This document shows positions 1 through 64,000 of a DNA stretch of 64,000 nt, in pieces (the first letter of the stretch is position 1; each line of letters begins with the position of its first letter). Both the position numbers and the translations under genes were made by a program. Origin of the DNA: an uncultured Stenotrophomonas sp. (GTDB taxonomy: Bacteria > Pseudomonadota > Gammaproteobacteria > Xanthomonadales > Xanthomonadaceae); contig CAJYNG010000023.1 of assembly GCA_913775725.1 (NCBI GenBank), positions 62,001 through 126,000 of the forward strand, read 5' to 3'. Below the pieces are notes generated by a model. That model saw only the letters and a list, made by a program, of their open reading frames with translations. It did no database searches and had not been told where the DNA came from.

Positions 1-1015
<1,015 letters not shown>

Positions 1016-1222
1016 TCAGAGGGGGTTTTCCGGTTCGCTGGGACAGCGAGGGAGGTGCGGATCCGTGCGGCGGCAGGCGCCGTACAAGGACCACCGTGCG
1101 AGGTCGGGCCGACCGTGCCGGTCAAATCGACCGTCACCTGCGACCCGCCATGCTGGAAGCCACGCTTGGCCGCTCCAGCCCATTCGCAAAGGGTGGACAC
1201 GCACTTACTCCCGGAAAGCCAT

Positions 1223-1251
1223 AGTTTACAGATTGATGGCCGCCAACCCAA
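1223..1251 (-). promoter_or_regulatory. Possible sigma-70 promoter for pyrG
   Basis: Read on the minus strand: TTGGGT, a 17-base spacer, then TAAACT. It sits just after the terminator of the upstream gene and points at pyrG, which makes sense of its position. The -35 match is only moderate. Confidence 0.45.
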
Positions 1252-1271
1252 GAGGCAGATGGCACGCCACT

Positions 1272-1301
1272 AAAAAGAAACGCCCCGCAAAGCGGGGCGT
1301 T
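1272..1301 (-). terminator. Rho-independent terminator of the small exported protein gene
   Basis: Minus strand: perfect stem AACGCCCCGC / GCGGGGCGTT around a 3-base loop, followed by a T-rich run. It lies 45 bases after the stop of the gene at 1347-1580. Confidence 0.85.
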
Positions 1302-1346
1302 CCGGAGCGCAACCCTTGTCGCAAGGGCGCCTGGCAGGTTGCGGGA

Positions 1347-1580
1347 TCAGCGCTTCTTACGCGCTTCCTCTTCCTCTTCCTGCTGCGGGGCCGGCTGGCC
1401 CTGCGCCTTCATTTCGGCATTGGCCTGGGCCCGACGCTTGGCCTTGGCATCGGCCTCGGCCTGCGCCTTGTCGGCCTGGTCACCCTGCTGCGGGGCCGGC
1501 TGGCCGACGTTCTGCGCCACCACCAGCGGCACTGCAACGGCGGCAGCGGCCAGGATCGCAATGGTCAGCAACTTCTTCAT
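1347..1580 (-). CDS. Small exported Glu/Ala/Gln-rich protein
   Basis: A 77-residue protein that I cannot assign to a named family. Residues 1-22 form a classical signal peptide (MKKLLTIAIL, then an alanine/valine-rich core ending near VVAQ). The mature part is low in complexity, rich in Ala, Gln, Glu and Lys, and carries a run of five Glu followed by a basic C-terminus ARKKR; two PAPQQ repeats flank a probable helix. GGAGG lies 7-8 bases before the ATG. It is a single-gene unit with its own terminator and stands divergent from parE. A periplasmic structural or stress role is only a guess. Confidence 0.8.
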   Translation of the reverse strand: MKKLLTIAILAAAAVAVPLVVAQNVGQPAPQQGDQADKAQAEADAKAKRRAQANAEMKAQGQPAPQQEEEEEARKKR

Positions 1581-1752
1581 GAGGTCCTCCTCGCGGTATG
1601 GCTGGGATGTTTCGACCCAACGGGGGTCGCCGGCGTTCAGATTCCAGCGGCTGCCATTTTACCTCCTCTGCGTCGCCGAGACTGAACCGCAGGCGTGCAA
1701 AATCCCGTGCCAGACCCCACACTTGCCCGTCGCTCCAAGCTTTCGAAGACAG

Positions 1753-3642
1753 ATGAACGCCCGTTATAACGCCGCCGATATTGAAGTCCTGTCCGGCCTT
1801 GACCCGGTCAAGCGCCGTCCCGGCATGTATACCGACACCGCGCGCCCGAACCACCTGGCGCAGGAAGTGATCGACAACTCGGTGGACGAGGCCCTCGCCG
1901 GCCACGCCCGCTCGATCGAGATCACCCTGTACAAGGACGGCAGCGTGGAGGTCAGCGATGACGGCCGTGGCATGCCGGTGGACATCCATCCGGAAGAGAA
2001 GATCCCGGGCGTCGAGCTGATCCTCACCCGCCTGCATGCCGGCGGCAAGTTCAGCAACAACAACTACACCTTCTCCGGCGGCCTTCACGGCGTCGGCGTC
2101 AGCGTGGTCAACGCGCTGTCGACCCTGGTGGAAGTGCACATCAAGCGCGAAGGTGCCGAACACCGCATCACCTTCCGCAACGGCGACCGCGCCACCCCGC
2201 TGGAAGTGGTCGGCAGCGTCGGCAAGAAGAACACCGGTACCCGCGTGCGCTTCTGGCCCGACCCGAAGTACTTCGATACGCCGAAGTTCGCGGTGCGCGC
2301 GTTGAAGCACCTGCTGCGCGCCAAGGCCGTGCTGTGCCCGGGCCTGACCGTGAAGCTGACCGACGAAGCCACCGGTGAAGTCGATACCTGGTACTACGAA
2401 GACGGCCTGCGCGATTACCTGAAGCTGGAACTGGGCGATCGCGAGATGCTGCCGGCCGAGCTGTTCGTCGGCAACCTGAAGAAGGACACCGAAATTGTTG
2501 ACTGGGCCGTAGCCTGGCTGCCGGAAGGCGAGCTGGTGCAGGAAAGCTACGTCAACCTGATTCCCACCGCCCAGCACGGCACCCACGTCAACGGCCTGCG
2601 TACGGGTCTGACCGAGGCGCTGCGCGAGTTCTGCGACTTCCGCAACCTGCTGCCACGTGGCGTCAAGCTGGCCCCGGAAGACGTGTGGGACCGGGTGTCG
2701 TTCGTGCTGTCGCTGAAGATGACCGATCCGCAGTTCAGCGGCCAGACCAAGGAACGCCTGTCCTCGCGCCAGGCCGCCGGCTTCGTTGAAGGCGCCGCCC
2801 ACGATGCCTTCAGCCTGCTGCTGAACCAGAACGTGGACCTGGGCGAGAAAATCGCGCAGATCGCCATCGAACGCGCCAGCGCGCGCCTGAAGACCGAAAA
2901 GCTGGTCGTCCGCAAGAAGGTCACCCAGGGCCCGGCCCTGCCTGGCAAGCTGGCCGACTGCATCAGCCAGGACCTGTCGCGCACCGAGCTGTTCCTGGTG
3001 GAAGGTGACTCGGCAGGTGGCAGCGCCAAGCAGGCACGCGACAAGGATTTCCAGGCAATCATGCCGTTGCGCGGCAAGATCCTGAACACCTGGGAAGTCT
3101 CGTCCAACAGCGTGCTGGCCTCGGAGGAAGTGCACAACCTGGCCATCGCCATCGGTTGTGATCCTGGCAAGGACGACATCAGCGGCCTGCGCTACGGCAA
3201 GGTCATCATTCTGGCCGACGCGGACTCGGACGGCCTGCACATCGCCACCCTGCTCACCGCCCTGTTCCTCAAGCACTTCCCGGCGCTGGTCGATGCCGGC
3301 CACGTGTTCGTGGCGATGCCACCGCTGTTCCGCATCGACGTGGGCAAGCAGGTGTTCTACGCCCTGGACGAGGAAGAAAAGCGCTCGATGCTGGACAAGA
3401 TCGAACGCGAGAAGATCAAGGGCGCGATCAACGTCACACGCTTCAAGGGCCTGGGCGAGATGAATCCGCCACAGCTGCGCGAGTCGACCATCCACCCCGA
3501 CACCCGCCGCCTGGTGCAGTTGACCGTGGACGATCGCGAGCAGACGAGCTCGCTGATGGACATGCTGCTGGCCAAGAAGCGTGCGTCCGACCGCAAGGGC
3601 TGGCTGGAGTCGAAGGGCGATCTCGCCTCCCTGGAAGTCTGA
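1753..3642 (+). CDS. parE: DNA topoisomerase IV subunit B
   Basis: ATPase subunit of topoisomerase IV, which with ParC decatenates daughter chromosomes. The protein has 629 residues, the normal length. The GHKL ATPase site is intact: EVIDNSVDEALAG (38-50, catalytic Glu38, Asn42), DDGRGMP (69-75) and GGLHGVGVSVVNALS (109-123). The TOPRIM domain has EGDSAGG from Glu417 and DADSDG from Asp489, the Mg-binding acidic residues. The segment MTDPQFSGQTKERL and the C-terminal FKGLGEMNP motif are also present. The reading frame is open further upstream, but the ATG at 1753 starts the conserved N-terminus MNARYNAADIEVL. A SMAG palindrome follows the stop. Confidence 0.97.
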   Translation: MNARYNAADIEVLSGLDPVKRRPGMYTDTARPNHLAQEVIDNSVDEALAGHARSIEITLYKDGSVEVSDDGRGMPVDIHPEEKIPGVELILTRLHAGGKFSNNNYTFSGGLHGVGVSVVNALSTLVEVHIKREGAEHRITFRNGDRATPLEVVGSVGKKNTGTRVRFWPDPKYFDTPKFAVRALKHLLRAKAVLCPGLTVKLTDEATGEVDTWYYEDGLRDYLKLELGDREMLPAELFVGNLKKDTEIVDWAVAWLPEGELVQESYVNLIPTAQHGTHVNGLRTGLTEALREFCDFRNLLPRGVKLAPEDVWDRVSFVLSLKMTDPQFSGQTKERLSSRQAAGFVEGAAHDAFSLLLNQNVDLGEKIAQIAIERASARLKTEKLVVRKKVTQGPALPGKLADCISQDLSRTELFLVEGDSAGGSAKQARDKDFQAIMPLRGKILNTWEVSSNSVLASEEVHNLAIAIGCDPGKDDISGLRYGKVIILADADSDGLHIATLLTALFLKHFPALVDAGHVFVAMPPLFRIDVGKQVFYALDEEEKRSMLDKIEREKIKGAINVTRFKGLGEMNPPQLRESTIHPDTRRLVQLTVDDREQTSSLMDMLLAKKRASDRKGWLESKGDLASLEV

Positions 3643-3658
3643 CTCCCGCAGCCCTCCT

Positions 3659-3727
3659 GTAGAGCCGAGCCCACGCTCGGCTGCATTCCGCGCCGTGCCG
3701 GGCAGCCGAGCATCGGCTCGGCTCTAC
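3659..3727. repeat. SMAG palindrome pair (GTAG-headed dimer)
   Basis: GTAG, a hairpin built on AGCCGAGC / GCTCGGCT, a spacer, a second hairpin of the same sequence, then CTAC. Head-to-head dimer of the SMAG type, placed directly after parE, where it may also stabilise the mRNA end. Confidence 0.85.
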
Positions 3728-3780
3728 AGAGATCCCGCCCCCATCGGCAAACCCGGCGGCGCCATAATGCGCGTCCATCC

Positions 3781-4374
3781 GTGTGGACCATCGTATTGGC
3801 CAGCCACTCGCTGCTGTTCCCGGGCCTGCCGCTGCACAGCGCGCGCCTGGTCCTGAGCCCGATCCGCCGTGACGATGCGGCCGCCCTGTTCGCGATCCAG
3901 TCCGATCCGGACGTGATGCGGTTCTGGAACCACCCGGCGTGGACACGACCGGCCGAGGCACGCGCGCAGATCGACGATGACCTGGCCGCACAGGCCACCG
4001 GCACCCAGCTCAAGCTGGCTGTGCGCGAAACGCTGGACGGCCCGTTGCTGGGCATCTGCGTGGTGTTCGCGCTGGACCGCGATGCCGCACGTGCCGAGAT
4101 CGGCTACCTGCTGGCCCCCGACAGGCAGGGCCAGGGCTACATGCACGAAGCGCTGCAGCACCTGCTGGACTACCTGTTCCAGACCCTGCGCCTGCATCGC
4201 GTGGAAGCCGAAGTCGACCCGCGCAACCGGCCCTCGGCACACGTGCTTGAACGACTGGGCTTCCACCTGGAGGGCGTGCTGCGGCAGCGCTGGCGCATCC
4301 AGGGTGAACTGTCCGATTCGGCGGTATACGGCCTGCTGGCCGACGACGACATGCGCACACCCCTGTCCGCTTGA
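3781..4374 (+). CDS. GNAT acetyltransferase (RimJ/RimL type)
   Basis: Cytoplasmic acetyl-CoA-dependent N-acetyltransferase of 197 residues; the substrate is unknown. The fold is recognisable from LHSARLVLSPIRRDDAAALF at the start, the acetyl-CoA loop region GYLLAPDRQGQGYMHEAL (Q/R-x-x-G-x-G/A type) and the later VLERLGFHLEGVLRQRW, typical of the RimJ branch that acetylates protein N-termini or small amines. The start is uncertain: GTG at 3781 gives MWTIVLASHSLLF, and TTG at 3796 is an alternative; neither has a clear ribosome site. It lies between the SMAG repeat and the S10 peptidase and is probably a separate unit. Confidence 0.85.
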   Translation: MWTIVLASHSLLFPGLPLHSARLVLSPIRRDDAAALFAIQSDPDVMRFWNHPAWTRPAEARAQIDDDLAAQATGTQLKLAVRETLDGPLLGICVVFALDRDAARAEIGYLLAPDRQGQGYMHEALQHLLDYLFQTLRLHRVEAEVDPRNRPSAHVLERLGFHLEGVLRQRWRIQGELSDSAVYGLLADDDMRTPLSA

Positions 4375-4483
4375 CCCAATCTGGCCAGTGGCGGCCTGGA
4401 CGCACGGCCATGCCTTTGGACACATACGGCATGCCCGTCACCGGCCTAGCATCGGAACCCCCTTCCGCTGCCGATACGGTGCC

Positions 4484-5980
4484 ATGAAGTCCCTGCTGCA
4501 CACTGCCGCGCTCTGCGTCGGCCTGCTCATCGCCCCAGCCAGCGTGCTGGCCGCGCCCGACGCCGACGCCAAGGCCGATCCGAAAGAGGACAAGACCGAA
4601 GCGCCTGCGCTGCCCGCCGATGCATCGGCCCGCCAGAGCATGCGCCTGGCCGGCCGCACCCTAGACTACACCGCCACCGTCGGCACCCTGCCGGTGCGCG
4701 ATGCGAAGGGCAAGGTGATCGCCGATGTGGTGTTCACCGCCTATACGATGCCGGGCAAGGACCGGCCGGTGACCTTCGCGCTCAACGGCGGCCCAGGGGC
4801 ATCGTCGGTCTATCTCAACATGGGCGCGATCGGGCCCAAGGTGGTCACCTTTGGTTCGGAGGGTGACAGCGCATCGGCACCCGCCACCCTGCACGACAAC
4901 CCGGGCACCTGGCTGGACTTCACCGACCTGGTGTTCATCGACCCGGTCGGCACCGGCTTCAGCCGCGCGCGCATCGGCGATGACGAGGCGAAGAAGCAGT
5001 TGTACAACCCCAGCGCCGACATCGAGTACCTGTCGCGCTCGATCTACGACTGGCTGCTGCGCAACCAGCGCATGGGCGCACGCAAGTACCTGACCGGCGA
5101 AAGCTACGGCGGCTATCGGGGCCCGCGCATCACCCACTTCCTGCAGACGCGGCTGGGCGTGGCGATGAACGGCCTGGTGCTGGTCTCGCCCTACCTGAGC
5201 CCGACCCTGGAAGACAACGCCGATGTCTCGCCGATGGCATGGATGCAGACACTGCCGTCGATCGCCGCCGCGCACCTGGAGCGCCAGGGCAAGCTGACCG
5301 ATGCAGCGATGCGTGACGTGGTGGAGTACACCCGTGGCGACTACGCCACCGCGCTGATGAAGGGCCGCAGCGATCCGCAGGCGACCGAGGCGATGCTGCG
5401 CCGGGTGACCGAGCTGACCGGGCTGGACCCGCAGTTCGTGCGCCGCGCCGGTGGCCGCCTGGAGACGCAGGCCTATCTGCGTGAGGTGTTCCGCGACAAG
5501 GGCACGCTGGGCAGCCGCTACGACTCGAACGTGACCGCGTTCGATCCGTTCCCGAATGATCCGGAGCAGCGCGCCAATGATCCGCTGCTGGACAGCATCA
5601 TTGCGCCGACCACCACGGCGATGGTCGACTTCGTGACGCGCGTGGTCGGCTGGAAGGTGGATGCGCGCTACCAGGCGCTGAATTACGACGTGAACCGGCT
5701 GTGGGACCGCAATGGCGAACTGCGCCAGGGAGCGGTGACCCAGCTGCGCCAGGCGGTGGCGATCGATCCGCATCTGCAGGTACTGATCGTGCATGGCTGG
5801 AACGATCTGTCCTGCCCGTTCATGGGATCGATCCTGACGGTGGACCAGATGCCGACGATGGGCAGCAATCCGGACCGGGTGCAGGTGCGCAGCTATCCGG
5901 GCGGGCACATGTTCTACAGCCGGGCGGACAGCCAGGCGGCGTTCCGCAAGGATGTGCAGGCGCTGTTCCAACGTAATTGA
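4484..5980 (+). CDS. Secreted serine carboxypeptidase-like peptidase, family S10
   Basis: Exported alpha/beta-hydrolase peptidase of 498 residues. Residues 1-24 are a signal peptide ending SVLAAP; a charged linker (about 25-50) follows. The family signature NGGPGASS is present, and the catalytic triad can be placed: Ser207 in GESYGG, Asp441 in HGWNDLSCPF and His475 in PGGHMFY. S10 enzymes release C-terminal residues at acid pH and in Xanthomonads are found in the periplasm or outside the cell. The ATG at 4484 is chosen because it gives the signal peptide. The gene is convergent with pit across a repeat-rich intergenic region. Confidence 0.93.
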   Translation: MKSLLHTAALCVGLLIAPASVLAAPDADAKADPKEDKTEAPALPADASARQSMRLAGRTLDYTATVGTLPVRDAKGKVIADVVFTAYTMPGKDRPVTFALNGGPGASSVYLNMGAIGPKVVTFGSEGDSASAPATLHDNPGTWLDFTDLVFIDPVGTGFSRARIGDDEAKKQLYNPSADIEYLSRSIYDWLLRNQRMGARKYLTGESYGGYRGPRITHFLQTRLGVAMNGLVLVSPYLSPTLEDNADVSPMAWMQTLPSIAAAHLERQGKLTDAAMRDVVEYTRGDYATALMKGRSDPQATEAMLRRVTELTGLDPQFVRRAGGRLETQAYLREVFRDKGTLGSRYDSNVTAFDPFPNDPEQRANDPLLDSIIAPTTTAMVDFVTRVVGWKVDARYQALNYDVNRLWDRNGELRQGAVTQLRQAVAIDPHLQVLIVHGWNDLSCPFMGSILTVDQMPTMGSNPDRVQVRSYPGGHMFYSRADSQAAFRKDVQALFQRN

Positions 5981-6182
5981 GGGGTTCGGCCGGGCCTGGC
6001 GGCCCGGCACCCGCCGGATCAACGGCAACGTCAAAAGCAGGGTTTCCGTGGGCAGGCGAGGCGGGGTGGGGTTGCAGGACACGCCGTAAACCCATCCCTG
6101 GGGGCTCGATGGCGCCATCCATGGCGCCAACGGTCCTGCAACCCCACCCCACCCCGCCGCTGACAGGTTCCCGCTGCTGCTG

Positions 6183-6207
6183 GTGGGTGCCGACCGTTGG
6201 TCGGCAC
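6183..6207 (+). repeat. SMAG-like monomer, diverged head
   Basis: GTGG head followed by GTGCCGACC / GGTCGGCAC around three bases. The stem differs from the neighbouring monomer by a compensated C-G for T-A pair. Confidence 0.65.
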
Positions 6208-6233
6208 GGGATCGGATCCCTGTTTCTGCTCTG

Positions 6234-6257
6234 GTAGGTGTCGACCTTGGTCGACAC
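6234..6257 (+). repeat. SMAG monomer
   Basis: GTAG head followed by the perfect hairpin GTGTCGACC / GGTCGACAC with a 2-base loop. Confidence 0.8.
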
Positions 6258-6286
6258 GATGTGTGCGGAAAAATTCTTTGCCCATG

Positions 6287-6317
6287 AAAAAGCCCGCCGG
6301 ATACCGGCGGGCTTTTT
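6287..6317. terminator. Bidirectional terminator between S10 peptidase and pit
   Basis: Perfect 14-bp stem AAAAAGCCCGCCGG / CCGGCGGGCTTTTT with a 3-base loop. It carries A and T tracts on both sides, so it serves the convergent genes on both strands. Confidence 0.93.
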
Positions 6318-6340
6318 CGTTTGCAACCTTGGCGTGGCGA

Positions 6341-7462
6341 TCAGGTCCAGCCGAACAGCTCGAACAGCTTCAGGATCAGGTACGCACAGCCGCCGGCTGC
6401 CGGGATGGTCAGGATCCAGGCCCAGACGATGCGTTCGATCACGCCGAACTTCAGCGAGCGCGGGTTCTTGGCGAAGCCGACGCCCATGATGGCGGTGGAG
6501 ATGCTGTGCGTGGTCGATACCGGCATGCCGAAGTGCGCGGCCAGGGTCAGGATGGTGGCCGAGCTGGTTTCCGCGGCGAAGCCGTGGATCGGGTGCAGCT
6601 TGACCATCTTGTGGCCCAGGGTCTTGATGATCTTCCAGCCGCCGGACGCGGTACCGGCCGCCATCACCACCGCACAGGTCAGCACGATCCACATCGCGAT
6701 GCCGTCACCGGCGTGCGCGTCCGGGTGCATGAAGGCCAGCCAGGACGGCAGGTCGTTCAATGCGCCGGTGGCTTCGGCACCGATCAGTGTCATGGCGATG
6801 ATGCCCATGGTCTTCTGCGCATCGTTGTGGCCGTGGGCGAAGCCCATGTAGGCCGCCGAGGCGATCTGCGCCTTGCCGAAGAAGGCATTGACGATGCGCG
6901 GGCGGGCCAGGCGGCCGATGGCACCACCGATCTTGGCCAGGCCGGCGATCAGCGCCCACAGCAGCACCATCACCACGATGCCGAGCAGGAAGCCGGCGAT
7001 CGGCGAGGTGATCATCGGCACGAACACCTTCCACAGCAGGCCCTTGTTCTGCGCCCAGCTGCCCAGGCGCTCGGACCAGATCAGGGCGTCCCAGTTGTTG
7101 TGGGCCGCGGCCAGGCCGGCGCCGCAGAGGCCACCGATCAGGGCGTGCGAGGACGAGGACGGCAGGCCCTTCCACCAGGTGATCAAATTCCAGATGATGC
7201 CGCCCAGCAGGGCGCACAGGATCACCTGCGGGGTGACGTCGACCACGTTGGTGTTGAGCAGGCCCGACGCGATGGTCAGCGCCACCGCGGTACCGGTCAG
7301 TGCACCGAGGAGATTCATGAAGGCGGCCAGCATCACCGCCCAACCGGGCGAGAGCACCTTGGTCGCCACCACGGTGGCAATGGAGTTGGCGGTGTCGTGG
7401 AAGCCGTTGATGAACTCGAAGACGAGTGCGGCCAGGATCACCACCAGGACAAGGGTCAACAT
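6341..7462 (-). CDS. pit: Low-affinity inorganic phosphate transporter, PiT family
   Basis: Inner-membrane symporter taking up phosphate as a metal-phosphate complex with protons. 373 residues with about ten hydrophobic segments. Both PiT signatures are present as the internal repeat of the family: GFHDTANSIA (20-29) and GFAHGHNDAQKTMG (207-220), together with PSSSSHALIGG (101-111) and its second-half counterpart PVSTTHSIS. It follows the DUF47 gene by 13 bases on the same strand, the standard pairing in which the DUF47 protein modulates Pit. The shared terminator is at 6287-6317. No Pho box was evident upstream of the operon. Confidence 0.96.
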   Translation of the reverse strand: MLTLVLVVILAALVFEFINGFHDTANSIATVVATKVLSPGWAVMLAAFMNLLGALTGTAVALTIASGLLNTNVVDVTPQVILCALLGGIIWNLITWWKGLPSSSSHALIGGLCGAGLAAAHNNWDALIWSERLGSWAQNKGLLWKVFVPMITSPIAGFLLGIVVMVLLWALIAGLAKIGGAIGRLARPRIVNAFFGKAQIASAAYMGFAHGHNDAQKTMGIIAMTLIGAEATGALNDLPSWLAFMHPDAHAGDGIAMWIVLTCAVVMAAGTASGGWKIIKTLGHKMVKLHPIHGFAAETSSATILTLAAHFGMPVSTTHSISTAIMGVGFAKNPRSLKFGVIERIVWAWILTIPAAGGCAYLILKLFELFGWT

Positions 7463-7475
7463 GCGGCGGCGTCCG

Positions 7476-8102
7476 TCAGCTGTTCTTCAACACGATCTGG
7501 TACGCCACCACGCCGGCCTCGCGGCAGCGGTCGATGGCCTTTTCCAGGATCTCGAAGAATTCCTTCAGCAGGAACATCTGCAGGTTGTCCAGGCGGCCCG
7601 AATAGATGTCGCGGTACAGCTCGAGCATCAGGCGGTCGGCCTCGTTCTCCAGCGAGCGCAGCTTCTCGTTGAGCGCGGTCATCCGGTCCAGGTTCATGTG
7701 GCGCAGGTCGGCCACCATTTCCACCACCACGCCGGCAGCCTGTTCCAGCATCGCCGCGCGCGGCGCGAAGTCGATGTGCTCCAGGTGGGTCGTGGCCAGC
7801 GAATAGCGATCGGCGAACTTCTCGATCTGCTTGGGAATCTTGTACAGCGCCGAGCCCAGCGCTTCGATGTCTTCGCGCTCGATCGGGGTCATGAAGCTGT
7901 CCACCAGCGCCTGGCTGATCTTGTCCGAGGCCGCGCGTTCGCGCAGGCGGGCCAGCTTGAAGGCGTCCAGCGCTGGCTGGCGGTCGGCCTCGCGCAGCAT
8001 GGAATGCAGCGCCTTGGCGGCGTCGGAAGCCGCGACGGCAGCCTCATCGAGCAGGGTGTAGAACTGTTTGCCGGAACCGAAAATGGTCTGCAGAGAGAAC
8101 AT
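7476..8102 (-). CDS. DUF47 (PhoU-like) accessory protein of Pit
   Basis: Cytoplasmic all-helical protein of 208 residues, PhoU-like fold, encoded directly before pit and thought in this family to adjust phosphate transporter activity. The start MFSLQTIFGSGKQFYTLL is the usual beginning of the family, so I prefer the ATG at 8102 to an in-frame start at 8138 that would add twelve atypical residues. Helix-rich body with characteristic KIPKQIEKFADRY, RSLENEADRLMLELYRD and EFFEILEKAIDRC segments, which supply the acidic metal-binding residues in PhoU relatives. First gene of the two-gene operon. Confidence 0.92.
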   Translation of the reverse strand: MFSLQTIFGSGKQFYTLLDEAAVAASDAAKALHSMLREADRQPALDAFKLARLRERAASDKISQALVDSFMTPIEREDIEALGSALYKIPKQIEKFADRYSLATTHLEHIDFAPRAAMLEQAAGVVVEMVADLRHMNLDRMTALNEKLRSLENEADRLMLELYRDIYSGRLDNLQMFLLKEFFEILEKAIDRCREAGVVAYQIVLKNS

Positions 8103-8385
8103 TGAGAAACCTGTCAGCCGTCGCGGGAAGGACGGCACCAGACGGAATTATGACGGCTAGATGACCATCACGGGTATCCCCGCCCCCTTTCGGGGCTCTG
8201 GAACCCCCAACCTGAACAGGCGGTTGCCACCCTGCCACGCCCCTTTGCTAAGATGCCAGCGCGCCTTCGGGCGCACCTTATGGACGACGACCCTTATCCC
8301 CCAGCGCCGCGCCGGACCCTGTTCCTGAGCGCCAGCCTCCATCGCCAGCACCCGCCCTCCCTGCCACCAACCGGGGACGACGCCC
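8103..8385. other. Leader region between the DUF47 gene and the CNNM protein
   Basis: About 280 bases with two outward-facing promoters to house. A TAAGAT -10-like hexamer on the plus strand, a small GC hairpin GCGCGCC-TTC-GGGCGCAC and a 37-codon open frame (8280-8393) overlapping the next start are the only items of note. Confidence 0.4.
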
Positions 8386-9699
8386 GTGTTTGAAATGATC
8401 CTGATTGTCTTCGCGCTTGTTCTGCTGAACGGCTTCTTCGCCATGTCCGAGATGTCGGTCATGACCTCGCGCAAGAGCCGCCTCAAGCAGATGGCCGCCA
8501 CCTCCAAGCGGGCCGCCAAGGCGCTGGAGCTGTCGGAGAAGCCGGAGAGCTTCCTGTCCACCGTGCAGATCGGCATCACCGTGATCGGCGTGCTGACCGG
8601 CTACCTCGGCGGTGAGGCGCTGGGCGAGGCCTTCGGCGGCTGGATCCAGGGCCTGATGCCGGGCTTTGCCTATGCCGGCAACATCGGCACCGCGCTGGCG
8701 GTCAGCCTGATCACCTTCATCACGCTGATCTTCGGTGAACTGGTACCCAAGCGCCTGGCACTGACCCGCTCGGAGGCCATCGCCGGCCTGGTCGCGATGC
8801 CGATGAGCTGGCTGGCCAAGCTGGCGCTGCCCTTCGTCTGGCTGCTGTCCAAGACCACCCAACTGGTGCTGCGCCTGTTCGGCCTGGGCAAGGATGAAGT
8901 CGCCTCGGTGACGGAAGAAGAGATCCGCATGCTGGTGGCCGAAAGCCACGAGGCCGGCGTGATCGACGCCCACGAGCGCGACATGATGAACCGCGTCATG
9001 CGCCTGGGCGACCGCACCGCCGACAGCCTGATGACGCCGCGCAACCGCATCGCCTGGCTGGATACCCAGGGCGGGCTGGAGCGCAATCTGGAAATCATGG
9101 CCGAGCACGAGTTCTCCCGGTACCCGGTGTACCGCGACAACGACATGGACGTGGTCGGCGTGCTGGAACTGAAATCGCTGGCCACGCGCATGGCGCGCGG
9201 CGACAACGCGCTGTTCCAGACCCTGCGCGAACCGCTGTACGTCTCCGAATCGACCCACGCGATGAAGCTGCTGGAAATCTTCCGCGAGGAACAGCAGTCG
9301 ATGGCGCTGGTGGTGGACGAGTACGGCGAGATCCAGGGCCTGGTGACCATCAGCGACCTGATGGGCGCCGTGGTCGGCCGCCTGCAGGCGGTGGAAAATG
9401 CCGACGAAGATGCGCTGGTGGTGACCCGCGAGGACGGTTCGCTGCTGGTGGACGGCTCGCTGCCGATCGAGGACCTGCGCGAGCTGATCGGCAGCAACGA
9501 CCTGCCCGATGCCGAGGACGGCGACTACTACACGCTGGCCGGCATGTGCATCCACTACTTCGGTCGCATCCCGCACGCAGGCGAGTACTTCGACTGGGCG
9601 GGCTGGCGCTTCGAGGTGGTCGATCTGGACGGTGCGCGGGTGGACAAGCTGCTGCTGCGCACGCTGTCCGACGAGCAGGCCGATGAGCTCACCGCCTGA
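8386..9699 (+). CDS. CNNM/CBS-domain membrane protein with CorC_HlyC domain (UPF0053, YtfL-like)
   Basis: 437-residue inner-membrane protein. The N-terminal DUF21/CNNM part (about 1-190) has four hydrophobic segments, starting MFEMILIVFALVLLNGFF and including GELVPKRLAL. Two CBS modules follow (about 205-330, from RTADSLMTPRNRIAWLD to VVDEYGEIQGLVTISDLMG), then a CorC_HlyC C-terminal domain (EDGSLLVDGSLPIEDL onward). Family members are linked to Mg/Co efflux or polyamine tolerance; older annotations as haemolysin are not supported. GTG start with GGGGA 10 bases upstream. The next gene overlaps its end by 17 bases, suggesting coupled translation. Confidence 0.93.
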   Translation: MFEMILIVFALVLLNGFFAMSEMSVMTSRKSRLKQMAATSKRAAKALELSEKPESFLSTVQIGITVIGVLTGYLGGEALGEAFGGWIQGLMPGFAYAGNIGTALAVSLITFITLIFGELVPKRLALTRSEAIAGLVAMPMSWLAKLALPFVWLLSKTTQLVLRLFGLGKDEVASVTEEEIRMLVAESHEAGVIDAHERDMMNRVMRLGDRTADSLMTPRNRIAWLDTQGGLERNLEIMAEHEFSRYPVYRDNDMDVVGVLELKSLATRMARGDNALFQTLREPLYVSESTHAMKLLEIFREEQQSMALVVDEYGEIQGLVTISDLMGAVVGRLQAVENADEDALVVTREDGSLLVDGSLPIEDLRELIGSNDLPDAEDGDYYTLAGMCIHYFGRIPHAGEYFDWAGWRFEVVDLDGARVDKLLLRTLSDEQADELTA

Positions 9700-10342
9700 G
9701 GCCGGCCAGGGTCCGGGCGAACAGCGCCCGACCTACCGCAACGAGGGCATCCGTACCCTGCTGGAGATGTTCGCCTCCGGCGACCCGGCCGAGCACATGC
9801 CGCTCGGCCAGATCCTCAGCAATCTGCAACAGAGCGCGTTCGGCGTGTTCCTGTTCGTGGCGATCCTGCCCTCGTTCATCCCGATCCCGGGCATGGGCGG
9901 TGCGGTCAGTGGGCCACTGGTGATTCTGATCGGCCTGCAGATGCTGTTCTGCCTGCGCCGCCCCTGGCTGCCCGGTTTCATCGCCCGCCGCGGGCCCAGG
10001 CGCAGCACCACGCATCGCTTCCTGGACCGCATCGACCGCCCGCTTCGGCGCCTGGACCGGATGCTGTCGCCGCGCCTGCCGCAACTGCTGACACCACTGC
10101 CCGCCCACGCCTTCAGCGGCCTGCTGCTGGTGCTGCTGGGCATCCTGCTGTCGTTGCCGATTCCGTTCACCAACTTCCTGTTCGGATTCCAGCTGCTGCT
10201 GTTCTCACTGGCATTGCTGGAACGCGATGGCGCGCTGATGCTGTTCAACTGGATCGCGGCGCTGGCGGCGATCGCCTTCTTCGGTTTCAGTTCCGGGCAG
10301 CTGGTGGGCTATACGGTGGAGCTGTTCCAGCGCTGGTTCTGA
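9683..10342 (+). CDS. ExoD-like exopolysaccharide-synthesis-related membrane protein
   Basis: 219-residue polytopic membrane protein of the ExoD family, named after a Rhizobium gene affecting exopolysaccharide and alkali tolerance; the molecular activity is unknown. Recognisable from the N-terminal TLLEMFASGDPAEHMPLGQI, the first hydrophobic segment AFGVFLFVAILPSFIPIPG, the PLVILIGLQMLF segment and the repeated second half GLLLVLLGILLSLPIPF. The two similar hydrophobic halves suggest an internal duplication. The ATG at 9683 lies inside the end of the CNNM gene, and I use it because it gives an uncharged head of normal length. Probably one transcript with the gene before it. Confidence 0.88.
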   Translation: MSSPPEAGQGPGEQRPTYRNEGIRTLLEMFASGDPAEHMPLGQILSNLQQSAFGVFLFVAILPSFIPIPGMGGAVSGPLVILIGLQMLFCLRRPWLPGFIARRGPRRSTTHRFLDRIDRPLRRLDRMLSPRLPQLLTPLPAHAFSGLLLVLLGILLSLPIPFTNFLFGFQLLLFSLALLERDGALMLFNWIAALAAIAFFGFSSGQLVGYTVELFQRWF

Positions 10343-10358
10343 GCCGGAATCCGGTAAA

Positions 10359-10380
10359 GCCGGCGGCTGGCCGGCACTAC
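10359..10380 (-). repeat. Degenerate SMAG monomer
   Basis: On the minus strand: GTAG, then a stem on GCCGGC around a short loop. It is the GCCGGC-type SMAG variant and sits directly after the ExoD-like gene. Confidence 0.6.
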
Positions 10381-10399
10381 CAATACCGGACATCGGCCA

Positions 10400-10897
10400 T
10401 CACCGAAGGTCGATGAACCCGTTGTCGGCCAACGCCGCCGGTTCGTCCTGCACCGCCGACAGAACGAAACTCAGCGCCGTGCCCAGCAGTGTGCCCGGTC
10501 CATCCCAGTACTCGGCCGAGTCGGCCCGCACCTGGATCAGGCGCAGGTTCGGGTCGTCCTTGCCGCCTGGGAAGAACAGCTTCATCGCCGGCGACCACAG
10601 CGCCTCGATCTTCGCGCGATCGTCGACAACCCGCGCGCGCCCCGCCACAGACACGTAGGTGTTCTTCGATGGCGAGGCATAGGCCACGTTGACGCGCGGA
10701 TCGAGCGCGATCTCGGCCACCTTCGGGCTGTCGGCAGTGATGACGAACCACAGGCCACCGTCGAAGGCGACCTGCTGGGTGGCCAAAGGCCGGCTGTAAA
10801 GGCGGCCGTCCACGCCAGTGGTGGTGAACATCGCCACCTCCACGTCCTTGATCAGTTCTGCCAGCTGGGCGATGTGTTCGGCGCGGGTGTCGGCCAT
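10400..10897 (-). CDS. Pyridoxamine 5'-phosphate oxidase-like flavin-binding protein (general stress protein 26 type)
   Basis: 165-residue split-barrel protein of the PNPOx-like superfamily that usually binds FMN. The order of conserved elements is right: AELIKDVEVAMFTTTGVDGR, LYSRPLATQQVAF, LWFVITADSPKVAEI, VNVAYASPSKNTYVSVAGRA and the C-terminal AEYWDGPGTLLG, whose Trp stacks near the flavin in relatives. It is not a vitamin B6 enzyme by its length and motif set; members are stress-induced flavin or haem binders. AAGGAG lies 7 bases before the ATG. A monocistronic neighbour of another flavin enzyme on the same strand, 68 bases apart. Confidence 0.88.
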   Translation of the reverse strand: MADTRAEHIAQLAELIKDVEVAMFTTTGVDGRLYSRPLATQQVAFDGGLWFVITADSPKVAEIALDPRVNVAYASPSKNTYVSVAGRARVVDDRAKIEALWSPAMKLFFPGGKDDPNLRLIQVRADSAEYWDGPGTLLGTALSFVLSAVQDEPAALADNGFIDLR

Positions 10898-10965
10898 GTG
10901 GGGGCTCCTTCGATATGAGCCCCCATCAGACGCGGTTCGGCCGCAATGGGCCGTGACGCAATTGT

Positions 10966-11976
<1,011 letters not shown>

Positions 11977-12075
11977 CACAGGATCCCCCATGCATGGGGA
12001 CGGCCAGGCGCGGCGGCCAGTGACGGTGGCGGGATGCTGATTCCCGTGAGGCGGGTTCAGGGCCTGCCGGACCGT

Positions 12076-12143
12076 GTAGAGCCGAGCCTATGCTCGGCTG
12101 CTGTTGGTCGACAAAAGGCAGCCGAGCATAGGCTCGGCTCTAC
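12076..12143. repeat. SMAG palindrome pair (dimer)
   Basis: GTAG head, AGCCGAGC / GCTCGGCT hairpin, spacer, the mirrored hairpin and CTAC tail. Lies between the luciferase-like gene promoter and the trhO stop. Confidence 0.85.
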
Positions 12144-12153
12144 AGAAGCGCGG

Positions 12154-12921
12154 TCAGAACGCGCTGGGGCGCGGCTCGGCCAGCGGCTGGTCGACCATCG
12201 GCTTCAGCTCTGCGTCCAGCGCCACGCGCTCATCGAACACGAAGCAGCGGCCTTCGTAGCCTTCGCCGCCCACCTCCTCGAAGTAGCCGAGGATGCCGCC
12301 GTCCAGCTGCAGCACGTTGTCCATGCCGTCGTTGACCATCCACAGCGCGGCCTTCTCGCAGCGGATGCCACCGGTGCAGAAACTGACCACGGTGCTGTCC
12401 TTCAGCGCCTCGCGGTGCGGCGCCAACGCCTCGGGCAGGTCGGTGAACTTGTGGATGGGCAGCACCAGCGCATCCTTGAAGGTGCCGTACTCCACTTCCT
12501 GCAGGTTGCGCGTGTCAAGCATCACCACCGGCTTGCCGGCGTCGTCATGGCCCTGGCGCAGCCACCGCTGCACCGTCGCCGGATCAACCGCCGGCGCGCG
12601 CGGATAGTCCAGCGGCTGGCCGTCATCGCGGCGGAAGCTGATGATCTCGTCCTTCACCTTGGCCTTCAGCCGCGCGAACGGCTGATGCTCACTGAGGCTG
12701 GTCTTGACCCGCATATCGGCAAAGCGCGCGTCAGAACGCAGCGCCACGTAGAAACCCTCGACCGCCTCTGGCGCACCCGCCAGGAACAGGTTCAGCCCCT
12801 CGCCTGCCACCAGGATCGTGCCGCGCAGCTGCGCCGCCTCGGCGCGCGCCAGCAACTGGTCGCACAGGGCCTGGGGAGCGTCGATGACGGCGAAATGATA
12901 GGCAGCGGTATTGGCGATCAT
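12154..12921 (-). CDS. trhO: tRNA 5-hydroxyuridine synthase, rhodanese-type
   Basis: Oxygen-dependent enzyme hydroxylating U34 of tRNAs on the way to mo5U/cmo5U; formerly UPF0176/YceA. 255 residues: N-terminal UPF0176 domain (about 1-95, with FAVIDAPQALCDQLLARA and GTILVAGEGLN), then a rhodanese domain with VVMLDTRNLQEVEYGTF (132-148) and the active loop FCTGGIRCEKAA, where Cys182 is the expected catalytic cysteine and Cys188 is also conserved. The C-terminal CFVFDERV segment is typical. ATG at 12921 opens the conserved N-terminus. Upstream lies copy B of the dispersed element, so its promoter must lie in the short stretch before 12993. Confidence 0.95.
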   Translation of the reverse strand: MIANTAAYHFAVIDAPQALCDQLLARAEAAQLRGTILVAGEGLNLFLAGAPEAVEGFYVALRSDARFADMRVKTSLSEHQPFARLKAKVKDEIISFRRDDGQPLDYPRAPAVDPATVQRWLRQGHDDAGKPVVMLDTRNLQEVEYGTFKDALVLPIHKFTDLPEALAPHREALKDSTVVSFCTGGIRCEKAALWMVNDGMDNVLQLDGGILGYFEEVGGEGYEGRCFVFDERVALDAELKPMVDQPLAEPRPSAF

Positions 12922-12968
12922 TCTGCCATTTTAGCGCCAGAGTGCCCCAGGGTCAGATTTACCCGTTC

Positions 12969-12987
12969 ATCCACGCATGGCGTGGAT
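12969..12987. repeat. Short perfect hairpin ATCCACGC / GCGTGGAT
   Basis: Eight-bp arms around ATG. The same core occurs in the 13-bp hairpin at 43552-43580, so it is a dispersed repeat type. Confidence 0.65.
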
Positions 12988-12992
12988 CTGCT

Positions 12993-13016
12993 GTGTCGAC
13001 CAAGGTCGACACCTAC
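12993..13016 (-). repeat. SMAG monomer
   Basis: Perfect hairpin GTGTCGACC / GGTCGACAC with CTAC at its right end, that is, a GTAG head on the minus strand. It forms one end of copy B. Confidence 0.8.
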
Positions 13017-13258
13017 CAACAGCCGCGGGGAACTGTCAGAGGCGTGGTGGTGTGGGCAGGCGGGACCGTTGGCGCCATGGATGGCGCCATCGAGCCCCCA
13101 TGGGTGAGGGCGCTTTGCTTGCGAAGCACTGCTTCGCAAGCGCCCGAACGCACAGCCGCCAGCGGCTGGGCCGGGCCGCGGAGCGGGGTTCACGGCGTGT
13201 CCCGCCTGTCCACACCGCCACGCCATCCCACGGAAACCAGCTTTTGACGTTGCCGTTG
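12993..13258 (+). repeat. Dispersed long-stem element, copy B
   Basis: Plus-strand order: SMAG hairpin (12993-13016), 5' arm (13041-13065), 35-nt apical block identical to copy A (13066-13100), an extra segment of about 80 nt with its own hairpin GCTTGCGAAGC / GCTTCGCAAGC, 3' arm (13200-13224), and the shared end GCTTTTGACGTTGCCGTTG. The arms pair over all 25 positions on this strand, counting two G-U pairs. Confidence 0.8.
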
Positions 13259-13301
13259 CCGTTGCCTCTGCGGGTGCCGGGTGCAACCCGGCCGAAACCC
13301 C

Positions 13302-13667
13302 TTACCCCCGCAACAACACGAACGGCAGCAGCACCAGCGCCGCCGCACCGGCCATCGCCAGCAACACCAGCACCACATACCCCGGTCGGCGCCGGAACAG
13401 GCTGCCGAACGTCTCCGCCGTGCCCTCGCGCAACGCCTGCTCGCGCTCGGCACGGATGCGCGGCCCGCGTTCGGCCTGGTACTCCGCCATCAGCGCCTTC
13501 GCACGCGGATGATCGGTGTCCTCGCGCAGCCACAGGCCGCCATTGGAAATGCCCCAGGGGCTGGGTTCGGTGCGATACCAGGCGATGCCGTGCTGGTCGA
13601 GCAGCGTGCAGACATCGGCATATTCGTCGTCGCCGACATTGCGCAGATTGAGCAGGAGTTTTGCCAT
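13302..13667 (-). CDS. DUF6164 family protein with C-terminal membrane anchor
   Basis: 121-residue protein of unknown function. The N-terminus MAKLLLNLRNVGDDEYADVC resembles a small regulator-like alpha/beta domain for which DUF6164 members are known, with GIAWYRTEPSPWGISNGGLW following. After a charged helix (about 60-90) one hydrophobic segment GYVVLVLLAMAGAAALVLLPFVLL (about 97-119) anchors the C-terminus, so the head faces the cytoplasm. The frame is open far upstream, but this is the only Met before the conserved start. Divergent from the FKBP lipoprotein, 69 bases apart; the pairing may share a promoter region. Confidence 0.82.
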   Translation of the reverse strand: MAKLLLNLRNVGDDEYADVCTLLDQHGIAWYRTEPSPWGISNGGLWLREDTDHPRAKALMAEYQAERGPRIRAEREQALREGTAETFGSLFRRRPGYVVLVLLAMAGAAALVLLPFVLLRG

Positions 13668-13736
13668 GCCCCATGATACCCGGCGCCGATGCGCTACCCT
13701 TGCCGCCCTCGCCCTGCGCCCTTCCGGAGACGCCCG

Positions 13737-14171
13737 ATGCGCCGCCTGCTGCTTCCCCTGCTGCTGTCCCTCGCCGCCGTTGGCTGCTCGACCGAACCGT
13801 CCGGCCCGCCGCCGGGTGGCACCCTGACCACCTTCGAGCGCATCGATACCGTGCCAGGCACCGGCACCGAAGCCATTGCCGGCAGCAAGGTCACCGTGCA
13901 CTACACCGGCTGGATCTACGACAACCGCACCGAAACCAAGCACGGCAAGACCTTCGACAGCTCGGTCAGCCGTGGCGAACCGTTCACCTTCGCACTCGGC
14001 GCCGGCCAGGTCATCCGCGGCTGGGATGAGGGCGTGGCCGGCATGAAGGTCGGCGGCAAGCGCACGCTGATGATCCCGCCGGACTACGGCTACGGCGACC
14101 GCCGGGTTGGCCCGATTCCGGCCGGCTCGTCGCTGGTGTTCGATGTCGAGCTGCTCGATGTCAAACCGTAA
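13737..14171 (+). CDS. FKBP-type peptidyl-prolyl isomerase, probable lipoprotein
   Basis: 144-residue cis-trans prolyl isomerase acting in the periplasm. The N-terminus MRRLLLPLLLSLAAVGC fits a lipoprotein signal with Cys17 as the lipidated residue, although Ala at -3 is less usual than Leu. The FKBP fold follows: GSKVTVHYTGWIYDN, TFDSSVSRGEPFTFALGAGQVIRGWDEGV, KRTLMIPPDYGYGD and a C-terminal LVFDVELLDV, with the aromatic pocket residues in place. ATG at 13737 has GGAGA 7 bases upstream. Its end overlaps the next start by 14 bases, suggesting translational coupling. Confidence 0.9.
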   Translation: MRRLLLPLLLSLAAVGCSTEPSGPPPGGTLTTFERIDTVPGTGTEAIAGSKVTVHYTGWIYDNRTETKHGKTFDSSVSRGEPFTFALGAGQVIRGWDEGVAGMKVGGKRTLMIPPDYGYGDRRVGPIPAGSSLVFDVELLDVKP

Positions 14172-15405
14172 TACCGCAACGCCTCCGCGGGTCGCCGTCA
14201 TCGGCGGCGGCCCGGCCGGCCTGTTTGCCGCCGAGCGCCTGCGCGCCGCTGGGCTGGAGGTCGACCTGTACGAGGCCAAGGGCTCGCCCGGCCGCAAGTT
14301 CCTGATCGCCGGCAAGGGCGGACTCAACCTCACCCATTCCGATCCGCGCCCGCTGTTCGACAGCCGCTACCGCGAGCAGGCCGAAGCGGTCGGTCGCTGG
14401 CTGGATGGCTTCGACGCGCAGGCGCTGCGTGACTGGGCCGCCGGCTTCGGCGTGGAAACCTACGTCGGCAGCTCCGGCCGCGTGTTCCCGGTCGACCGCA
14501 AGGCAGCGCCATTGCTGCGCGGCTGGGTGCGCCGGTTGAAGGAACAGGGTGTGCGCCTGCACGCCAACCACCGCTGGATCGGCTGGAGTGACGAAGGCGC
14601 CTTGCGATTTGAAACCGAAGACGGCGCCGTTGAAGTGCATGCCGATGCCACTGTGCTGGCCCTGGGCGGCGGCAGCTGGCCGCAGCTGGGCAGCGACGGC
14701 GCCTGGGTCACGCCACTGCAGGCCCGTGGCGTGGACATCGCACCGCTGCAGTCGGCCAACTGCGGTTTCGACGTGGACTGGACCCCATTCTTCGCCCAGC
14801 GCAATGCCGGCGCGCCGTTGAAGCCGGTGGTCGCGCACTGGATCGACCTGGCCGGACAGCCACAGTCGCTGCAGGGCGAATGCGTGGCCAGCGAGTACGG
14901 CATCGAAGGCAGCCTGATCTATGCGTTGGCGGCGGACCTGCGCGAGACCATCAACCGCGATGGCCACGCGATGCTGTGGCTGGACCTGGTGCCGGGCCGT
15001 GACGAGGCGCGCCTGCTGGCCGATCTGTCACGTCCGCGCAAGGGCCGCAGCTTCGGCGAGCACCTGCGCCGCCAGGCCGGCCTGGATGCAGTGAAAGCCG
15101 CACTGGTGTTCGAGATTCTGGGTAAAGAAGCGGGCAACGACCTGCCTGCCGTGGCGGCTACGCTCAAGCGCCTGCCGCTGCGCCTGCTGCGTCCCCGGCC
15201 GATGGCCGAAGTGATCAGCACCGCCGGTGGCGTGCGCCTGGGTGCGCTGGATGATGGCCTGATGCTGCGGGCAGTGCCCGGCGTGTTCTGTGCCGGCGAG
15301 ATGCTGGACTGGGAGGCACCGACGGGTGGCTACCTGCTGACCGCGTGCTACGCCAGTGGCCTGCGCGCTGCGGAAGGCGTGATCGGGTGGCTGGCCGAGC
15401 GGTGA
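14158..15405 (+). CDS. HI0933-type NAD(P)/FAD-dependent flavoprotein (TIGR03862)
   Basis: 415-residue cytoplasmic flavoprotein of the HI0933/BaiN-like family. The dinucleotide motif VAVIGGGPAGLFAAERL opens the protein, the redox-family signature SPGRKFLIAGKGGLNLTHS follows, then FPVDRKAAPLL, LALGGGSWPQLGSDG and the C-terminal CAGEMLDWEAPTGGYLL, which contacts FAD in relatives. The substrate is unknown; BaiN in gut bacteria reduces bile acids, but this is a distant branch. Start ATG at 14158 lies inside the FKBP gene. A SMAG dimer follows the stop. Confidence 0.9.
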   Translation: MSNRNTATPPRVAVIGGGPAGLFAAERLRAAGLEVDLYEAKGSPGRKFLIAGKGGLNLTHSDPRPLFDSRYREQAEAVGRWLDGFDAQALRDWAAGFGVETYVGSSGRVFPVDRKAAPLLRGWVRRLKEQGVRLHANHRWIGWSDEGALRFETEDGAVEVHADATVLALGGGSWPQLGSDGAWVTPLQARGVDIAPLQSANCGFDVDWTPFFAQRNAGAPLKPVVAHWIDLAGQPQSLQGECVASEYGIEGSLIYALAADLRETINRDGHAMLWLDLVPGRDEARLLADLSRPRKGRSFGEHLRRQAGLDAVKAALVFEILGKEAGNDLPAVAATLKRLPLRLLRPRPMAEVISTAGGVRLGALDDGLMLRAVPGVFCAGEMLDWEAPTGGYLLTACYASGLRAAEGVIGWLAER

Positions 15406-15415
15406 CGCCTGCCTT

Positions 15416-15484
15416 GTAGCGTCGAGCCATGCTCGACTGCTTCATCGATTGAATCAAAAGCAGTCGAGCATGGCTCGACTCTAC
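15416..15484. repeat. SMAG palindrome pair (dimer)
   Basis: GTAG, hairpin on GTCGAGC / GCTCGAC, spacer, mirrored hairpin, CTAC. It lies between the convergent flavoprotein and GNAT genes. Confidence 0.85.
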
Positions 15485-15502
15485 AAAAGCCGTCGAGCTA
15501 CA

Positions 15503-15964
15503 TCACCACGGCCGGCGCATGCTCACCGAAGCCAGCGCCACGCCGCTGGGGTGCGGGTAGGCCTCTTCGCGCACGCTGATGAACCCCTGCCGTTGATAGA
15601 ATGGCACGGCGTTCAGCGAGGCCGACAGCACCACCTCACGCCCAGGATCGGCCATCGCCAGCAGGCGCTGCATCAGTGCCTGGCCGATGCCCTTGCCGCC
15701 ACGATCCGGATCGACGAACAACGCATCGACTTCATTGGCATCGGCATCAAACACGCCGAAGCCAAGCAGACCGCCCTGCCCATCCTCGGCCACCACGCAG
15801 CCACCCTGCCCCAGCAGCCGTGCGTACTGCGACGGTGGCGGCGAGGCAGACCAGGGCGCGATGACCTCGGGTGGGTAATGACTGCTGCAGGTCTCGCGCA
15901 CGCAACGCGTGCGCAGCGCCCACAGCATGGCCACGTCATCCATGGTGCCGGTCCTGAACTGCAT
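15503..15964 (-). CDS. GNAT acetyltransferase
   Basis: 153-residue N-acetyltransferase, substrate unknown. The fold is clear from FRTGTMDDVAMLWALRTRCV, the beta-4 segment EVDALFVDPDRGGKGIGQAL with the acetyl-CoA loop, and LSASLNAVPFYQRQGF near the C-terminus. AAGGAG six bases before the ATG at 15964 decides the start; the frame remains open for 66 more codons upstream without one. Convergent with the flavoprotein across a SMAG repeat, and a second, mixed SMAG dimer sits upstream of it. Confidence 0.88.
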   Translation of the reverse strand: MQFRTGTMDDVAMLWALRTRCVRETCSSHYPPEVIAPWSASPPPSQYARLLGQGGCVVAEDGQGGLLGFGVFDADANEVDALFVDPDRGGKGIGQALMQRLLAMADPGREVVLSASLNAVPFYQRQGFISVREEAYPHPSGVALASVSMRRPW

Positions 15965-15975
15965 GACATCTCCTT

Positions 15976-16060
15976 GTAGAGCCGAGCCCATGCTCGGCTG
16001 TTCTTCGTTCCAACGTCGCGATGCCTGATCGAAAAGCAGTCGAGCATGGCTCGACGCTAC
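15976..16060. repeat. SMAG palindrome pair with unlike halves
   Basis: GTAG head with an AGCCGAGC-type left hairpin and a CTAC-tailed right hairpin of the GTCGAGC type, separated by about 40 bases. The left half matches the 3659 and 12076 copies, the right half the 15416 copy. Confidence 0.8.
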
Positions 16061-16067
16061 AGAATCG

Positions 16068-17690
16068 TTATCGCGACTTGCTGGCGCGCAGTGCCTGGAT
16101 CTTCGGCGGCGGCTGGAACGAGTCACTGCGTGCATCGGCCCAGAACGCATGGAACACCGCATGGTCCGGCACCCTGTGCAGCAGCTCGCCCGGTTCCAGG
16201 TAGCGGTACAGCGAGGCCAGCGAACGGATTTCCACCGGCGAAACGCGGCGCAGGATGTGTTCCGGCCCCAGTTCAGCCGGATCGTTCAGGCCCGCGGCAC
16301 ACAGCAGTTCCTTCAAGGCATGCAGCGTATGCTCGTGGTAGCTGTACACACGGGTGGCCTTGTCCGGTGCATCCAGATGCTTCCAGCGCGCTGGATCCTG
16401 GGTCGCGATGCCGGTCGGGCACTTGTCTGTGTGGCAGCTCAGTGATTGGATGCAGCCCAGCGCGAACATGAAGCCTCGGCCGGCATTGCACCAGTCGGCC
16501 CCCAGCGCGATGGTCCGCGCGATATCGAACGCGCTGGTGATCTTGCCGGCCGCACCGATGCGGATGCGGTCGCGCAGGTCGAGGCCGACCAGGGTGTTAT
16601 GCACCAGCAGCAGCGCCTCGTGCATCGGCACGCCGACATGGTCGACAAACTCGGCCGGTGCCGCACCGGTGCCGCCCTCGGCGCCGTCGACCACGATGAA
16701 ATCCGGCAGCAACCCGGTTTCCTGCATCGCTTTGGCAATGCCGAACCACTCCCACGGGTGGCCGATGGCCAGCTTGAAACCGACCGGCTTGCCACCGGAC
16801 AGCTCGCGCAGGCGGGCGACGAACTGCAGCAGCTCGACCGGCGTCGAGAACGCCGAGTGACGCGACGGCGACACGCAGTCCACCCCCATCGGCACGCCAC
16901 GCGTCACCGAGATCTCGGCGGTCACCTTCGGCGCCGGCAGCACGCCACCGTGGCCAGGCTTGGCGCCCTGCGACAGCTTGATCTCGATCATCTTGACCTG
17001 ATCATGGGTGGCATTGGCCACGAAGCGCTCCTCACTGAAACCGCCCTTCTCGTCACGGCAACCGAAGTAGCCCGAGCCGATCTCCCACACCAGGTCACCG
17101 CCCATCTCGCGGTGGTAGGGCGAGATCGAACCCTCGCCGGTGTCGTGGTAGAAGCCGCCCTGGCGCGCGCCTTCGTTCAGCGCGCGGATGGCATTGGCCG
17201 ACAGTGAACCGAAGCTCATCGCCGAGATGTTGAACACGCTGGCCGAATAGGGCTTGGCACAGTTCGGGCCGATCAACACGCGGAAGTCATGCTTGGCGAT
17301 GGCCGTCGGTGCCAGCGAATGATTGATCCACTCGTAGTCCACCGCATAGGTGCTGCGCAGGGTGCCGAAGGGCACCGTGTCCATCTCGTTCTTGGCGCGC
17401 TGGTAGATCAGTGCCCGCTGCTGGCGCGAGAACGGCACGTCTTCCAGGTCGCTCTGCACGAAGTACTGGCGGATCTCCGGGCCGATCGATTCCAGCCCGT
17501 AGCGGAAGTGCGCCATCACCGGATAATTGCGGCGCAGCGTGCTGCGCTTCTGCAGCAGGTCCCAGGTCCCCAGCGCCACCATCGCGGCAGTCAGGCCGAC
17601 GCCCCAATACCAGGCCGGCCAGATTGTGGCCAGCCACAGGCATATCGGGAACATCAGGATGGCGAGCAGGTAGACGATATACCGGTGCAT
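16068..17690 (-). CDS. Membrane-anchored glutamate-synthase-like FMN protein
   Basis: 540-residue protein related to the FMN/synthase domain of the large glutamate synthase subunit, but without the glutaminase and C-terminal GXGXG domains, so it is not GOGAT itself. Two hydrophobic segments (about 3-45) anchor it. Core motifs: FNISAMSFGSLSANAIRALN, GGFYHDTGEGSISPYHRE, KPGHGGVLPAPKVT, IVVDGAEGGTGAAPAEF, and CIQSLSCHTDKCPTGI, whose three cysteines match the [3Fe-4S] ligands of GltB. Its electron donor and substrate are unknown. GAGGAA precedes the ATG at 17690. It is transcribed as a single unit downstream of the sugar dehydrogenase, with a 55-base gap. Confidence 0.9.
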   Translation of the reverse strand: MHRYIVYLLAILMFPICLWLATIWPAWYWGVGLTAAMVALGTWDLLQKRSTLRRNYPVMAHFRYGLESIGPEIRQYFVQSDLEDVPFSRQQRALIYQRAKNEMDTVPFGTLRSTYAVDYEWINHSLAPTAIAKHDFRVLIGPNCAKPYSASVFNISAMSFGSLSANAIRALNEGARQGGFYHDTGEGSISPYHREMGGDLVWEIGSGYFGCRDEKGGFSEERFVANATHDQVKMIEIKLSQGAKPGHGGVLPAPKVTAEISVTRGVPMGVDCVSPSRHSAFSTPVELLQFVARLRELSGGKPVGFKLAIGHPWEWFGIAKAMQETGLLPDFIVVDGAEGGTGAAPAEFVDHVGVPMHEALLLVHNTLVGLDLRDRIRIGAAGKITSAFDIARTIALGADWCNAGRGFMFALGCIQSLSCHTDKCPTGIATQDPARWKHLDAPDKATRVYSYHEHTLHALKELLCAAGLNDPAELGPEHILRRVSPVEIRSLASLYRYLEPGELLHRVPDHAVFHAFWADARSDSFQPPPKIQALRASKSR

Positions 17691-17745
17691 GGCTTTCCTC
17701 GGTTGCAACTGCCCCCGAGTCTACCGCGCCGTTCGCTGCCCGGGC

Positions 17746-19032
17746 TTACAAACGATCGTCAACCACGTTGCGCGGCCAGGCCGATTTCACGTCGTAGACC
17801 AGGCCACCCGGCGCCAGCAGTTCCCGGATTGCACCTTCGTCCATCGCCTTGAAGCGGGCATGGGCCACCGCCAGCACCACCGCGTCATAGCGCCCCGCAC
17901 CAGGCTCGGCCAGCCAGTCCAGGCCCTCGCCGGTCAATGCCGCCGGGCCGACCCACGGGTCGCTGACCTCCACCTGCGCACCGGCATCGCGCAGCCGTTG
18001 CGCCAGTTCCAGCGCGCGGCTGTTGCGCAGGTCCGGGCAGTCCTCCTTGAAGGTCACGCCCAGCACCAGAATGCGTGCGTCCGCCGGCGCACGGCCACGC
18101 TCGGCCAGCATCGCCAGCACCCGCGCCGCCACGTGCTCGCCGACGCGGTTGTTGACCTGTCGCGCGGTGTGGATCAGGTCCGGGTGGTAGCCCACGCTCT
18201 CGGACTTGTGCAGCAGATAGTACGGATCGACGCCGATGCAGTGACCACCGACCAGGCCCGGCCGGAACGGCAGGAAATTCCACTTGCTGCCGGCGGCGTC
18301 CAGTACGTCCTGGGTATCGATTCCAAGCCTGTCGAAGATCAGGGCCAGCTCGTTGACCAGCGCAATGTTGACGTCACGCTGGATGTTCTCGACCACCTTG
18401 GCCGCTTCGGCCACGCGCATCGAAGGTGCCGGGAACGTACCGGCGGCGATGATGCGCTGGTAGAAACCATCAATCACCGCAGCGACTTCCGGTGTCGAGC
18501 CGGAAGTGATCTTGCGGATGTCGGCCAGGCGCCGCTGGCGGTCGCCGGGACTGACCCGTTCCGGGCTGTAGCCGCAATAGAAGTCTTCGTTGAAGCGCAG
18601 GCCCGAACCCTGTTCCAGCAGCGGCACGCACACTTCCTCGGTGGTACCGGGGTACACCGTGGACTCGTAGATCACCAGGTCGCCGGCGCGAAGATGGCTG
18701 GCAATCAGCCGTGTCGCCGAACGCAGGGGCTCCAGGTCGGGCTGCTCGTATGCATCGATCGGGGTCGGCACGGTGACGATGTAGACATTGCAGGCATCGA
18801 GCAGTGCCGGATCGCTGCCGTACTGCAGCAGTTGTGCACTGGCCAGCTCGTCGGCTTCCATTTCCAGCGTGTGGTCCTGGCCGCTGCGCAGCTCGGCGAT
18901 GCGACCGGCATCGATATCGAAGCCCAACGTCGGCCACTGCCGGCCAAACGCCACCGCCAACGGCAGGCCGACGTAGCCCAGGCCGATCACCGCAAACCGG
19001 GGGGCGCTGGCCGCTGCTACCGGCGCACTCAT
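17746..19032 (-). CDS. Nucleotide-sugar dehydrogenase (TviB/WbpA-like, UDP-sugar 6-dehydrogenase)
   Basis: 428-residue NAD-dependent enzyme oxidising the C6 hydroxyl of a UDP-sugar to a uronic acid for surface polysaccharide. N-terminal Rossmann motif FAVIGLGYVGLPLA (Gly17-Gly22), VTVPTPID, the family segment VIYESTVYPGTTEEVC, central FCGYSPERVSPG-type element, catalytic cysteine in GLVGGHCIGVDPYYL, and a C-terminal LGVTFKEDCPDLRNS. The pattern fits the UDP-N-acetylhexosamine branch better than UDP-glucose dehydrogenase. ATG at 19032 has GGGAT; a GTG two codons upstream is possible. No other polysaccharide gene is near, so it probably serves a cluster elsewhere. Confidence 0.9.
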   Translation of the reverse strand: MSAPVAAASAPRFAVIGLGYVGLPLAVAFGRQWPTLGFDIDAGRIAELRSGQDHTLEMEADELASAQLLQYGSDPALLDACNVYIVTVPTPIDAYEQPDLEPLRSATRLIASHLRAGDLVIYESTVYPGTTEEVCVPLLEQGSGLRFNEDFYCGYSPERVSPGDRQRRLADIRKITSGSTPEVAAVIDGFYQRIIAAGTFPAPSMRVAEAAKVVENIQRDVNIALVNELALIFDRLGIDTQDVLDAAGSKWNFLPFRPGLVGGHCIGVDPYYLLHKSESVGYHPDLIHTARQVNNRVGEHVAARVLAMLAERGRAPADARILVLGVTFKEDCPDLRNSRALELAQRLRDAGAQVEVSDPWVGPAALTGEGLDWLAEPGAGRYDAVVLAVAHARFKAMDEGAIRELLAPGGLVYDVKSAWPRNVVDDRL

Positions 19033-19174
19033 CGGCACATCCCATGCAACGGATGCGTTCGCAGATACGCTGCCATGGCTTTGGCCAACACACTCATTTG
19101 CTGCACCACTCCGGAAAACCTGCGCCAGAAAGGCTACAGCCTACCGGCCCCGGCGCCCTGCCGCCAAGGCGGGC

Positions 19175-19609
19175 TCAGGACCCCAACGCCACCGCGGCCG
19201 GTTCCAGTTCACCGTCGGCGCCGGTCCAGGCCTGCAGCAGGCGCTCGAATCCACCGCTGCCAAGCAGGAAGCCGGGCCACGCCGCATCGACAATCTGCGC
19301 CAGCAGCTCCGGCTCGATCCGCCGCGTGCCCATCGACCAGCGCGGAAATGCGCGCTGCACCACGGGGGCACGGCACAGCACTTTCAGCTGCCCGTGGCTG
19401 CGCGCGTTGAGGATGCGCTGGAACACCGAATCGATGCCGTCCTCCGGGCCTTCCAGATACTGAAGGAAGCGTGCTCCGTCGAACATCAGGACACCGGTGA
19501 CACCGGCCACGCGATTGAACGCCGTGGCGTCGGCCAGCAGGCGGTCAAGATCGGTTGTCTGCAGATCGGCGCGGGCCTCACTGGCATAGGCAATCGCGTG
19601 CAGCGACAT
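19175..19609 (-). CDS. BLUF-domain blue-light photoreceptor
   Basis: 144-residue stand-alone BLUF protein binding FAD and sensing blue light. All the photocycle residues are there: Tyr8 in IAYAS, Asn32 in FNRVAGVTG, Gln50 in RFLQYLEGP, Trp91 and Met93 in RWSMG. They keep exactly the spacing of AppA (Tyr21, Asn45, Gln63, Trp104, Met106, offset 13). After the domain come about 45 residues that may form the two capping helices. No enzymatic output domain is fused, so it should work by protein contact. GGAG stands about 11 bases before the ATG at 19609. Neighbours give no partner. Confidence 0.9.
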   Translation of the reverse strand: MSLHAIAYASEARADLQTTDLDRLLADATAFNRVAGVTGVLMFDGARFLQYLEGPEDGIDSVFQRILNARSHGQLKVLCRAPVVQRAFPRWSMGTRRIEPELLAQIVDAAWPGFLLGSGGFERLLQAWTGADGELEPAAVALGS

Positions 19610-19740
19610 CAGGTGGCTCCCCCCCTGGGAACGATGGCAGGGACTATGACATGAATGCGATCGACAGTTAAGCACGCCGCCGTCGTGATGCAATCCGGTC
19701 GCAGTACCGCAGGTGGGCTACAATCGGCGCCGCGCTGCAG

Positions 19741-19827
19741 GCCCGGATGGCGAAACTGGTAGACGCATCGGACTTAAAATCCGCCGGGGGCAACCCCATG
19801 CCGGTTCGATTCCGGCTCCGGGCACCA
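19741..19827 (+). tRNA. tRNA-Leu(UAA)
   Basis: 87 nt with encoded CCA. Acceptor GCCCGGA pairs with TCCGGGC; loop CTTAAAA gives anticodon TAA at 19775-19777; long class-II variable arm GGGGGCAACCCC; T-loop GGTTCGATTCC. A -10-like TACAAT lies at 19719-19724. Confidence 0.97.
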
Positions 19828-19850
19828 CACGCACGCAGCACAAGCCACTT

Positions 19851-21260
19851 TCAGATCGCCCGCGAGTAACGCGGTTGCTCGTGCGCGGTACGCAGATACG
19901 GGTCGAAGCACATCGCAAGCAACCGCAGCAGCGGACGCCCTGGTTCACTGGCACGCACCACGCCATCGCGGTATTCGGCCAGTCCGTCTTCCTGCAACCG
20001 CTGTACCGAACGCAGGTCCTCGGCGAAGTACTGCTCGAAATCCACACCGTGACGCTGGCCCAACACGGCACCATCCACCTCGCCCTGGCACATCAGCTGC
20101 TGGATCAGTTCCGCACGCAGCTGGTCGTCGGCACTCAACGCCACGCCGCGCCAGACCGGCAGTTGGCCCTGGTCCACCGCGTCTTCCCACGACGGCAGAT
20201 CGCGCGGATTCTGGCTGTAGGTGGCACCGATGTGGCTGATCGCACTCACGCCCAGGCCGAGCAGATCGGTATCGGCGTGGGTGGTATAGCCCATGAAGTT
20301 GCGATGCAGCTGGCCGGCGCGCTGTGCGCGCGACAGATCCTCTTCCGGCAGTGCGAAGTGATCCATGCCGATGTACTGGTAGCCTGCGGCAGAGAGCTTC
20401 TCCACCGCCAGGCCCAGCAGCGCCAGCTTGTCTTCCGGCGAAGGCAAACGGCTTTCGTCGATCTGCTTCTGCGCGCGGAACAGATGCGGCAGATGCGCGT
20501 AGCCATACACTGCCAAGCGATCCGGGCGCAGCGCCAGCACCAGCTCGAGGGTACGGCCGAATCCTTCCAGGCTCTGCCCCGGCAGGCCATAGATCAGGTC
20601 GACGTTGACCGAACGCATGCCGCTGTCGCGGCAGGCGCGCAGGATGTCCAGCGTCTGCTGCACGCCCTGTATGCGGTTGATCGACTCCTGCACCTGCGGG
20701 TCGAAATCCTGCACGCCCAGGCTGGCCCGGTTGAAGCCCAGCCGCGCCAGCATGGCGACGTCGCGGGTGTCGATGAAGCGCGGATCGAGTTCGATCGAGA
20801 AATCGCGCTGCGGCGAATCACTGAAATCGAAGCGCCGGCGCAACCCTTCCACCAGCGTGGTCATCGCCTCGGCATCGAGGAAGTTCGGCGTACCACCGCC
20901 CAGGTGCAGCTGGATCACCTCGCGGCCGTCATCGAACTGCGGCGCCAGCAGGTCGGCCTCGGCCAGCACGCGCGAGACGTAGCTGTGGCCACGACCGCGA
21001 TCGCGGGTGATCACCCGGTTGCAGCCGCAGTAGAAGCAGGGGCTGGAACAGAACGGCACATGCACGTACAGCGACAGCGCGCGGGCGAGCTGGTTGCTGT
21101 CGGCGATCGCCTGGCGCAGTGCCGGCGCGTCGAAGCCATCATGGAAATGCGGCGCGGTCGGGTACGAGGTGTAGCGCGGGCCCGGCCGGTCGTGCCGACG
21201 CAGCAGGTCGGGGTCGAAGGTCCAGGCCAGGCCACCGGCGGCGGGAGAGAATGTGTCCAT
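19851..21260 (-). CDS. hemN: Oxygen-independent coproporphyrinogen III dehydrogenase
   Basis: Radical-SAM enzyme of haem synthesis under low oxygen, converting coproporphyrinogen III to protoporphyrinogen IX. 469 residues. The [4Fe-4S] cysteines are Cys71, Cys75 and Cys78 in FCSSPCFYCGC; upstream RPGPRYTSYPTA and downstream LGGGTPNFL, SIELDPR, GVQDFDP and NVDLIYGLPGQ are HemN signatures. True HemN rather than the HemW chaperone because of the N-terminal trip-wire region and CGC motif. No ribosome site precedes ATG 21260; an FNR/Anr box at 21295-21308 places the expected transcript start on the ATG itself, so the mRNA may be leaderless. Confidence 0.96.
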   Translation of the reverse strand: MDTFSPAAGGLAWTFDPDLLRRHDRPGPRYTSYPTAPHFHDGFDAPALRQAIADSNQLARALSLYVHVPFCSSPCFYCGCNRVITRDRGRGHSYVSRVLAEADLLAPQFDDGREVIQLHLGGGTPNFLDAEAMTTLVEGLRRRFDFSDSPQRDFSIELDPRFIDTRDVAMLARLGFNRASLGVQDFDPQVQESINRIQGVQQTLDILRACRDSGMRSVNVDLIYGLPGQSLEGFGRTLELVLALRPDRLAVYGYAHLPHLFRAQKQIDESRLPSPEDKLALLGLAVEKLSAAGYQYIGMDHFALPEEDLSRAQRAGQLHRNFMGYTTHADTDLLGLGVSAISHIGATYSQNPRDLPSWEDAVDQGQLPVWRGVALSADDQLRAELIQQLMCQGEVDGAVLGQRHGVDFEQYFAEDLRSVQRLQEDGLAEYRDGVVRASEPGRPLLRLLAMCFDPYLRTAHEQPRYSRAI

Positions 21261-21294
21261 GCCGCCAGCATCGCGCCGGGCGGCCTGCGCCGCC

Positions 21295-21308
21295 TTGACC
21301 CAGATCAA
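21295..21308 (-). promoter_or_regulatory. FNR/Anr box of hemN
   Basis: TTGAT-CTGG-GTCAA on the minus strand, one mismatch from TTGAT-N4-ATCAA. Centre at 21301.5, with GATGCT as -10 at 21267-21272, the class II spacing. It overlaps the stop codon of the globin gene. Confidence 0.8.
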
Positions 21309-21745
21309 TCCTTGCCGGGGATCCCCAGCACCGGCAGGCCGACCTGCGGCCAGCGCAGCATCTGGTAGCGCTTCCAGAAGGTGTCACCGATGCGCGCGGC
21401 CACGTCGTTGGCCAGTTCCTGCATCGGCGGGTTGTTGCATTCGGCGGTGGTGATCCGGAACAGCACCAGCCAGCGGTCGAACAGGTCCTTGTCCAGCTCG
21501 ATGGCCATGTGCTTGGACATCGGCGAGCCCTTGAAGCGGCGGGTACCGCGCAGCATCGCCGACCAGAAGTCGACCAGCTGTGCCAGGTGTTCCGGCCAAT
21601 CATGCACGTGCGCCTCGAACACCGGTCCCAGCCGTTCTTCCTCACGCACACGGGCATAGAAATCGTGGACCAGGCGGGTCACTTCCTGCTCAGTGCACAA
21701 CTCGGGCGAGGCGACGGGGAGGACAGGCGGCGGTGTTGCGTTCAT
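21305..21745 (-). CDS. Truncated haemoglobin, group III-like
   Basis: 146-residue 2-on-2 globin. Segments typical of the third group are seen: EVTRLVHDFYARVREEERLGPVFE (A-B helices), LVDFWSAMLRG, RFKGSPMSKHMAIELDKDLFDRWLVLF with the probable proximal His in SKH and the conserved Trp of the G helix. Members bind O2 or NO and are linked to microaerobic growth and nitrosative stress. The ATG at 21745 is chosen; an in-frame TTG lies four codons upstream. A perfect FNR box lies 52 bases before the start, and hemN follows 44 bases after the stop, so the two form one redox-responsive unit with an extra internal promoter. Confidence 0.88.
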   Translation of the reverse strand: MNATPPPVLPVASPELCTEQEVTRLVHDFYARVREEERLGPVFEAHVHDWPEHLAQLVDFWSAMLRGTRRFKGSPMSKHMAIELDKDLFDRWLVLFRITTAECNNPPMQELANDVAARIGDTFWKRYQMLRWPQVGLPVLGIPGKD

Positions 21746-21796
21746 CGGGGTACCCAAAGCGTGCCGGCAGTGTGCCGCACCCAGGCGGCAGCGCCG

Positions 21797-21810
21797 TTGA
21801 TCCAGATCAA
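21797..21810. promoter_or_regulatory. Perfect FNR/Anr box between globin and CcoG-like operon
   Basis: TTGAT-CCAG-ATCAA, a full consensus palindrome. On the plus strand TAGGCT at 21833-21838 is centred 32 bases from the box centre, the class II arrangement. On the minus strand the equivalent position reads CACACT, a weaker -10. Confidence 0.9.
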
Positions 21811-21924
21811 TGTCGGCGCAGTCCGCTGCACCTAGGCTGGCACGCTTGCAGGAAGCATGCCCTGCGGATGCTGCGCCAGCCTTGGCGAAGTATACGCGCC
21901 GCCCACTTTCCGATCCGGGACAGC

Positions 21925-22212
21925 ATGAACAGACCCTCTCCCAGCCGCCGCCAGCGGCTGATACAGCATTGGGGCGCCATCCTCTGGCCCAGCTTCATCG
22001 CCGCCGGCGTGGCCAGCGTGGTGTTCTTCGCCTTCGTCGATCCGTTGCGCCTGCAGGCGATCAGCTTCCCGGACACGGCCATCAGCCGCGAGCTGGGCTA
22101 TACCGCAGGCTTCTTCATGTTCTGGACGGTAACGGCGCTGTCCAGCGCGGTTACCTGGTACCTGCAACGACCGATGCCGAGCGACGACGACGACGAGCTG
22201 CCGCTGGGATGA
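21925..22212 (+). CDS. Small two-helix membrane protein of the Anr-linked operon
   Basis: 95 residues, unrecognised. After a basic head MNRPSPSRRQRLIQHWG there are two hydrophobic segments, ILWPSFIAAGVASVVFFAFV (about 19-38) and AGFFMFWTVTALSSAVTWYL (about 61-80), then an acidic tail MPSDDDDELPLG. The layout recalls small assembly or accessory proteins of terminal oxidases, but I see no CcoS- or CcoH-specific motif. The last codons overlap the start of the CcoG-like gene by ATGA, so they are translationally coupled. Expression should follow the FNR box at 21797-21810. Confidence 0.8.
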   Translation: MNRPSPSRRQRLIQHWGAILWPSFIAAGVASVVFFAFVDPLRLQAISFPDTAISRELGYTAGFFMFWTVTALSSAVTWYLQRPMPSDDDDELPLG

Positions 22213-23258
22213 GCACACCCTGCACAACGACACCGCGCCCGCGGCATTGGCGCGGCACACTCAACGCCGTTCTGCTGGCCCTGTTCTACGCGCTGCCATG
22301 GTTGCGCTGGGACGGACGCCAGGCGTTGCTGCTGGACATCAATGCCCGGCGCTTCGACCTGTTCGGCTGGACGTTGTGGCCCAACGACGTCGGTGTGTTG
22401 ATCGGACTGCTGGCGGTGCTTGCGGTGGGCCTTGCGCTGCTCACCCACGTCGCCGGGCGCATCTGGTGCGGCCACGCCTGCCCGCAGACCCTGTGGCGCC
22501 GGGCCTTCGACGGGATCGCCCGTGCCGCGTCCCGGGTGCTTCCCACCTCGGCTGCGCGCCCGGCCACCCAGCTGGCCTGGGGGCTGTTGTCGCTATGGAC
22601 CGGGATCACCTTCGTCGGCCTGTTCAGCCCCATCGGCGAACTGGTGACCGCTGCGCCCTACGCCGGCTGGAGCCGCTGGGAAACCTTCTGGGTGCTGTTC
22701 TATGCGGCCGCGACCTGGGGCAATGCCGGCTTCCTGCGCGAACAGGTCTGCCGTTCGTTGTGCCCGTTCGCACGCATGCAGCCGTTGCTGACCGATCCGC
22801 ATACGCCGCGCATGCTGTACGACGCCCGCCGTGGCGAGCCACGCGGACCGCGTCCATCCGGTCTGGGCGGCGTGCTCGGTCGCGGTCGTGGTCTGCTCGA
22901 TCCAACAACTGCGCAGGACTACGTGTTCCGTGCTGCGCATCCGCTGTTGGCCGGACCGATGCCGACCTTCAGCGCCGATCGCCTCGGTGACTGCACCGAC
23001 TGCGCTGCTTGTGTCAGCGCCTGCCCAATGCAGCTGGACATCCGCCAGGGGCCGCAGGCCGATTGCCTGGCCTGCGGCGCCTGCCTGGAAGCCTGCGCAC
23101 AACAACAGCACCGGGCCGGTTTCGGTCCGGGGCTGGTGCGCTACTGCAGTCCGCAGGCGATGGCCGGACAACCGCGGCGCTGGTGGCGACCACGAACCCT
23201 GGCCCTGCTGTCAATGCTGCTGGCGCTGCTTGCCTGCGGCGCCTGGCGCCTGCTCTGA
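22209..23258 (+). CDS. CcoG/RdxA-like polyferredoxin membrane protein, shortened
   Basis: 349-residue inner-membrane iron-sulfur protein. CcoG acts in copper reduction for cbb3 oxidase assembly. Recognised by WCGHACPQTLW (Cys87, Cys91), the second membrane-proximal pair CRSLCPFARMQ, and two ferredoxin motifs CTDCAACVSACP and CLACGACLEACA; transmembrane segments lie at about 17-30, 60-80, 115-140, 155-175 and at the C-terminus (LALLSMLLALLACGAW). Ordinary CcoG is about 470 residues with a periplasmic Ig-like domain after the ferredoxins; here it ends in a single hydrophobic helix. The gene is not beside ccoNOP in this window, so it may be a specialised paralogue. Confidence 0.87.
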   Translation: MSTPCTTTPRPRHWRGTLNAVLLALFYALPWLRWDGRQALLLDINARRFDLFGWTLWPNDVGVLIGLLAVLAVGLALLTHVAGRIWCGHACPQTLWRRAFDGIARAASRVLPTSAARPATQLAWGLLSLWTGITFVGLFSPIGELVTAAPYAGWSRWETFWVLFYAAATWGNAGFLREQVCRSLCPFARMQPLLTDPHTPRMLYDARRGEPRGPRPSGLGGVLGRGRGLLDPTTAQDYVFRAAHPLLAGPMPTFSADRLGDCTDCAACVSACPMQLDIRQGPQADCLACGACLEACAQQQHRAGFGPGLVRYCSPQAMAGQPRRWWRPRTLALLSMLLALLACGAWRLL

Positions 23259-23259
23259 A

Positions 23260-23496
23260 TCAACGCGGCCCGCTGACGTGCGGCGGCACCAGCTGCGCAC
23301 GTCGAACGATGCCCAACTGCTCGATGATCAGCGCCATTTCGTTGGTGACTTCAGTACGCTCGGTCCCCTGCGGGACCAGGCGGTCCAGCACCTGCTGGTA
23401 GGTATCCCAGAACGCCGGACCGCATCCGTGTTTGTGATAACTGGCTTCCAGTTCGCGGCGTACCCGTTCAGCCAAGCCATGCATGCCGTATTCCAT
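23260..23496 (-). CDS. Small hypothetical protein
   Basis: 78 residues, no family recognised. The start MEYGMHGLAERVRREL is chosen because GGAGG stands 5 bases before its ATG, while an upstream in-frame ATG (23523) has nothing. The chain is helical and charged, with ASYHKHGCGPAFWDTYQQVL in the middle and a basic C-terminus, which would suit a small cytoplasmic binding protein. It is convergent with the CcoG-like gene with only one base between the stop codons, and its 5' side faces the palindrome-rich AT-richer region. Confidence 0.7.
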   Translation of the reverse strand: MEYGMHGLAERVRRELEASYHKHGCGPAFWDTYQQVLDRLVPQGTERTEVTNEMALIIEQLGIVRRAQLVPPHVSGPR

Positions 23497-23849
23497 ACGA
23501 CCTCCGTTGGACTTGTTCTGCATTGTTGACGGTCTACCGACTCACTTGCGTGCTACTGAAAGACTCCCGGGCTTCACGCCCGGTTGATGCCAATTAGTCA
23601 TAGATTTCACGACAGGTCAATTACATGCAGCGACTTTCGTGATTGAAATTATTAATCGTTCACGAAACTACATACGGGGACCCGGGCCCCCCGGATGGGG
23701 TGAAGCCGACAGTAAGCGAGAGCCAGGGACCGACACCTCCAGTAGATGGCGCCGATTGTAATTCTCAGATCGATCGATCTTACCTATTTTGCTAAGCATA
23801 CTTAGCAAAAGGTGCTTAGCGTGCTAGATGCGACAAAAGGCGGCGCAGT
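23497..23849. other. AT-richer regulatory stretch with multiple palindromes
   Basis: About 350 bases without a gene, less GC-rich than the surroundings. Contains a hairpin CCGGGC-TTCAC-GCCCGG (23567-23583), the inverted repeat TTTCGTGA / TCACGAAA (23635-23667), the 14-bp palindrome at 23767-23780 and the 24-bp dyad at 23787-23810 with a third half-site. It would hold the promoter of the 78-residue gene. Confidence 0.7.
23767..23820. promoter_or_regulatory. Operator-like palindrome cluster
   Basis: AGATCGATCGATCT (23767-23780) is a perfect 14-bp palindrome. TTTTGCTAAG-CATA-CTTAGCAAAA (23787-23810) is a perfect dyad with 10-bp arms, and GCTTAGC at 23814-23820 is a third half-site. The stretch looks like a repressor binding array. 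Confidence 0.65.
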
Positions 23850-24059
23850 TCAGATCGATTCGCGTCCCGTTGCTTCAGTCGCGGGGAACAGGTTCGGGTA
23901 GCGCTGATGCAGGATGAACTGTCGCAGGGCCGGGATTGGGAGGTCCCTCGGCCATTGCGACACTGCGGAACGGCTTATGCCAAAGAAGCGGGCCAGTTCG
24001 GCGTCGGTGCGGAATCCCAGCCGGGTACGCACCTGCCGCTTGCTCCAGAATTCGGTCAC
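23850..24059 (-). CDS. Cro-like helix-turn-helix protein
   Basis: 69-residue DNA-binding protein of the Cro/CI superfamily. The helix-turn-helix is QVRTRLGFRTDAELARFFGI followed by SRSAVSQWP, where the second helix should read the operator. Start: GTG at 24059 with AAGGA 8 bases upstream; an ATG at 24116 is in frame but would run through the dyad at 24090-24111, so I reject it. Transcribed divergently from a second HTH protein 78 bases away, a layout like the cI/cro switch of lambdoid phages, though no other phage gene is present. Confidence 0.82.
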   Translation of the reverse strand: MTEFWSKRQVRTRLGFRTDAELARFFGISRSAVSQWPRDLPIPALRQFILHQRYPNLFPATEATGRESI

Positions 24060-24089
24060 GGTCGGTCCTTCTGTTAACCAGACTGATTC

Positions 24090-24111
24090 TTGCGACAAGG
24101 CTTCTTCGCAA
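24090..24111. promoter_or_regulatory. Dyad between the divergent Cro/CI-like genes
   Basis: TTGCGA at 24090-24095 mirrored by TCGCAA at 24106-24111 with ten bases between. It overlaps the -35 regions of both divergent promoters and is a likely autoregulatory operator. Confidence 0.6.
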
Positions 24112-24137
24112 TCCACGCGTTAAGCTGGCTTGCATAG

Positions 24138-24572
24138 ATGAATACTCTCGGCCAACGACTCGCGGCAGCCATGAAGAAAGCCGGGCACCCACGCCCGGCC
24201 GATCTGGCACGCGCCGCCAAATCAACGACAGCAACCATCAGCAACTGGCTCAACGACCACGTGAGCGCCTCGCACGTAAAAGCCGAACAGCTGTTCCGCA
24301 TCGCCGATGCGGCCAAGCTGGACGCACGCGAGCTGCTGTACGGGGTCAGCGGGCTCGGCGTCGGTGAGCCCGGCAGTGCCTACATTCCCAGCCAGGCCCA
24401 TCTGGATGTCTGGCAGGACGCCTATGAGCTGGTCAGCCATCTGGTGGCCGAGAACGGGCTGGAAATCGACCATCGCCGCCATGCGGCGCTGGATCTGCTC
24501 GCGTTCGAACTGCTGATGGATGGCTTCAGCCGCAGCAAGGTGGCTCGCGTTCTGACGACCTCGATGACGTGA
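24138..24572 (+). CDS. XRE/CI-like helix-turn-helix regulator
   Basis: 144 residues. The N-terminal HTH reads LGQRLAAAMKKAGHPRPADL, then ARAAKSTTATISNWLNDHV (about 4-45), with AEQLFRIADAAKLDARELLYG completing the five-helix domain typical of CI-type repressors. No LexA-like peptidase domain follows; instead there is a short C-terminal region (about 80-144), helical, that may dimerise. No ribosome site precedes the ATG, and TAAGCT at 24121-24126 would put the transcript start within a few bases of it, so translation may be leaderless as for lambda cI. Divergent from the Cro-like gene. Confidence 0.85.
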   Translation: MNTLGQRLAAAMKKAGHPRPADLARAAKSTTATISNWLNDHVSASHVKAEQLFRIADAAKLDARELLYGVSGLGVGEPGSAYIPSQAHLDVWQDAYELVSHLVAENGLEIDHRRHAALDLLAFELLMDGFSRSKVARVLTTSMT

Positions 24573-24603
24573 ATGCACCGCCGCTGGTAGCATGGACCAC
24601 GAT

Positions 24604-24653
24604 GGGGATGGGGCTCCCCCGATAACCGCCTGAGAAGGCTGATGGCTCCTGCC
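24604..24653 (+). ncRNA. Fluoride riboswitch (crcB motif)
   Basis: Matches the conserved crcB RNA: GATGG, a CCC stretch, TAACCGCC at 24623-24630 and GGCTGATGGCTCCTGCC at 24637-24653, forming the known pseudoknotted aptamer. Two hairpins follow, GACGAAC/GTTCGTC (24656-24674) and GGCAGG/CCTGCC (24678-24694), as the probable expression platform before crcB. Confidence 0.95.
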
Positions 24654-24740
24654 AGGACGAACCCGGTGTTCGTCGACGGCAGGTCGTGCCTGCCCTCGGC
24701 GTTCGCCATTGACCCTGCGAACCCGCATTCGAGGCACGCC

Positions 24741-25133
24741 ATGCAAGCATTGAACAATTATTTCCTGGTCTTCGTCGGCGGCGGCATCGGCGCCTGCCTG
24801 CGCCATGCCTGCAACCTGATCGGCGCGCGGGTGGCGGTCGGCAATCCCTGGCCCTGGTCGACCTTCCTGATCAACATCAGCGGTGCGCTGCTGATGGGCG
24901 TGGTGGTCGAGGTCTTCGCCACGCGCAATGGCGCCTCGCCGCAGCTGCGCCTGTTGCTGGCCACCGGCATCCTCGGCGGCTACACCACGTTTTCCACCTA
25001 CGCGCTGGAGATCGGCCTGCTGCTGCAGCGTGGCCAGCATGGGCTGGCGGCACTGTATGCCGGTGGCTCGGTGGCGCTGGGCCTGGCCGGTCTGTTCGGT
25101 GGCATGAAGCTGGCCCGGCTGGTGCTGGGCTGA
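24741..25133 (+). CDS. crcB: Fluoride channel CrcB/Fluc
   Basis: 130-residue dual-topology membrane channel exporting fluoride. Four hydrophobic segments; motifs GGGIGACLRH near the start, the conserved STFLINISGALLMG and the signature GILGGYTTFSTYALE, whose Thr/Ser and Phe residues line the fluoride path. Open frame extends upstream into the riboswitch, but the ATG at 24741 starts the conserved part and has GAGG upstream. A fluoride riboswitch directly precedes it, so expression should rise with intracellular fluoride. Convergent with the AraC gene; the two stops are 4 bases apart. Confidence 0.96.
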   Translation: MQALNNYFLVFVGGGIGACLRHACNLIGARVAVGNPWPWSTFLINISGALLMGVVVEVFATRNGASPQLRLLLATGILGGYTTFSTYALEIGLLLQRGQHGLAALYAGGSVALGLAGLFGGMKLARLVLG

Positions 25134-25137
25134 CCGA

Positions 25138-25971
25138 TCAGGCTGCGCTGGCCCGTGCCTGCCCGCGCCATTCCCGCGGCGACTGCCCGGTGTGCGCCTT
25201 GAACGCCCGCGACAGCGCCGCTTCGCTGCCATAGCCCACATCATCGGCAATCCGCTTCAGCGGCCGCCCCTGTCGCAGCGCCTGCTGCGCGAGCCCGACC
25301 CGCCAACCCTGCAGGTACTGGCCCGGCGTGGTGCCCATCGCGTCGCGGAAGCTGGCGGCGAACACGCTGCGTGACATGCCGGCAACCTCGGCCAGGTCTT
25401 CCAGGGTCCAGGACTGTGCGGGCGCTTCATGCATCGCCACCAATGCCAGCCGCAACCTCGGATGACCCAGCCCGGCGAACAGGCCGCCGCGCATCTCGCC
25501 ACCTTCCATCAGCTGGCGCAGCACCTGGATCATCACCACCTCGAACAGCCGGTTGACCATCGCCGCCCGCCCGCAGCGCTGCTCGAACGCCTCCTCGAAC
25601 AGCAGTTCCAGCGCCGCGTTGCCGCCATACAGATCGGCCAGCGGCAGGCAGATGAAATCAGGCAGCGCCGCGCTGATCGGATTGAGCCGGCCGCCCTCGA
25701 AATGCAGGTTGGCGCAGGCCATGTCGGCGCCCTGCTGCGGGTCGGTACTGAAGCGATGCGGCATCGGCCGCGGATACAGCAGCAGGCTCGGCACTTCGAC
25801 CTGCACGGTCTGCTGCCCGTGACTGACCTGCAGCGGCCCGCGCCGCACCAAGTGCAACTGACCCGCCTCATCCTCGCCCTCCAGCGTGTTGATGCCGCAC
25901 AGCGCGCCGGCATGGAACACCGAAGCCGTGACCGCGAAGCGTTCAAGCAGGATGGCGAGGCGGTCGACCAT
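25138..25971 (-). CDS. AraC-family transcriptional regulator with cupin-type sensor domain
   Basis: 277 residues. The N-terminal half (about 1-165) resembles the AraC cupin_6 type: MVDRLAILLERFAVTASVFHAG, then a LYPRPMPHRF segment. The C-terminal half has the two AraC HTH motifs: WTLEDLAEVAGMSRSVFAAS (first) and the second ADDVGYGSEAALSRAFKAHTG with the family end SPREWR. The ligand is unknown. ATG at 25971 is the first Met preceding the conserved part. Divergent from the DUF6265 gene; a target among neighbours (the DUF6265, SRPBCC or aldo-keto genes) is possible but not shown. Confidence 0.9.
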   Translation of the reverse strand: MVDRLAILLERFAVTASVFHAGALCGINTLEGEDEAGQLHLVRRGPLQVSHGQQTVQVEVPSLLLYPRPMPHRFSTDPQQGADMACANLHFEGGRLNPISAALPDFICLPLADLYGGNAALELLFEEAFEQRCGRAAMVNRLFEVVMIQVLRQLMEGGEMRGGLFAGLGHPRLRLALVAMHEAPAQSWTLEDLAEVAGMSRSVFAASFRDAMGTTPGQYLQGWRVGLAQQALRQGRPLKRIADDVGYGSEAALSRAFKAHTGQSPREWRGQARASAA

Positions 25972-26105
25972 GACGGGACTCCGGGTCAAGCGAGACAAGC
26001 TCAATGCGACCGATCGTATCGGAATCAACACTGGAAAGGACGGCACTGGCCGCGTGATCGCCCGGGCGCTATACAGGCCGCACATTCCCGCGCATGGAGG
26101 CACCG

Positions 26106-26600
26106 ATGTCGCTCCGCATCGCCCTGGCCCTGTTGCCGCTGCTGCTCGCGGCCCCGCACGCACTGTCCGCCTCACCCTCGAAGATCGAACACCTGGCCTG
26201 GCTGGCCGGTTGCTGGCAGCTTGATGGCCAGCCGGCCGGAGCCGGCGAGCAATGGTCCACCCTGGCTGGAAATACCCTGTTCGGCAGCAGCCGCAGCCTG
26301 CGTGACAGCCGCACCGTGGGCTTCGAGTTCATGCAGCTGCGCCAGCATGACGACGGCCGCCTGGTGCTGACCGCCCTGCCCTCTGGCCAGAACGCCACAG
26401 ACTTCAACGCCACCCGGGTCGATGGCAATGAAGCCGTGTTCGAGAATCCCGCCAACGACTTCCCACAGCGTATCCACTATCGGCGCCTCGACGACCAGCG
26501 CGCGCATGCGCGCATCGAGATCGCGCAGGACAATCCAAAGCAGGCAATGGACTTTCCCATGCATCGCGTCGCCTGCGGTGGACCGACACCCGCACACTGA
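26106..26600 (+). CDS. Exported DUF6265 family protein
   Basis: 164-residue protein with signal peptide MSLRIALALLPLLLAAPHALSAS. The mature part starts with LAWLAGCWQLDGQPAGAGEQW, the recognisable DUF6265 head, a small lipocalin/FABP-like barrel of unknown function. ATG at 26106 is preferred to 26094 because GGAGG stands 6 bases before it. It ends at a bidirectional GC-rich hairpin (26606-26632) shared with the convergent SRPBCC gene. Confidence 0.83.
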   Translation: MSLRIALALLPLLLAAPHALSASPSKIEHLAWLAGCWQLDGQPAGAGEQWSTLAGNTLFGSSRSLRDSRTVGFEFMQLRQHDDGRLVLTALPSGQNATDFNATRVDGNEAVFENPANDFPQRIHYRRLDDQRAHARIEIAQDNPKQAMDFPMHRVACGGPTPAH

Positions 26601-26605
26601 CACGC

Positions 26606-26632
26606 AAACGCCCCGGACCGGCCGGGGCGTCT
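26606..26632. terminator. Bidirectional hairpin terminator
   Basis: Stem ACGCCCCGG / CCGGGGCGT with a 5-base loop between convergent genes. The T tract is weak on both sides, so efficiency is uncertain. Confidence 0.6.
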
Positions 26633-26658
26633 GCATGCGGTCAACGCCACGCGGGTGT

Positions 26659-27069
26659 TCAACCAGCCAGCGTGCTTTCCAGTGCCTTCAGGCCATCGCG
26701 ATAGATGCCCTCGAACAGCGCGGACGCTTCTTCGTTGCTGACGCCCACCGGAGTGAACTCACCGGACCAGTCGATCCGCGAACCGCCGCCCTGCTCGACC
26801 ACGCGCAGGGTGGAGCGATAGCCGGTGACCGGGAACGGAGCCTGCAGGATCGAGTAGGTGTAGCTGCGATCGGCCTGATCGAAGCCTTCCAGGCGCTCGA
26901 CGATGGCATCGCCGTCGGGATTGGCCAGATGGCGCACGCGACCGCCTTCGCTGAGCGTGCTCTGGGGAATGTATGGAAGCCAATCGGGCAGTGAATCGAA
27001 GCCGCCGATGAGGTTCCAGACCTGGTCGGCAGGGGTCGGTACGGTGATGGATACAGAAGCAGTTGCCAT
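26659..27069 (-). CDS. SRPBCC (START-like) family protein
   Basis: 136-residue polyketide cyclase/dehydrase-like protein with the helix-grip fold that binds hydrophobic ligands; no enzymatic role assigned. Recognised by the start ASVSITVPTPADQVWNLIGGFDSLPDWLP, the central GDAIVERLEGFD and the C-terminal helix EGIYRDGLKALES. AAGGAG 7 bases before the ATG. It is 20 bases downstream of the aldo/keto reductase gene on the same strand, so it probably shares its transcript and the LysR control suggested upstream. Confidence 0.88.
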   Translation of the reverse strand: MATASVSITVPTPADQVWNLIGGFDSLPDWLPYIPQSTLSEGGRVRHLANPDGDAIVERLEGFDQADRSYTYSILQAPFPVTGYRSTLRVVEQGGGSRIDWSGEFTPVGVSNEEASALFEGIYRDGLKALESTLAG

Positions 27070-27089
27070 GGGAATGTCTCCTTGGGGAC

Positions 27090-28109
27090 TCAGATGTTGT
27101 CGATCGGCAGCGGGGCGTTGGCAGCGACCAGGCCCTGGGCACGCAGCTCCTGCCAGAACCCGGCCGGGATGATTTCCTTCAGTGCGGCGTAGTCCTCGGC
27201 GATGCGTTCGGGACGGCTGGCGCCCGGGATCACCGCAGCCACCGCCGGGTTGGCCAGCGAGAACTGCAGGGCAGCCGCCTTGATGCTGATGCCGTACTCG
27301 GCCGCGATGGCCTTGATGCGCTCGACCTTGGCCAGGATCTCCGGCGACGCCTTCTGGTACTCGAAGTGGCTGCCACCGGCCAGCACGCCGGAGCTGTACG
27401 GACCGCCGACCACGATGCCGGTGTTGCGTTCGGCCGCCTTCGGCATCACCCGCTGCAGCGCACGCTCATGGTCGAGCAGCGAGTAGCGGCCGGCCAGCAG
27501 GAAGCCGTCCGGACGGGCTTCGTCCAGGTCCAGGGTCAGCTCGATCGGCTCGACACGGTTGACGCCCAGGCCCCAGGCCTTGATCACGCCCTCCTCGCGC
27601 AGGCGGGTCAGCACCTTGAAAGCGCCGCGGCGTGCAGTCTCGAAGCAGGACAGCCACTCATCGCCGTAGAAGTCCTGGGCGATGTCGTGCACCCAGACGA
27701 TATCGAGGCGATCGGTCTTCAGGCGCTTGAGGCTGTCATCGATCGAGCGCAGGGTGGCATCGGCCGAGTAGTCGTTGACCAGTTTGTTGGGGCGTCCGGC
27801 GACGAACAGGCCGCCCTTCTCGCCAAGGTCGCGGGCGCTGGTGTCTTCCACTTCGTCCAGGATCAGGCGGCCGACCTTGGTGCTGAGCACGAAGTCGTCG
27901 CGGTTGCGCTTGGCCAGCGCGTCGCCGAGCCGGATCTCGGCCAGGCCGGCGCCGTAGAACGGGGCGGTATCGAAGTAGCGGGTGCCCTGTTCCCACGCCG
28001 CGTCCACCGTGGCCTGGGCCTCGGCTTCCGGGATGTCACGGAACATGTTGCCCAGCGGCGCGGTACCGAAGCCGAGGGTCTTGCCAGCCAGCAGAGTGTT
28101 GATGCTCAT
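27090..28109 (-). CDS. Aldo/keto reductase
   Basis: 339-residue NADPH-dependent (beta/alpha)8 reductase, of the sugar dehydrogenase-like branch (L-fucose/D-threo-aldose dehydrogenase relatives). Catalytic set: Asp and Tyr in FDTAPFYGAGLAEIRLG, Lys in VLSTKVGR, His in DIVWVHDI; C-terminal cofactor site FSLANPAVAAVIPGASRPER. ATG at 28109 with AAGGGG upstream; the in-frame start at 28181 is unlikely. Divergent from a LysR gene with a compact palindromic promoter region, the classic regulator-target arrangement, and followed by the SRPBCC gene. Confidence 0.92.
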   Translation of the reverse strand: MSINTLLAGKTLGFGTAPLGNMFRDIPEAEAQATVDAAWEQGTRYFDTAPFYGAGLAEIRLGDALAKRNRDDFVLSTKVGRLILDEVEDTSARDLGEKGGLFVAGRPNKLVNDYSADATLRSIDDSLKRLKTDRLDIVWVHDIAQDFYGDEWLSCFETARRGAFKVLTRLREEGVIKAWGLGVNRVEPIELTLDLDEARPDGFLLAGRYSLLDHERALQRVMPKAAERNTGIVVGGPYSSGVLAGGSHFEYQKASPEILAKVERIKAIAAEYGISIKAAALQFSLANPAVAAVIPGASRPERIAEDYAALKEIIPAGFWQELRAQGLVAANAPLPIDNI

Positions 28110-28162
28110 GGGGTTCCCCTTGGGGAGGTTGTTGAGGTTGAGGCATAGGCTAGGCTTGCCCA

Positions 28163-28214
28163 ATAAGACCGTCCAAGACATAATTTATCCATCTTGAGTC
28201 CCAGATGGTCTTAT
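28163..28214. promoter_or_regulatory. LysR-type operator region between aldo/keto reductase and its regulator
   Basis: ATAAGACC (28163-28170) is mirrored by GGTCTTAT (28207-28214), which covers the regulator start codon. Between them ATCT-N8-AGAT (28191-28206) has the T-N11-A layout of LysR sites. Confidence 0.65.
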
Positions 28215-29130
28215 GCTCGATCTCCGCCAACTGCGCTATTTCGTGGCCGTCGCCGAAGATGAACACGTCGGCCGCGCCGCCGAGCGCCTTCACATCTCCC
28301 AATCCCCGCTCAGCCGCCAGATCGCCCAACTGGAGGAACGGCTGGAACTGCAGTTGTTCGAACGCTCGCAGCAGCGCATCCGGCTGACCGCCGATGGCCG
28401 CACCTTCCTGGCCGAGGCGCGCGCCCTGCTGACCCACGCCAACCGGCTGGAATCGCTGGCGCGCCGGCTGGGCCGCGGCGATGAAGGCGGACTGTGCATC
28501 GGCTATCTGGAATACGCGATGCACTCCGGCGTATTGCCCACCGCCCTGCGCGAACTGCGCGGCGACCGTCCTGCCGTACACATCGCGCTGTACAACCAGC
28601 AGTCGGACGTGCAGTTGGAAGGCCTGCGGCAACGCAGCCTGGACATCGCCCTGGTCTGCGAACCACCCGCGTTCGACGATCCGGACCTGGAGGCCACGCA
28701 GGTGCTGAACGATCCGATGCTGCTGGCGCTGCCGGCCGGCCACCCATTGGCCAGCGCAGAGACCATCACCCCCGAGGATCTGGCCAGCCAGCAGTGGATC
28801 GGCGTGATGCACAAGGAAAGCGCGCTGCGCCATGACACCTTCATCGCCGCCTGCGCGAAGGCCGGTTTCACCCCGACCATCGCCATGGAGGCGACCGAAC
28901 CGCTGGCCGCGCTTGGGCTGGTCGCCGCTGGGCTGGGCCTGACCACCATCCAGCGCAGCCTGGACCACCAGGCACCAGAGGGCGTGGTGCTGCGCGAGCT
29001 GCCGTGGTTCAGCTACCGCACACCGCTGTGGGCGGCCTGGCACCGCATCAACCTGCGCCCGCTGGTCGAGACCTTCCGCAGGACGCTGGTGCAGACCGCT
29101 ACCGAGGGCAAGCCGGCCTTCGTCGACTGA
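28213..29130 (+). CDS. LysR-family transcriptional regulator
   Basis: 305 residues. N-terminal winged HTH MLDLRQLRYFVAVAEDEHVG, RAAERLHISQSPLSRQIAQLEERL (about 1-60) with the linker helix, then the periplasmic-binding-like effector domain (about 90-295) beginning GGLCIGYLEYAMHSG. Residues IVOLVING inducer binding cannot be predicted. Likely regulates the divergent aldo/keto reductase and SRPBCC genes, as expected for a LysR protein next to such a palindromic region (28163-28214); its own start codon lies within the right half-site, suggesting tight autoregulation. The downstream P-loop gene is convergent. Confidence 0.92.
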   Translation: MLDLRQLRYFVAVAEDEHVGRAAERLHISQSPLSRQIAQLEERLELQLFERSQQRIRLTADGRTFLAEARALLTHANRLESLARRLGRGDEGGLCIGYLEYAMHSGVLPTALRELRGDRPAVHIALYNQQSDVQLEGLRQRSLDIALVCEPPAFDDPDLEATQVLNDPMLLALPAGHPLASAETITPEDLASQQWIGVMHKESALRHDTFIAACAKAGFTPTIAMEATEPLAALGLVAAGLGLTTIQRSLDHQAPEGVVLRELPWFSYRTPLWAAWHRINLRPLVETFRRTLVQTATEGKPAFVD

Positions 29131-29140
29131 ACCGACCGCG

Positions 29141-29659
29141 CTATGCCGGGCCTGCCTCGGTGTAGCGCATCACCACGAAGCCCTCTTCCGCGGTCGGTGC
29201 AACGAAGTGGCGGGTGATCTGCTCAAATTCCTCGCCACTGGCCTGGAACGGATGCTCGCCGAGTGCATTGCGCGCGCGCAACCGCGCCTTGCAGACTTCG
29301 TCGGCAACATCGAGGAAATGCAGTTGATGTGCAGCGCCAGCCGGCGAGAACACTTCACGTGCCCACGCGCGGCTGGCGGGCGTATTGAATGGAAAATCGA
29401 GCACCACCGAAACACCCGCCTGCAGCAATGCGCGCAGATGATCGGCCAGCACAGTGCGCAACGTGGCTGCGCGCCGCACATAGTCGGCAATGGAATGGAT
29501 TTCGCCCGGGTACAGCGCCGCCAGCCATGCGTCTTCGCTGATCAATACGTGGCGCGGCTTCAACGCCAACTGCTGCGACAGGGTGGATTTGCCGGCACCG
29601 ATCTTGCCGCACACCAGGTGCAGGGTCGGCGCAGGGGTGTTCGATGAAAGGTCGTGCAT
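29141..29659 (-). CDS. P-loop kinase-like ATP-binding protein
   Basis: 172-residue small AAA_33/zeta-like P-loop protein. Walker A GKIGAGKSTLS at about 18-28; a later DFPFNTPASRAWARE and the LID-like arginines KARLRARNALGEHPF suit a small-molecule or nucleotide kinase. The substrate is unknown. AAGGAG precedes the ATG. I considered zeta toxin, but there is no antitoxin-like gene beside it. Convergent with the LysR gene (ten bases between stops). Confidence 0.82.
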   Translation of the reverse strand: MHDLSSNTPAPTLHLVCGKIGAGKSTLSQQLALKPRHVLISEDAWLAALYPGEIHSIADYVRRAATLRTVLADHLRALLQAGVSVVLDFPFNTPASRAWAREVFSPAGAAHQLHFLDVADEVCKARLRARNALGEHPFQASGEEFEQITRHFVAPTAEEGFVVMRYTEAGPA

Positions 29660-29701
29660 CTGCGTTCTCCTTGGTGGATTCCACTACCCGGGAGAGCGCT
29701 G

Positions 29702-29733
29702 CATGCAGCCCGCCTTCCCGGGCGGGCTGCATG
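29702..29733. repeat. Perfect 13-bp hairpin
   Basis: CATGCAGCCCGCC / GGCGGGCTGCATG with a 6-base loop, between divergent genes. No T run follows on either strand, so a terminator role is not obvious; it could be a dispersed palindrome of another type. Confidence 0.6.
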
Positions 29734-29918
29734 GCCGTGATGACCGCGCTACTCCGCCTTCCCGTGGGGAATGCGGATAATCGACGCGGTGCTGTGCAGG
29801 GCCATGCCGCCAGCGTAGAGCGCAGCACGGCCGACCGGCAATGCCCTGCGGCAGTGCAGCGCGCGCAAGGTAGTGCGGGGATCTATGCTCGGCGCCACTC
29901 CCGCATGGAATGACCCCG

Positions 29919-30995
29919 ATGCGACCCTTGGTTCGATGTGCCCTCGCCCTCGGCCTGCTGTTGCCTTCGACGACCTTGCTGGCGGCAGCGCCCACGGCGG
30001 CACGCACACTCAGCGGCGAGCTGCAGGGTGCACCGTGGCGGCTGGATGTACCGGCCGACTGGAATGGCGACCTGGTCATGCTGGCCCATGGCTACGAACC
30101 GGTCGGCGTGCCGCGCGCCGTGCCCATGGCGGCCAATGACAGCACTGCGCCACTGTTGGCAGCAGGTTACGCGGTCGCGCAGAGTGCCTATGCCAGCCAG
30201 GGCTGGGCGGTGGCCGATGCGATCACCGATACGGAACGCCTGCGCCGGCATGCCCTGATTGAACTCAAGCATGTCCGCCACACCTGGATGCTGGGATTCT
30301 CGATGGGCGGTGCCGTGACCATCGGCAGCCTCGAACGCTTCCCGCAACACTACGCCGGCGGTGTGTCGCTATGCGGCGCCAATCTCAGTGGCGAACAGAT
30401 CGCGACCGATCTGCTGACCACGCTGGTCGCATTCGACTATTTCTTCCCCAAGGCCGATGGGCTGCCGCCCACCGGTCTGGTATCGCGCGAAGCCGCCGCA
30501 CTGCCACAGGGCGAGTTGTACCAGGGCATCGCCAATGCACTGCAGCGCGATCCGTCGCATGCCGCAGTGCTGGCGCGGCGGCTGCAGGTTTCCCCCGACG
30601 AAGTGGCCAGCACGATCAGCCTGCACGCCCTGGTCCTGCATGAACTGGCCACACGCAGCGATGGCATGCCGGTCGGCAACAGGGGGGTGGTCTACAGCGG
30701 CTTCGGCGATGACTCCGCATTCAATGCCGGGGTGCAGCGCATCGATGCTGTACCCGCCGCACAGGCCAAGGTGCGCGCGACGCTGGCGCTGACCGGCGCA
30801 CTGAAGCGACCGCTGGTGATCCAGTTCAACCACAACGACCCGACCATCGTGCCGCACATGCAGACGGTGTATCCGCAGTTGGCCGCACACGCCGGTGCGC
30901 GACCAGCGCCGCGGGTGCTGCCATCGGTGGGCGAAGGGCATTGTGGCTTTTCAGAAGCGCAGGTGGTCGACGCCTTGAAGGCGGTACAGCCCTGA
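29919..30995 (+). CDS. Secreted alpha/beta hydrolase
   Basis: 358 residues with signal peptide MRPLVRCALALGLLLPSTTL, LAAAP. The hydrolase triad can be proposed: Ser128 in GFSMGGAV, Asp307 in FNHNDPTIVP and His341 in GEGHCGF; the oxyanion strand is VMLAHGYEPVG. Substrate unknown; the sequence is closest in layout to secreted esterases/lipase-like proteins in Xanthomonads. ATG at 29919 (GGAA upstream) is preferred to 29910. The gene stands alone with the hairpin at 29702-29733 far upstream. Confidence 0.85.
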   Translation: MRPLVRCALALGLLLPSTTLLAAAPTAARTLSGELQGAPWRLDVPADWNGDLVMLAHGYEPVGVPRAVPMAANDSTAPLLAAGYAVAQSAYASQGWAVADAITDTERLRRHALIELKHVRHTWMLGFSMGGAVTIGSLERFPQHYAGGVSLCGANLSGEQIATDLLTTLVAFDYFFPKADGLPPTGLVSREAAALPQGELYQGIANALQRDPSHAAVLARRLQVSPDEVASTISLHALVLHELATRSDGMPVGNRGVVYSGFGDDSAFNAGVQRIDAVPAAQAKVRATLALTGALKRPLVIQFNHNDPTIVPHMQTVYPQLAAHAGARPAPRVLPSVGEGHCGFSEAQVVDALKAVQP

Positions 30996-31085
30996 GACCA
31001 CCGCCTGCCGCAGCGCATCAGGCCCCTCCAGGAAGTGCTGCTATGGTGGCCCGGCCCATTGACGGGCACACAAAGGACTGACGTG

Positions 31086-31286
31086 ATGATCAAGATGACC
31101 TTGAAGACCGTGATGCTCCTTGGCATGGCCGTGACCGGCCTGGCCTTCGCCGCAGACTCCTGCGAGTTCTGCACCCTGAAGTACGAGCAGTGCCTGCGTA
31201 CATCACATGGCCCACTGGGTAAGACCTCGCAGCAGTGCGAAGCGGAATATCGCCTGTGCCGCGAAACGGACTGCCCGTCTCCCTGA
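31086..31286 (+). CDS. Small exported cysteine-rich protein
   Basis: 66 residues, family not recognised. Signal peptide of about 23 residues (MIKMTLKTVMLLGMAVTGLA, then FAA) followed by a 43-residue mature part with six cysteines (26, 29, 36, 51, 58, 63). Two C-x6-C spans and a leading C-x2-C suggest three disulfides and a compact helical hairpin. AAGGA 10 bases before the ATG. A hairpin (31297-31318) follows the stop. Possible roles, such as a small metal or redox protein or secreted effector, cannot be separated from sequence. Confidence 0.82.
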   Translation: MIKMTLKTVMLLGMAVTGLAFAADSCEFCTLKYEQCLRTSHGPLGKTSQQCEAEYRLCRETDCPSP

Positions 31287-31296
31287 CCGGCATCCG

Positions 31297-31318
31297 GCCG
31301 GCTCCTGCGGGAGCCGGC
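31297..31318 (+). terminator. GC hairpin after the cysteine-rich protein gene
   Basis: Stem GCCGGCTCC / GGAGCCGGC eleven bases after the stop. There is no T tract, so termination is uncertain. Confidence 0.45.
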
Positions 31319-31404
31319 TCAGCCCGTCACGTTGCCAAACGCTTACGATGCAGGGATCGGTGCAATACCTGCCGCCTCCCCTCCCTGCTGAAACAACGCA
31401 TACG

Positions 31405-32169
31405 ATGGCCTTCTTCGAACGACTGAGCGATACCCGCTACCTGCCGACCGAACACACAGGCGGCGCCTGGAACATCCGCGAACAACACATCGCACCTGCG
31501 ATCGGGCTGCTGGCGCACCACCTGGAACGCGACGCAGCAGCGCGCGGGCACGGTTTCCTGATCGCGCGCCTGTCCTACGACATCCTCGGCACCATTCCGA
31601 TCGAAGCGATGGAGGCCGACGTGCAGGTGCTGCGCGGTGGTCGCACCATCGAACTGGTCGAAGCCACGCTGCGTCATGACGATCGCCCGGCGCTGCGCGT
31701 GCGTGCATGGCTGATGCGCCCGAACGATACGCAGGCCATCGCCGGCACACCGATCGCTGCCATTGCACCGCCGGAATCAATGCCCGCGTGGGATCCAGGT
31801 ACCGTGTGGCCAGGTGGTTTCATCAAGAGCGTGGAGATCCGCCGGCACGGCCAGGGGCCCGGCCGTGCCACCTACTGGGCGCGCGCGAAGCACGCGCTGC
31901 TGGACGGCGAGCCGGTCAGTCCACTGGCCCGTGCCGCCACCCTGTTCGATCTGTCCAATGGCATGGCCGTGCGTGCCGATCCGAAGGAAGTCGCCTTCCC
32001 CAACCTCGATCTGACCGCGCACCTGTTCGGCATGCCCGAAGGCGAGTGGCTGGGCTTCGATACGTCGGTGTCGTTTGGCCACCAGGGTCTCGGCTTGACC
32101 AGCACCGTGCTGCACGATGCACGCGGCCCGATCGGCACGCTCGGCCAGGCACTGACCGTGCGCCCGTAA
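31405..32169 (+). CDS. Acyl-CoA thioesterase-like protein (double hotdog)
   Basis: 254-residue TesB-like protein (4HBT_3 type). First hotdog half: AWNIREQHIAPAIGLLAHHLER, LIARLSYDILGTIPIEAMEADVQVLRGG and RTIELVEATL; second half: FDLSNGMAVRADPKEVAFPNLDLTAHLFG, WLGFDTSVSFGHQGLGLTSTVLHD, the usual Asp/Gln/Thr active surface. The substrate acyl chain is unknown. ATG at 31405 starts the conserved part, although it lacks a ribosome site, and an earlier ATG extends the frame. Convergent with the small gene at 32185. Confidence 0.84.
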   Translation: MAFFERLSDTRYLPTEHTGGAWNIREQHIAPAIGLLAHHLERDAAARGHGFLIARLSYDILGTIPIEAMEADVQVLRGGRTIELVEATLRHDDRPALRVRAWLMRPNDTQAIAGTPIAAIAPPESMPAWDPGTVWPGGFIKSVEIRRHGQGPGRATYWARAKHALLDGEPVSPLARAATLFDLSNGMAVRADPKEVAFPNLDLTAHLFGMPEGEWLGFDTSVSFGHQGLGLTSTVLHDARGPIGTLGQALTVRP

Positions 32170-32184
32170 TCCCAACGGGCGGCG

Positions 32185-32454
32185 TCAGCCGCCCAGCGTG
32201 CCCATGGTGAAGGTGTAGCCGGAGCTCATCAGGAATTCGCGCATGCGCATCTCCGCTCGCCGCGGTGAGGCCAGGTTGGCCGGTGCATACAGAGCATAGA
32301 CCAGGCCCGATCCTTCGATATGCTCGCGGCGGACTTCGCAGCGGGCGGTTTCCGAGGCAATCACCCATCCGTCTTTCAGCCGATCCGGTCCGATGGATTG
32401 CCCGTTCTTGAGCCGAAAGGTCAACCAGCGCACATCTGCCATGATTTTGCTCAT
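32185..32454 (-). CDS. Small hypothetical protein
   Basis: 89 residues, not recognised. The beginning MSKIMADVRWLTFRLKNGQS is followed by KDGWVIASETARCEVRREHI and a C-terminal MREFLMSSGYTFTMG, giving an alpha/beta look. The in-frame ATG at 32535 (AAAGG upstream) would add 27 residues of atypical composition; I prefer 32454 but this is uncertain. Codon use is less GC-biased than in neighbours. It is convergent with the thioesterase and upstream of nothing obvious; function unknown. Confidence 0.6.
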   Translation of the reverse strand: MSKIMADVRWLTFRLKNGQSIGPDRLKDGWVIASETARCEVRREHIEGSGLVYALYAPANLASPRRAEMRMREFLMSSGYTFTMGTLGG

Positions 32455-32578
32455 TTCCGATTCGCTCCGTGCCGCAAGCGATCCGTAGTGTCCTTGCTCG
32501 CCATTGCAGCTCCCTAAGACGTGGAACTCGACCATAGCGCCTTTCCATGTCGCAGGTGGCTGAGACTGACCGCAGGGC

Positions 32579-33283
32579 TCAGGTCGCCAGGGTGAACAGC
32601 CGCCACAGTGCCTCGCGCCCCGGCGGAGTCAGGCGTAGTTCGCGCCGGCCCTCGACGCGTCGGAGCCAGTCGTTGCTCACGAAGCTGTCCAGCATCGCCT
32701 CGCCGACCAGGCCCGCCAGATGTGGACGCCGTTCGGTGCAGTCCAGGCACCCCCTGCAATAGCGCGCAGGCTTGGCCACGACCGGCTGCCCAAGTAAATC
32801 AGCCAGTGGCTGGCCCAGTCCTCGCAGGAAATCGGCACCGCCCTCGCTCACCCGCCAATGCCCCAGGCCCGGCAACACATGCCCCGCCCTCAGCAAATGG
32901 TCGGTGATGGCCACCGCGTGCACGCCGGCCAGGTGTCGATAGCAGGAACGTGCCTCACGCAACGCCGGCAGGCTGCGCGATGCGGAAGCCGTGCAGGACG
33001 GCGTGCGGTCGGCAACGCGCAGGATGCCCTCCAGCATGTCGGCAACCTCGTGCGAGGCCAGCCGGTGATAGCGGTGTCGCCCCTGTGCGACGGCGACCAG
33101 CAGATCACCCTCAACCAGCCTGCGCAGATGCGTGCTCGCCGTCTGCGGTGTCACCCCGGCCACGCGTGCCAGCTCCATCGCGGTATAGGCACGCCCATCC
33201 ATCAGCTGCAGCAGCATGGCCGCGCGCGCCTGGTCGCCAACCAGGGCACCGACGCTGACAAGGGAACCGGAGGTGTGGACCAT
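32579..33283 (-). CDS. ArsR-type winged-helix regulator with C-terminal extension
   Basis: 234 residues. Winged HTH (about 10-85): GDQARAAMLLQLMDGRAYTA, MELARVAGVTPQTASTHLRR, LVEGDLLVAVAQGRHRYHRL. The C-terminal half contains SCYRHLAGVHAVAITDHLL and RYCRGCLDCTERRPHLAGLVG, typical of the ArsR subgroup with a long regulatory tail; three cysteines at 176, 179 and 182 (C-x2-C-x2-C) could bind metal or react with oxidants. ATG at 33283 opens the usual start VHTSGSLVSVGALVG. Divergent from the flavin reductase-like gene, its likely target. Confidence 0.88.
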   Translation of the reverse strand: MVHTSGSLVSVGALVGDQARAAMLLQLMDGRAYTAMELARVAGVTPQTASTHLRRLVEGDLLVAVAQGRHRYHRLASHEVADMLEGILRVADRTPSCTASASRSLPALREARSCYRHLAGVHAVAITDHLLRAGHVLPGLGHWRVSEGGADFLRGLGQPLADLLGQPVVAKPARYCRGCLDCTERRPHLAGLVGEAMLDSFVSNDWLRRVEGRRELRLTPPGREALWRLFTLAT

Positions 33284-33388
33284 GCCCGCATTGTGGCACG
33301 CCGTTGCCGGCCGACAGTTCGATGCAGGCCGAAGCGTCGGCACCCGTTGCTACGGCACAGTGGCCACCCCGATAGCGCAAGGCCCGCC

Positions 33389-34030
33389 GTGAAAACCGCT
33401 CCGATCCCCCGCCGCCGCATCACCCCTTCGGTCCTGTACCCGGGCACACCGGTGCTGCTGATGACCACGCTGAACGACGATGGCAGCAGCAACATCAGTC
33501 CCTTGTCTTCGTTCTGGGCCCTGGGCAACCGGGTGGTGCTGGGCCTCGGCGTGCAGGGCCAGGGCTATCGCAACCTGCAGTTGCGCAACGAGTGCGTGCT
33601 GAACTTCCCATCCTCCGCGCAGGCCGCACAGGTCGAGGCCATCGCGCGGGCGACAGGCTGCGACCCGGTGCCCGCTGCCAAACAGGCGATGGGCTACGTG
33701 CACGTCCGCGACAAGTTCGCGCTGGGGGGATTCAGCGCGGTCGCCTCGACCCACGTCGCGCCAGAGGCGATTGCCGAGTGCCCGCTGCAGGTGGAAGCCA
33801 GCGTGATGGCGATGCACCCGCCCAGCGAGGATGACGGCCAGGGCTTCGTGATCGTTGAAGGGTGGATCCGTTGCGTGCATGCGCACGAAGCGATCACCGT
33901 GGCTGGTACCCAGCACATCGACGTTGCGCACTGGAAACCGCTGATCTACCTGTTCCGCCACTACCTGGGCGTAAGCGAACCGGTCGGGCGCAACTTCCGC
34001 GCGGACACCCCTATGGGCGCTTCTGCCTAG
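33389..34030 (+). CDS. Flavin reductase-like FMN-binding protein
   Basis: 213-residue split-barrel protein of the flavin reductase-like family. Recognised by YPGTPVLLMTTLNDDGSSNI, the FMN segment SPLSSFWALGNRVVLGLG, GYRNLQLRNECVLNFPSSAQ and the C-terminal PLIYLFRHYLGV. It probably supplies reduced flavin or carries FMN in a small redox reaction. GTG at 33389 with AAGG at good spacing is used; the frame is open a long way upstream within the divergent regulator. Regulation by the divergent ArsR-type protein is likely from arrangement alone. Confidence 0.86.
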   Translation: MKTAPIPRRRITPSVLYPGTPVLLMTTLNDDGSSNISPLSSFWALGNRVVLGLGVQGQGYRNLQLRNECVLNFPSSAQAAQVEAIARATGCDPVPAAKQAMGYVHVRDKFALGGFSAVASTHVAPEAIAECPLQVEASVMAMHPPSEDDGQGFVIVEGWIRCVHAHEAITVAGTQHIDVAHWKPLIYLFRHYLGVSEPVGRNFRADTPMGASA

Positions 34031-34034
34031 CGAT

Positions 34035-34544
34035 CTAGACCGTTTCGCCCTGCAGATCGAGCACGGCCGTGGTCCAGCGGCGCTCTCCCAGCGCGGCCAC
34101 CATGCCGCCTCGATAGACGAAACGGCGCGCGTGACCGTCTTCGATGAAGCAGGTCTCGTTCTGCATCGGCGCATATCCGGCCGAGGCGTAGTGCCGATGA
34201 TCCAGGGCGAACAACACGGCGAAATCGATCCCGCGCTGGCGCAGCTCGGCGTGCGCAGCTTCGATCAGGCGTGACGCGACGCCCCTCCTGCGAACGTCAG
34301 CACGCACCACCACGCCGCCGATCAAGCCAATGCGTTCCGGTTCGCCGTCCAGCGACACGTTGCGTTCGTACAGTGCAAGGTGAGCGACCAAGTGATCGCC
34401 TTCCATCGCCAGGACCAGAGCGACCGGCCCCGGGAAGGCGTAACCGTCGCCCTGCATCTCCGGGAAGGCCTGGCGGAGCAGGTCCACCGCCTGCTGACGG
34501 TGCTCCGGCGCCACCCGCTCCCTGCTGGATACCTGAACGTGCAT
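34035..34544 (-). CDS. GNAT acetyltransferase
   Basis: 169-residue acetyltransferase, substrate unknown. The acetyl-CoA segment GLIGGVVVRADVRRRGVASR is clear (R-R-x-G-x-A form); the start is MHVQVSSRERVAPEHRQQAV and the end has FALDHRHYASAGYAPMQNET, which resembles the nodulation-protein-type or aminoglycoside-like GNAT subgroup. ATG at 34544 (AGG upstream) rather than 34595. Convergent with the flavin reductase gene (4 bases between stops) and 78 bases downstream of another GNAT gene on the same strand; the two are not close paralogues. Confidence 0.84.
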   Translation of the reverse strand: MHVQVSSRERVAPEHRQQAVDLLRQAFPEMQGDGYAFPGPVALVLAMEGDHLVAHLALYERNVSLDGEPERIGLIGGVVVRADVRRRGVASRLIEAAHAELRQRGIDFAVLFALDHRHYASAGYAPMQNETCFIEDGHARRFVYRGGMVAALGERRWTTAVLDLQGETV

Positions 34545-34622
34545 TGCCCTGTCTTCCTGGAACACGTGTCCAGCCTGATCGTGCCACGGAAACATGACCG
34601 TGCCCGCGGCAACATTTCACTG

Positions 34623-35120
34623 TCAGTGCAGCGAGATCCAGTACGAGACGATATCCGCGTAGCTGCCCGCGCGTTTGACTGCCCGCGGCTCTGTGCCAAT
34701 TACGCTGAAGCCCTGCGATTCATACAGCGCGCGCGCGGCAGTGTTGTCCGCCAGCACCGTGAGGGTGAGCAATTCAATGCCTTCCGCGCGCGCAGCCGCG
34801 AACGCGGCAAGAAGAAGCTGACGGGCGATGCCTTGGCCACGATGGCCAGCACCCACGTGGACACTGTGCACTTCTGCCGTATGCCGTCGCGCCATCCGCA
34901 CCGGGCGTACGTAACGCAGGAAGCCCACCAGCATGCCGTCAACGAACGTGCCGAAGTAGCGCGTACCAGGATCAGCAAGCTGGGCGCGCATCACCTCCGC
35001 CGAGTCATTCTGCGCCTCGGCCAGCGTGGACAGGAACGCAGCGGGAGACTCGCGAAGCGCCTGCAACCGCGCTTGCCAGAGAATATCGGCGTCGTCAGCG
35101 CTGAGTTGCCGGATAAGCAT
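34623..35120 (-). CDS. GNAT acetyltransferase
   Basis: 165-residue acetyltransferase. Start MLIRQLSADDADILWQARLQ is typical of the small-molecule or protein GNATs; VHSVHVGAGHRGQGIARQLL holds the acetyl-CoA loop and LTVLADNTAARALYESQGFS gives the conserved C-terminal Asn/Tyr strand-helix. Substrate unknown. ATG at 35120 is the first codon of the family motif; frame runs on upstream without sense. No firm ribosome site. Probably cotranscribed with the GNAT at 34035 or independent. Confidence 0.85.
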   Translation of the reverse strand: MLIRQLSADDADILWQARLQALRESPAAFLSTLAEAQNDSAEVMRAQLADPGTRYFGTFVDGMLVGFLRYVRPVRMARRHTAEVHSVHVGAGHRGQGIARQLLLAAFAAARAEGIELLTLTVLADNTAARALYESQGFSVIGTEPRAVKRAGSYADIVSYWISLH

Positions 35121-35227
35121 GCGACACACCTGTGAGGTTGCTGATGCACAGGTGCCCAGCCTAGCGCGGGTTCGCCTGTTGCGGTGTGCATGCAAGAATG
35201 AAGACAACCCCTTCTTCATTCTCCGCC

Positions 35228-35632
35228 ATGACTGAACTGCAGATTCCCCGCGTTGGATGCGGCGCCGTCGTCCGTGATGCCGACGGCCGCATTCTGCTGA
35301 TCCAGCGCGGACGTGATCCGGAGCGCGGGCACTGGGGCCTGCCCGGCGGCAAAGTCGACTGGATGGAAACGGTGGAGGCTGCCGTCGTCCGCGAAATCCG
35401 CGAGGAGACGACATTGGAAGTGACGCTGCTGCGCCTGCTGTGCGTGGCCGATCATTTTGAGCCGGCGCTTGCGCAGCACTGGGTCGCGCCGATCTTCGAG
35501 GCTCGGGCACCTGCGGGCGCCGAGGCCTCCCTCCAGGAGCCGGGGGTGCAGACCGGGCTGGGCTGGTTCGCGCTGGATGCCCTGCCCCAGCCGCTCACGC
35601 AGGCCACGGTGCAGGCGTTGGCCCGGCTGTAG
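35228..35632 (+). CDS. NUDIX hydrolase
   Basis: 134-residue pyrophosphohydrolase. Nudix box GGKVDWMETVEAAVVREI followed by REETTLEV: G-x5-E-x7-REUxEE is intact, but the usual Gly near the end is replaced by Thr. N-terminal IPRVGCGAVVRDADGRILL is the standard first strand. Substrates are unknown; small family members hydrolyse damaged nucleotides or sugar-nucleotides. ATG at 35228 is chosen over an upstream in-frame ATG at 35186 that has no conserved residues. Ends before the bidirectional terminator shared with tRNA-Cys. Confidence 0.9.
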   Translation: MTELQIPRVGCGAVVRDADGRILLIQRGRDPERGHWGLPGGKVDWMETVEAAVVREIREETTLEVTLLRLLCVADHFEPALAQHWVAPIFEARAPAGAEASLQEPGVQTGLGWFALDALPQPLTQATVQALARL

Positions 35633-35665
35633 CGGATATCGATCCGGTACTGGCAGCGGACAAAC

Positions 35666-35695
35666 AAAAAAGCCCTGACCGAGATCAGGGCTTTT
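35666..35695. terminator. Bidirectional terminator, NUDIX gene and tRNA-Cys/Gly cluster
   Basis: AAAAAGCCCTGA / TCAGGGCTTTT stem with short loop, A run on one side and T run on the other. It serves the plus-strand NUDIX gene and the minus-strand tRNA cluster. Confidence 0.9.
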
Positions 35696-35699
35696 CAAT

Positions 35700-35773
35700 T
35701 GGAGGCCTCAAGCGGAATCGAACCGCTGTAAACGGATTTGCAATCCGGTGCATAGCCACTCTGCCATGAGGCC
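35700..35773 (-). tRNA. tRNA-Cys(GCA)
   Basis: 74 nt with CCA encoded. Acceptor GGCCTCA / TGAGGCC, anticodon GCA at 35741-35739, T-loop GGTTCGAATCC. Last gene of the Gly-Gly-Cys cluster before the terminator at 35666-35695. Confidence 0.97.
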
Positions 35774-35811
35774 AACGTACTGCGCGCCAGGAACGCAGCC
35801 CTGACAAGACA

Positions 35812-35831
35812 AAACCCCAAGATGGGGCCTG
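35812..35831 (-). terminator. Weak hairpin after tRNA-Gly copy 1
   Basis: Minus strand CCCC-ATCTT-GGGG followed by TTTT. Short stem; readthrough into tRNA-Cys is likely. Confidence 0.45.
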
Positions 35832-35839
35832 TCGGAACA

Positions 35840-35915
<76 letters not shown>

Positions 35916-36025
35916 GTAAGCCGACATGGTACCGGAAATCCGGAGCACACACCAGCGATTTCACCTTTCTGACTGCGCATAGAGCCTTGTGGCCCAACGT
36001 GCCCCGCCTTGCCGCGGCGGGAGAA

Positions 36026-36052
36026 AAACAAGGCCCCTGACGGGGCCCTGTA
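36026..36052 (-). terminator. Terminator after tRNA-Gly copy 2
   Basis: Minus strand AGGGCCCC-GTCA-GGGGCCTT followed by GTTTTT. Confidence 0.8.
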
Positions 36053-36057
36053 GAATC

Positions 36058-36133
<76 letters not shown>

Positions 36134-36165
36134 AGATTCCGTTCGACCTGCGTCGAAGGAGCGCT

Positions 36166-36194
36166 ATTGTGTCCAAATTCCTTCACGCCGTCAA
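36166..36194 (-). promoter_or_regulatory. Promoter of tRNA-Gly copy 2
   Basis: TTGACG, 17-base spacer, CACAAT on the minus strand. The 40 bases between here and the tRNA are identical to those before copy 3. Confidence 0.85.
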
Positions 36195-36263
36195 CAGCCT
36201 TCACATCATGCGGTCACGAGCGTCCGCACTGGGGTACGCTGCCCCGCCCAGCCCCGTGCGCCC

Positions 36264-36665
36264 ATGTTCCTTCGCGGCAAGCCCCTGTTGATCGCCCTGC
36301 TGCTGCATTTGCTGGTGGCCCTGCTGTACTGGGCACTGATGCAGATGGGAATGGACTGGTATCGCGACCATTTCGGCTTTGCTTCACATCGTGACATCGG
36401 CCTGGGCATCGCCCAGTTTTATCTGTTCTGGATGTTCATTGGCGCCCAGCCACTGATCGCCGTGCTGCGGCCGCTCTTCGCCAAGCTGCTGGTGCTGGCG
36501 ATTCCCTTGGCGTTCGCGAACTGGACGCTGATGCACAACCACCCGCTGCGCCTGCTTTACTTCACCGTCGGGCCCGGCCTGCTGGCACTGGCCGCGATCG
36601 CCATTTCGGCGCGGCATGCATCACGCAACCGCCTGCCCGCCACCACGGACACCGCCGATGCCTAG
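36264..36665 (+). CDS. Small multi-pass membrane protein
   Basis: 133 residues, unrecognised. Hydrophobic segments at about 7-27 (PLLIALLLHLLVALLYWALM), 49-65, 68-87 and 94-115, so four helices are likely. Start MFLRGKPLLI; the ATG lies after a short AT-poor leader. Its last eight bases overlap the start of the next gene, which also encodes a small four-helix protein, so the two are translated together and may form a complex. No ligand or transport motif is visible. Confidence 0.75.
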   Translation: MFLRGKPLLIALLLHLLVALLYWALMQMGMDWYRDHFGFASHRDIGLGIAQFYLFWMFIGAQPLIAVLRPLFAKLLVLAIPLAFANWTLMHNHPLRLLYFTVGPGLLALAAIAISARHASRNRLPATTDTADA

Positions 36666-37107
36666 ACGCTACGTCCGCCTGTTCTGGCTGCTGGTCGCGC
36701 TGACCTGGCTTGCGCTGATCGCTGCGCTGGTCAATGCCGGCTTCACCCCGGACTACTGGCTGCTGCATCACCTGGAAGGCGCAGAGCTGGCCTACCCGAC
36801 CAGCACCGTCATCGTATTCGCGCTGCTGGGCACCGTCGAACTGGTGGTAGCCGCCTTGATCGTGCGTCCGTGGCGACTGAAAGGACTGTGGCTGCGCCTG
36901 CTGATCGCCTTCGCCCTGCTGCTGGCGTGGTCGGTGCCGTGGATGCTGTCGGCCATGCATCAGCCGCCGGTGCACGGCATGCACCTGCTGTGGTTGCTGC
37001 TGCTGGACGTGGGACTGCTGTTGGCGCTGTGCGTGGTATCGGCGGTGAGCGCATGGCGGGCACTCAGGCACCGAGGGCGTGCGGCGGCGGCCCCACTGCA
37101 ACGCTAG
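36658..37107 (+). CDS. Small multi-pass membrane protein
   Basis: 149 residues, unrecognised. Four hydrophobic segments: YVRLFWLLVALTWLALIAAL (about 4-24), a second at about 52-70 (TSTVIVFALLGTVELVVAAL), a third at about 83-100 and a fourth at about 113-138. C-terminus basic. It overlaps the preceding gene by eight bases. Convergent with the exporter operon: its stop lies two bases before the adaptor gene stop. Function unknown; both genes lie between tRNA-Gly copies 2 and 3. Confidence 0.75.
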   Translation: MPRRYVRLFWLLVALTWLALIAALVNAGFTPDYWLLHHLEGAELAYPTSTVIVFALLGTVELVVAALIVRPWRLKGLWLRLLIAFALLLAWSVPWMLSAMHQPPVHGMHLLWLLLLDVGLLLALCVVSAVSAWRALRHRGRAAAAPLQR

Positions 37108-37109
37108 CC

Positions 37110-38024
37110 CTACTTCCGGAACTCCACCCGCACATGCTGGCCGAAGCGCGCCTTGGCCTCGCCATCGAACTCCAGCACGCACTCCACCACCTTGGCCACG
37201 CCACGCCCTGCGTCTTCAGGCAGGCGTGCCTGCGCGAACACCGGGCTGATGCGCACCACGTGTGCAGCTGGCAGCGTGCCGGTGTTTTCGGCGCCATCGC
37301 TGTCCGGCACGACAGTGGCCTTCATGCCCACCTGCACGGCATCGGCGTAGGCGGCGCTGAGTTCGGCACGCACCTGCAACGGGCGCGCCGGCAGCAGCGA
37401 GATCGCAGGCTTGCCCGCCTGAACGAAGGCGCCAAGGCCCGGCACCTGGCCGACCACCGTGCCGGCTTCCGGTGCACTCAACGACATCTGCTGCAGTTTC
37501 AGCCTGGCATGTTCCAGCTTGTGCTGGGCCATGTCGACCTGCGCACCGGCCACGTCGACATCGGCGCGCACACCCGCCAGCTGCTGCTTGGCCGCATCGG
37601 CCTGCTGGTTGGACGACACGCCTTCGCTGGCGCCGGTGGACAGGCGGGTGGCATTGCGCTCCAGTTCGCGAAGCTGCGCCTGGCTGCCCTTCAGGCGGTC
37701 ATTGGCCAGGGCCAGGTCGGCGGTGGCCATCGCCACCTCCTGCTGCAGCAGGGCGCCATCCAGCGACAGCAGCAGCTGCCCCTTCTTCACCGCGGCACCC
37801 TCCTTCACCGGCGCGGCGGTGATCGAGCCATCCACCGGCGGTGCCAACGCGATCAGGCCACCCTCGACGTCGATGATGCCTCGCGCCACCGCGACCTTGC
37901 CGGCGGTGGCGGTGCTGGCTTTACCTGCTGGTGCTTGGGCAGGCGCGTCCTTGGAGCAGGCGCCGAGCAGCAATGCCGCGGACAGGGCCAGGCTGAGGGG
38001 AAGCAGGTGCGACGTCTTGGTCAT
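37110..38024 (-). CDS. Periplasmic adaptor (HlyD/RND-type MFP) lipoprotein of an ABC exporter
   Basis: 304-residue membrane fusion protein joining the ABC exporter to the outer-membrane channel. Lipoprotein signal with LLLGACS, lipidated Cys23. Then the barrel-sandwich half-motifs IDVEGGLIALAPPVDGSITA, AAVKKGQLLLSLDG and MSLSAPEAGTVVGQVPGLGA around a helical hairpin of about 60 residues (residues 95-160). Last gene of the operon: its start overlaps the end of the ATPase gene by ATGA. The composition suits a MacA/DevB-like adaptor rather than an RND one, given the ABC partners. Confidence 0.9.
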   Translation of the reverse strand: MTKTSHLLPLSLALSAALLLGACSKDAPAQAPAGKASTATAGKVAVARGIIDVEGGLIALAPPVDGSITAAPVKEGAAVKKGQLLLSLDGALLQQEVAMATADLALANDRLKGSQAQLRELERNATRLSTGASEGVSSNQQADAAKQQLAGVRADVDVAGAQVDMAQHKLEHARLKLQQMSLSAPEAGTVVGQVPGLGAFVQAGKPAISLLPARPLQVRAELSAAYADAVQVGMKATVVPDSDGAENTGTLPAAHVVRISPVFAQARLPEDAGRGVAKVVECVLEFDGEAKARFGQHVRVEFRK

Positions 38025-38749
38025 GGGGCGGACTCTACAGTTTCGTTCTGGCGGCGGTCGTCACGGACCATGCCGTCTTCCATGGCGATCACCCGATCGG
38101 CATGCCGGATCAGGCGCGGATCGTGGCTCACGCACAGCACGGTGGCGCCATGCGCACGTGCGTAGCGATGCAGGATGTCGATCACGCGCTGGCCGTTCTC
38201 GGCGTCCAGCGCGCTGGTGGGTTCGTCAGCGAAGATCAGCGTCGGCGACTTGGCGAAGGCGCGGGCCACGGCCACGCGCTGTTTCTCGCCGCCGGACAGC
38301 TGCGCCGGACGCATGTGGCTGCGATGGGTCAGGCCGACCTCTTCCAATGCCTTGCGGGCCAGCGGTTCGCTTTCGCGATTGCTCATGCCACGGTAGCCCA
38401 GCGGCAGCTGCACCTGCTCCAGTGCGGTCAGCGCCGGGAACAGGTTGAAGCCCTGGAACACGAAGCCGACATGGTGCAGGCGGAAGCGCTCCACCTCGCT
38501 GCGGGTCATGTGTCCCACGTCCTGGCCAAGTGCGTGCACGCGACCGCCATCGGGCGCGGACAGGCCAGACAGCAGTGACAACAACGTACTCTTGCCGCAA
38601 CCCGACGGGCCCGACACCAGGGTCAGCTCGCCAGGATAGATGTCCAGTGACAGGCCGCGCAGCACCGGCACCTGCACATCGCCGGACATGAAGCCCTTTT
38701 CCAATGCGTCGGCCTGCAGGGTCGGGGCGACGGCGTGTGTAGAAGTCAT
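38021..38749 (-). CDS. ABC transporter ATP-binding protein of the exporter (LolD/MacB/DevA type)
   Basis: 242 residues. Walker A GPSGCGKSTLLSLLSG, Q-loop FVFQGFNLFPALT, signature LSGGEKQRVAVARAF, Walker B LIFADEPTSALD and the H-loop CVSHDPRLIRHAD. The FQxFNLxP sequence is typical of the LolD/MacB/DevA subfamily that drives efflux or lipoprotein extraction. ATG at 38749 with GAGGAAC upstream; an in-frame start at 38797 is not needed. Third gene of the operon, between permease and adaptor. Confidence 0.93.
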   Translation of the reverse strand: MTSTHAVAPTLQADALEKGFMSGDVQVPVLRGLSLDIYPGELTLVSGPSGCGKSTLLSLLSGLSAPDGGRVHALGQDVGHMTRSEVERFRLHHVGFVFQGFNLFPALTALEQVQLPLGYRGMSNRESEPLARKALEEVGLTHRSHMRPAQLSGGEKQRVAVARAFAKSPTLIFADEPTSALDAENGQRVIDILHRYARAHGATVLCVSHDPRLIRHADRVIAMEDGMVRDDRRQNETVESAP

Positions 38750-38759
38750 CGGCCGTTCC

Positions 38760-39899
38760 TCAACGCAGCAGCAACGATGGATCGGAGCGGACGACACTGC
38801 GTACCGCCATGATGCTGGAGAGCATGGCCATCACCGCAACCAGCGCTACGCAGCCGATGATCACCATCGGCGTCAGCTGCACCGGTACACGTTGGGTCTG
38901 TGCGATCAACAGAACGACGGTGCTGAACGCCGCCGCCAACAACATGCCGACACCGCCGATCAGCAATGCCTGCTCGAACACCACCCGTGCCAGCGCATAG
39001 CGGCCGGCACCGAGTGCATTGAGCGTGGCGTACTCGCGCACCGAACCGGCCACCACAGAGGCGAACGACTGGTTGGTGATCACCGCACCGACGAAGCAGA
39101 CGATGACCGCCATGAACAACACCGCGATGCCGGCACCGGTATCGAACAGCCAGTACTGCTGCGAGCGGCTGGCGAATTCCGGCGCGGTCCAGAAATCGAC
39201 CGGTGTGGCCTGACCCATTGACGCCGCCAGGCGATCACGCACGCGATCGGCCAGCTCCGGCGAGCGCAGGCCGGCCACGAAATAGGTACTGCCCTCATGC
39301 GGGTCGGTACCGGCGATGGCACGCGCGGTATCCAGCGAGGCCAGTACGTTGACACCACCAAGGCCACGCAGGCCCGGTTGTGCAGCGACCACGCGCACCG
39401 CCTTGCCATTGATCCAGGCACGGTTGTTCTGCAGGTCCACGCCCAGCGTATCCAGATCGGCGCTGTCGACGATCACTGCACCCGGCTCACGCAGCTGTGC
39501 GCGCAGGTCGACGGGCAGGATGCGCGCGAACATCATCGTGTCGTCGCGGGTGGAGATGCCGGACAGATACACCGACACGTTGCCGGTACCCTGCGCGCTT
39601 GAGCGCCATTCGCCATCAACCCACTCGTAGGGTTCGACGCGGGTGACATCCGGGTCCATGCGCAGGTGGCTTTCCACATCGGCACTGATCGCATGCCCGT
39701 AGTTGACGCTCTGGGTGCCGGGGAAACCGGCCCAGATATCGGCCGAGGACGCCTTCACGTAGATCGCTGCGGTGCCGAAGATGCCCAGCACCAGTGCGGC
39801 CTGCACGATCAGCAGCACGCCGGCGAAACACATCGCCAGCACTACCGGCAGGAACCGGCGCCATTCATAGGCCAGGGTCTTGCGGGCCAGCGCGATCAT
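38760..39899 (-). CDS. ABC transporter permease (FtsX/DevC type)
   Basis: 379-residue FtsX-domain permease with four transmembrane segments: one after the short head (FLPVVLAMCFAGVLLIVQAALVLGIF, about 16-42), then a large periplasmic domain (about 50-255), and three at the C-terminus (AGIAVLFMAVIVCFVGAVI, YALARVVFEQALLIGGVGMLLAAA, MVIIGCVALVAVMAMLSSI). It lacks the duplicated ATPase of MacB, so it is the DevC-like form with a separate ATPase. Start overlaps the outer-membrane gene by ATGA. Confidence 0.92.
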   Translation of the reverse strand: MIALARKTLAYEWRRFLPVVLAMCFAGVLLIVQAALVLGIFGTAAIYVKASSADIWAGFPGTQSVNYGHAISADVESHLRMDPDVTRVEPYEWVDGEWRSSAQGTGNVSVYLSGISTRDDTMMFARILPVDLRAQLREPGAVIVDSADLDTLGVDLQNNRAWINGKAVRVVAAQPGLRGLGGVNVLASLDTARAIAGTDPHEGSTYFVAGLRSPELADRVRDRLAASMGQATPVDFWTAPEFASRSQQYWLFDTGAGIAVLFMAVIVCFVGAVITNQSFASVVAGSVREYATLNALGAGRYALARVVFEQALLIGGVGMLLAAAFSTVVLLIAQTQRVPVQLTPMVIIGCVALVAVMAMLSSIMAVRSVVRSDPSLLLR

Positions 39900-41359
39900 T
39901 GCTGTTCGCCCTCACCCTCGGCCGGCAGCGGTGCGCCGCCAAGGGCGCGGTACAACGAGGCGAACGCCAGCACGCGCGCACCCTGCGCACCGATCAGGTC
40001 GCCCTGCGAGGCGAGCGCGGCACGCTGCGTGTCCAGCCCATCGAACTCGCTGGACAAACCCAGCTGCACCTGCCGCGCCTGCCGCTTGACCTGCTGGCCG
40101 GCGGCATCATTGGCCGCACGCAGCGACTGGATGCTGCTGTCCTGCCGCGCAAGGCTGCCCAGCGCGCCTTCCACTTCACTCACGCCCTCCAGCACCGCCT
40201 TGCGGTAGCCGAGCAGCGCGGCATCCAGCTGCTTCTCATCGGCATGGAAGCGCGCACGGCGCTGGCCCCAATCCCACAGCGGGATGTCGATGTACGGGCC
40301 GATCGACGGACTGGAATCGGAATTGGAGCGCGCGTTCTGGGTGAGGTTGTAGGCATACAGGATGGAGCCGCCGAGGCTGACCCGCGGATACATCGCTGCA
40401 CGCGCCGAACCCTTGCTGGCCGTAGCCTGCATCACCTCCGATTCGGCCAGCTGGATCTGCGGACGGTGGCGCAGCAGATCGGCAGGCACCTGCTGCAGCG
40501 AGAACGTGCCCAGCTTCGGCGGCGTGCGATAGGCGCGCCAGGCCGGATCCGGGCCATCACGCCCCAGCAGCAATGCCAGCGCGCGGGCCGCGTTGTCCGC
40601 ATTTTCGCGGGCCTGCGCTGTGGCGGCGCGGGTGGCGGCCTGGCGTGCACGCAGGCGATCCAGCTCGCCCGGCTCATCCAGGCGCAGGCGCTGGCGGACC
40701 AGGGCCAGTTGTTCACCGCGGTCATCCACGGTCTGCTGCCGGGCCAGCAGGTCCTGCTGGGCCTGTGCCACGGTCAGGTCCAGATAGCTGCGCACCACGT
40801 CGGCAATCACCGCCACCTGCGCGGCATTGCGCAGCGCCTCGGCATTGCCGGCCGAGGCCTGCGCGCTCAGCTGTGCGCTCTCGGCGGCGCCGAACAGGCC
40901 CAGGTCCCAGATCGCTTCGATGCCGGCATGGAAGTAGGTATCGACTGCGGCGGCGTCCTGCACCTGCTTGGCGCTGGCCGAGATTTCCGGCAGGAAACGC
41001 GAGTCGGACGTACCAGCGACAATCCGAACAGCCTGCAGGCGAAGGGTCGCCTGCTGCAGGTCGAGGTTGCCGGCGATGGCCTGATCGACCAGGCCATCCA
41101 GCGCCGGGTCGGCCAGCACCTTCCACCACTGCCTGGCGTCCACCGCCACACCCTGCCCCTGCGGCACCTGGGTCCAGGTGCTGGGCGTGCGGTCAGGCAG
41201 GTCTGGCACCGGCACCGACATGCAACCGGCCAGGGCCAGGCTTGCCAACAACGCACCGGGGCGCAGCACTGCCTGCAGGGAGAGTCCGCGCCCTGTCCTG
41301 GGCACTGCCACTGAAGTGATACGCCTGACCACCAGCCCGCCAACGTGTAGAAGGAGCAT
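39896..41359 (-). CDS. TolC-type outer membrane efflux lipoprotein (NodT family)
   Basis: 487 residues. Two OEP repeats with coiled helices: WWKVLADPALDGLVDQAIAGN begins the fold, then long helices with Ala/Gln-rich heptads, and second repeat from DLLRHRPQIQLAESEVMQA. A lipobox LASLALAGC puts the lipidated cysteine at 46 if translation starts at ATG 41359; the long head suggests that a GTG some ten codons later may be the real start. First gene of the operon, followed by permease, ATPase and adaptor, so the complete tripartite exporter is encoded in one transcript. Confidence 0.9.
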   Translation of the reverse strand: MLLLHVGGLVVRRITSVAVPRTGRGLSLQAVLRPGALLASLALAGCMSVPVPDLPDRTPSTWTQVPQGQGVAVDARQWWKVLADPALDGLVDQAIAGNLDLQQATLRLQAVRIVAGTSDSRFLPEISASAKQVQDAAAVDTYFHAGIEAIWDLGLFGAAESAQLSAQASAGNAEALRNAAQVAVIADVVRSYLDLTVAQAQQDLLARQQTVDDRGEQLALVRQRLRLDEPGELDRLRARQAATRAATAQARENADNAARALALLLGRDGPDPAWRAYRTPPKLGTFSLQQVPADLLRHRPQIQLAESEVMQATASKGSARAAMYPRVSLGGSILYAYNLTQNARSNSDSSPSIGPYIDIPLWDWGQRRARFHADEKQLDAALLGYRKAVLEGVSEVEGALGSLARQDSSIQSLRAANDAAGQQVKRQARQVQLGLSSEFDGLDTQRAALASQGDLIGAQGARVLAFASLYRALGGAPLPAEGEGEQQ

Positions 41360-41468
41360 GAAGGCTACCGTGCGATTGTGGAGCGAACATGGAGAAATCG
41401 TCCGAAAAAGGTCACAGCACGCGTGCGGTTCAGGCAACGCCGACCCAGTCTTTCATTACGCTTTCAAT

Positions 41469-41488
41469 GTGTTCCCGGCACGGAACAC
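41469..41488. promoter_or_regulatory. Inverted repeat upstream of the exporter operon
   Basis: GTGTTCC-CGGCAC-GGAACAC, perfect 7-bp arms, in the intergenic region divergent to the exporter operon (110 bases before its start) and 62 bases before the gene at 41550. Looks like a repressor site; the ligand is unknown. Confidence 0.55.
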
Positions 41489-41549
41489 TGGACGACTTTC
41501 ACGGCGTATTGCACATTGCGGCACTGCCTTGCTTCGATGCTGCCCGACC

Positions 41550-41897
41550 GTGAAACACCCCCGCCACTGGCTGCTGATTGGCTCGATCACGACAGCGACT
41601 GTCGGTGTGATCGTGCTCGTCCTGACCACCCCACTGGTCTCGAACGCCCTGCAGTTACAGATGGAGCGCAGCAACTTCATCCCCGGTGAATCTTCGATCC
41701 TCACCTTCGAGCCGTATGCCATCAACCAGGGCTCGTCGAACTACTGGTTGTACGGAAAGGACCGGACCTACTACTACCACTTCGCCTACGACGATGACGT
41801 TCCCTACGTCTACATCCCGCAGGACAACCGCTGCCCTGGTTTCGACCGGCAGGATGCCCGGACCTGGTGCAGCGCCCTGCCCGGCAAGCCACGCTAG
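41550..41897 (+). CDS. Membrane-anchored small hypothetical protein
   Basis: 115 residues, unrecognised. GTG start; the head KHPRHW precedes one hydrophobic segment (LLIGSITTATVGVIVLVLTT, about 7-26), and the rest should lie in the periplasm, with EPYAINQGSSNYWLYG and a Tyr-rich YYYHFAYDDDVPYVYIPQ stretch, and two Cys in the last 25 residues. No ribosome site; the frame is open upstream, so the start is uncertain. Divergent from the exporter operon with an inverted repeat between them. Its 3' end faces the terminator of tRNA-Gly copy 3. Confidence 0.6.
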   Translation: MKHPRHWLLIGSITTATVGVIVLVLTTPLVSNALQLQMERSNFIPGESSILTFEPYAINQGSSNYWLYGKDRTYYYHFAYDDDVPYVYIPQDNRCPGFDRQDARTWCSALPGKPR

Positions 41898-41925
41898 CGC
41901 GGCAGTGGTGCAACCGGTGTGACAA

Positions 41926-41955
41926 ACGAAAAACGCCCCCTTGCGGGAGCGTTCT
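41926..41955 (-). terminator. Terminator after tRNA-Gly copy 3
   Basis: Minus-strand AACGCTCCCGC hairpin with AAGGGGGCGTT, then TTTCG. The sequence is shared with the terminator of copy 4 with one or two base changes. Confidence 0.8.
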
Positions 41956-41964
41956 TCTTGAATC

Positions 41965-42040
<76 letters not shown>

Positions 42041-42072
42041 AGATTCCGTTCGACCTGCGTCGAAGGAGCGCT

Positions 42073-42101
42073 ATTGTGTCGATATTGCTGCACGGCGTCA
42101 A
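42073..42101 (-). promoter_or_regulatory. Promoter of tRNA-Gly copy 3
   Basis: TTGACG, 17-base spacer, CACAAT; the segment from here to the tRNA is identical to that of copy 2. Confidence 0.85.
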
Positions 42102-42155
42102 CAGGAATTTTCACGTGAACTGAAGGGCGGCGTTCAGGCCTCCAGGACCGATACC

Positions 42156-43262
42156 TCAGGTGCGCAGGCCACGGCGGTGGAAGTAGACCTGCTCGGCAAT
42201 GCGCCGCGTGGCCGCCGTGTGCAGCAGCGCGTTGAGCGGCCAGTCGACCTGCAGATGATCCATCGCCCAGCGCAGCAGGCGCTTTCCATGGAACGCCGGC
42301 GCCGCCCGCTGCGCCACACGTTCCGCTTCCGGCCCTAGCCCACGCAGATGGCGGGCCATCGCCTCACCGACCGCCCAGCCATGCCGCCACGAGGAGTGGA
42401 TGCCCCCGGCGGAGAGCGGCGAGACGATGCCCGCCGCGTCGCCGGTCAGGATCACGCGTTGGCCGGTGATCGACCCCTCCGGCCGGCCGCAAGGCACCAG
42501 GCCGGCGCGGGTGGCCGAGGGACGCGCCGAAGGCGGAATGCCGACCACATCGCGCACGTGGCCGAGGAAACCTTCAATATCCGGCGGCCGCACCTGTTGC
42601 GGGTCGTGACGCAGTGCCAATCCAACCTGCAAGCCGGTTGGATTCTGCGCGACCCAGCCGATGTAACCCGGCGCGTAGCGCTTGCTGACGAAGCAGTGCA
42701 GTGCATCGCCCTGCGGCAGTTGCAGGCCGGCGAACTCACGTTCGACGCCGTAGAGGTTGTCACGCACCTGGCCGAGCCCGGCGCGTTGTGCCACACGTGA
42801 GCGTGCGCCATCAGCGCCAACCAGATAGGCGCAGCGCCCTGCCCCTTCCACCTGCCAGCCATCATCGCTGCGATGTGCGTCGGTAAAGGAATGCTGCAGG
42901 CGCAGGTCGACACCGTTCGCGCGCAGCTCGCTGGCCAGCCAGCGCATCAGGTTCGGCGTATCGGTGGTGAGGAAGTAATAGCCCGGCGCGGCCAGCAATA
43001 CGCTGCGCAGGTTCGGCGCATACAGGCGCACGTTCGCGACGCGCTGCACCAGATGCTCGGGCATGCGCCCCAGCCAGGTCTGCTCCATCGCTTCTTTCAC
43101 CACGATGCCGGTGGTGTGCAGGCGCTCGCCGGGGTCGGCCTTGCGTTCCAGCACGCAGACGCGCAGGCCGTATTGGGCAGCGGCCAGCGCGCAGGCGGCA
43201 CCGGCGAAGCTGGCGCCGACGATGACCACGTCGTGGTCGTAGGCGGTGGGAGCGTGGGGCAT
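42156..43262 (-). CDS. FAD-dependent oxidoreductase (geranylgeranyl reductase-like)
   Basis: 368-residue flavoprotein of the PHBH/geranylgeranyl reductase superfamily. FAD motif VVIVGASFAGAACALAAAQYG (about 12-33) with Ser in place of the third Gly, GERLHTTGIVVKEAME, and the distal FAD element VILTGDAAGIVSPLSAGGI. The substrate is unknown; relatives reduce isoprenoid double bonds or hydroxylate aromatics. ATG at 43262 with GGA upstream. A single gene between tRNA-Gly copies 3 and 4. Confidence 0.88.
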   Translation of the reverse strand: MPHAPTAYDHDVVIVGASFAGAACALAAAQYGLRVCVLERKADPGERLHTTGIVVKEAMEQTWLGRMPEHLVQRVANVRLYAPNLRSVLLAAPGYYFLTTDTPNLMRWLASELRANGVDLRLQHSFTDAHRSDDGWQVEGAGRCAYLVGADGARSRVAQRAGLGQVRDNLYGVEREFAGLQLPQGDALHCFVSKRYAPGYIGWVAQNPTGLQVGLALRHDPQQVRPPDIEGFLGHVRDVVGIPPSARPSATRAGLVPCGRPEGSITGQRVILTGDAAGIVSPLSAGGIHSSWRHGWAVGEAMARHLRGLGPEAERVAQRAAPAFHGKRLLRWAMDHLQVDWPLNALLHTAATRRIAEQVYFHRRGLRT

Positions 43263-43362
43263 TGCTGCATCGTCCTAGGGGAACGGAGATGCAGCTTCGA
43301 ACTGCCGCGTGATGAGGCGAAGGAGTGGCGGTGAAGTGGGGATGAAGCGGGCTCTACGCAAA

Positions 43363-43392
43363 CGAAAAACGCCCCCTTGCGGGAGCGTTTTT
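43363..43392 (-). terminator. Terminator after tRNA-Gly copy 4
   Basis: Same AACGCTCCCGC / GCGGGGGCGTT-type hairpin as at 41926-41955, with a longer T run. Confidence 0.8.
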
Positions 43393-43400
43393 CTTGAATC

Positions 43401-43476
<76 letters not shown>

Positions 43477-43488
43477 TTGGGAGGCGAA

Positions 43489-43516
43489 ATTTTACCTATT
43501 CCGAGGATGGCGTCAA
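43489..43516 (-). promoter_or_regulatory. Promoter of tRNA-Gly copy 4
   Basis: TTGACG, 16-base spacer, TAAAAT on the minus strand; upstream sequence differs from copies 2 and 3. Confidence 0.8.
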
Positions 43517-43551
43517 GCGCTTTTTTTCAGGGTCTGCGAGGAGCCCGGCGT

Positions 43552-43580
43552 CGCCTATCCACGCCGCGCGTGGATAGGCG
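43552..43580. repeat. Perfect 13-bp hairpin after pgsA
   Basis: CGCCTATCCACGC / GCGTGGATAGGCG with a 3-base loop, 52 bases after pgsA. Core ATCCACGC-N3-GCGTGGAT is shared with 12969-12987. No T tract, so it is more a repeat than a terminator. Confidence 0.7.
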
Positions 43581-43631
43581 CATCGCTGGGGTCAGAGCCC
43601 TTTCCTGCGGAAAGGAATCCGTTCCCGAGCC

Positions 43632-44258
43632 TCAGTTGCCCAGCTTCTTCTGGCGCGCGCGCTCGCGCGCAGCGCGCTCGTCATCGCGCAGGCTCGGCCA
43701 GGCGGCGTGCAGATACTGCAGGCCCGACCACAGGGTCAGCACCGCGGCAATCGCCAGGGTCCAGTCGCCGATATGGAACACCGGCCAGCCCATCCAGATG
43801 TCTTCCACCGGCACATTGGGGGCCACCGAATACAGCAGGCACAGCAGTGCGACCATCTGCGCGGTGGTCTTGACCTTGCCGATCATCGCCACGCGCACCT
43901 TGGCGCGCTGGCCCAGCTCGGCCATCCATTCGCGCAGCGCCGATACCGCGATCTCACGGCCGACGATGACCGCCGCCCAGAACGCCATCCACGGCGTCGG
44001 GTGGCCCTGCACGATCAGGAACAGCGCCACTGCCACCATCAGCTTGTCCGCGACCGGGTCGAGGAAGGCGCCGAATGCCGACTCCAGCTGGTAGCGGCGG
44101 GCGATCCAGCCATCGAGCCAGTCGGTGATCGCGGCCAGGCCGAAGATCGCTGCGGAAGCGAAGTTGGTCCAGGTGTAGGGCAGGTAGAACACCAGCACCA
44201 GCACCGGGATCATCACGATCCGCAACAACGTCAGCCAGGTGGGCAGGGTCAACTTCAT
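43632..44258 (-). CDS. pgsA: CDP-diacylglycerol-glycerol-3-phosphate 3-phosphatidyltransferase
   Basis: 208-residue inner-membrane enzyme that makes phosphatidylglycerophosphate from CDP-diacylglycerol and glycerol-3-phosphate. The CDP-alcohol phosphotransferase motif is complete: Asp46, Asp49-Gly50-x2-Ala53-Arg54-x8-Gly63-x3-Asp67-x3-Asp71. N-terminal MKLTLPTWLTLLRIVMIPVL is the usual start, with five more hydrophobic segments. The basic C-terminus is RARQKKLGN. It follows uvrC by 18 bases and is the last gene of the long minus-strand series, as in many proteobacteria. Confidence 0.97.
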   Translation of the reverse strand: MKLTLPTWLTLLRIVMIPVLVLVFYLPYTWTNFASAAIFGLAAITDWLDGWIARRYQLESAFGAFLDPVADKLMVAVALFLIVQGHPTPWMAFWAAVIVGREIAVSALREWMAELGQRAKVRVAMIGKVKTTAQMVALLCLLYSVAPNVPVEDIWMGWPVFHIGDWTLAIAAVLTLWSGLQYLHAAWPSLRDDERAARERARQKKLGN

Positions 44259-44276
44259 GCTTGCGTGCTTCTCTCT

Positions 44277-46121
44277 CTACTCGGCCGCATCAGGCGTGGC
44301 CAACCCGTGCAGGTTAGCGTAGATACGTGCCGCGAGGGCGTCATTGATGCCTTCCACCTTGGCGATTTCCGCTTCGCCAGCGGCTTTCAGGCCTACCAGA
44401 CCGCCGAAATGCTTGAGCAGGCTGGCGCGGCGGCGCGGCCCGATACCGGGGATGTCCTCCAGCTTGCTGGTCATCCGCGCCTTCTGCCGGCGGCCGCGAT
44501 GGCCGGTGATGGCGAAGCGGTGCGCCTCGTCGCGCACCTGCTGGATGAACTGCAGCGCCGGATTGGCCGCTCCCGGGCGCAGCTCGCGGCCATCGGGCAT
44601 CACCAGCGCTTCGTGGCCGGCGCGGCGCTCCACGCCCTTGGCCACGCCCACCAGCAGCACGCCTTCCACGCCCAGATCGGCCAGTGCGGCCTGGGCCTGC
44701 GCCAGCTGCCCGGCGCCGCCGTCGATCAGCAGCACGTCCGGCAGCACGCCCTGCTCTTCCACCGCACGGCGGAAGCGGCGATCGATGGCCTGGCGCATGG
44801 CGGCGTAATCATCGCCCGGCTCGATGCCGCTGATGTTGAAGCGGCGGTACTGCGTGCGCACCGGGCCGGCGGCGTCGAACACCACGCACGAGGCTACGGT
44901 GGCCTCGCCCAGCGTGTGGCTGATATCGAAACATTCGACACGCTTGACCGGCTCGGCCAGGCCCAGCATGTCGCGCAGTGCATCGCTGCGCGCGTGCTGC
45001 GCGTTGCGGCTGTTGAGTTCAGTGGCCAGGGTCAGCTGCGCGTTGCGGCTGGCCAGTTCCACGTAGCCGGCGCGCTCGCCGCGCACGTTCCACTTCAGCT
45101 GTACCTTGCGCTCGGCCGAGGCCGAGAGCGCGGCAACCAGCAGGTCGGCGTCGGGAATCTCGCGGTCCAGCAGGATCTCGCGTGGCGGCTCGAATTCGAT
45201 GTAGTACTGCGAGACGAACGCGGCCAGTACCTCTTCCGGGCTTTCTTCGCCGTTGGTGCGCGGGAAGAATGGGCGGGTACCGAGGTTGCGGCCATCACGG
45301 AACGCCAGCAGCAGCACGCAGGCCTGCGAGCCCTGCATGGCCACCGCCAGCACGTCCAGATCCGCGGCGCGGCCGTCCACGTACTGGCGGGTCTGCATGC
45401 TGCGCAGCGAGGAGATCAGGTCGCGCAGGCGCGCGGCCTGCTCGAACTCCAGCGCCTCGCTGGCGGCCTGCATCTGCTCGCCCAGCTCACGGGTCAGTTC
45501 GTCGCTCTTGCCTTCCAGGAACAGCGCAGCGCGGCGCACCGACTCGGCGTAGTCCGGCGCCGGTACCAGCTCCACGCAGGGCGCGCTGCAGCGGCCGATC
45601 TGGTACTGCAGGCACGGCCGCGAGCGGTTGCGGAACACGCTGTCTTCGCAGCTGCGCAGCTTGAACAGCTTGTGCATCAGGTTCAGCGTTTCGCGCACCG
45701 CCGTAACGCCGGGATATGGCCCGAAATAGCGACCGGGAATGGCGCGCGGGCCGCGATGCAGGGCGATGCGCGGCCAGTCCTCGCGGGTCAGCAGCACATG
45801 CGGATAGGTCTTGTCGTCGCGCAGCGAGACGTTGTAACGCGGCGACAGCGACTTGATCAGCTGGTTTTCCAGCAGCAACGCCTCGGCTTCCGAGCGCGTC
45901 ACGGTCACGTCCATGCGCGTGATCTGCGAGATCATCGACATGATCCGGGCGTTCTTCGGGCTGCCGTTGAAATAGCTGCCGACACGGTTGCGCAGCGCGC
46001 GCGCCTTGCCCACGTACAGCAGGGTGTCGTCCGCAGCGTACATGCGGTACACGCCGGGGGCGGTGCTGAGCTGGGCCGCGAAGGCCTTGCCATCGAAGAC
46101 CGGAGCGGGAACGTCGGTCAT
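44277..46121 (-). CDS. uvrC: Excinuclease ABC subunit C
   Basis: 614-residue nuclease that cuts on both sides of a DNA lesion after UvrB loading. GIY-YIG domain at the N-terminus (TAPGVYRMYAADDTLLYVGK), the zinc-like Cys region CLQYQIGRCSAPCV, the UVR UvrB-binding helix EALEFEQAARLRDLISSL, an RNase H-like catalytic domain (ECFDISHTLGEATVASCVVF, LLIDGGAGQL) and the final tandem HhH domain DIPGIGPRRRASLLKHFGGL, EGINDALAARIYANLHG. The start MTDVPAPVFDG overlaps the previous stop by four bases. Confidence 0.97.
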   Translation of the reverse strand: MTDVPAPVFDGKAFAAQLSTAPGVYRMYAADDTLLYVGKARALRNRVGSYFNGSPKNARIMSMISQITRMDVTVTRSEAEALLLENQLIKSLSPRYNVSLRDDKTYPHVLLTREDWPRIALHRGPRAIPGRYFGPYPGVTAVRETLNLMHKLFKLRSCEDSVFRNRSRPCLQYQIGRCSAPCVELVPAPDYAESVRRAALFLEGKSDELTRELGEQMQAASEALEFEQAARLRDLISSLRSMQTRQYVDGRAADLDVLAVAMQGSQACVLLLAFRDGRNLGTRPFFPRTNGEESPEEVLAAFVSQYYIEFEPPREILLDREIPDADLLVAALSASAERKVQLKWNVRGERAGYVELASRNAQLTLATELNSRNAQHARSDALRDMLGLAEPVKRVECFDISHTLGEATVASCVVFDAAGPVRTQYRRFNISGIEPGDDYAAMRQAIDRRFRRAVEEQGVLPDVLLIDGGAGQLAQAQAALADLGVEGVLLVGVAKGVERRAGHEALVMPDGRELRPGAANPALQFIQQVRDEAHRFAITGHRGRRQKARMTSKLEDIPGIGPRRRASLLKHFGGLVGLKAAGEAEIAKVEGINDALAARIYANLHGLATPDAAE

Positions 46122-47530
46122 TCGCTGATCGGCACTTCGCTGAGCACGCCGCTGTCGGGGTCGAATCGCAGCACGGCGTGGGCGTCGGTCTCGGCGATCC
46201 ACACCGCTCCGGCGCCCACTGCCAACCCGGCCGGGCCATGCAGGCGGCGCGGCAGGGGCTGGGTGGTCAGTTCGCCACCGCCCAGACGCAGCGTGCGCAG
46301 GCGGCCATTGCCGGTATCGGCAATCCACAGCAGTGGGGCGTCCGCGCTCAATGCAATCGCCTGCGGGAACTGCAGGCTCGCCTGCGCGCGCGGGCCGTCT
46401 TCACTGCCAAAGCGCCACGGCCCCTGCCCGACCAGCGTCTGCACCAGGTCGCCGCGCAGCTGCAGCGCGCGGATCGAGGAACCCAGCGCATCGGCCACGT
46501 ACAGCACCTGCTGCACCACGGCCAGCGCGGTTGGCTGGGCAAAGGCAGCCAGATGGCCGCTGCCATCCCGCTCGTCGATGGAACCACTGCCCGCGCGCCA
46601 TTGCAGGCTGCGCTGGCCCAGGTGGTAGCTCCAGATGCGGTTGTCGCCGGCCATGGCGATATGCAGCTGGTTGTCGGCGATGGCCAGGCCGACCGGATGG
46701 TCCAGCGAGACCTGCCGCGCCTGTGCGACCGGACCTTCCACCGGCGCACCGGGACGCCCGTTGCCACACAGCGTGTCGACGATGCCGGTCAGCAGGTTGA
46801 TACGGCGCACCGCGTGGTTGCCGGTGTCGGCGACGTACAGCGAATCGCGCTCCAGCACCAGCGCCTGCGGGCGGTGGAACGCCGCTTCGGCGAGGTTGCC
46901 GTCCATGAAATCGGCGGTGCCAAGGCCGAACTGGCGCAGGATGCGGCCGCCATGGCTGCATTCGAGGATGCGGTGATGGCCGCTGTCGGCGATGTAGAGG
47001 CGCTCGGTACTGACCGTCAGGCCGAGCGGGAAGCGCAGTGCCTGGCGGGGTTCCGGATGCAGCTCGCTACCGCCACGCGGCGGCGCCGACGGCGCCCCCT
47101 CGCACAGCGCATTCAAGGCACGCTCCAGTTCGCCGGGCGCGCCCTGCCCGACCAGCCGTTGCTGTTCGCGGCCCTGTGCATCCAGCAGCACCAGAGTTGG
47201 CCAGGCGGTGATGCCGAAGCGGCGCCAGCCATCCCAGTCGGCATCGAGCAGGACCGGCATCGTCAGGCCCTGGCGACGCAACAGCTTCAGTACGGCACCG
47301 GCGTCGCGTTCAAAGTCGAAGCGCGGCACCTGCAGCACCAGCGGCTGCAGCTTGCCGGGGTGGCGCGACAGCCATTGGCCGAACTCGGCCAGGCGTTGCG
47401 CGCTCCAGGCGGAGGCAGCGTTGACGAACAGCAGCGCCACCGGCCGACCGCGCAGTTCGGTCAGGGTGCAGGGGGTGGCGTTGAGCCAGGTGGCGAACTC
47501 GGGCAGGTCCGGGACGGGCTGGACGTTCAT
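46118..47530 (-). CDS. NHL-repeat protein with a cysteine-less thioredoxin-like domain
   Basis: 470 residues, architecture like animal NHLRC2. The N-terminal thioredoxin-like domain (about 1-140) has RPVALLFVNAASAWSAQRLAE where active thioredoxins have W-C-x-x-C, so it lacks redox cysteines; the cis-Pro segment ITAWPTLVLLDAQG is kept. Residues about 160-465 form an NHL beta-propeller with repeats such as LYIADSGHHRILE, LYVADTGNHAVRRI and LWIADTGNGRLRTL. No signal peptide. Overlaps uvrC and the phosphatase gene by four bases each, so it is translated with them. Function unknown; a scaffold role is inferred. Confidence 0.85.
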   Translation of the reverse strand: MNVQPVPDLPEFATWLNATPCTLTELRGRPVALLFVNAASAWSAQRLAEFGQWLSRHPGKLQPLVLQVPRFDFERDAGAVLKLLRRQGLTMPVLLDADWDGWRRFGITAWPTLVLLDAQGREQQRLVGQGAPGELERALNALCEGAPSAPPRGGSELHPEPRQALRFPLGLTVSTERLYIADSGHHRILECSHGGRILRQFGLGTADFMDGNLAEAAFHRPQALVLERDSLYVADTGNHAVRRINLLTGIVDTLCGNGRPGAPVEGPVAQARQVSLDHPVGLAIADNQLHIAMAGDNRIWSYHLGQRSLQWRAGSGSIDERDGSGHLAAFAQPTALAVVQQVLYVADALGSSIRALQLRGDLVQTLVGQGPWRFGSEDGPRAQASLQFPQAIALSADAPLLWIADTGNGRLRTLRLGGGELTTQPLPRRLHGPAGLAVGAGAVWIAETDAHAVLRFDPDSGVLSEVPISE

Positions 47531-48015
47531 GGCCCGATTATGCCGGAGTCGGCGTCATGCAACAGTCGTGCCACGGCACGTTTTGCAGCATTGTCGACCA
47601 GCGACCAGACCTGTTCGAAATGATCACCGCCGCCGGTGTAGGGATCCGGGATCGCCACCCGGCCCTCTCCGCCCGACCATGGCAGGTACAGTGCCAAGCG
47701 TTCGCGCTGGTCAGCTGTGGCCAAGCGGCCGGCATCACGCAGGTTGGCTTCGTCGGCGCACAGGATCCAGTCGAAGCGGTCGAAATCCGCGGCCTGCAGC
47801 TGGCGCGCACGCAGGCCGCCGATGTCCACGCCGTGCCCGGCCGCGCAGGCGATCGCACGCCGGTCCGGCGGCTCGCCCACATGCCAGTCGCCGGTACCGG
47901 CCGAATCCACCTGCACCCGGCCTGCCAGCGGCGAGGCAGCCAGGCGGGCGCGCAGCGCTCCTTCGGCCATCGGCGAACGGCAGATGTTGCCGAGGCAAAC
48001 GACCAGCAGCTTCAT
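47527..48015 (-). CDS. Low-molecular-weight protein-tyrosine phosphatase
   Basis: 162 residues. Catalytic P-loop C-x5-R: CLGNICRS with Cys7 nucleophile and Arg13, and the general acid Asp124 in the DPYT motif ([13 protein letters not shown]). Such enzymes act on bacterial tyrosine kinases controlling polysaccharide export or as housekeeping phosphatases. In this operon context, between kdsB and the NHL gene, a link to envelope synthesis is plausible but inferred. ATG at 48015 overlaps kdsB by four bases. Confidence 0.94.
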
Positions 48016-48785
48016 CGCGCGGCCATTGCCTGCAGCAACGCTTCGGCGCGCTCCAGGTCCTCGGGCGTGTCGATGCCCGGCGGGAACGGTTCGGGCGAGA
48101 TCGCCACGCTGATCGGGAAGCCCGCTTCCAGCACGCGCAGCTGTTCCAGCGATTCGACCTGCTCCAGCTGACCCGGCGGCATCGCCGCGAACTGCTGCAG
48201 GAAGCCGGCGCGGTAGCCGTAGATGCCGATATGGCGCAGCCAGTTGTGACCGGCCGGCAGCGTGTCGCGGCTGCATGCGAAGCCATCGCGGTGCCACGCG
48301 ATCGGCGCACGACTGAAGTACATCGCCTCGTTGCGCACATTGCGCACCAGCTTCACCACGTTCGGGTCGAACAGGGTCTGCGCGTCCTCGACGGTCGTGG
48401 CCAGGGTCGACATCGGCGCATTGCCTTCAACCAGCGCCTCGGCCACCGCGCGGATACCCGCCGCCGGCGCGAACGGTTCATCGCCCTGCAGGTTGACCAC
48501 CACGGTGTCGTCGGCCCAGCCGGCGATGCGCGCACATTCGGCCAGGCGGTCGGTTCCGGACGCGTGCGATGTGGCGGTCATTGCCACCTTCACTTCGGCC
48601 AACCCGGACAGTGCGTCGGCAATGCGGTGGTCGTCGGTAGCGACCCAGACCTCGCCGGCACCGGCCTGCAGCGCGCGGCGCGCCACGTGCAACACCAGTG
48701 GCTCACCGCCCAGCAGGCGCAGCGGCTTGCCCGGCAGCCGCGAGGCGGCATAGCGGGCCGGAATGGCGACGACGAATTCGGTCAT
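48012..48785 (-). CDS. kdsB: CMP-Kdo synthetase (3-deoxy-manno-octulosonate cytidylyltransferase)
   Basis: 257-residue cytoplasmic enzyme coupling CTP with Kdo to give CMP-Kdo, the donor for the first LPS core sugar. Start [20 protein letters not shown] holds the phosphate-binding [31 protein letters not shown] and the C-terminal [11 protein letters not shown] are KdsB signatures. An open frame extends upstream (to 48860), but the ATG at 48785 begins the conserved N-terminus. A 75-base gap to lpxK may hold an additional promoter. Confidence 0.97.
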
Positions 48786-48860
48786 GCTGGCGGTACTCGG
48801 CAGGCTCGTTACAACGGGAATGCGGCCGGCGGCACATGAATGCAAGCGCCGCCGCGCCAC

Positions 48861-49880
48861 TCAGTTCGGTCGCAGCTTGTCCAGGCGGTCGGTCAGCGCC
48901 ACCCAGAACGCGGCAGGCAGCTCGGCACGCAGCGGGACCGCGTAGTACCAGTCATTGCCGAACGCACGGCATTTCACCGCGTCCTTTTCGGTCATCAGCA
49001 CCGGCAGCTGGCTGCCAAAGGACAGGTCCTGCGGCTGATAGGCCTGATGGTCGGCGAAGGCGTGCGGCACCACGCCGATGCCGCGCGCGCGCAGCATGTC
49101 GAAAAAGCGCTGCGGATGCGCGATGCCGGCCACGGCGTGCACACGCTGGCCCTTGAAGTACGACAGTGGACGGGCACGGCCACCGGCCAGCGGCTGCGCG
49201 CTGTCGATGTGCAGGGCCATCGGCCACTGACCGAAACCACAGGCCTGTGCTGCAGATTCTTCATCGGCCTGGCCGAGATTGACTACGCGGAAATCGCATT
49301 CGCTGGCGCGGCTGACCGGCTCGCGCAGCGGCCCGGCCGGAATCATCCGGCCATTGCCGTAGCGGCGCTGGGCATCAACCACTTCGATTTCGATGTCGCG
49401 CGCCAGCCGGTAGTGCTGCAGGCCGTCGTCGCAGACGATCACATCACAACCGGCCTCGATCAGCGCCTTGCCGGCAGCAACGCGGTCACTGTCCACGCGC
49501 ACCGGCACGCCGGTCTTCCAGGCGATCAGCACCGGTTCGTCACCGCCCTTGGCGGTCGGCGTATCGGCCTTCACCCACAGCGGTTTGTCGGCATCTTCGC
49601 GGCCGTAGCCACGGCTGGCCACGCCCGGCTTCCAGCCGGCCGCGCGCAGGCGCTCCACCAGCGCGATGGTCAACGGCGTCTTGCCGGTGCCACCGGCGGT
49701 GATGTTGCCAACCACGATGACCGGTACCGGCAGCGTGTAGCGCTTGCGCCAGCCACGCCGATAGGCCCGGCGGCGCAGCGCGGTGACGCCGGCATACAGC
49801 GGCGCCAGCAGGCGCATCGCCCACGGAACCGGGCTGCCGTCGTACCAGTACGGCGGGGTCTGGGTACCCTTGCCGGCCAT
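48861..49880 (-). CDS. lpxK: Tetraacyldisaccharide 4'-kinase
   Basis: 339-residue membrane-associated kinase phosphorylating lipid A disaccharide at the 4' position. Unusual Walker A at 58-69, [12 protein letters not shown], then [13 protein letters not shown] with the family DDG(L/M)QH motif and [12 protein letters not shown]-terminus [17 protein letters not shown] includes the hydrophobic [11 protein letters not shown] for membrane contact. Stop and start with msbA share one base (TGATG-type overlap), so expression is coupled with MsbA, which flips its product's end product. Confidence 0.97.
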
Positions 49881-51628
49881 CAGTCCTGCCTTTCGCGGAA
49901 CTGCATGCTGTGCAGATGCTGGTACAGGCCACCCATGGTGAGCAGTTCCTTGTGGGTACCGCGCTCGACGATGCGACCGTGGTCCATCACCAGCACCAGG
50001 TCGGCATGCTCGATGGTCGACAGGCGGTGCGCGATGACCAGCGTGGTGCGCTCCGGCATCAGGCGCTGTAGCGCGTCCTGCACCAGGCGCTCCGATTCGT
50101 TGTCGAGCGCTGCAGTGGCTTCATCGAGAATCAGGATCGGCGCGTCGCGCAGGATCGCACGGGCGATGGCCAGGCGCTGGCGCTGGCCGCCGGACAGCAG
50201 CGCGCCGTTCTCGCCTACCGGGGTCTGAAGCTGCTGCGGCATGCGCGCGATGAATTCCCATGCATTGGCCGCTTCGGCCGCCGCGCGGATCTGCTCCTCA
50301 CTCGCCTCCATGCCGTAAGCGATGTTGGCAGCGATGGTGTCATCGAACAGCATGACCTTCTGCCCCACCATCGCCACCTGGCGACGCAGGTCGGCCAGCG
50401 GATAATCATCCAGCGCCACGCCATCAAGGGTGATGCGTCCGCCACTGGGTTCGTAGAAGCGCGGCACCAGCCGGATCAGGCTGGTCTTGCCGCTGCCGGA
50501 GCGACCGACGATGGCGGTGACCGTTCCGGGCCTGGCAACGAAACTGATGTCGTCCAGCGCAATGCCACTGTCCTCGCGGTAACGCAGCATGACGTGGTCG
50601 AAGGCCAGTTCGCCACGCACGCGCTGCACCGTCTTGCGGCCCTCGTCGCGCTCCACCGGCATGTCGAGAATGCTGAACAGACGCTCGGCAGCCGCGACGC
50701 CCCGCGAGATCGAGGTCTGCACGCTGGTCAGACGACGCAGCGAAGGAATGATCGCCATCATCGAGGTCATCAGGCCCATGAACTGGCCCGCATTGAGACG
50801 ACCGGCCAGCGCTTCGCGCGTAGACACCCAGACGATCACCGCCAGCGCCAGCGCGGCCAGGAACTGGACCACGCTGGACGCCGCGGCACGGGTGACTTCC
50901 ACCTTCATGTTCAGCGACAGCATGCGGTTGGCCAGGCGCGAATAGCGTGTGATCTCGTGCTGCTGGGTGCCATGCACCTTCACTTCCTGCTGCGCGGCCA
51001 GCGACTGCTCGGCGGTCTGCGCCATCGAGCCCATGCCGTCCTGGATACCACGGCTGATGCGGCGGTAGCGCTTGCCCACGAAGGACACGATCACGCCGAT
51101 CAGCGGCACCACCACCAGCATCGCCACGGTGACCTTGACGCTCATCTGCAGCATCACCGCCAGCATGGCGATGATGGTCAGGGTATCGGCCACCACGGTC
51201 TTGAGCGCGTCGGCGCTGGCCTGGGTGACCTGTTCGGTATCGAAGTTCAGGCGGCTGACCATCACCGGCGTCGCTTCGGTATCGAAATGCGAGGACGGCA
51301 GGTGCAGGTACTTGGCCAGCACCTGTTCGCGCAGGTCGCGCACCACGCTGCGGCCAGTCTTGGCCAGCGCATAGTCGCTCACCCAGGTGGCGATGCTGCG
51401 CATCAGGAACAGGCCGAGGATGGTCAGCGGCAGGATCACCGCCATGCGCGGTTCCGGATTGACGAAACCACGGTTGACCAGCGGTTCCATCAACTTGGTG
51501 AAGTGATAGCCCGCCAGGGCTTCGACCACCATGGCGATGACCGCGGCCACCATGAACACCCAGTAGGCGCGGGTGTACCCCAGCAGGCGTTTGTAGATCG
51601 GCCACACCGGCGCGTGATTGGAACTCAT
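49880..51628 (-). CDS. msbA: Lipid A export ATP-binding/permease protein
   Basis: 582-residue homodimeric ABC exporter flipping core-lipid A across the inner membrane. Six transmembrane helices in the first 320 residues (first: [20 protein letters not shown]) and an ATPase domain with Walker [15 protein letters not shown], signature [17 protein letters not shown], Walker [15 protein letters not shown] and H-loop [13 protein letters not shown]. It is encoded between exbD (four-base overlap) and lpxK, a grouping typical for Xanthomonads. Confidence 0.97.
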
Positions 51629-52047
51629 GGACGCACCTCGGGTGCTGTTGCAATGGCAATACGGCGGAAACCGAGCTGGCCCAGCGCATCCTGCGCGGTC
51701 ACCACGGCCTGGTAGGGAGTACGCGCGTCGGCACGCAGCAGCACGGTCTGCTCGCGATCGCTGCCGGCCACGGCGGCGATGGTCTGCTTGACCGACTCGA
51801 CGTCGCTGCGCAGCACTTCCTGGTCATTGATGAAGTAGCGGCCTTCGGCATTGATCAGCACGCTGAGCGAACGCGGCGGCTCGTTGGTCTGCTGTTGGCT
51901 GGCGGTCGGCAGCTGCACCTGCAGCGTCGAACGCGCATCGAAGGTGGTGGTGACCACGAAGAAGATGATCAGCACCAGGATGACGTCGATCAGCGGCACC
52001 AGATCGATATGCGGCTCATCCTGGGATCGGTCGTTGCCGATACGCAT
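51625..52047 (-). CDS. exbD: ExbD/TolR-family biopolymer transport protein
   Basis: 140-residue protein with one N-terminal helix (about 15-33): HIDLVPLIDVILVLIIFFVV, in which Asp21 is the proton-conducting residue. The periplasmic domain (about 45-140) includes NAEGRYFINDQEV and RRIAIATAPE. With ExbB it makes a proton-motive-force driven motor energising TonB or a similar partner. In this operon it sits between exbB and msbA, so a lipid-A-export-linked function has been proposed for such ExbBD sets; not proven here. Confidence 0.93.
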   Translation of the reverse strand: MRIGNDRSQDEPHIDLVPLIDVILVLIIFFVVTTTFDARSTLQVQLPTASQQQTNEPPRSLSVLINAEGRYFINDQEVLRSDVESVKQTIAAVAGSDREQTVLLRADARTPYQAVVTAQDALGQLGFRRIAIATAPEVRP

Positions 52048-52050
52048 CGA

Positions 52051-52713
52051 TCAGGCCTTCGCCGTGGCGGCGCCGGCCTGGCGCGCGGCCGGGGCCGGGT
52101 TCATCACCCCGGGGCGGCCGTCGAGCGTATCCAGCAGGGCGCTGGCTTCCTGCTCCATTTCCACCACGTAGCCGTGGATGCGGCCCTTGAAGTAGCGATG
52201 GAACATCAACGCCGGGATGGCCACGATCATGCCGGTGGCGGTGCACACCAGCGCCTTGCCGATGCCGCCGGCCAGCTGGTTCACGTCGCCCACGCCGTGG
52301 TCGAGGATGCCCAGGAACATCTGGATCATGCCGATGACCGTGCCCAGCAGGCCCAGCAGCGGGCCGGCCGAGGCAATGGTGCCCAGCGCGTTCAGGAAGC
52401 GCTCCATGCGGTGCACCAGGTGGCGGCCGGTGTCTTCGATGCGTTCGCGGATCTGGTCGCGCGGGCGGTTGCGCGCTTCCAGTGCGGCGGCCAGCAGCGC
52501 GCCCAGCGGCGAGTTGGTACGCAGGGTCTGCAGGTGTGCCGGATCGAGCTTGCCGCGCGCGGCCCAGTTGCGCACTTCCTGGCCGAGGCCGGGCGGCAGC
52601 ACTTCAGTTCGCCGCAGGGACCAGAAACGCTCCAGGATGATCGCCAAAGCCAGTACGCCCAACAGCAGCAGCGGCACCATCGGCCAGCCACCGGCCTTGA
52701 CCAGTTCCCACAC
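52051..52713 (-). CDS. exbB: ExbB/TolQ/MotA-family proton channel protein
   Basis: 220-residue membrane protein with three helices: MWELVKAGGWPMVPLLLLGV at the N-terminus, and two in the C-terminal half around GTIASAGPLLGLLGTVIGMI and KALVCTATGMIVAIPALMFHR. The long cytoplasmic loop between helix 1 and 2 carries the basic stretch EARNRPRDQIRERIED. Partner of ExbD, from which it is separated by three bases; the comEC stop lies three bases upstream. Confidence 0.94.
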   Translation of the reverse strand: MWELVKAGGWPMVPLLLLGVLALAIILERFWSLRRTEVLPPGLGQEVRNWAARGKLDPAHLQTLRTNSPLGALLAAALEARNRPRDQIRERIEDTGRHLVHRMERFLNALGTIASAGPLLGLLGTVIGMIQMFLGILDHGVGDVNQLAGGIGKALVCTATGMIVAIPALMFHRYFKGRIHGYVVEMEQEASALLDTLDGRPGVMNPAPAARQAGAATAKA

Positions 52714-52716
52714 GTT

Positions 52717-55116
52717 TCAACCCTCCGGCCCAATGGCCGCTTGTTCGATCGGCGATAGGATAGCAGCCGACCGCGCCCGCCCAGCGGCATCCCACCACCG
52801 GGATGCGTGGATACGCTGTTCACGCAGCTGCAGCCCTTGTGCACCAAGCCATACGCGGATCGCCCCGGAGTCGGCGGTGGCCAGCACTTCCGCCCCCTGC
52901 GCCTGCCAGCGCTGGACCACGTCCTGGCGTGGATGGCCGAAGCGGTTGCGGTGCCCGGCCGAGACCACCGCCAACCGTGGCGCCACGGCGGCCACCCACG
53001 GCGCGCTGGAGCTGCCACCGCTGCCATGATGCGGCACCAGCACCACATCCGCCTTCAATGCCGCCGGAGACGCCTGCAACAGCGCCTGCTCGGCCGGGCG
53101 GCCGATGTCGCCCGGCAGCAGGACCACGCCATAAGGGCTGGCGACGCGCAGCACGCAACTGTCTTCATTCTCGGCCTGCCGGCTACCCGGTGCCGGGTGC
53201 AGCACCTGGAAGTCGACACCATCCCACTGCCAGCGCATGCCCTGCTGGCACGGCCGGGCCCCGGCGATGGCGCTGCCGGGCGGCGCCATCAGCTGCAGCC
53301 CAGGCAATTGCCGGCGCAGGCTCGGCAGGCTGCCGGTGTGGTCCAGATGGTCATGGCTGAGCATCGCCTGCTGCGGCGGCCCCTGCCCCAGCGCACGCAA
53401 CACCGGCACCAGGATCCGCTCATTGCCATCGCCTCCGGTCGGCGGCCCCACGTCGTACCAGAGTGCGTGCCGCGCCGTGCGCAGCAACACCGCGGTGCCC
53501 TGGCCGACATCGTGTACCAGCAGCTCCAGTTCCCCCTCGGCCGGTGCATGCCGGGCGGGCCACAACAGCGGCAGGCACAGCAGCAGGCCCGCCAAGCCAC
53601 CGCCGGCGCCGCGTGGCAGCAGCCACCAGAACACCCCCAGCAACGCTGCCGGCACTGCCCAGCGCGGCGCCTCGGCCAGCCACCACATCGCCCGCGGGTG
53701 CAGCGCCAGTGGCTGCAGGGCCTGCCAGCTGAGCTCGAACAGCCAGGCAGCGGCACGCCAGGCCCAACGCCCGGCGCCGTCATGCAGCGCGTGCAGGCCG
53801 GTACCCAGCAGCGACAACGGCACCACCAGCAGCGTCCACCACGGGATGATCGGCAGATTGACCAGCGGCCCCAGGCGCGCGGTGCCGCCGAACAGGGCCA
53901 CGCACAGCGGCAACAGGCCGAGGCTGGCCACGCCTTGGGCAGCCAGGAAGCCGCGCAGGCCGCCGCCGACGCCCTCCGGCCCGGTTCGCGGCAGGCACCA
54001 CAGCAGCCACAGCACGCCGCCAAAGCTGAGCCAGAATCCGGCCGACAACACCGATAGCGGCGCCGGCAGCAGCATCACCATTGCGGCCAGGGCCAGCCCC
54101 TGCCCCGCACCCACCGGGCGACGTCCGGCACGGGCCAGTGCCACCAGCCCGATCATCAACGCCGCGCGCACCGTCGGCAGCGCGCCGCCGGCCGCCACGG
54201 CATAGGCGGCTGCGGCCAGCGCCGCGCCCCATGCCGCCGCCTGCGGCCGTGGCCAGTACCGTCCCAGCAGCGGACACAGCCACCACGACACGCGGCACAG
54301 CAGTACGCCGAAGCCAGCCACCACGCCCACGTGAAACCCGGAAATCGCGACCAGATGGGTCAGGCCCAGCGCGCGCAGGTGCTCCCAGTCGGCATCGGAC
54401 AGTCCGCGGGTATCGCCCAGTGCCAAAGCCTGCACGAACCGCGCGGCAGGATGTGCCACCTGCGTGGCGACGGCGTCACTGCTGCGCTCGCGCCAGGCCG
54501 GCAGGCCCTGTGCGGGCACGCGCTCATGCGCAGCGCCCGGGTCGCGCACCGTGCCATTGCCGGAAATACCGCGCAGCAATGCATGGCGTTCGCCATCGAA
54601 GCCACCGGGATTGATCCGCGAGCGTGGCGCACGCACGCGCAACGACAACTGCCAATGCGACCCCGCACGAACCGCATGGCGTCCGCCCTCGGCCTCGTGC
54701 GCTGACGATCTGCGCCACGGGTCGTTCCAGGTGATCTGCAGGCGCTTGCCACGCAACGCTGGCAACGTATCGGCCTCATCCACGTGCAACACGAAGCGCG
54801 TGTAGCCGGGCCCGCTCTGTGGAAGATCAGCCACCCGCCCACGCACCTGCACATCCTGCGGCGGCGTGCCGGGTGGTAGCTGGCTGTACAGGGCCCACTG
54901 CCCGTGCAATGTTGCCCATGCCAGGCCGAGCAGGATTGCGGCCCAGGTGCGGCCGCGCCAGCGCAGCAGCCAGCCCGCGCCGCCGGCAACCGCCATTGGC
55001 ACGCTCAGCCACAGCGGCAGCAGCACCGGCATCTGCACGCAGGCCAGCGCGCCCAGCACCAGACCGGCGGCGCAGCCGGGGCCAAACAGCGCCGGTGCGG
55101 AACGTTCGGAAACCAT
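52717..55116 (-). CDS. comEC: DNA uptake channel protein ComEC/Rec2
   Basis: 799-residue inner-membrane protein carrying transforming single-stranded DNA into the cytoplasm. Three parts: a DUF4131 N-terminal region with two hydrophobic stretches and an OB-like segment (about 1-220), the Competence domain with eight or more helices (about 225-500, containing THLVAISGFHVGVVAGFG), and a C-terminal MBL-fold nuclease-like domain with HDVGQGTAVLLRT and the metal motif SHDHLDHTGS near residue 587. All parts are present, so natural competence is possible. It leads the putative ten-gene series running to pgsA. Confidence 0.95.
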   Translation of the reverse strand: MVSERSAPALFGPGCAAGLVLGALACVQMPVLLPLWLSVPMAVAGGAGWLLRWRGRTWAAILLGLAWATLHGQWALYSQLPPGTPPQDVQVRGRVADLPQSGPGYTRFVLHVDEADTLPALRGKRLQITWNDPWRRSSAHEAEGGRHAVRAGSHWQLSLRVRAPRSRINPGGFDGERHALLRGISGNGTVRDPGAAHERVPAQGLPAWRERSSDAVATQVAHPAARFVQALALGDTRGLSDADWEHLRALGLTHLVAISGFHVGVVAGFGVLLCRVSWWLCPLLGRYWPRPQAAAWGAALAAAAYAVAAGGALPTVRAALMIGLVALARAGRRPVGAGQGLALAAMVMLLPAPLSVLSAGFWLSFGGVLWLLWCLPRTGPEGVGGGLRGFLAAQGVASLGLLPLCVALFGGTARLGPLVNLPIIPWWTLLVVPLSLLGTGLHALHDGAGRWAWRAAAWLFELSWQALQPLALHPRAMWWLAEAPRWAVPAALLGVFWWLLPRGAGGGLAGLLLCLPLLWPARHAPAEGELELLVHDVGQGTAVLLRTARHALWYDVGPPTGGDGNERILVPVLRALGQGPPQQAMLSHDHLDHTGSLPSLRRQLPGLQLMAPPGSAIAGARPCQQGMRWQWDGVDFQVLHPAPGSRQAENEDSCVLRVASPYGVVLLPGDIGRPAEQALLQASPAALKADVVLVPHHGSGGSSSAPWVAAVAPRLAVVSAGHRNRFGHPRQDVVQRWQAQGAEVLATADSGAIRVWLGAQGLQLREQRIHASRWWDAAGRARSAAILSPIEQAAIGPEG

Positions 55117-55175
55117 TCCACCAGCCTGCCGCCAGGCATAACAGGCTGCCTATCGGGGTTTTCCCCGTGTGACTG

Positions 55176-56519
55176 TCAGCGCCGGACGGTGCCGCGGTGG
55201 AAGTTGACCCTGAAGCTGGCACCGCCGCCGGCGGCCTCGCCCACACTGACCGAGCCGCCGTGGTGCTGCACGATTTCCTTCACCAGATGCAGGCCCAGGC
55301 CACTGCCACTACCCGCCGCGCGGAGGCGATGGAACGGCTCGAAGATCGCTTCACGGTCGCTCACTGGAATACCGGCCCCCTGGTCGCTGACTTCCAGCAG
55401 GCCGCGCGTGTCCAGGCGCACGCAGATGGTGCCGCGCCCGCCGCCGTGGACGATGGCGTTGTGCACCAGGTTGGCGATCACCCGGCCCAGCGCCAGGCTG
55501 TCGCCGTGGATCCACACCGGAGCCTCCGGTGCATCCACTTCGAAGCCATAGCCGGCACCGACCACCAGTGGCGCCAGATCAGCGGCCGCCTCACGCACCA
55601 GCAGCGCCAGGTCCAGCCGCTGCAGCGCACCGACGTTGCGATCGAGCCGCTGCAGATCCAGCAGGTGCTCGGCGACGTTGCCCAGCCGCGCAACGTCGGT
55701 CAGCAGCTGCGACTTGAGCTCTCCCTGCGGCAGCTGCGACAGGCGCGCCTGCACCACCGCGATCGGCACCCGCAGTTCGTGCGCGGCGTCGGCAAGGAAC
55801 TTGTCACGCGCCGCATAGCCCTGCTGCACCTTGTCGATGGCATCGTTGAAGGCTTCCACCAGCGGCGCAACCTCGGTCGACACCAGCTGTGCATCCAGCC
55901 GCGCACCCGGCTGGCCAATATCCAGCTCCTTGGCCTGCTGTGCGGACCGACGCACGCCACGCATCGCACGGTGGATCACGGTCGGCATGACCAGCAGCGT
56001 GACCACGATCAACGGCAGGAAGAACCACAGGCCGATCAGGCGCAGCACCATCAGCGCGCCATCCAGCAACCCGCCCTTCGGTGCCCCGCCCACCATCACC
56101 GTGATGCGCCGCCCATCTTCGTTGCGGATCATCACCCGCGCCACGTCCAGATAGGGCGGCACCAGTGAACCCAGCTCGGTTGCACCCACTGTCGGCAAGC
56201 GTGCCAGCAACGGTGCGTGGATCGCCGGAATCGTGCCGCGTTCCAGCCACATGCCCTTGTCATCGACCGCCGCGAACCAGAGGTTGCCGCCGGCCCCAGC
56301 GTTGAGCTTTTCCCAGCGCGCCTGGTCCAGCACCAACCTGCCACCTTCGCTGTGCACGGCTTTGGCCACTGCCTCGGCGGTGAACATGTCCATGCCCCAG
56401 GAGTCTTTGTCGCCCCAGGTCAGGATCAGCGCGACCACCGCGAACAACACGGTGAAGGCCTGCGCCAGGAACAACCGCCAGGCCAGGCCAAGCGTGATGG
56501 AGCGGATCGGACGGGCCAT
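55176..56519 (-). CDS. Two-component sensor histidine kinase
   Basis: 447-residue membrane sensor. First helix about 13-35 (LFLAQAFTVLFAVVALILTW), periplasmic sensor of some 120 residues, second helix about 160-182, HAMP-like linker, DHp box DAAHELRVPI with phosphoacceptor His247, then ATPase domain: LVHNAIVHGG (N box), DQGAGIPVSDREAIFEPFHR (G1/F) and GSGLGLHLVKEIVQHHGG (G2). Overall type resembles QseC/ParS/PmrB-like kinases. The response regulator stop is one base away, so both are in one operon. The stimulus is unknown; the divergent MipA-like gene hints at envelope stress or cationic peptides. Confidence 0.93.
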   Translation of the reverse strand: MARPIRSITLGLAWRLFLAQAFTVLFAVVALILTWGDKDSWGMDMFTAEAVAKAVHSEGGRLVLDQARWEKLNAGAGGNLWFAAVDDKGMWLERGTIPAIHAPLLARLPTVGATELGSLVPPYLDVARVMIRNEDGRRITVMVGGAPKGGLLDGALMVLRLIGLWFFLPLIVVTLLVMPTVIHRAMRGVRRSAQQAKELDIGQPGARLDAQLVSTEVAPLVEAFNDAIDKVQQGYAARDKFLADAAHELRVPIAVVQARLSQLPQGELKSQLLTDVARLGNVAEHLLDLQRLDRNVGALQRLDLALLVREAAADLAPLVVGAGYGFEVDAPEAPVWIHGDSLALGRVIANLVHNAIVHGGGRGTICVRLDTRGLLEVSDQGAGIPVSDREAIFEPFHRLRAAGSGSGLGLHLVKEIVQHHGGSVSVGEAAGGGASFRVNFHRGTVRR

Positions 56520-56520
56520 C

Positions 56521-57192
56521 TCAGGCCTCCGCCAGCAGGTAGCCGACGCCTCGGATCACATGGATCTCCACACCGGCCCCGGCCTGCTGCAGCGCCTTGC
56601 GCAGCTTGGAAATGTGCGCATCAAGCGCATTGGACTGGATCTCATCATCAAAACCGTACACCGCAGCCTCCAGTGCGCTGCGGGTGACCGTGCGCCCCTG
56701 GCGCATCGCCAGCGCCTGCAGGACCAGTACCTGCCGGCGTGGCAGCGCCAGCGCCTGGCCCTCCACCTGTGCCTGCAGCGATTCGAAGTCGAATTCCAGC
56801 CGGCCCAGCCGCAGGCTCGGCGTCACCATTGCCGAGGGCCGCCGCGAGACTGCACGGATGCGCGCCATCAGTTCTTCGATCGCCACCGGCTTCACCAGGT
56901 AGTCATCGGCACCGACGTCCAGCCCCTCGACCTTGTCCGACAGCGTGCCCTTGGCGGTCAGCATGATCACCGCCAGATTCGGGCGCAGTGCGCGCGCGGT
57001 GGCGACGAAAGCCACGCCATCGCCATCGGGCAGCTGGCGGTCGAGCAGCATCAGCTGGTGCACCGGCTCGCGCAGCGCGAGCGCGGCTTCGGCCAGGCTG
57101 CCGACCACGTCGGCGACCACGCCCTGCCGCTCCAGGCCCGACTGCAGGGCACGGGACAGATCGGGATCGTCTTCGACCAGGAGGATGCGCAT
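56521..57192 (-). CDS. OmpR-family response regulator
   Basis: 223 residues. Receiver with EDD (7-9), phosphoacceptor Asp51 in LLDRQLPDGDG, Thr79 and Lys101 in LVKPVA; then a winged-helix trans_reg_C domain (about 130-223) with LPRRQVLVLQALAMRQGRTV and SKLRKALQQAG, ending IHVIRGVGYLL. First gene of the two-component operon. Divergent from the MipA-like gene; direct repeats AATGTT-N5-AATGTT (57277-57293) between them fit a binding site for this type of regulator. Confidence 0.95.
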   Translation of the reverse strand: MRILLVEDDPDLSRALQSGLERQGVVADVVGSLAEAALALREPVHQLMLLDRQLPDGDGVAFVATARALRPNLAVIMLTAKGTLSDKVEGLDVGADDYLVKPVAIEELMARIRAVSRRPSAMVTPSLRLGRLEFDFESLQAQVEGQALALPRRQVLVLQALAMRQGRTVTRSALEAAVYGFDDEIQSNALDAHISKLRKALQQAGAGVEIHVIRGVGYLLAEA

Positions 57193-57276
57193 CAGGGGCT
57201 CGGCTACCGGAAACGGTGCCGATCATAGTGCCTGGCGCCGGGTTTGGGCGCCTTCGCGTGCCGATTGCCAAGGCGC

Positions 57277-57293
57277 AATGTTCTGACAATGTT
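57277..57293. promoter_or_regulatory. Direct repeats for the response regulator
   Basis: AATGTT at 57277 and again at 57288, an 11-base period that is characteristic of OmpR/PhoB-type tandem half-sites. Located 45 bases before the MipA-like start. Confidence 0.65.
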
Positions 57294-57337
57294 GTGCCCC
57301 CACCATGCACAGCCATCCCCCGCAAAGTGGCTGATCG

Positions 57338-58105
57338 ATGCCGTCGCTGTCCCCGACCCTGCTGCGCCCGTTGCTGTTCTCCGCTGCCATCGGCCTTCCG
57401 TTGATCGCCCACGCCGCCGACCGGAACACGGGGGTGCAGGCCGGTATCAGTGCCGGCGCGACCTCAGGGGCGTACGCCCACTACGACGTCAAGCCGCTGG
57501 TCGTACCGTCCATTGCCTGGCAGGGCGAGCGCTTCTTTGCCAGCCCGGGCTCGCTGGGCATGTACCTGTACAAGCGCGAGGGCCTGCGCCTGTCGGCGGC
57601 AGTCACGCCCTACACGCTGCGCTTCAAGACCGACGACGTGAACGATCCTCAGCTGCGTCGCCTGCACAGCCGGCAGATGTCCGCCATGGCCGGCATCAAT
57701 GGTGAATACAGCGCCGACTGGGGCATCGTCGAGGCCAGCGTGATGCGCGAGATCACCGGGCACGGAGGTGGCATGGAGTCGCGCCTGCACTACAGCTATC
57801 CGATCCAGGCCGGTCGCTTCACCTGGGTACCCAAGGTCGGCGTGGTGCACTCCAGTGCGCGCCTGCTCGACTACTACTACGGCATTACCGACGAAGAAGC
57901 GCTGCGCTCGGGACTCGCCGCCTACAACCCGGGCAGCGCGACATCACCGAGCCTGCAGATCGCGGTCAGTACGCCCCTGGGCACGAAGTGGCGCGCGACC
58001 GGCGTCGTCGCCAACCAGTGGTTCGGCGATGCCGTAAAGGACAGCCCGATGGCCCGTCGCGGTACGCAGACGTCGGCCTTCATTTCCCTGATGCGCTCGT
58101 TCTGA
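57338..58105 (+). CDS. MipA/OmpV-family outer membrane protein
   Basis: 255-residue beta-barrel. Signal peptide MPSLSPTLLRPLLFSAAIGL through AHAAD; the mature part starts with GVQAGISAGATSGAYAHYDV and ends in the OMP-type terminal Phe (SAFISLMRSF). MipA was first described as an MltA/PBP1B scaffold; in other gammaproteobacteria MipA/OmpV genes are activated by two-component systems sensing antimicrobial peptides or toxic metals. The divergent two-component system here fits that pattern. The ATG at 57338 lies 45 bases after the direct repeats. Confidence 0.9.
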   Translation: MPSLSPTLLRPLLFSAAIGLPLIAHAADRNTGVQAGISAGATSGAYAHYDVKPLVVPSIAWQGERFFASPGSLGMYLYKREGLRLSAAVTPYTLRFKTDDVNDPQLRRLHSRQMSAMAGINGEYSADWGIVEASVMREITGHGGGMESRLHYSYPIQAGRFTWVPKVGVVHSSARLLDYYYGITDEEALRSGLAAYNPGSATSPSLQIAVSTPLGTKWRATGVVANQWFGDAVKDSPMARRGTQTSAFISLMRSF

Positions 58106-58136
58106 TCGAGCGCCCGCAACGGACAAGGACCCCCCC

Positions 58137-58421
58137 ATGGCCTCCGTCTCTCCTGCTGCTGAAGCGCACGCGATCCTGCGTGCCCCGGACCTGGACAGCG
58201 CCGAGCGCGCCTACCTGGGGCTGCTGCCCGACCTGGAACACGTGAACGCGCTGACGCGCCGCGCACTGGGCCTTTCGCGCGCTGCCGATGCAGCGCGCGG
58301 CTATGCGTTGTCGATGACGCTGGTGGGATTGCGCCTGCAGGAACTTGAGATGGGCGAAGCGACCGCAAAGGAACATCGCCAGGCCACTCTGCGCAGCCTG
58401 CGCCAGGCCTTCAGCGCCTGA
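58137..58421 (+). CDS. Small helical hypothetical protein
   Basis: 94 residues, not recognised. Predominantly helical: AEAHAILRAPDLDSAERAYL, then ALTRRALGLSRAADAARGYA, LSMTLVGLRLQELEMGEATA. No signal peptide or cysteine. GGAC stands about 8 bases before the ATG. It follows the MipA-like gene by 31 bases on the same strand and may be cotranscribed; it is convergent with the tiny membrane protein. Confidence 0.7.
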   Translation: MASVSPAAEAHAILRAPDLDSAERAYLGLLPDLEHVNALTRRALGLSRAADAARGYALSMTLVGLRLQELEMGEATAKEHRQATLRSLRQAFSA

Positions 58422-58466
58422 GCGCAGGCCAGCAACGCTGCCGGTGCTGCGGAGCAGCGGGAAGAC

Positions 58467-58595
58467 TCAGCGGAACGTGGTCCACGCCAGCAGGGCCACC
58501 CAGATCACCGCCTTGAAGGTCCCCTCCAGCATGTTGCCGCCGAACAGCAGCTCGAGGATGGGATTGGGCCGGGAAACCGGAACATGCTCGCTCAT
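58467..58595 (-). CDS. Tiny single-helix membrane protein (42 residues)
   Basis: Very short gene, easy to miss. It reads MSEHVPVSRPNPILELLFGG, a small polar head, then NMLEGTFKAVIWVALLAWTT and FR at the end, a single transmembrane helix. AGGA lies about 11 bases before the ATG and the codons are strongly GC-biased at third positions, like neighbours. The region between its promoter side and the thioredoxin-like gene is short. No family recognised; small one-helix proteins often modulate larger membrane complexes. Confidence 0.65.
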   Translation of the reverse strand: MSEHVPVSRPNPILELLFGGNMLEGTFKAVIWVALLAWTTFR

Positions 58596-58757
58596 CGGTG
58601 TTTGATCCTGGTGGTGGTTGCGGGGTGCGCGTGCCTGACCGCGCAGGCACCACTCTAGTACAGGCGGCGCCCCTGCGGACGTGCGGGCAACATCGCCTTA
58701 ACAACCCACGCGCCCGTTCGGGTATGTTCGGTCCAACGCTGTGTTCAAGGATGATCG

Positions 58758-59327
58758 ATGCTCAAGCGCGTCCTGTTCCCCGTTGTCGCCCTGCTGCTGT
58801 CCGCGCTGATCGTTGCGCTGGGATGGCAGAACCACCAGCTCCGGCAGATCAACGAGCAGATGGCTGCCCAACTGCAGAACATGCGGCTGGAAGCACATGG
58901 TCTCGGCCTGGGCAGCCGCCCGGATGCATTGGCGCTGCGCACGACCCAGCACACCCACGTCGATATCGGCGGCGCGCGCGACGCACCTCAGATCCTGTAC
59001 TTCTTTTCCACTACCTGCCGCTACTGCCTGGCCTCGATGCCGCAGCTGCAACAGATCGCAGCAGCGCGCGGCCGCAGTGAACTGATCGGTGTGGGACTGC
59101 CTCCTTACAACCAACTGGCCGACTACGCCGGACAGCATGCATTGCAGTTCCCGATCGCCATCGACAGCGAGGGCGATGCGTCCAATCGCTACCGCGCCAC
59201 GGTCACGCCGATGCTGATGGTGCTGGCCACCGATGGCAGCGTGATCTACAAGCATGTGGGCCAGCTTGATGAGCAGGTGGTGCGCGCCGCCATGAACTCG
59301 CTGACGCCAGCCCCCGCACTGCCCTGA
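58758..59327 (+). CDS. Membrane-anchored thioredoxin-like (TlpA/MauD-type) protein
   Basis: 189 residues. N-terminal anchor VLFPVVALLLSALIVALGW (about 5-23), a helical stalk, then a thioredoxin-fold domain in the periplasm with active cysteines Cys87-x2-Cys90 in FSTTCRYCLASMPQL and the cis-Pro151 in TVTPMLMV. The dipeptide Arg-Tyr between cysteines is not that of DsbA or TlpA, so the redox role is uncertain. It precedes, by 111 bases, a gene for a 62-residue exported peptide with four cysteines, the probable substrate. Confidence 0.88.
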   Translation: MLKRVLFPVVALLLSALIVALGWQNHQLRQINEQMAAQLQNMRLEAHGLGLGSRPDALALRTTQHTHVDIGGARDAPQILYFFSTTCRYCLASMPQLQQIAAARGRSELIGVGLPPYNQLADYAGQHALQFPIAIDSEGDASNRYRATVTPMLMVLATDGSVIYKHVGQLDEQVVRAAMNSLTPAPALP

Positions 59328-59438
59328 TGCCGCGCGCCGCATGGGCGCGCGCGTCATCGTTCACCGCATACGCGCCACAACCGGCACTCCGGTGCCTTCG
59401 GCAACTGCAACACCACTACGCCAACCAAGGAGATACAC

Positions 59439-59627
59439 ATGATCGGAAAGAAGGTGCTTTCGTCCGTCGCCGGTATCGTCGTTGTTGCGGCCATGGCCTT
59501 CGGTGCCAGCCAGGCCTTCGCCGTCGCCCCCAAGACCGGCTATGCGCCCGGTTGCGAGCCGCACCCGAGCTGCCCGTTCGGCAACTCGGGCAAGCCTGGC
59601 CAGGTGCTGTGCTGTGATCCGCTGTAA
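59439..59627 (+). CDS. Exported cysteine-rich peptide
   Basis: 62 residues. Signal peptide MIGKKVLSSVAGIVVVAAMA through FGASQAFA (1-28); mature 34 residues with Cys39, Cys45, Cys58 and Cys59, and Pro/Gly-rich spacing (PGCEPHPSCPFGNSGKPGQV, then LCC at the end). Strong ribosome site AAGGAG 6 bases before ATG. Not a recognised bacteriocin family. The neighbouring thioredoxin-like protein suggests disulfide-dependent maturation. Adjacent C-C at the end could bind a metal or form a vicinal disulfide. Confidence 0.8.
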   Translation: MIGKKVLSSVAGIVVVAAMAFGASQAFAVAPKTGYAPGCEPHPSCPFGNSGKPGQVLCCDPL

Positions 59628-59886
59628 TCGAAGCCGCGCCGCAGGTCGGCCCCGCTGATCTGCTGCAGGTGCCGCAGCGCTGAGCCAGCCCTGCGGCGAT
59701 GATCGGTGCCCACCCGCACACTGGGCACCGCGCCGGGCCGCCTCCAGGGGCGGCCCGGCACTTCCGGCCCCCGATTCATCCTTTCCCGGGCGCCTTGGCG
59801 CGCGCTTTACCGGCTTTCGTCGCATACCGGTTTCACACCGCAGGGGGCAGTGCCACGCTGGACTCCCTTCTCCGGAGCACCGTGCC

Positions 59887-60219
59887 ATGCCGATGCTTGC
59901 CCTGCTGCTGTTGTGCGCCGGCCTGTTCGGCCGCGATACCGACGCCGGGGATGCTTCCCTGCGCAGCCAGATCCTGCAGGCCGACGCAGGGCAGGCAGAA
60001 ACATCATCGATGCCGGATCGGAAAGCGGACCCGGCAACCCTGCAGCTGTATCGCCTGCGCCAGGATCGCGTATTGCGCGTGGGCAACCAGCCGCTGCAGG
60101 CCGACGCCCCACAGCAGCACGCCGGCTCGGCGCGATTCGCGCAGGTCTGGGAACGCGTGGACGGGCACTGGCGGCTGCAGCGCATGATCAGCATCGACGA
60201 ATGGGTGGCCCAACGCTGA
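59887..60219 (+). CDS. Small exported protein, possibly a truncated NTF2-like (DUF4440) domain
   Basis: 110 residues. A short hydrophobic head MPMLALLLLCAGLFG may be a signal peptide. The C-terminal half SARFAQVWERVDGHWRLQRM, ISIDEW resembles the last strands of DUF4440 proteins (a W-x-x-x-D-G-x-W-x-L pattern), while the helices that usually precede are missing or short, so it could be a decayed or minimal member. Start at 59887 is the first suitable ATG; no strong ribosome site. Ends before the terminator of the tRNA-Val pair on the other strand. Confidence 0.62.
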   Translation: MPMLALLLLCAGLFGRDTDAGDASLRSQILQADAGQAETSSMPDRKADPATLQLYRLRQDRVLRVGNQPLQADAPQQHAGSARFAQVWERVDGHWRLQRMISIDEWVAQR

Positions 60220-60247
60220 CCGCGGGTTGCAGCCCACCGGCGCAAAC

Positions 60248-60275
60248 GAAAAAAGCCGGCCCAGGGCCGGCTTCC
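60248..60275 (-). terminator. Terminator of tRNA-Val copy 1
   Basis: Minus strand AAGCCGGCCCTGGGCCGGCTT followed by TTTTCG; a stem of eight to nine bp with a T run. Confidence 0.85.
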
Positions 60276-60315
60276 ATCGTGATCCACCGCTGCACCGGCA
60301 ATGCCGGGAGCCAGG

Positions 60316-60390
60316 TGGTGGGCGGTACAGGGTTCGAACCTGTGACCCCTACCATGTCAAGGTAGTGCTCTACCGCTGAGCTAACCGCCC
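60316..60390 (-). tRNA. tRNA-Val(GAC), copy 1
   Basis: 75 nt with CCA. Acceptor GGGCGGT / ACCGCCC, anticodon GAC in CTTGACATG, T-loop GGTTCGAACCC. Identical to copy 2 just upstream. Confidence 0.97.
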
Positions 60391-60427
60391 ATCTTGTTCT
60401 TGCCGCCCGAAAGCTGGCCTTGCTACG

Positions 60428-60457
60428 TAAAAACCCGGCGCCAGGGCCGGGCTTTGC
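60428..60457 (-). terminator. Hairpin between the two tRNA-Val genes
   Basis: Minus strand AGCCCGGCCCTGGCGCCGGGTTTTTACG. It may partially terminate after copy 2 or serve as a processing element. Confidence 0.7.
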
Positions 60458-60488
60458 AGTTCACGACAGCCCCCTTCCGGAGACTTCG

Positions 60489-60563
60489 TGGTGGGCGGTA
60501 CAGGGTTCGAACCTGTGACCCCTACCATGTCAAGGTAGTGCTCTACCGCTGAGCTAACCGCCC
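60489..60563 (-). tRNA. tRNA-Val(GAC), copy 2
   Basis: 75 nt, identical to copy 1. Promoter at 60609-60637. Confidence 0.97.
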
Positions 60564-60608
60564 GTTTTTGCTTCTGAACGTCCGCGATTGCGTCGGTGCA
60601 GGCCGCGT

Positions 60609-60637
60609 ATATTACGGATGCCGGCCGTGAAGCGCAA
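60609..60637 (-). promoter_or_regulatory. Promoter of the tRNA-Val pair
   Basis: TTGCGC, 17-base spacer, TAATAT on the minus strand, about 46 bases before the tRNA. Confidence 0.8.
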
Positions 60638-60670
60638 CACTTTTGTGAAGAAGATGCTGCACTGCCGCGT

Positions 60671-62695
60671 TCAGCCCAGACTGGCTTCCTTCAGCTGCCG
60701 GATCTGGTCACGCACGCGGGCGGCATCCTCGAATTCCAGGTCCTTGGCGTGCTGGTACATCTGCTGTTCCAGCGCCTTGAGACGGGACGCCAGCTGGGCC
60801 GGGCTGAGCGATCGATAGTCACTCCCCTCCTCGGCAACGCCGGGCCTGCCTTTGCCCTTGCCCTTCTTTGCTTCCTTCTCGGCCGCATCGGAGCGCGCAC
60901 CCTCCAGCACGTCGGTGATCGGACGTGCCACCGAGCGCGGCACGATGCCGTGCTCCTCGTTGTACTCGACCTGTTTGGCACGACGGCGGTCGGTCTCATC
61001 GATCGCGGCCTGCATCGAACGGGTGATCTTGTCCGCATACAGGATCGCCTTGCCACGCACGTTGCGCGCGGCACGGCCGATGGTCTGGATCAGCGAACCG
61101 GTGGAACGCAGGAAGCCCTCCTTGTCGGCATCCAGGATCGCCACCAGTGATACCTCGGGCATGTCCAGGCCTTCGCGCAGCAGGTTGATGCCCACCAGCA
61201 CATCGAACTTGCCCAGGCGCAGGTCGCGGATGATCTCCACGCGCTCGACCGTGTCCACGTCCGAGTGCAGGTAGCGCACGCGGATGCCGTGCTCGGTCAG
61301 GTATTCGGTGAGGTTCTCGGCCATGCGCTTGGTCAGCGTCGTGACCAGCACCCGGTCGCCGGCCTTGATGCGCGCGTTGGCCTCGCTCATCAGGTCGTCG
61401 ACCTGGGTCCCCACCGGACGGATCTCCACCACCGGGTCGATCAGGCCGGTGGGACGTACGACCAGTTCGGTGATCTCGTCACCAGCCTCGCGGTACTCAT
61501 ACGGGCCCGGCGTGGCCGACACATAGATGCTGCGCGGGCAGCGCTCTTCCCATTCCTCGAAGCGCAGCGGCCGGTTGTCCAGCGCCGAGGGCAGCCGGAA
61601 CCCGAACTCGACCAGCGTTTCCTTGCGTGAACGGTCGCCCTTGAACATGGCGCCGATCTGCGGAATGGTCACGTGCGATTCGTCGATCACCAGCAGCGCG
61701 TCGGCCGGCAGGTAGTCGAACAGGGTCGGCGGCGGTTCGCCGGCGTTCTTGCCGGTCAGGTGCCGGGAGTAGTTCTCGATGCCATTGCAGAAGCCGACCT
61801 CGGCCATCATTTCCAGATCGAACTGGGTACGCTGCGCCAGGCGCTGCGCTTCGACCAGCTTGTTCTGCGCGTACAGCTGCTCCAGCCGCTCCTTCAACTC
61901 GACCTTGATCGTCTCGATCGCTGCCAACACGCGCTCGCGCGTGGTGGCGTAGTGGGTCTTCGGGTAGACCGTGAAGCGCTGCATGTTGCGCAGCGTCTCG
62001 CCGGTGAGCGGATCGAACAGGGTGATCTTCTCGACCTCGCCATCGAACAGCTCCAGGCGCAGCGCTTCGCTGTCCGACTCGGCCGGGAACACGTCGATCA
62101 CCTCTCCACGCACGCGGAACGTACCGCGCTGCAGTTCGTACTCGTTGCGCGTGTACTGCAGCTGGGTGAGGTGGTTGATCAGGTCGCGCTGGTCGATGCG
62201 CTCGCCCTTGGACAGGATCAGGCGCAGCGACAGGTAGTCTTCCGGCGCGCCCAGGCCGTAGATTGCCGACACCGTCGCCACCACGATCGCGTCCGGGCGC
62301 GACAGCAGGGTCTTGGTCGCCGCCAGTCGCATCTGCTCGATGTGCTCGTTGATCGAACTGTCCTTCTCGATGAAGGTGTCCGACGACGGCACGTAGGCTT
62401 CCGGCTGGTAGTAGTCGTAATAGCTGACGAAATACTCGACCGCGTTGTGCGGGAAGAACGCCTTGAACTCGCCATACAGCTGCGCCGCCAGCGTCTTGTT
62501 CGGCGCCATGATCAGCGTCGGCTTCTGCACGTTCTGGATGACGTTGGCGATGGTGTAGGTCTTGCCCGAGCCGGTGACGCCTAGCAGGGTCTGCTTGGCG
62601 ATGCCCGCTTCGAAGTTGCTGGTCAGCTTCGCGATGGCATCAGGCTGGTCGCCCGCCGGCGAGTACGGCGAGACGAGTTCAAAACGGTCGCTCAT
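60671..62695 (-). CDS. uvrB: Excinuclease ABC subunit B
   Basis: 674-residue DNA helicase-like lesion-verification protein of nucleotide excision repair. Walker [16 protein letters not shown] (about 38-52), the beta-hairpin region [20 protein letters not shown], helicase motif II as [11 protein letters not shown], motif VI in QTIGRAARN, and the C-terminal UVR helix [18 protein letters not shown] that docks UvrC. ATG at 62695 is preceded by GGTGGTGCC. Xanthomonad-type LexA boxes were looked for and not seen upstream; a TATACT -10-like sequence lies about 28 bases before the start. Confidence 0.97.
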
Positions 62696-62823
62696 GGTGG
62701 TGCCAGTTCCCGGGAGTGATGAGTATACGGGGCATGGAGTGACGGCCCGCTGAGGGGTTTCCGGGCAGGTGAGCGCGGTGCTGCCTGATGGTGAATGCCC
62801 CGGCGTACGGCGAGGCTGGAGGC

Positions 62824-63348
62824 ATGTCCCTCCGCCATCGCCCTGCCCGGCTCAACCGCGGGCTCCATCTGATCGAGCTGCTGATTGCCGTCATGGTGTT
62901 GGCAGTCCTGCTGGCGTTGGCCTGGGGCCCCTGGCAACGCATGTTGCGGCACTTCCAGGCGGAAACGCTGCGCGCGGAACTGGTCGCCAGTCTGTCGATG
63001 GCACGCAGCGCCGCCATCACCGAGCGCCACCGCGTGGCGGTCTGTGGCTCGTCGGATGGCGTGACCTGCGACCAGGCATGGAGCCAGGGCTGGCGGGTAC
63101 AGGTCGAACCGGCCAACGGCGCGACCGACGCCGGGAAGGAACTGCGCGTGCACAAGGTACGCCAGCGTCATATCGACCTGCGCACCAGCGATCATCGGCC
63201 CGACGTGCGGTTCCGGCCCGACGGCCGCAATGCCGGCACCAACCAGTCCATCGTGCTGTGCGTGGACGGGCAGGAGCACAGCCGCGTGATCATCAGCATC
63301 CCGGGACGGGTCAGGAGCCAACGCCCGCAAAGGCCCACTGCCTGCTGA
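62824..63348 (+). CDS. GspH/FimT-family pseudopilin
   Basis: 174-residue minor pilin-like protein. Prepilin leader [13 protein letters not shown], cleaved before [20 protein letters not shown]: Leu replaces the usual Phe and His the Thr of FTLIEL, but Glu5 is kept. The globular part fits Gsp[21 protein letters not shown] with the Cys pair CGSSDGVTC, and [20 protein letters not shown] at 62824 is directly after GGAGG at very short spacing; 62788 is an alternative. Divergent from uvrB and separated by tRNA-Asn from pilE, so it is part of the type IV pilus supply of the region. Confidence 0.85.
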
Positions 63349-63370
63349 CGTCCGCAGCATCATCGTGAAA

Positions 63371-63402
63371 ACGAAAAAAGCCGCGATTTCTCGCGGCTTT
63401 CT
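63371..63402 (-). terminator. Terminator of tRNA-Asn
   Basis: Minus strand AAAGCCGCGAGAAATCGCGGCTT followed by TTTTCG; also usable on the plus strand for the pseudopilin gene. Confidence 0.9.
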
Positions 63403-63408
63403 CGAATC

Positions 63409-63485
63409 TGGCGCCCGAAGTTGGACTCGAACCAACGACCCCCTGATTAACAGTCAAGTGCTCTAACCGGCTGAGCTATTCGGGC
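63409..63485 (-). tRNA. tRNA-Asn(GUU)
   Basis: 77 nt with CCA. Acceptor GCCCGAA / TTCGGGC, anticodon GTT in CTGTTAATC, T-loop GGTTCGAGTCC. Confidence 0.97.
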
Positions 63486-63558
63486 GGGGTGCGCATTTTA
63501 GCCAGCGTTCGCCGGGGAGTGCAAGCCTTTTATGCAACGCGGCCCAAAGGCCTGCCCT

Positions 63559-63972
63559 TTACCAGCATCCGGGCCCCTTGCTGGCATTCGGCGTCTTTCG
63601 TCCGGCCTGGTCCAGGCTCAGTGTGCCGCAGTCGTCCTTCTTCTGGATCTCGGTCGGTGCCGCCTGGAGGGTAAAGGAGGTGCCATTCGGCGTTCCCACA
63701 TAGGAAAGCGTGTATCTGGCGGTACCGTCGCGTGGCGATTGCGAGAACGGCAGCGTCAGGCCCGCATAGGTGTTCTCCACGGTATGCCGCCGCTCCAGCA
63801 TCTGCGCCAGCTCGACCAGATCGGCCTTGGCCTGGGCACGATTGGCCTTACGCACATAGGCCTGGTAGGACGGCAACGCGATGGCAGCAAGAATGGCCAC
63901 CACGGCCACGGTGATCATCAGCTCGATCAGGGTGAAGCCGGTGGCGGTTCGACGCCTGCTGTACACATGCAT
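63559..63972 (-). CDS. pilE: Type IV pilin, PilE-like
   Basis: 137-residue minor or major pilin. Leader MHVYSRRRTATG cleaved before FTLIELMITVAVVAILAAIA, the canonical methylated Phe and Glu5; helix, then QAYVRKANRAQAKADLVELA. C-terminal disulfide loop from DDCGTLSLDQAGRKTP to the last residues GPGCW, two cysteines, as in PilE. ATG at 63972 with GAGG 7 bases upstream; an earlier in-frame ATG at 63996 and TTG at 63999 give a longer leader and are less likely. The rest of its operon is past the window end. Confidence 0.9.
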   Translation of the reverse strand: MHVYSRRRTATGFTLIELMITVAVVAILAAIALPSYQAYVRKANRAQAKADLVELAQMLERRHTVENTYAGLTLPFSQSPRDGTARYTLSYVGTPNGTSFTLQAAPTEIQKKDDCGTLSLDQAGRKTPNASKGPGCW

Positions 63973-64000
63973 GGGCAACCTCGATATCGGATTCATCAAC

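Follow-up and report, generated by a model that had tools for sequence, protein, structure and literature searches.

A dispersed, strand-specific hairpin element with two putative RsmA/CsrA sites in Stenotrophomonas and other gammaproteobacteria

Two copies of a long-stem element in one window

What kind of element underlies two long-stem sequences in the window (the whole 64,000-nucleotide stretch of DNA from an uncultured Stenotrophomonas sp. analysed here), and does it act as a DNA palindrome or as a folded single strand? A reading of this DNA from its letters (the sequence-only reading) had placed the copies at 6020 to 6257 on the minus strand (copy 1) and at 12993 to 13258 on the plus strand (copy 2), and both were present at these positions. 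In the orientation that it had used, here the element strand, each copy forms a stem of 26 bp, rather than the 25 bases proposed for each arm. Six paired differences between the copies, at positions 5, 11, 17, 18, 19, and 22 counted from the outer end, are two-sided and still paired, as it had said; at position 5, a G-U pair in one copy is U-A in the other. That every difference is compensated was slightly overstated, as a seventh pair (position 16) changes on one side only, from G-C to G-U. Each stem contains two G-U pairs, as described. The apical block common to both copies without a mismatch is 38 nt instead of 35 nt, and the common 19-nt end is exact.

Copy 1 (minus strand throughout) begins with the leader GGGAACCTGTCA at 6161 to 6172; similar leaders, of the form GGAAnCTGTCrg, precede the stem in most listed copies. 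The 5' arm of the long stem P1 (6133 to 6158; 24 Watson-Crick and 2 G-U pairs) and the 3' arm (6055 to 6080) enclose a conserved 52-nt apex (6081 to 6132) with two hairpins, P2 and P3. Their loops, CATGGATG at 6116 to 6123 and CAGGGATG at 6093 to 6100, are of the RsmA/CsrA type CANGGANG by sequence pattern. The 3' tail (CCCACGGAAACC..GCTTTTGACGTTGCCGTTG, 6020 to 6054) contains the 19-nt end common with copy 2, and a similar tail occurs at four orthologous sites that have no hairpin. One SMAG hairpin, a name taken from the sequence-only reading, had been noted 5' of each copy. This holds for copy 2 within its coordinates (12993 to 13018, plus strand), but copy 1 has two SMAG-like hairpins by sequence, one at 6232 to 6257, a 26-nt block identical to that 5' of copy 2, and one at 6182 to 6207.

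In copy 2 (plus strand), the P1 arms lie at 13041 to 13066 and 13199 to 13224, the P2 loop CATGGATG (again CANGGANG) at 13076 to 13083, and the tail at 13225 to 13258. Its apex (13067 to 13198) is 132 nt long compared to 52 nt in copy 1, a difference absent from the earlier reading. The surplus consists of about 80 nt of extra hairpins within P3 (GTGAGGGCGCTTTGCTTGCGAAGC..., 13104 to 13180), and the same expansion was found in 5 of 60 extracted copies, copy 2 included, and in one further copy, giving six readable genome copies. At the interruption of P3, copy 2 carries CCGC-GGA-GCGG (13176 to 13186), with GGA between complementary arms; a use for this mini-hairpin would be a guess, and it is absent from the minimum-energy fold of copy 2. 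Both copies fold far better than shuffled sequences, with RNA folding z-scores of -7.2 for copy 1 on the element strand (-5.9 on the opposite strand) and -7.2 for copy 2.

Genes were called with a simple finder trained on codon usage in the window; by these calls, copy 1 sits between convergent genes and copy 2 between two minus-strand genes, antisense to both. A terminator-like hairpin (GCCCGCCGGTATCCGGCGGGC followed by a T run in the minus-strand reading) lies at about 6290 to 6320, between the gene at 6341 to 7462 and copy 1. Elsewhere in the window, Rfam models matched the sRNA sX6 (1260 to 1599, minus strand) and a fluoride riboswitch (24595 to 24658, plus strand).

Copy number, layout, and gene surroundings

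The sequence-only reading had described two copies. A DNA search returned 72 matching pieces in the genome, and a covariance model (R1), built from 55 plain copies after the 5 expanded ones among the 60 extracted were excluded, gave at least 142 matches at an E value of ≤1e-3, a lower bound obtained by scoring the best 150 of 4710 candidates. On the element strand, the general order is leader, P1, head, P1', and tail. The median P1 length is 25 bp in this genome and 27 bp elsewhere, and the head is 52 nt long in 104 of the 126 copies measured in the genome. It consists of the P2 hairpin, the junction CGAGC, the P3 hairpin with a bulge UUYAC, and GCGU. The tail often contains GTTGCC-like repeats and another hairpin.

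The genome matches fall into 94 clusters, 46 single copies and 48 pairs. By model strand, every one of the 48 pairs is divergent, the left copy lying on the minus strand and the right copy on the plus strand, with gaps of 93 to 238 nt and one of 847 nt. Reading the letters confirmed this order in 46 of the 48, the other two being C5, with its sequence unread, and C21:167909, in which the left member is truncated and reads sense by eye. One single match (C18:32199) has P3 halves on both strands, leaving its strand undecided. Neighbouring copies also occur in other genomes (152 matches at 117 loci), where 13 of 22 pairs within 300 nt are divergent likewise, 8 point in the same direction, and 1 is opposite. 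Local arrays were seen as well, with four same-direction copies 62 to 63 nt apart in Saccharophagus (L136) and six copies of mixed direction in Neiella (L197).

The spacers of paired copies (e.g., L008 and L026) contain a recurrent near-perfect palindrome, GGGGTCAGATCCGTTTTCC..GGAAAACGGATCTGACCCC, beside the elements. Another recurrent insertion, with GTGTGCGCAGGACAGCGCACAC or nearly so, was found in the P2 region of L316, C20:241104, C13:315394, and C18:32199. A promoter common to the pair spacers was considered and set aside on a 10-mer count, in which the commonest 10-mers of 46 spacers resemble pieces of SMAG-like and other palindromes. Pairs often, but not always, join two P2 types (raw counts by GTTG-type, n = 48: A+B, 12; B+C, 11; A+C, 6; C+C, 4; A+A, 2; B+B, 1; others, 12).

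Flanking genes, called as for the window, allowed 82 of the 94 clusters to be classed, with 28 between convergent, 44 between co-directional, and 10 between divergent genes; the remainder comprised one cluster with a gene between its members and 11 at contig edges or without sequence. Single copies flanked by co-directional genes number 21 and are split almost evenly, with 11 sense and 10 antisense. A role as a sense 3'-UTR element of the neighbouring gene is therefore unsupported. Copy 1 lies, as judged by eye, beyond the terminator-like hairpin of the gene to which it would be sense, and this also counts against such a role.

Covariation of the stem

Many further copies without covariation had been named as the finding that would speak against a structured element. 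This was tested, and the reverse was found, as covariation is massive. In an alignment of the 55 genome copies (MAFFT), 96.8% of the cells in stem pairs are paired, compared to 37 to 47% when the pairing is slid, and 32 of 42 pairs show two-sided changes. None of 500 shuffles was as good on any of five measures, and the covariation score was 0.44 against 0.14 for shuffled and <0.08 for slid pairings. A class set was drawn from other gammaproteobacteria, one copy per genome (23 of the 33 nonduplicate copies of set A2, all found with R1). Here, two-sided changes occur at each of the 26 P1 pairs, and 97.7% of cells are paired (slid, 35 to 45%), with a covariation score of 0.94 against 0.20 shuffled and <0.15 slid. 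For further pair types, one of the five measures, 9 of 500 shuffles did as well as the real alignment.

Since R1 rewards stems, a stem-blind set picked by the P3 motif alone was added, comprising 117 distinct flanked matches among the matches listed, some of them from Stenotrophomonas. Plain Watson-Crick extension found the long stem in 83 of these 117 listed matches but in only 5 of 2320 mispaired controls, in which an upstream flank was scored against the downstream flank of a different match. The remaining 34 had stem scores of 2 to 11; at the low end of this range a stem is absent, and at the high end it is shorter or interrupted.

Strand bias of mismatches

A plain DNA palindrome should hold about equal numbers of G-U and A-C mismatches on a given strand, and an excess of G-U indicates selection for single-stranded folding of one strand. 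Under a counting rule that treats the two alike, this genome has 46 G-U, 13 A-C, and 36 other mismatches (P = 2e-5; 3166 pairs in 126 of the 135 copies with sequence). Other genomes have 127 G-U, 17 A-C, and 81 other (P = 5e-22; 3626 pairs in 137 of 158 rows, including a few antisense duplicates). Omitting five antisense rows leaves 126, 16, and 80 (132 rows), and restricting the set to one row per locus leaves 99, 10, and 55 (101 rows). The P3-picked set, chosen blind to the stem, has 86 G-U against 20 A-C among the matches listed (P = 6e-11). Because copies within a genome are related, these P values assume more independence than exists, and more weight falls on the class-wide sets.

The preference of the sequence-only reading for a strand-specific structure over a plain palindrome, based on four wobbles, is thus extended by ratios of 46:13, 127:17, and 86:20, and one strand is selected in folded, single-stranded form. 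Grouped by neighbouring genes, the G-U to A-C counts are 9:3 for sense, 12:4 for antisense, 9:1 for divergent, 13:3 for convergent, and 3:2 for unknown surroundings. The similar ratios in sense and antisense copies, which rest on small numbers and are individually not significant, argue that the excess is no by-product of local transcription. We infer that the folded form is RNA, although the same wobbles would arise if one specific strand folded as a single-stranded DNA intermediate.

The two apical loops and csrA

Both apical loops read C-A-N-G-G-A-N-G with N free, and both match CANGGANG in 118 of 135 readable genome copies (the 142 matches minus seven unread). The 17 copies lacking one or both patterns comprise, on reading, six with the P3 expansion of copy 2, three with another insertion, six with changed loop or closing letters, and two that are truncated. 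The P3-picked set left P2 free; among the matches listed, the 117 recognisable P2 hairpins (from 123 matches) include 104 with GGA in the loop and 85 with exactly CANGGANG. The P2 stem uses several Watson-Crick pair types, and its closing C-G is mostly kept (76 of 83 at the modal offset; 118 distinct sequences).

Position by position, the P2 loop was read in 119 rows (set A3: the R1 matches of 96 of the 120 pattern loci listed, five Stenotrophomonas-labelled loci and the last nineteen being left out, a selection that leans towards the model). Its GGA is conserved at 98 to 100% (116/116, 114/116, and 115/116), the preceding A at 93% (107/115), and the closing C and G in 108/117 and 107/116, with N free (U, 48; G, 44; A, 14) and adjacent stem bases varying. 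The P3 loop was read in the 33 A2 rows, which were found with the model and not drawn by pattern, and A, G, G, and A are each present in 33/33. Junction and bulge are near-invariant in the same rows (junction A 33/33, G 33/33, and C 31/33; bulge U 32/33, U 32/33, A 33/33, and C 32/32), a degree of conservation in the head beyond what RsmA/CsrA binding by itself would require.

The fuller RsmA/CsrA consensus includes a C-G closure, and the preferred spacing between two sites is about 18 nt. In copy 1, 20 nt separate the two GGAs. RsmA/CsrA is described as recognising short hairpins that expose ANGGA, two per dimer, and multisite RNAs as titrating it (PMC7366521). In their letters, both loops look like this recognition pattern and are candidate docking sites. 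The free N in each is the most telling point for RsmA/CsrA as the partner. A study of RsmU of Xanthomonas campestris pv. campestris describes RsmA binding that persisted after all four predicted GGA motifs had been changed (PMC7694677), a result that advises caution against judging by GGA alone.

This genome has one csrA match, and it has no match to CsrB (RF00018) or PrrB_RsmZ (RF00166) at an E value of ≤0.001, the two models covered by that search. Xanthomonas is described as being without CsrB/CsrC homologues (PMC7286519). A csrA match was found in 64 of 69 element-bearing genomes, looked up by eye, and in 249 of 300 other genomes of the class (P = 0.04). This co-occurrence is weak as support because csrA is nearly universal. 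The five carriers without a csrA match are G048 (completeness, 75%), G109 (88%), G140 (67%), G235 (98%), and G381 (85%), and the G235 copy (L082) keeps both loops despite this.

Spread and mobility

R1 matches were present in 31 of 41 genomes of the genus, the present genome included; the other 10 had no match, and the element is therefore dispensable. Within the Xanthomonadaceae, the single further genus sampled gave one weak match, and the single further family of the order sampled gave none. Across the class, at least 69 of 369 sampled gammaproteobacterial genomes, in at least 61 of 271 genera, had a match when the best nine candidates per genome were scored. Carriers of the apex pattern among the matches listed include Idiomarina, Rheinheimera, Marinobacter, Methylomonas, Shewanella, Halopseudomonas, Pectobacterium, and Yersinia similis. 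In Escherichia coli, an element like the Yersinia repeat YPAL (see below) occurs in 5 of 5426 genomes, with 4 of the 5 places on plasmids; given this rarity, E. coli CsrA data are no help. YPAL-like matches were also seen on 26 plasmid records (Pantoea, Klebsiella, Escherichia, Citrobacter, and Shigella), 14 of them over most of the query, and 13 of the 26 records are predicted to be conjugative. Two viral contigs matched the apex pattern, one (L250) without the P2 GGA and one (L251) with a YPAL-type copy, as judged by eye.

At the site orthologous to copy 1, both gene flanks were found within the mismatch limit in 18 of 30 regions, which were compared by eye. The hairpin is present in 12 (L300 to L310 and L316) and absent in 4 (L311, L312, L313, and L315), which keep the SMAG-like hairpin and the tail and, in three cases, the start of the leader. 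Two (L325 and L326) show no trace of the element, and no clean empty site was found at this locus among the orthologous regions. In ten of the 12 hairpin-bearing orthologues, which were aligned, the head is nearly constant and the inner stems change, with compensation (e.g., in L303, L304, L306, L307, and L308), among the variants GTTGC/GCAAC, TATGC/GCATA, CTTGC/GCAAG, ATATGC/GCATAT, and ATAGGC/GCCTAT. The exceptions are an unpaired 3' arm in L302, an A-C mismatch in L309, and the loss of the P3 GGA in L305. The 5' arm letters of L302 are of one type and its 3' arm letters of another, which suggests recombination between copies. By eye, the second hairpin of L310 is a different one, in which GGA again lies between complementary bases, and P2 of L316 carries an insertion.

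In Methylotuvimicrobium buryatense (L110 to L114), the head lies inside a repeated 165-bp unit, read by eye at five sites. The unit is bounded by inverted ends CAGCAATTCCC and flanked by 9-bp target duplications, one of which contains a mismatch. These hallmarks of a MITE were seen in that species and not in the Stenotrophomonas genome, where the ends are undefined. The suggestion of the sequence-only reading that the element is a composite mobile or regulatory unit gains indirect support, as regards mobility, from the copy number, the 9-bp duplications, and the orthologous sites with and without the hairpin. Together these strongly suggest that the element is mobile.

Preferred explanation and alternatives

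We favour, at a probability of about one half, a mobile, MITE-like element whose working form is a folded RNA that presents two putative RsmA/CsrA sites. The RNA of the element strand would form a rod of about 25 to 27 bp (P1) topped by the 52-nt head, and the P2 and P3 loops would serve as RsmA/CsrA sites (C-ANGGAN-G), with a spacing in copy 1 that should fit the two faces of one dimer. The copies could jointly act as a distributed decoy with up to about 280 sites in the genome; a second possibility is a local effect on the RNA that carries a copy. Divergent pairing would mean that a gap transcribed in either direction makes one sense copy. To the observed structure, covariation, strand-specific bias, loop conservation, and high copy number, this reading adds transcription of the element strand, RsmA/CsrA binding, and the distributed decoy role, which we infer. 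The main objections to RsmA/CsrA as the whole story are that copies lack a preferred sense orientation and that the junction is over-conserved.

The strongest alternative is a single-stranded DNA transposition signal, which we consider rather unlikely. Here a strand-specific enzyme would read the folded strand, as HUH-type enzymes read REP and IS200/IS605 hairpins, and the GGA loops would serve this recognition instead of RsmA/CsrA. The signs of mobility (copy number, 9-bp duplications, and orthologous sites) fit this. A G-U excess independent of the direction of neighbouring genes is expected if the moving element is what is selected, in the A2 rows the loops are no better conserved than the junction and bulge, and the divergent pairs (48/48 by model strand, 46 of them read; elsewhere, 13 of 22 against 1 opposite) look like the ends of a unit. 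However, a free N within ANGGA in both loops suits RsmA/CsrA and not a DNA enzyme that reads sequence, and the Methylotuvimicrobium unit has inverted ends and duplications of its own, with the hairpin inside rather than at the ends (by eye).

A hairpin for mRNA stability or attenuation, of the ERIC, YPAL, or NEMIS kind, is an unlikely explanation. It would be transcribed with upstream genes, its stem would block or attract nucleases, and the loops would be incidental. YPAL, which shares this apex, is described as co-expressed with upstream genes (PMC2229807), and few copies occupy divergent gaps (10 of 82 classed sites, with 28 convergent, as raw counts). Nevertheless, a stability stem would not need two fixed CANGGANG loops or a head of such constant length (52 nt in 104 of 126 copies), and the single copies show no preference for sense over antisense (11 and 10). 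A plain DNA palindrome held perfect by template switching or gene conversion between its arms is very improbable and is largely refuted by the wobble bias. In its favour are the near-perfect stems and the apparent exchange of whole arms (L302, with a 3' arm of another type). However, correction acting on DNA has no means of preferring G-U to A-C on one strand; strand-biased mutation could do so, but is countered by the similar bias in sense and antisense copies, in small numbers.

Extended to the class, the preferred reading of a folded RNA with two RsmA/CsrA sites leads to a tentative proposal, which we consider possible but less likely than not. The elements may be transposable CsrA/RsmA sponges with a two-site decoy head and dozens to hundreds of sites per genome, tuning or parasitising the host regulator and possibly replacing CsrB/RsmYZ-type antagonists in Stenotrophomonas. 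If this is true, the repeat described in the cited papers only from Yersinia and relatives is one twig of an element found in at least 61 of 271 sampled genera, and repetitive DNA is a direct input to the Csr/Rsm network. It would then be a candidate counter to RsmA where CsrB/RsmZ-type RNAs were not found, and the copy number of a mobile element would be a variable that sets global regulation. Even if RsmA/CsrA is not involved, the strand-specific bias of this repeated hairpin head points to some other partner that reads it as a single strand.

Comparison with known repeats and RNAs

The earlier statement that the element belongs to no named RNA family is right for Rfam, which gave no match at the gathering score at either copy's place in the window. 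Permissive thresholds gave matches far below the cutoffs at both places, mostly to miRNA and other long-hairpin models, and these were rejected. It does not stand for the apex, which is that of a named Yersinia repeat, YPAL/RU-2. In open-access papers, no literature joining YPAL and CsrA was found, nothing on the topic of CsrA with mobile repeats was found by title and abstract, and the element's sequence strings led to no related paper among the matches listed, as judged by title.

A functional comparison would be with the sponge RNAs CsrB/CsrC, RsmX/Y/Z, and RsmV/W. These are RNA genes and are not known as dispersed repeats, whereas the element occurs as dispersed copies, each presenting two sites on a long rod. 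The likeness lies in the several hairpins per RNA that expose ANGGA, as described in PMC7366521. RsmU of the related genus Xanthomonas is likewise an RsmA-binding RNA with GGA motifs, but by its description it is processed from the 3'-UTR of the comEA mRNA and reported only in Xanthomonas (PMC7694677).

Among the repeats, SMAG-like hairpins occur in the same genome, often adjoining the element and in its spacers, and are palindromic and intergenic. SMAG or GTAG REP sequences are described as 20- to 40-bp repeats tagged with GTAG (PMC3733652), and the head and 26-bp stem of the element are not of this kind. ERIC and the NEMIS/Correia MITEs are intergenic mobile elements of about 100 to 200 bp whose RNA forms long stem-loops; compared by description, they differ in that the account in PMC2229807 describes no ANGGA head.

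YPAL/RU-2 shares the apex and two GGA hairpins. The RU-2 sequence printed in Table 1b of PMC2759123 contains the head of the Yersinia similis copy (L165), apart from small differences in P2. The apex GAGCCTACATGGATGTATTTACGGCGTC with its preceding GGA hairpin occurs with variants, in this genome, for example, as GAGCTTACATGGACGTACTTGCAGCGTC and GAGCCCCCATGGATGGGTTTACGGCGTG. YPAL is likewise described as a high-copy, intergenic, mobile repeat with a long stem. PMC2229807 reports target duplications of 3 to 26 bp and targets near dyad symmetry and, as a review, says that YPAL is expressed with upstream genes and perhaps affects transcript stability. It is described in Yersinia and Erwinia, including Erwinia carotovora, and one table gives three matches in E. 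coli. The YPAL unit of about 168 bp differs from the Stenotrophomonas copies, whose P1, leader, and tail do not resemble it on reading, and which occur singly or in divergent pairs, accompanied by SMAG-like hairpins and ending in a tail rich in GTTGCC. Judged by the letters of its head, the element is a relative of YPAL and not a YPAL copy, and the two would belong to a wider family around the named repeat.
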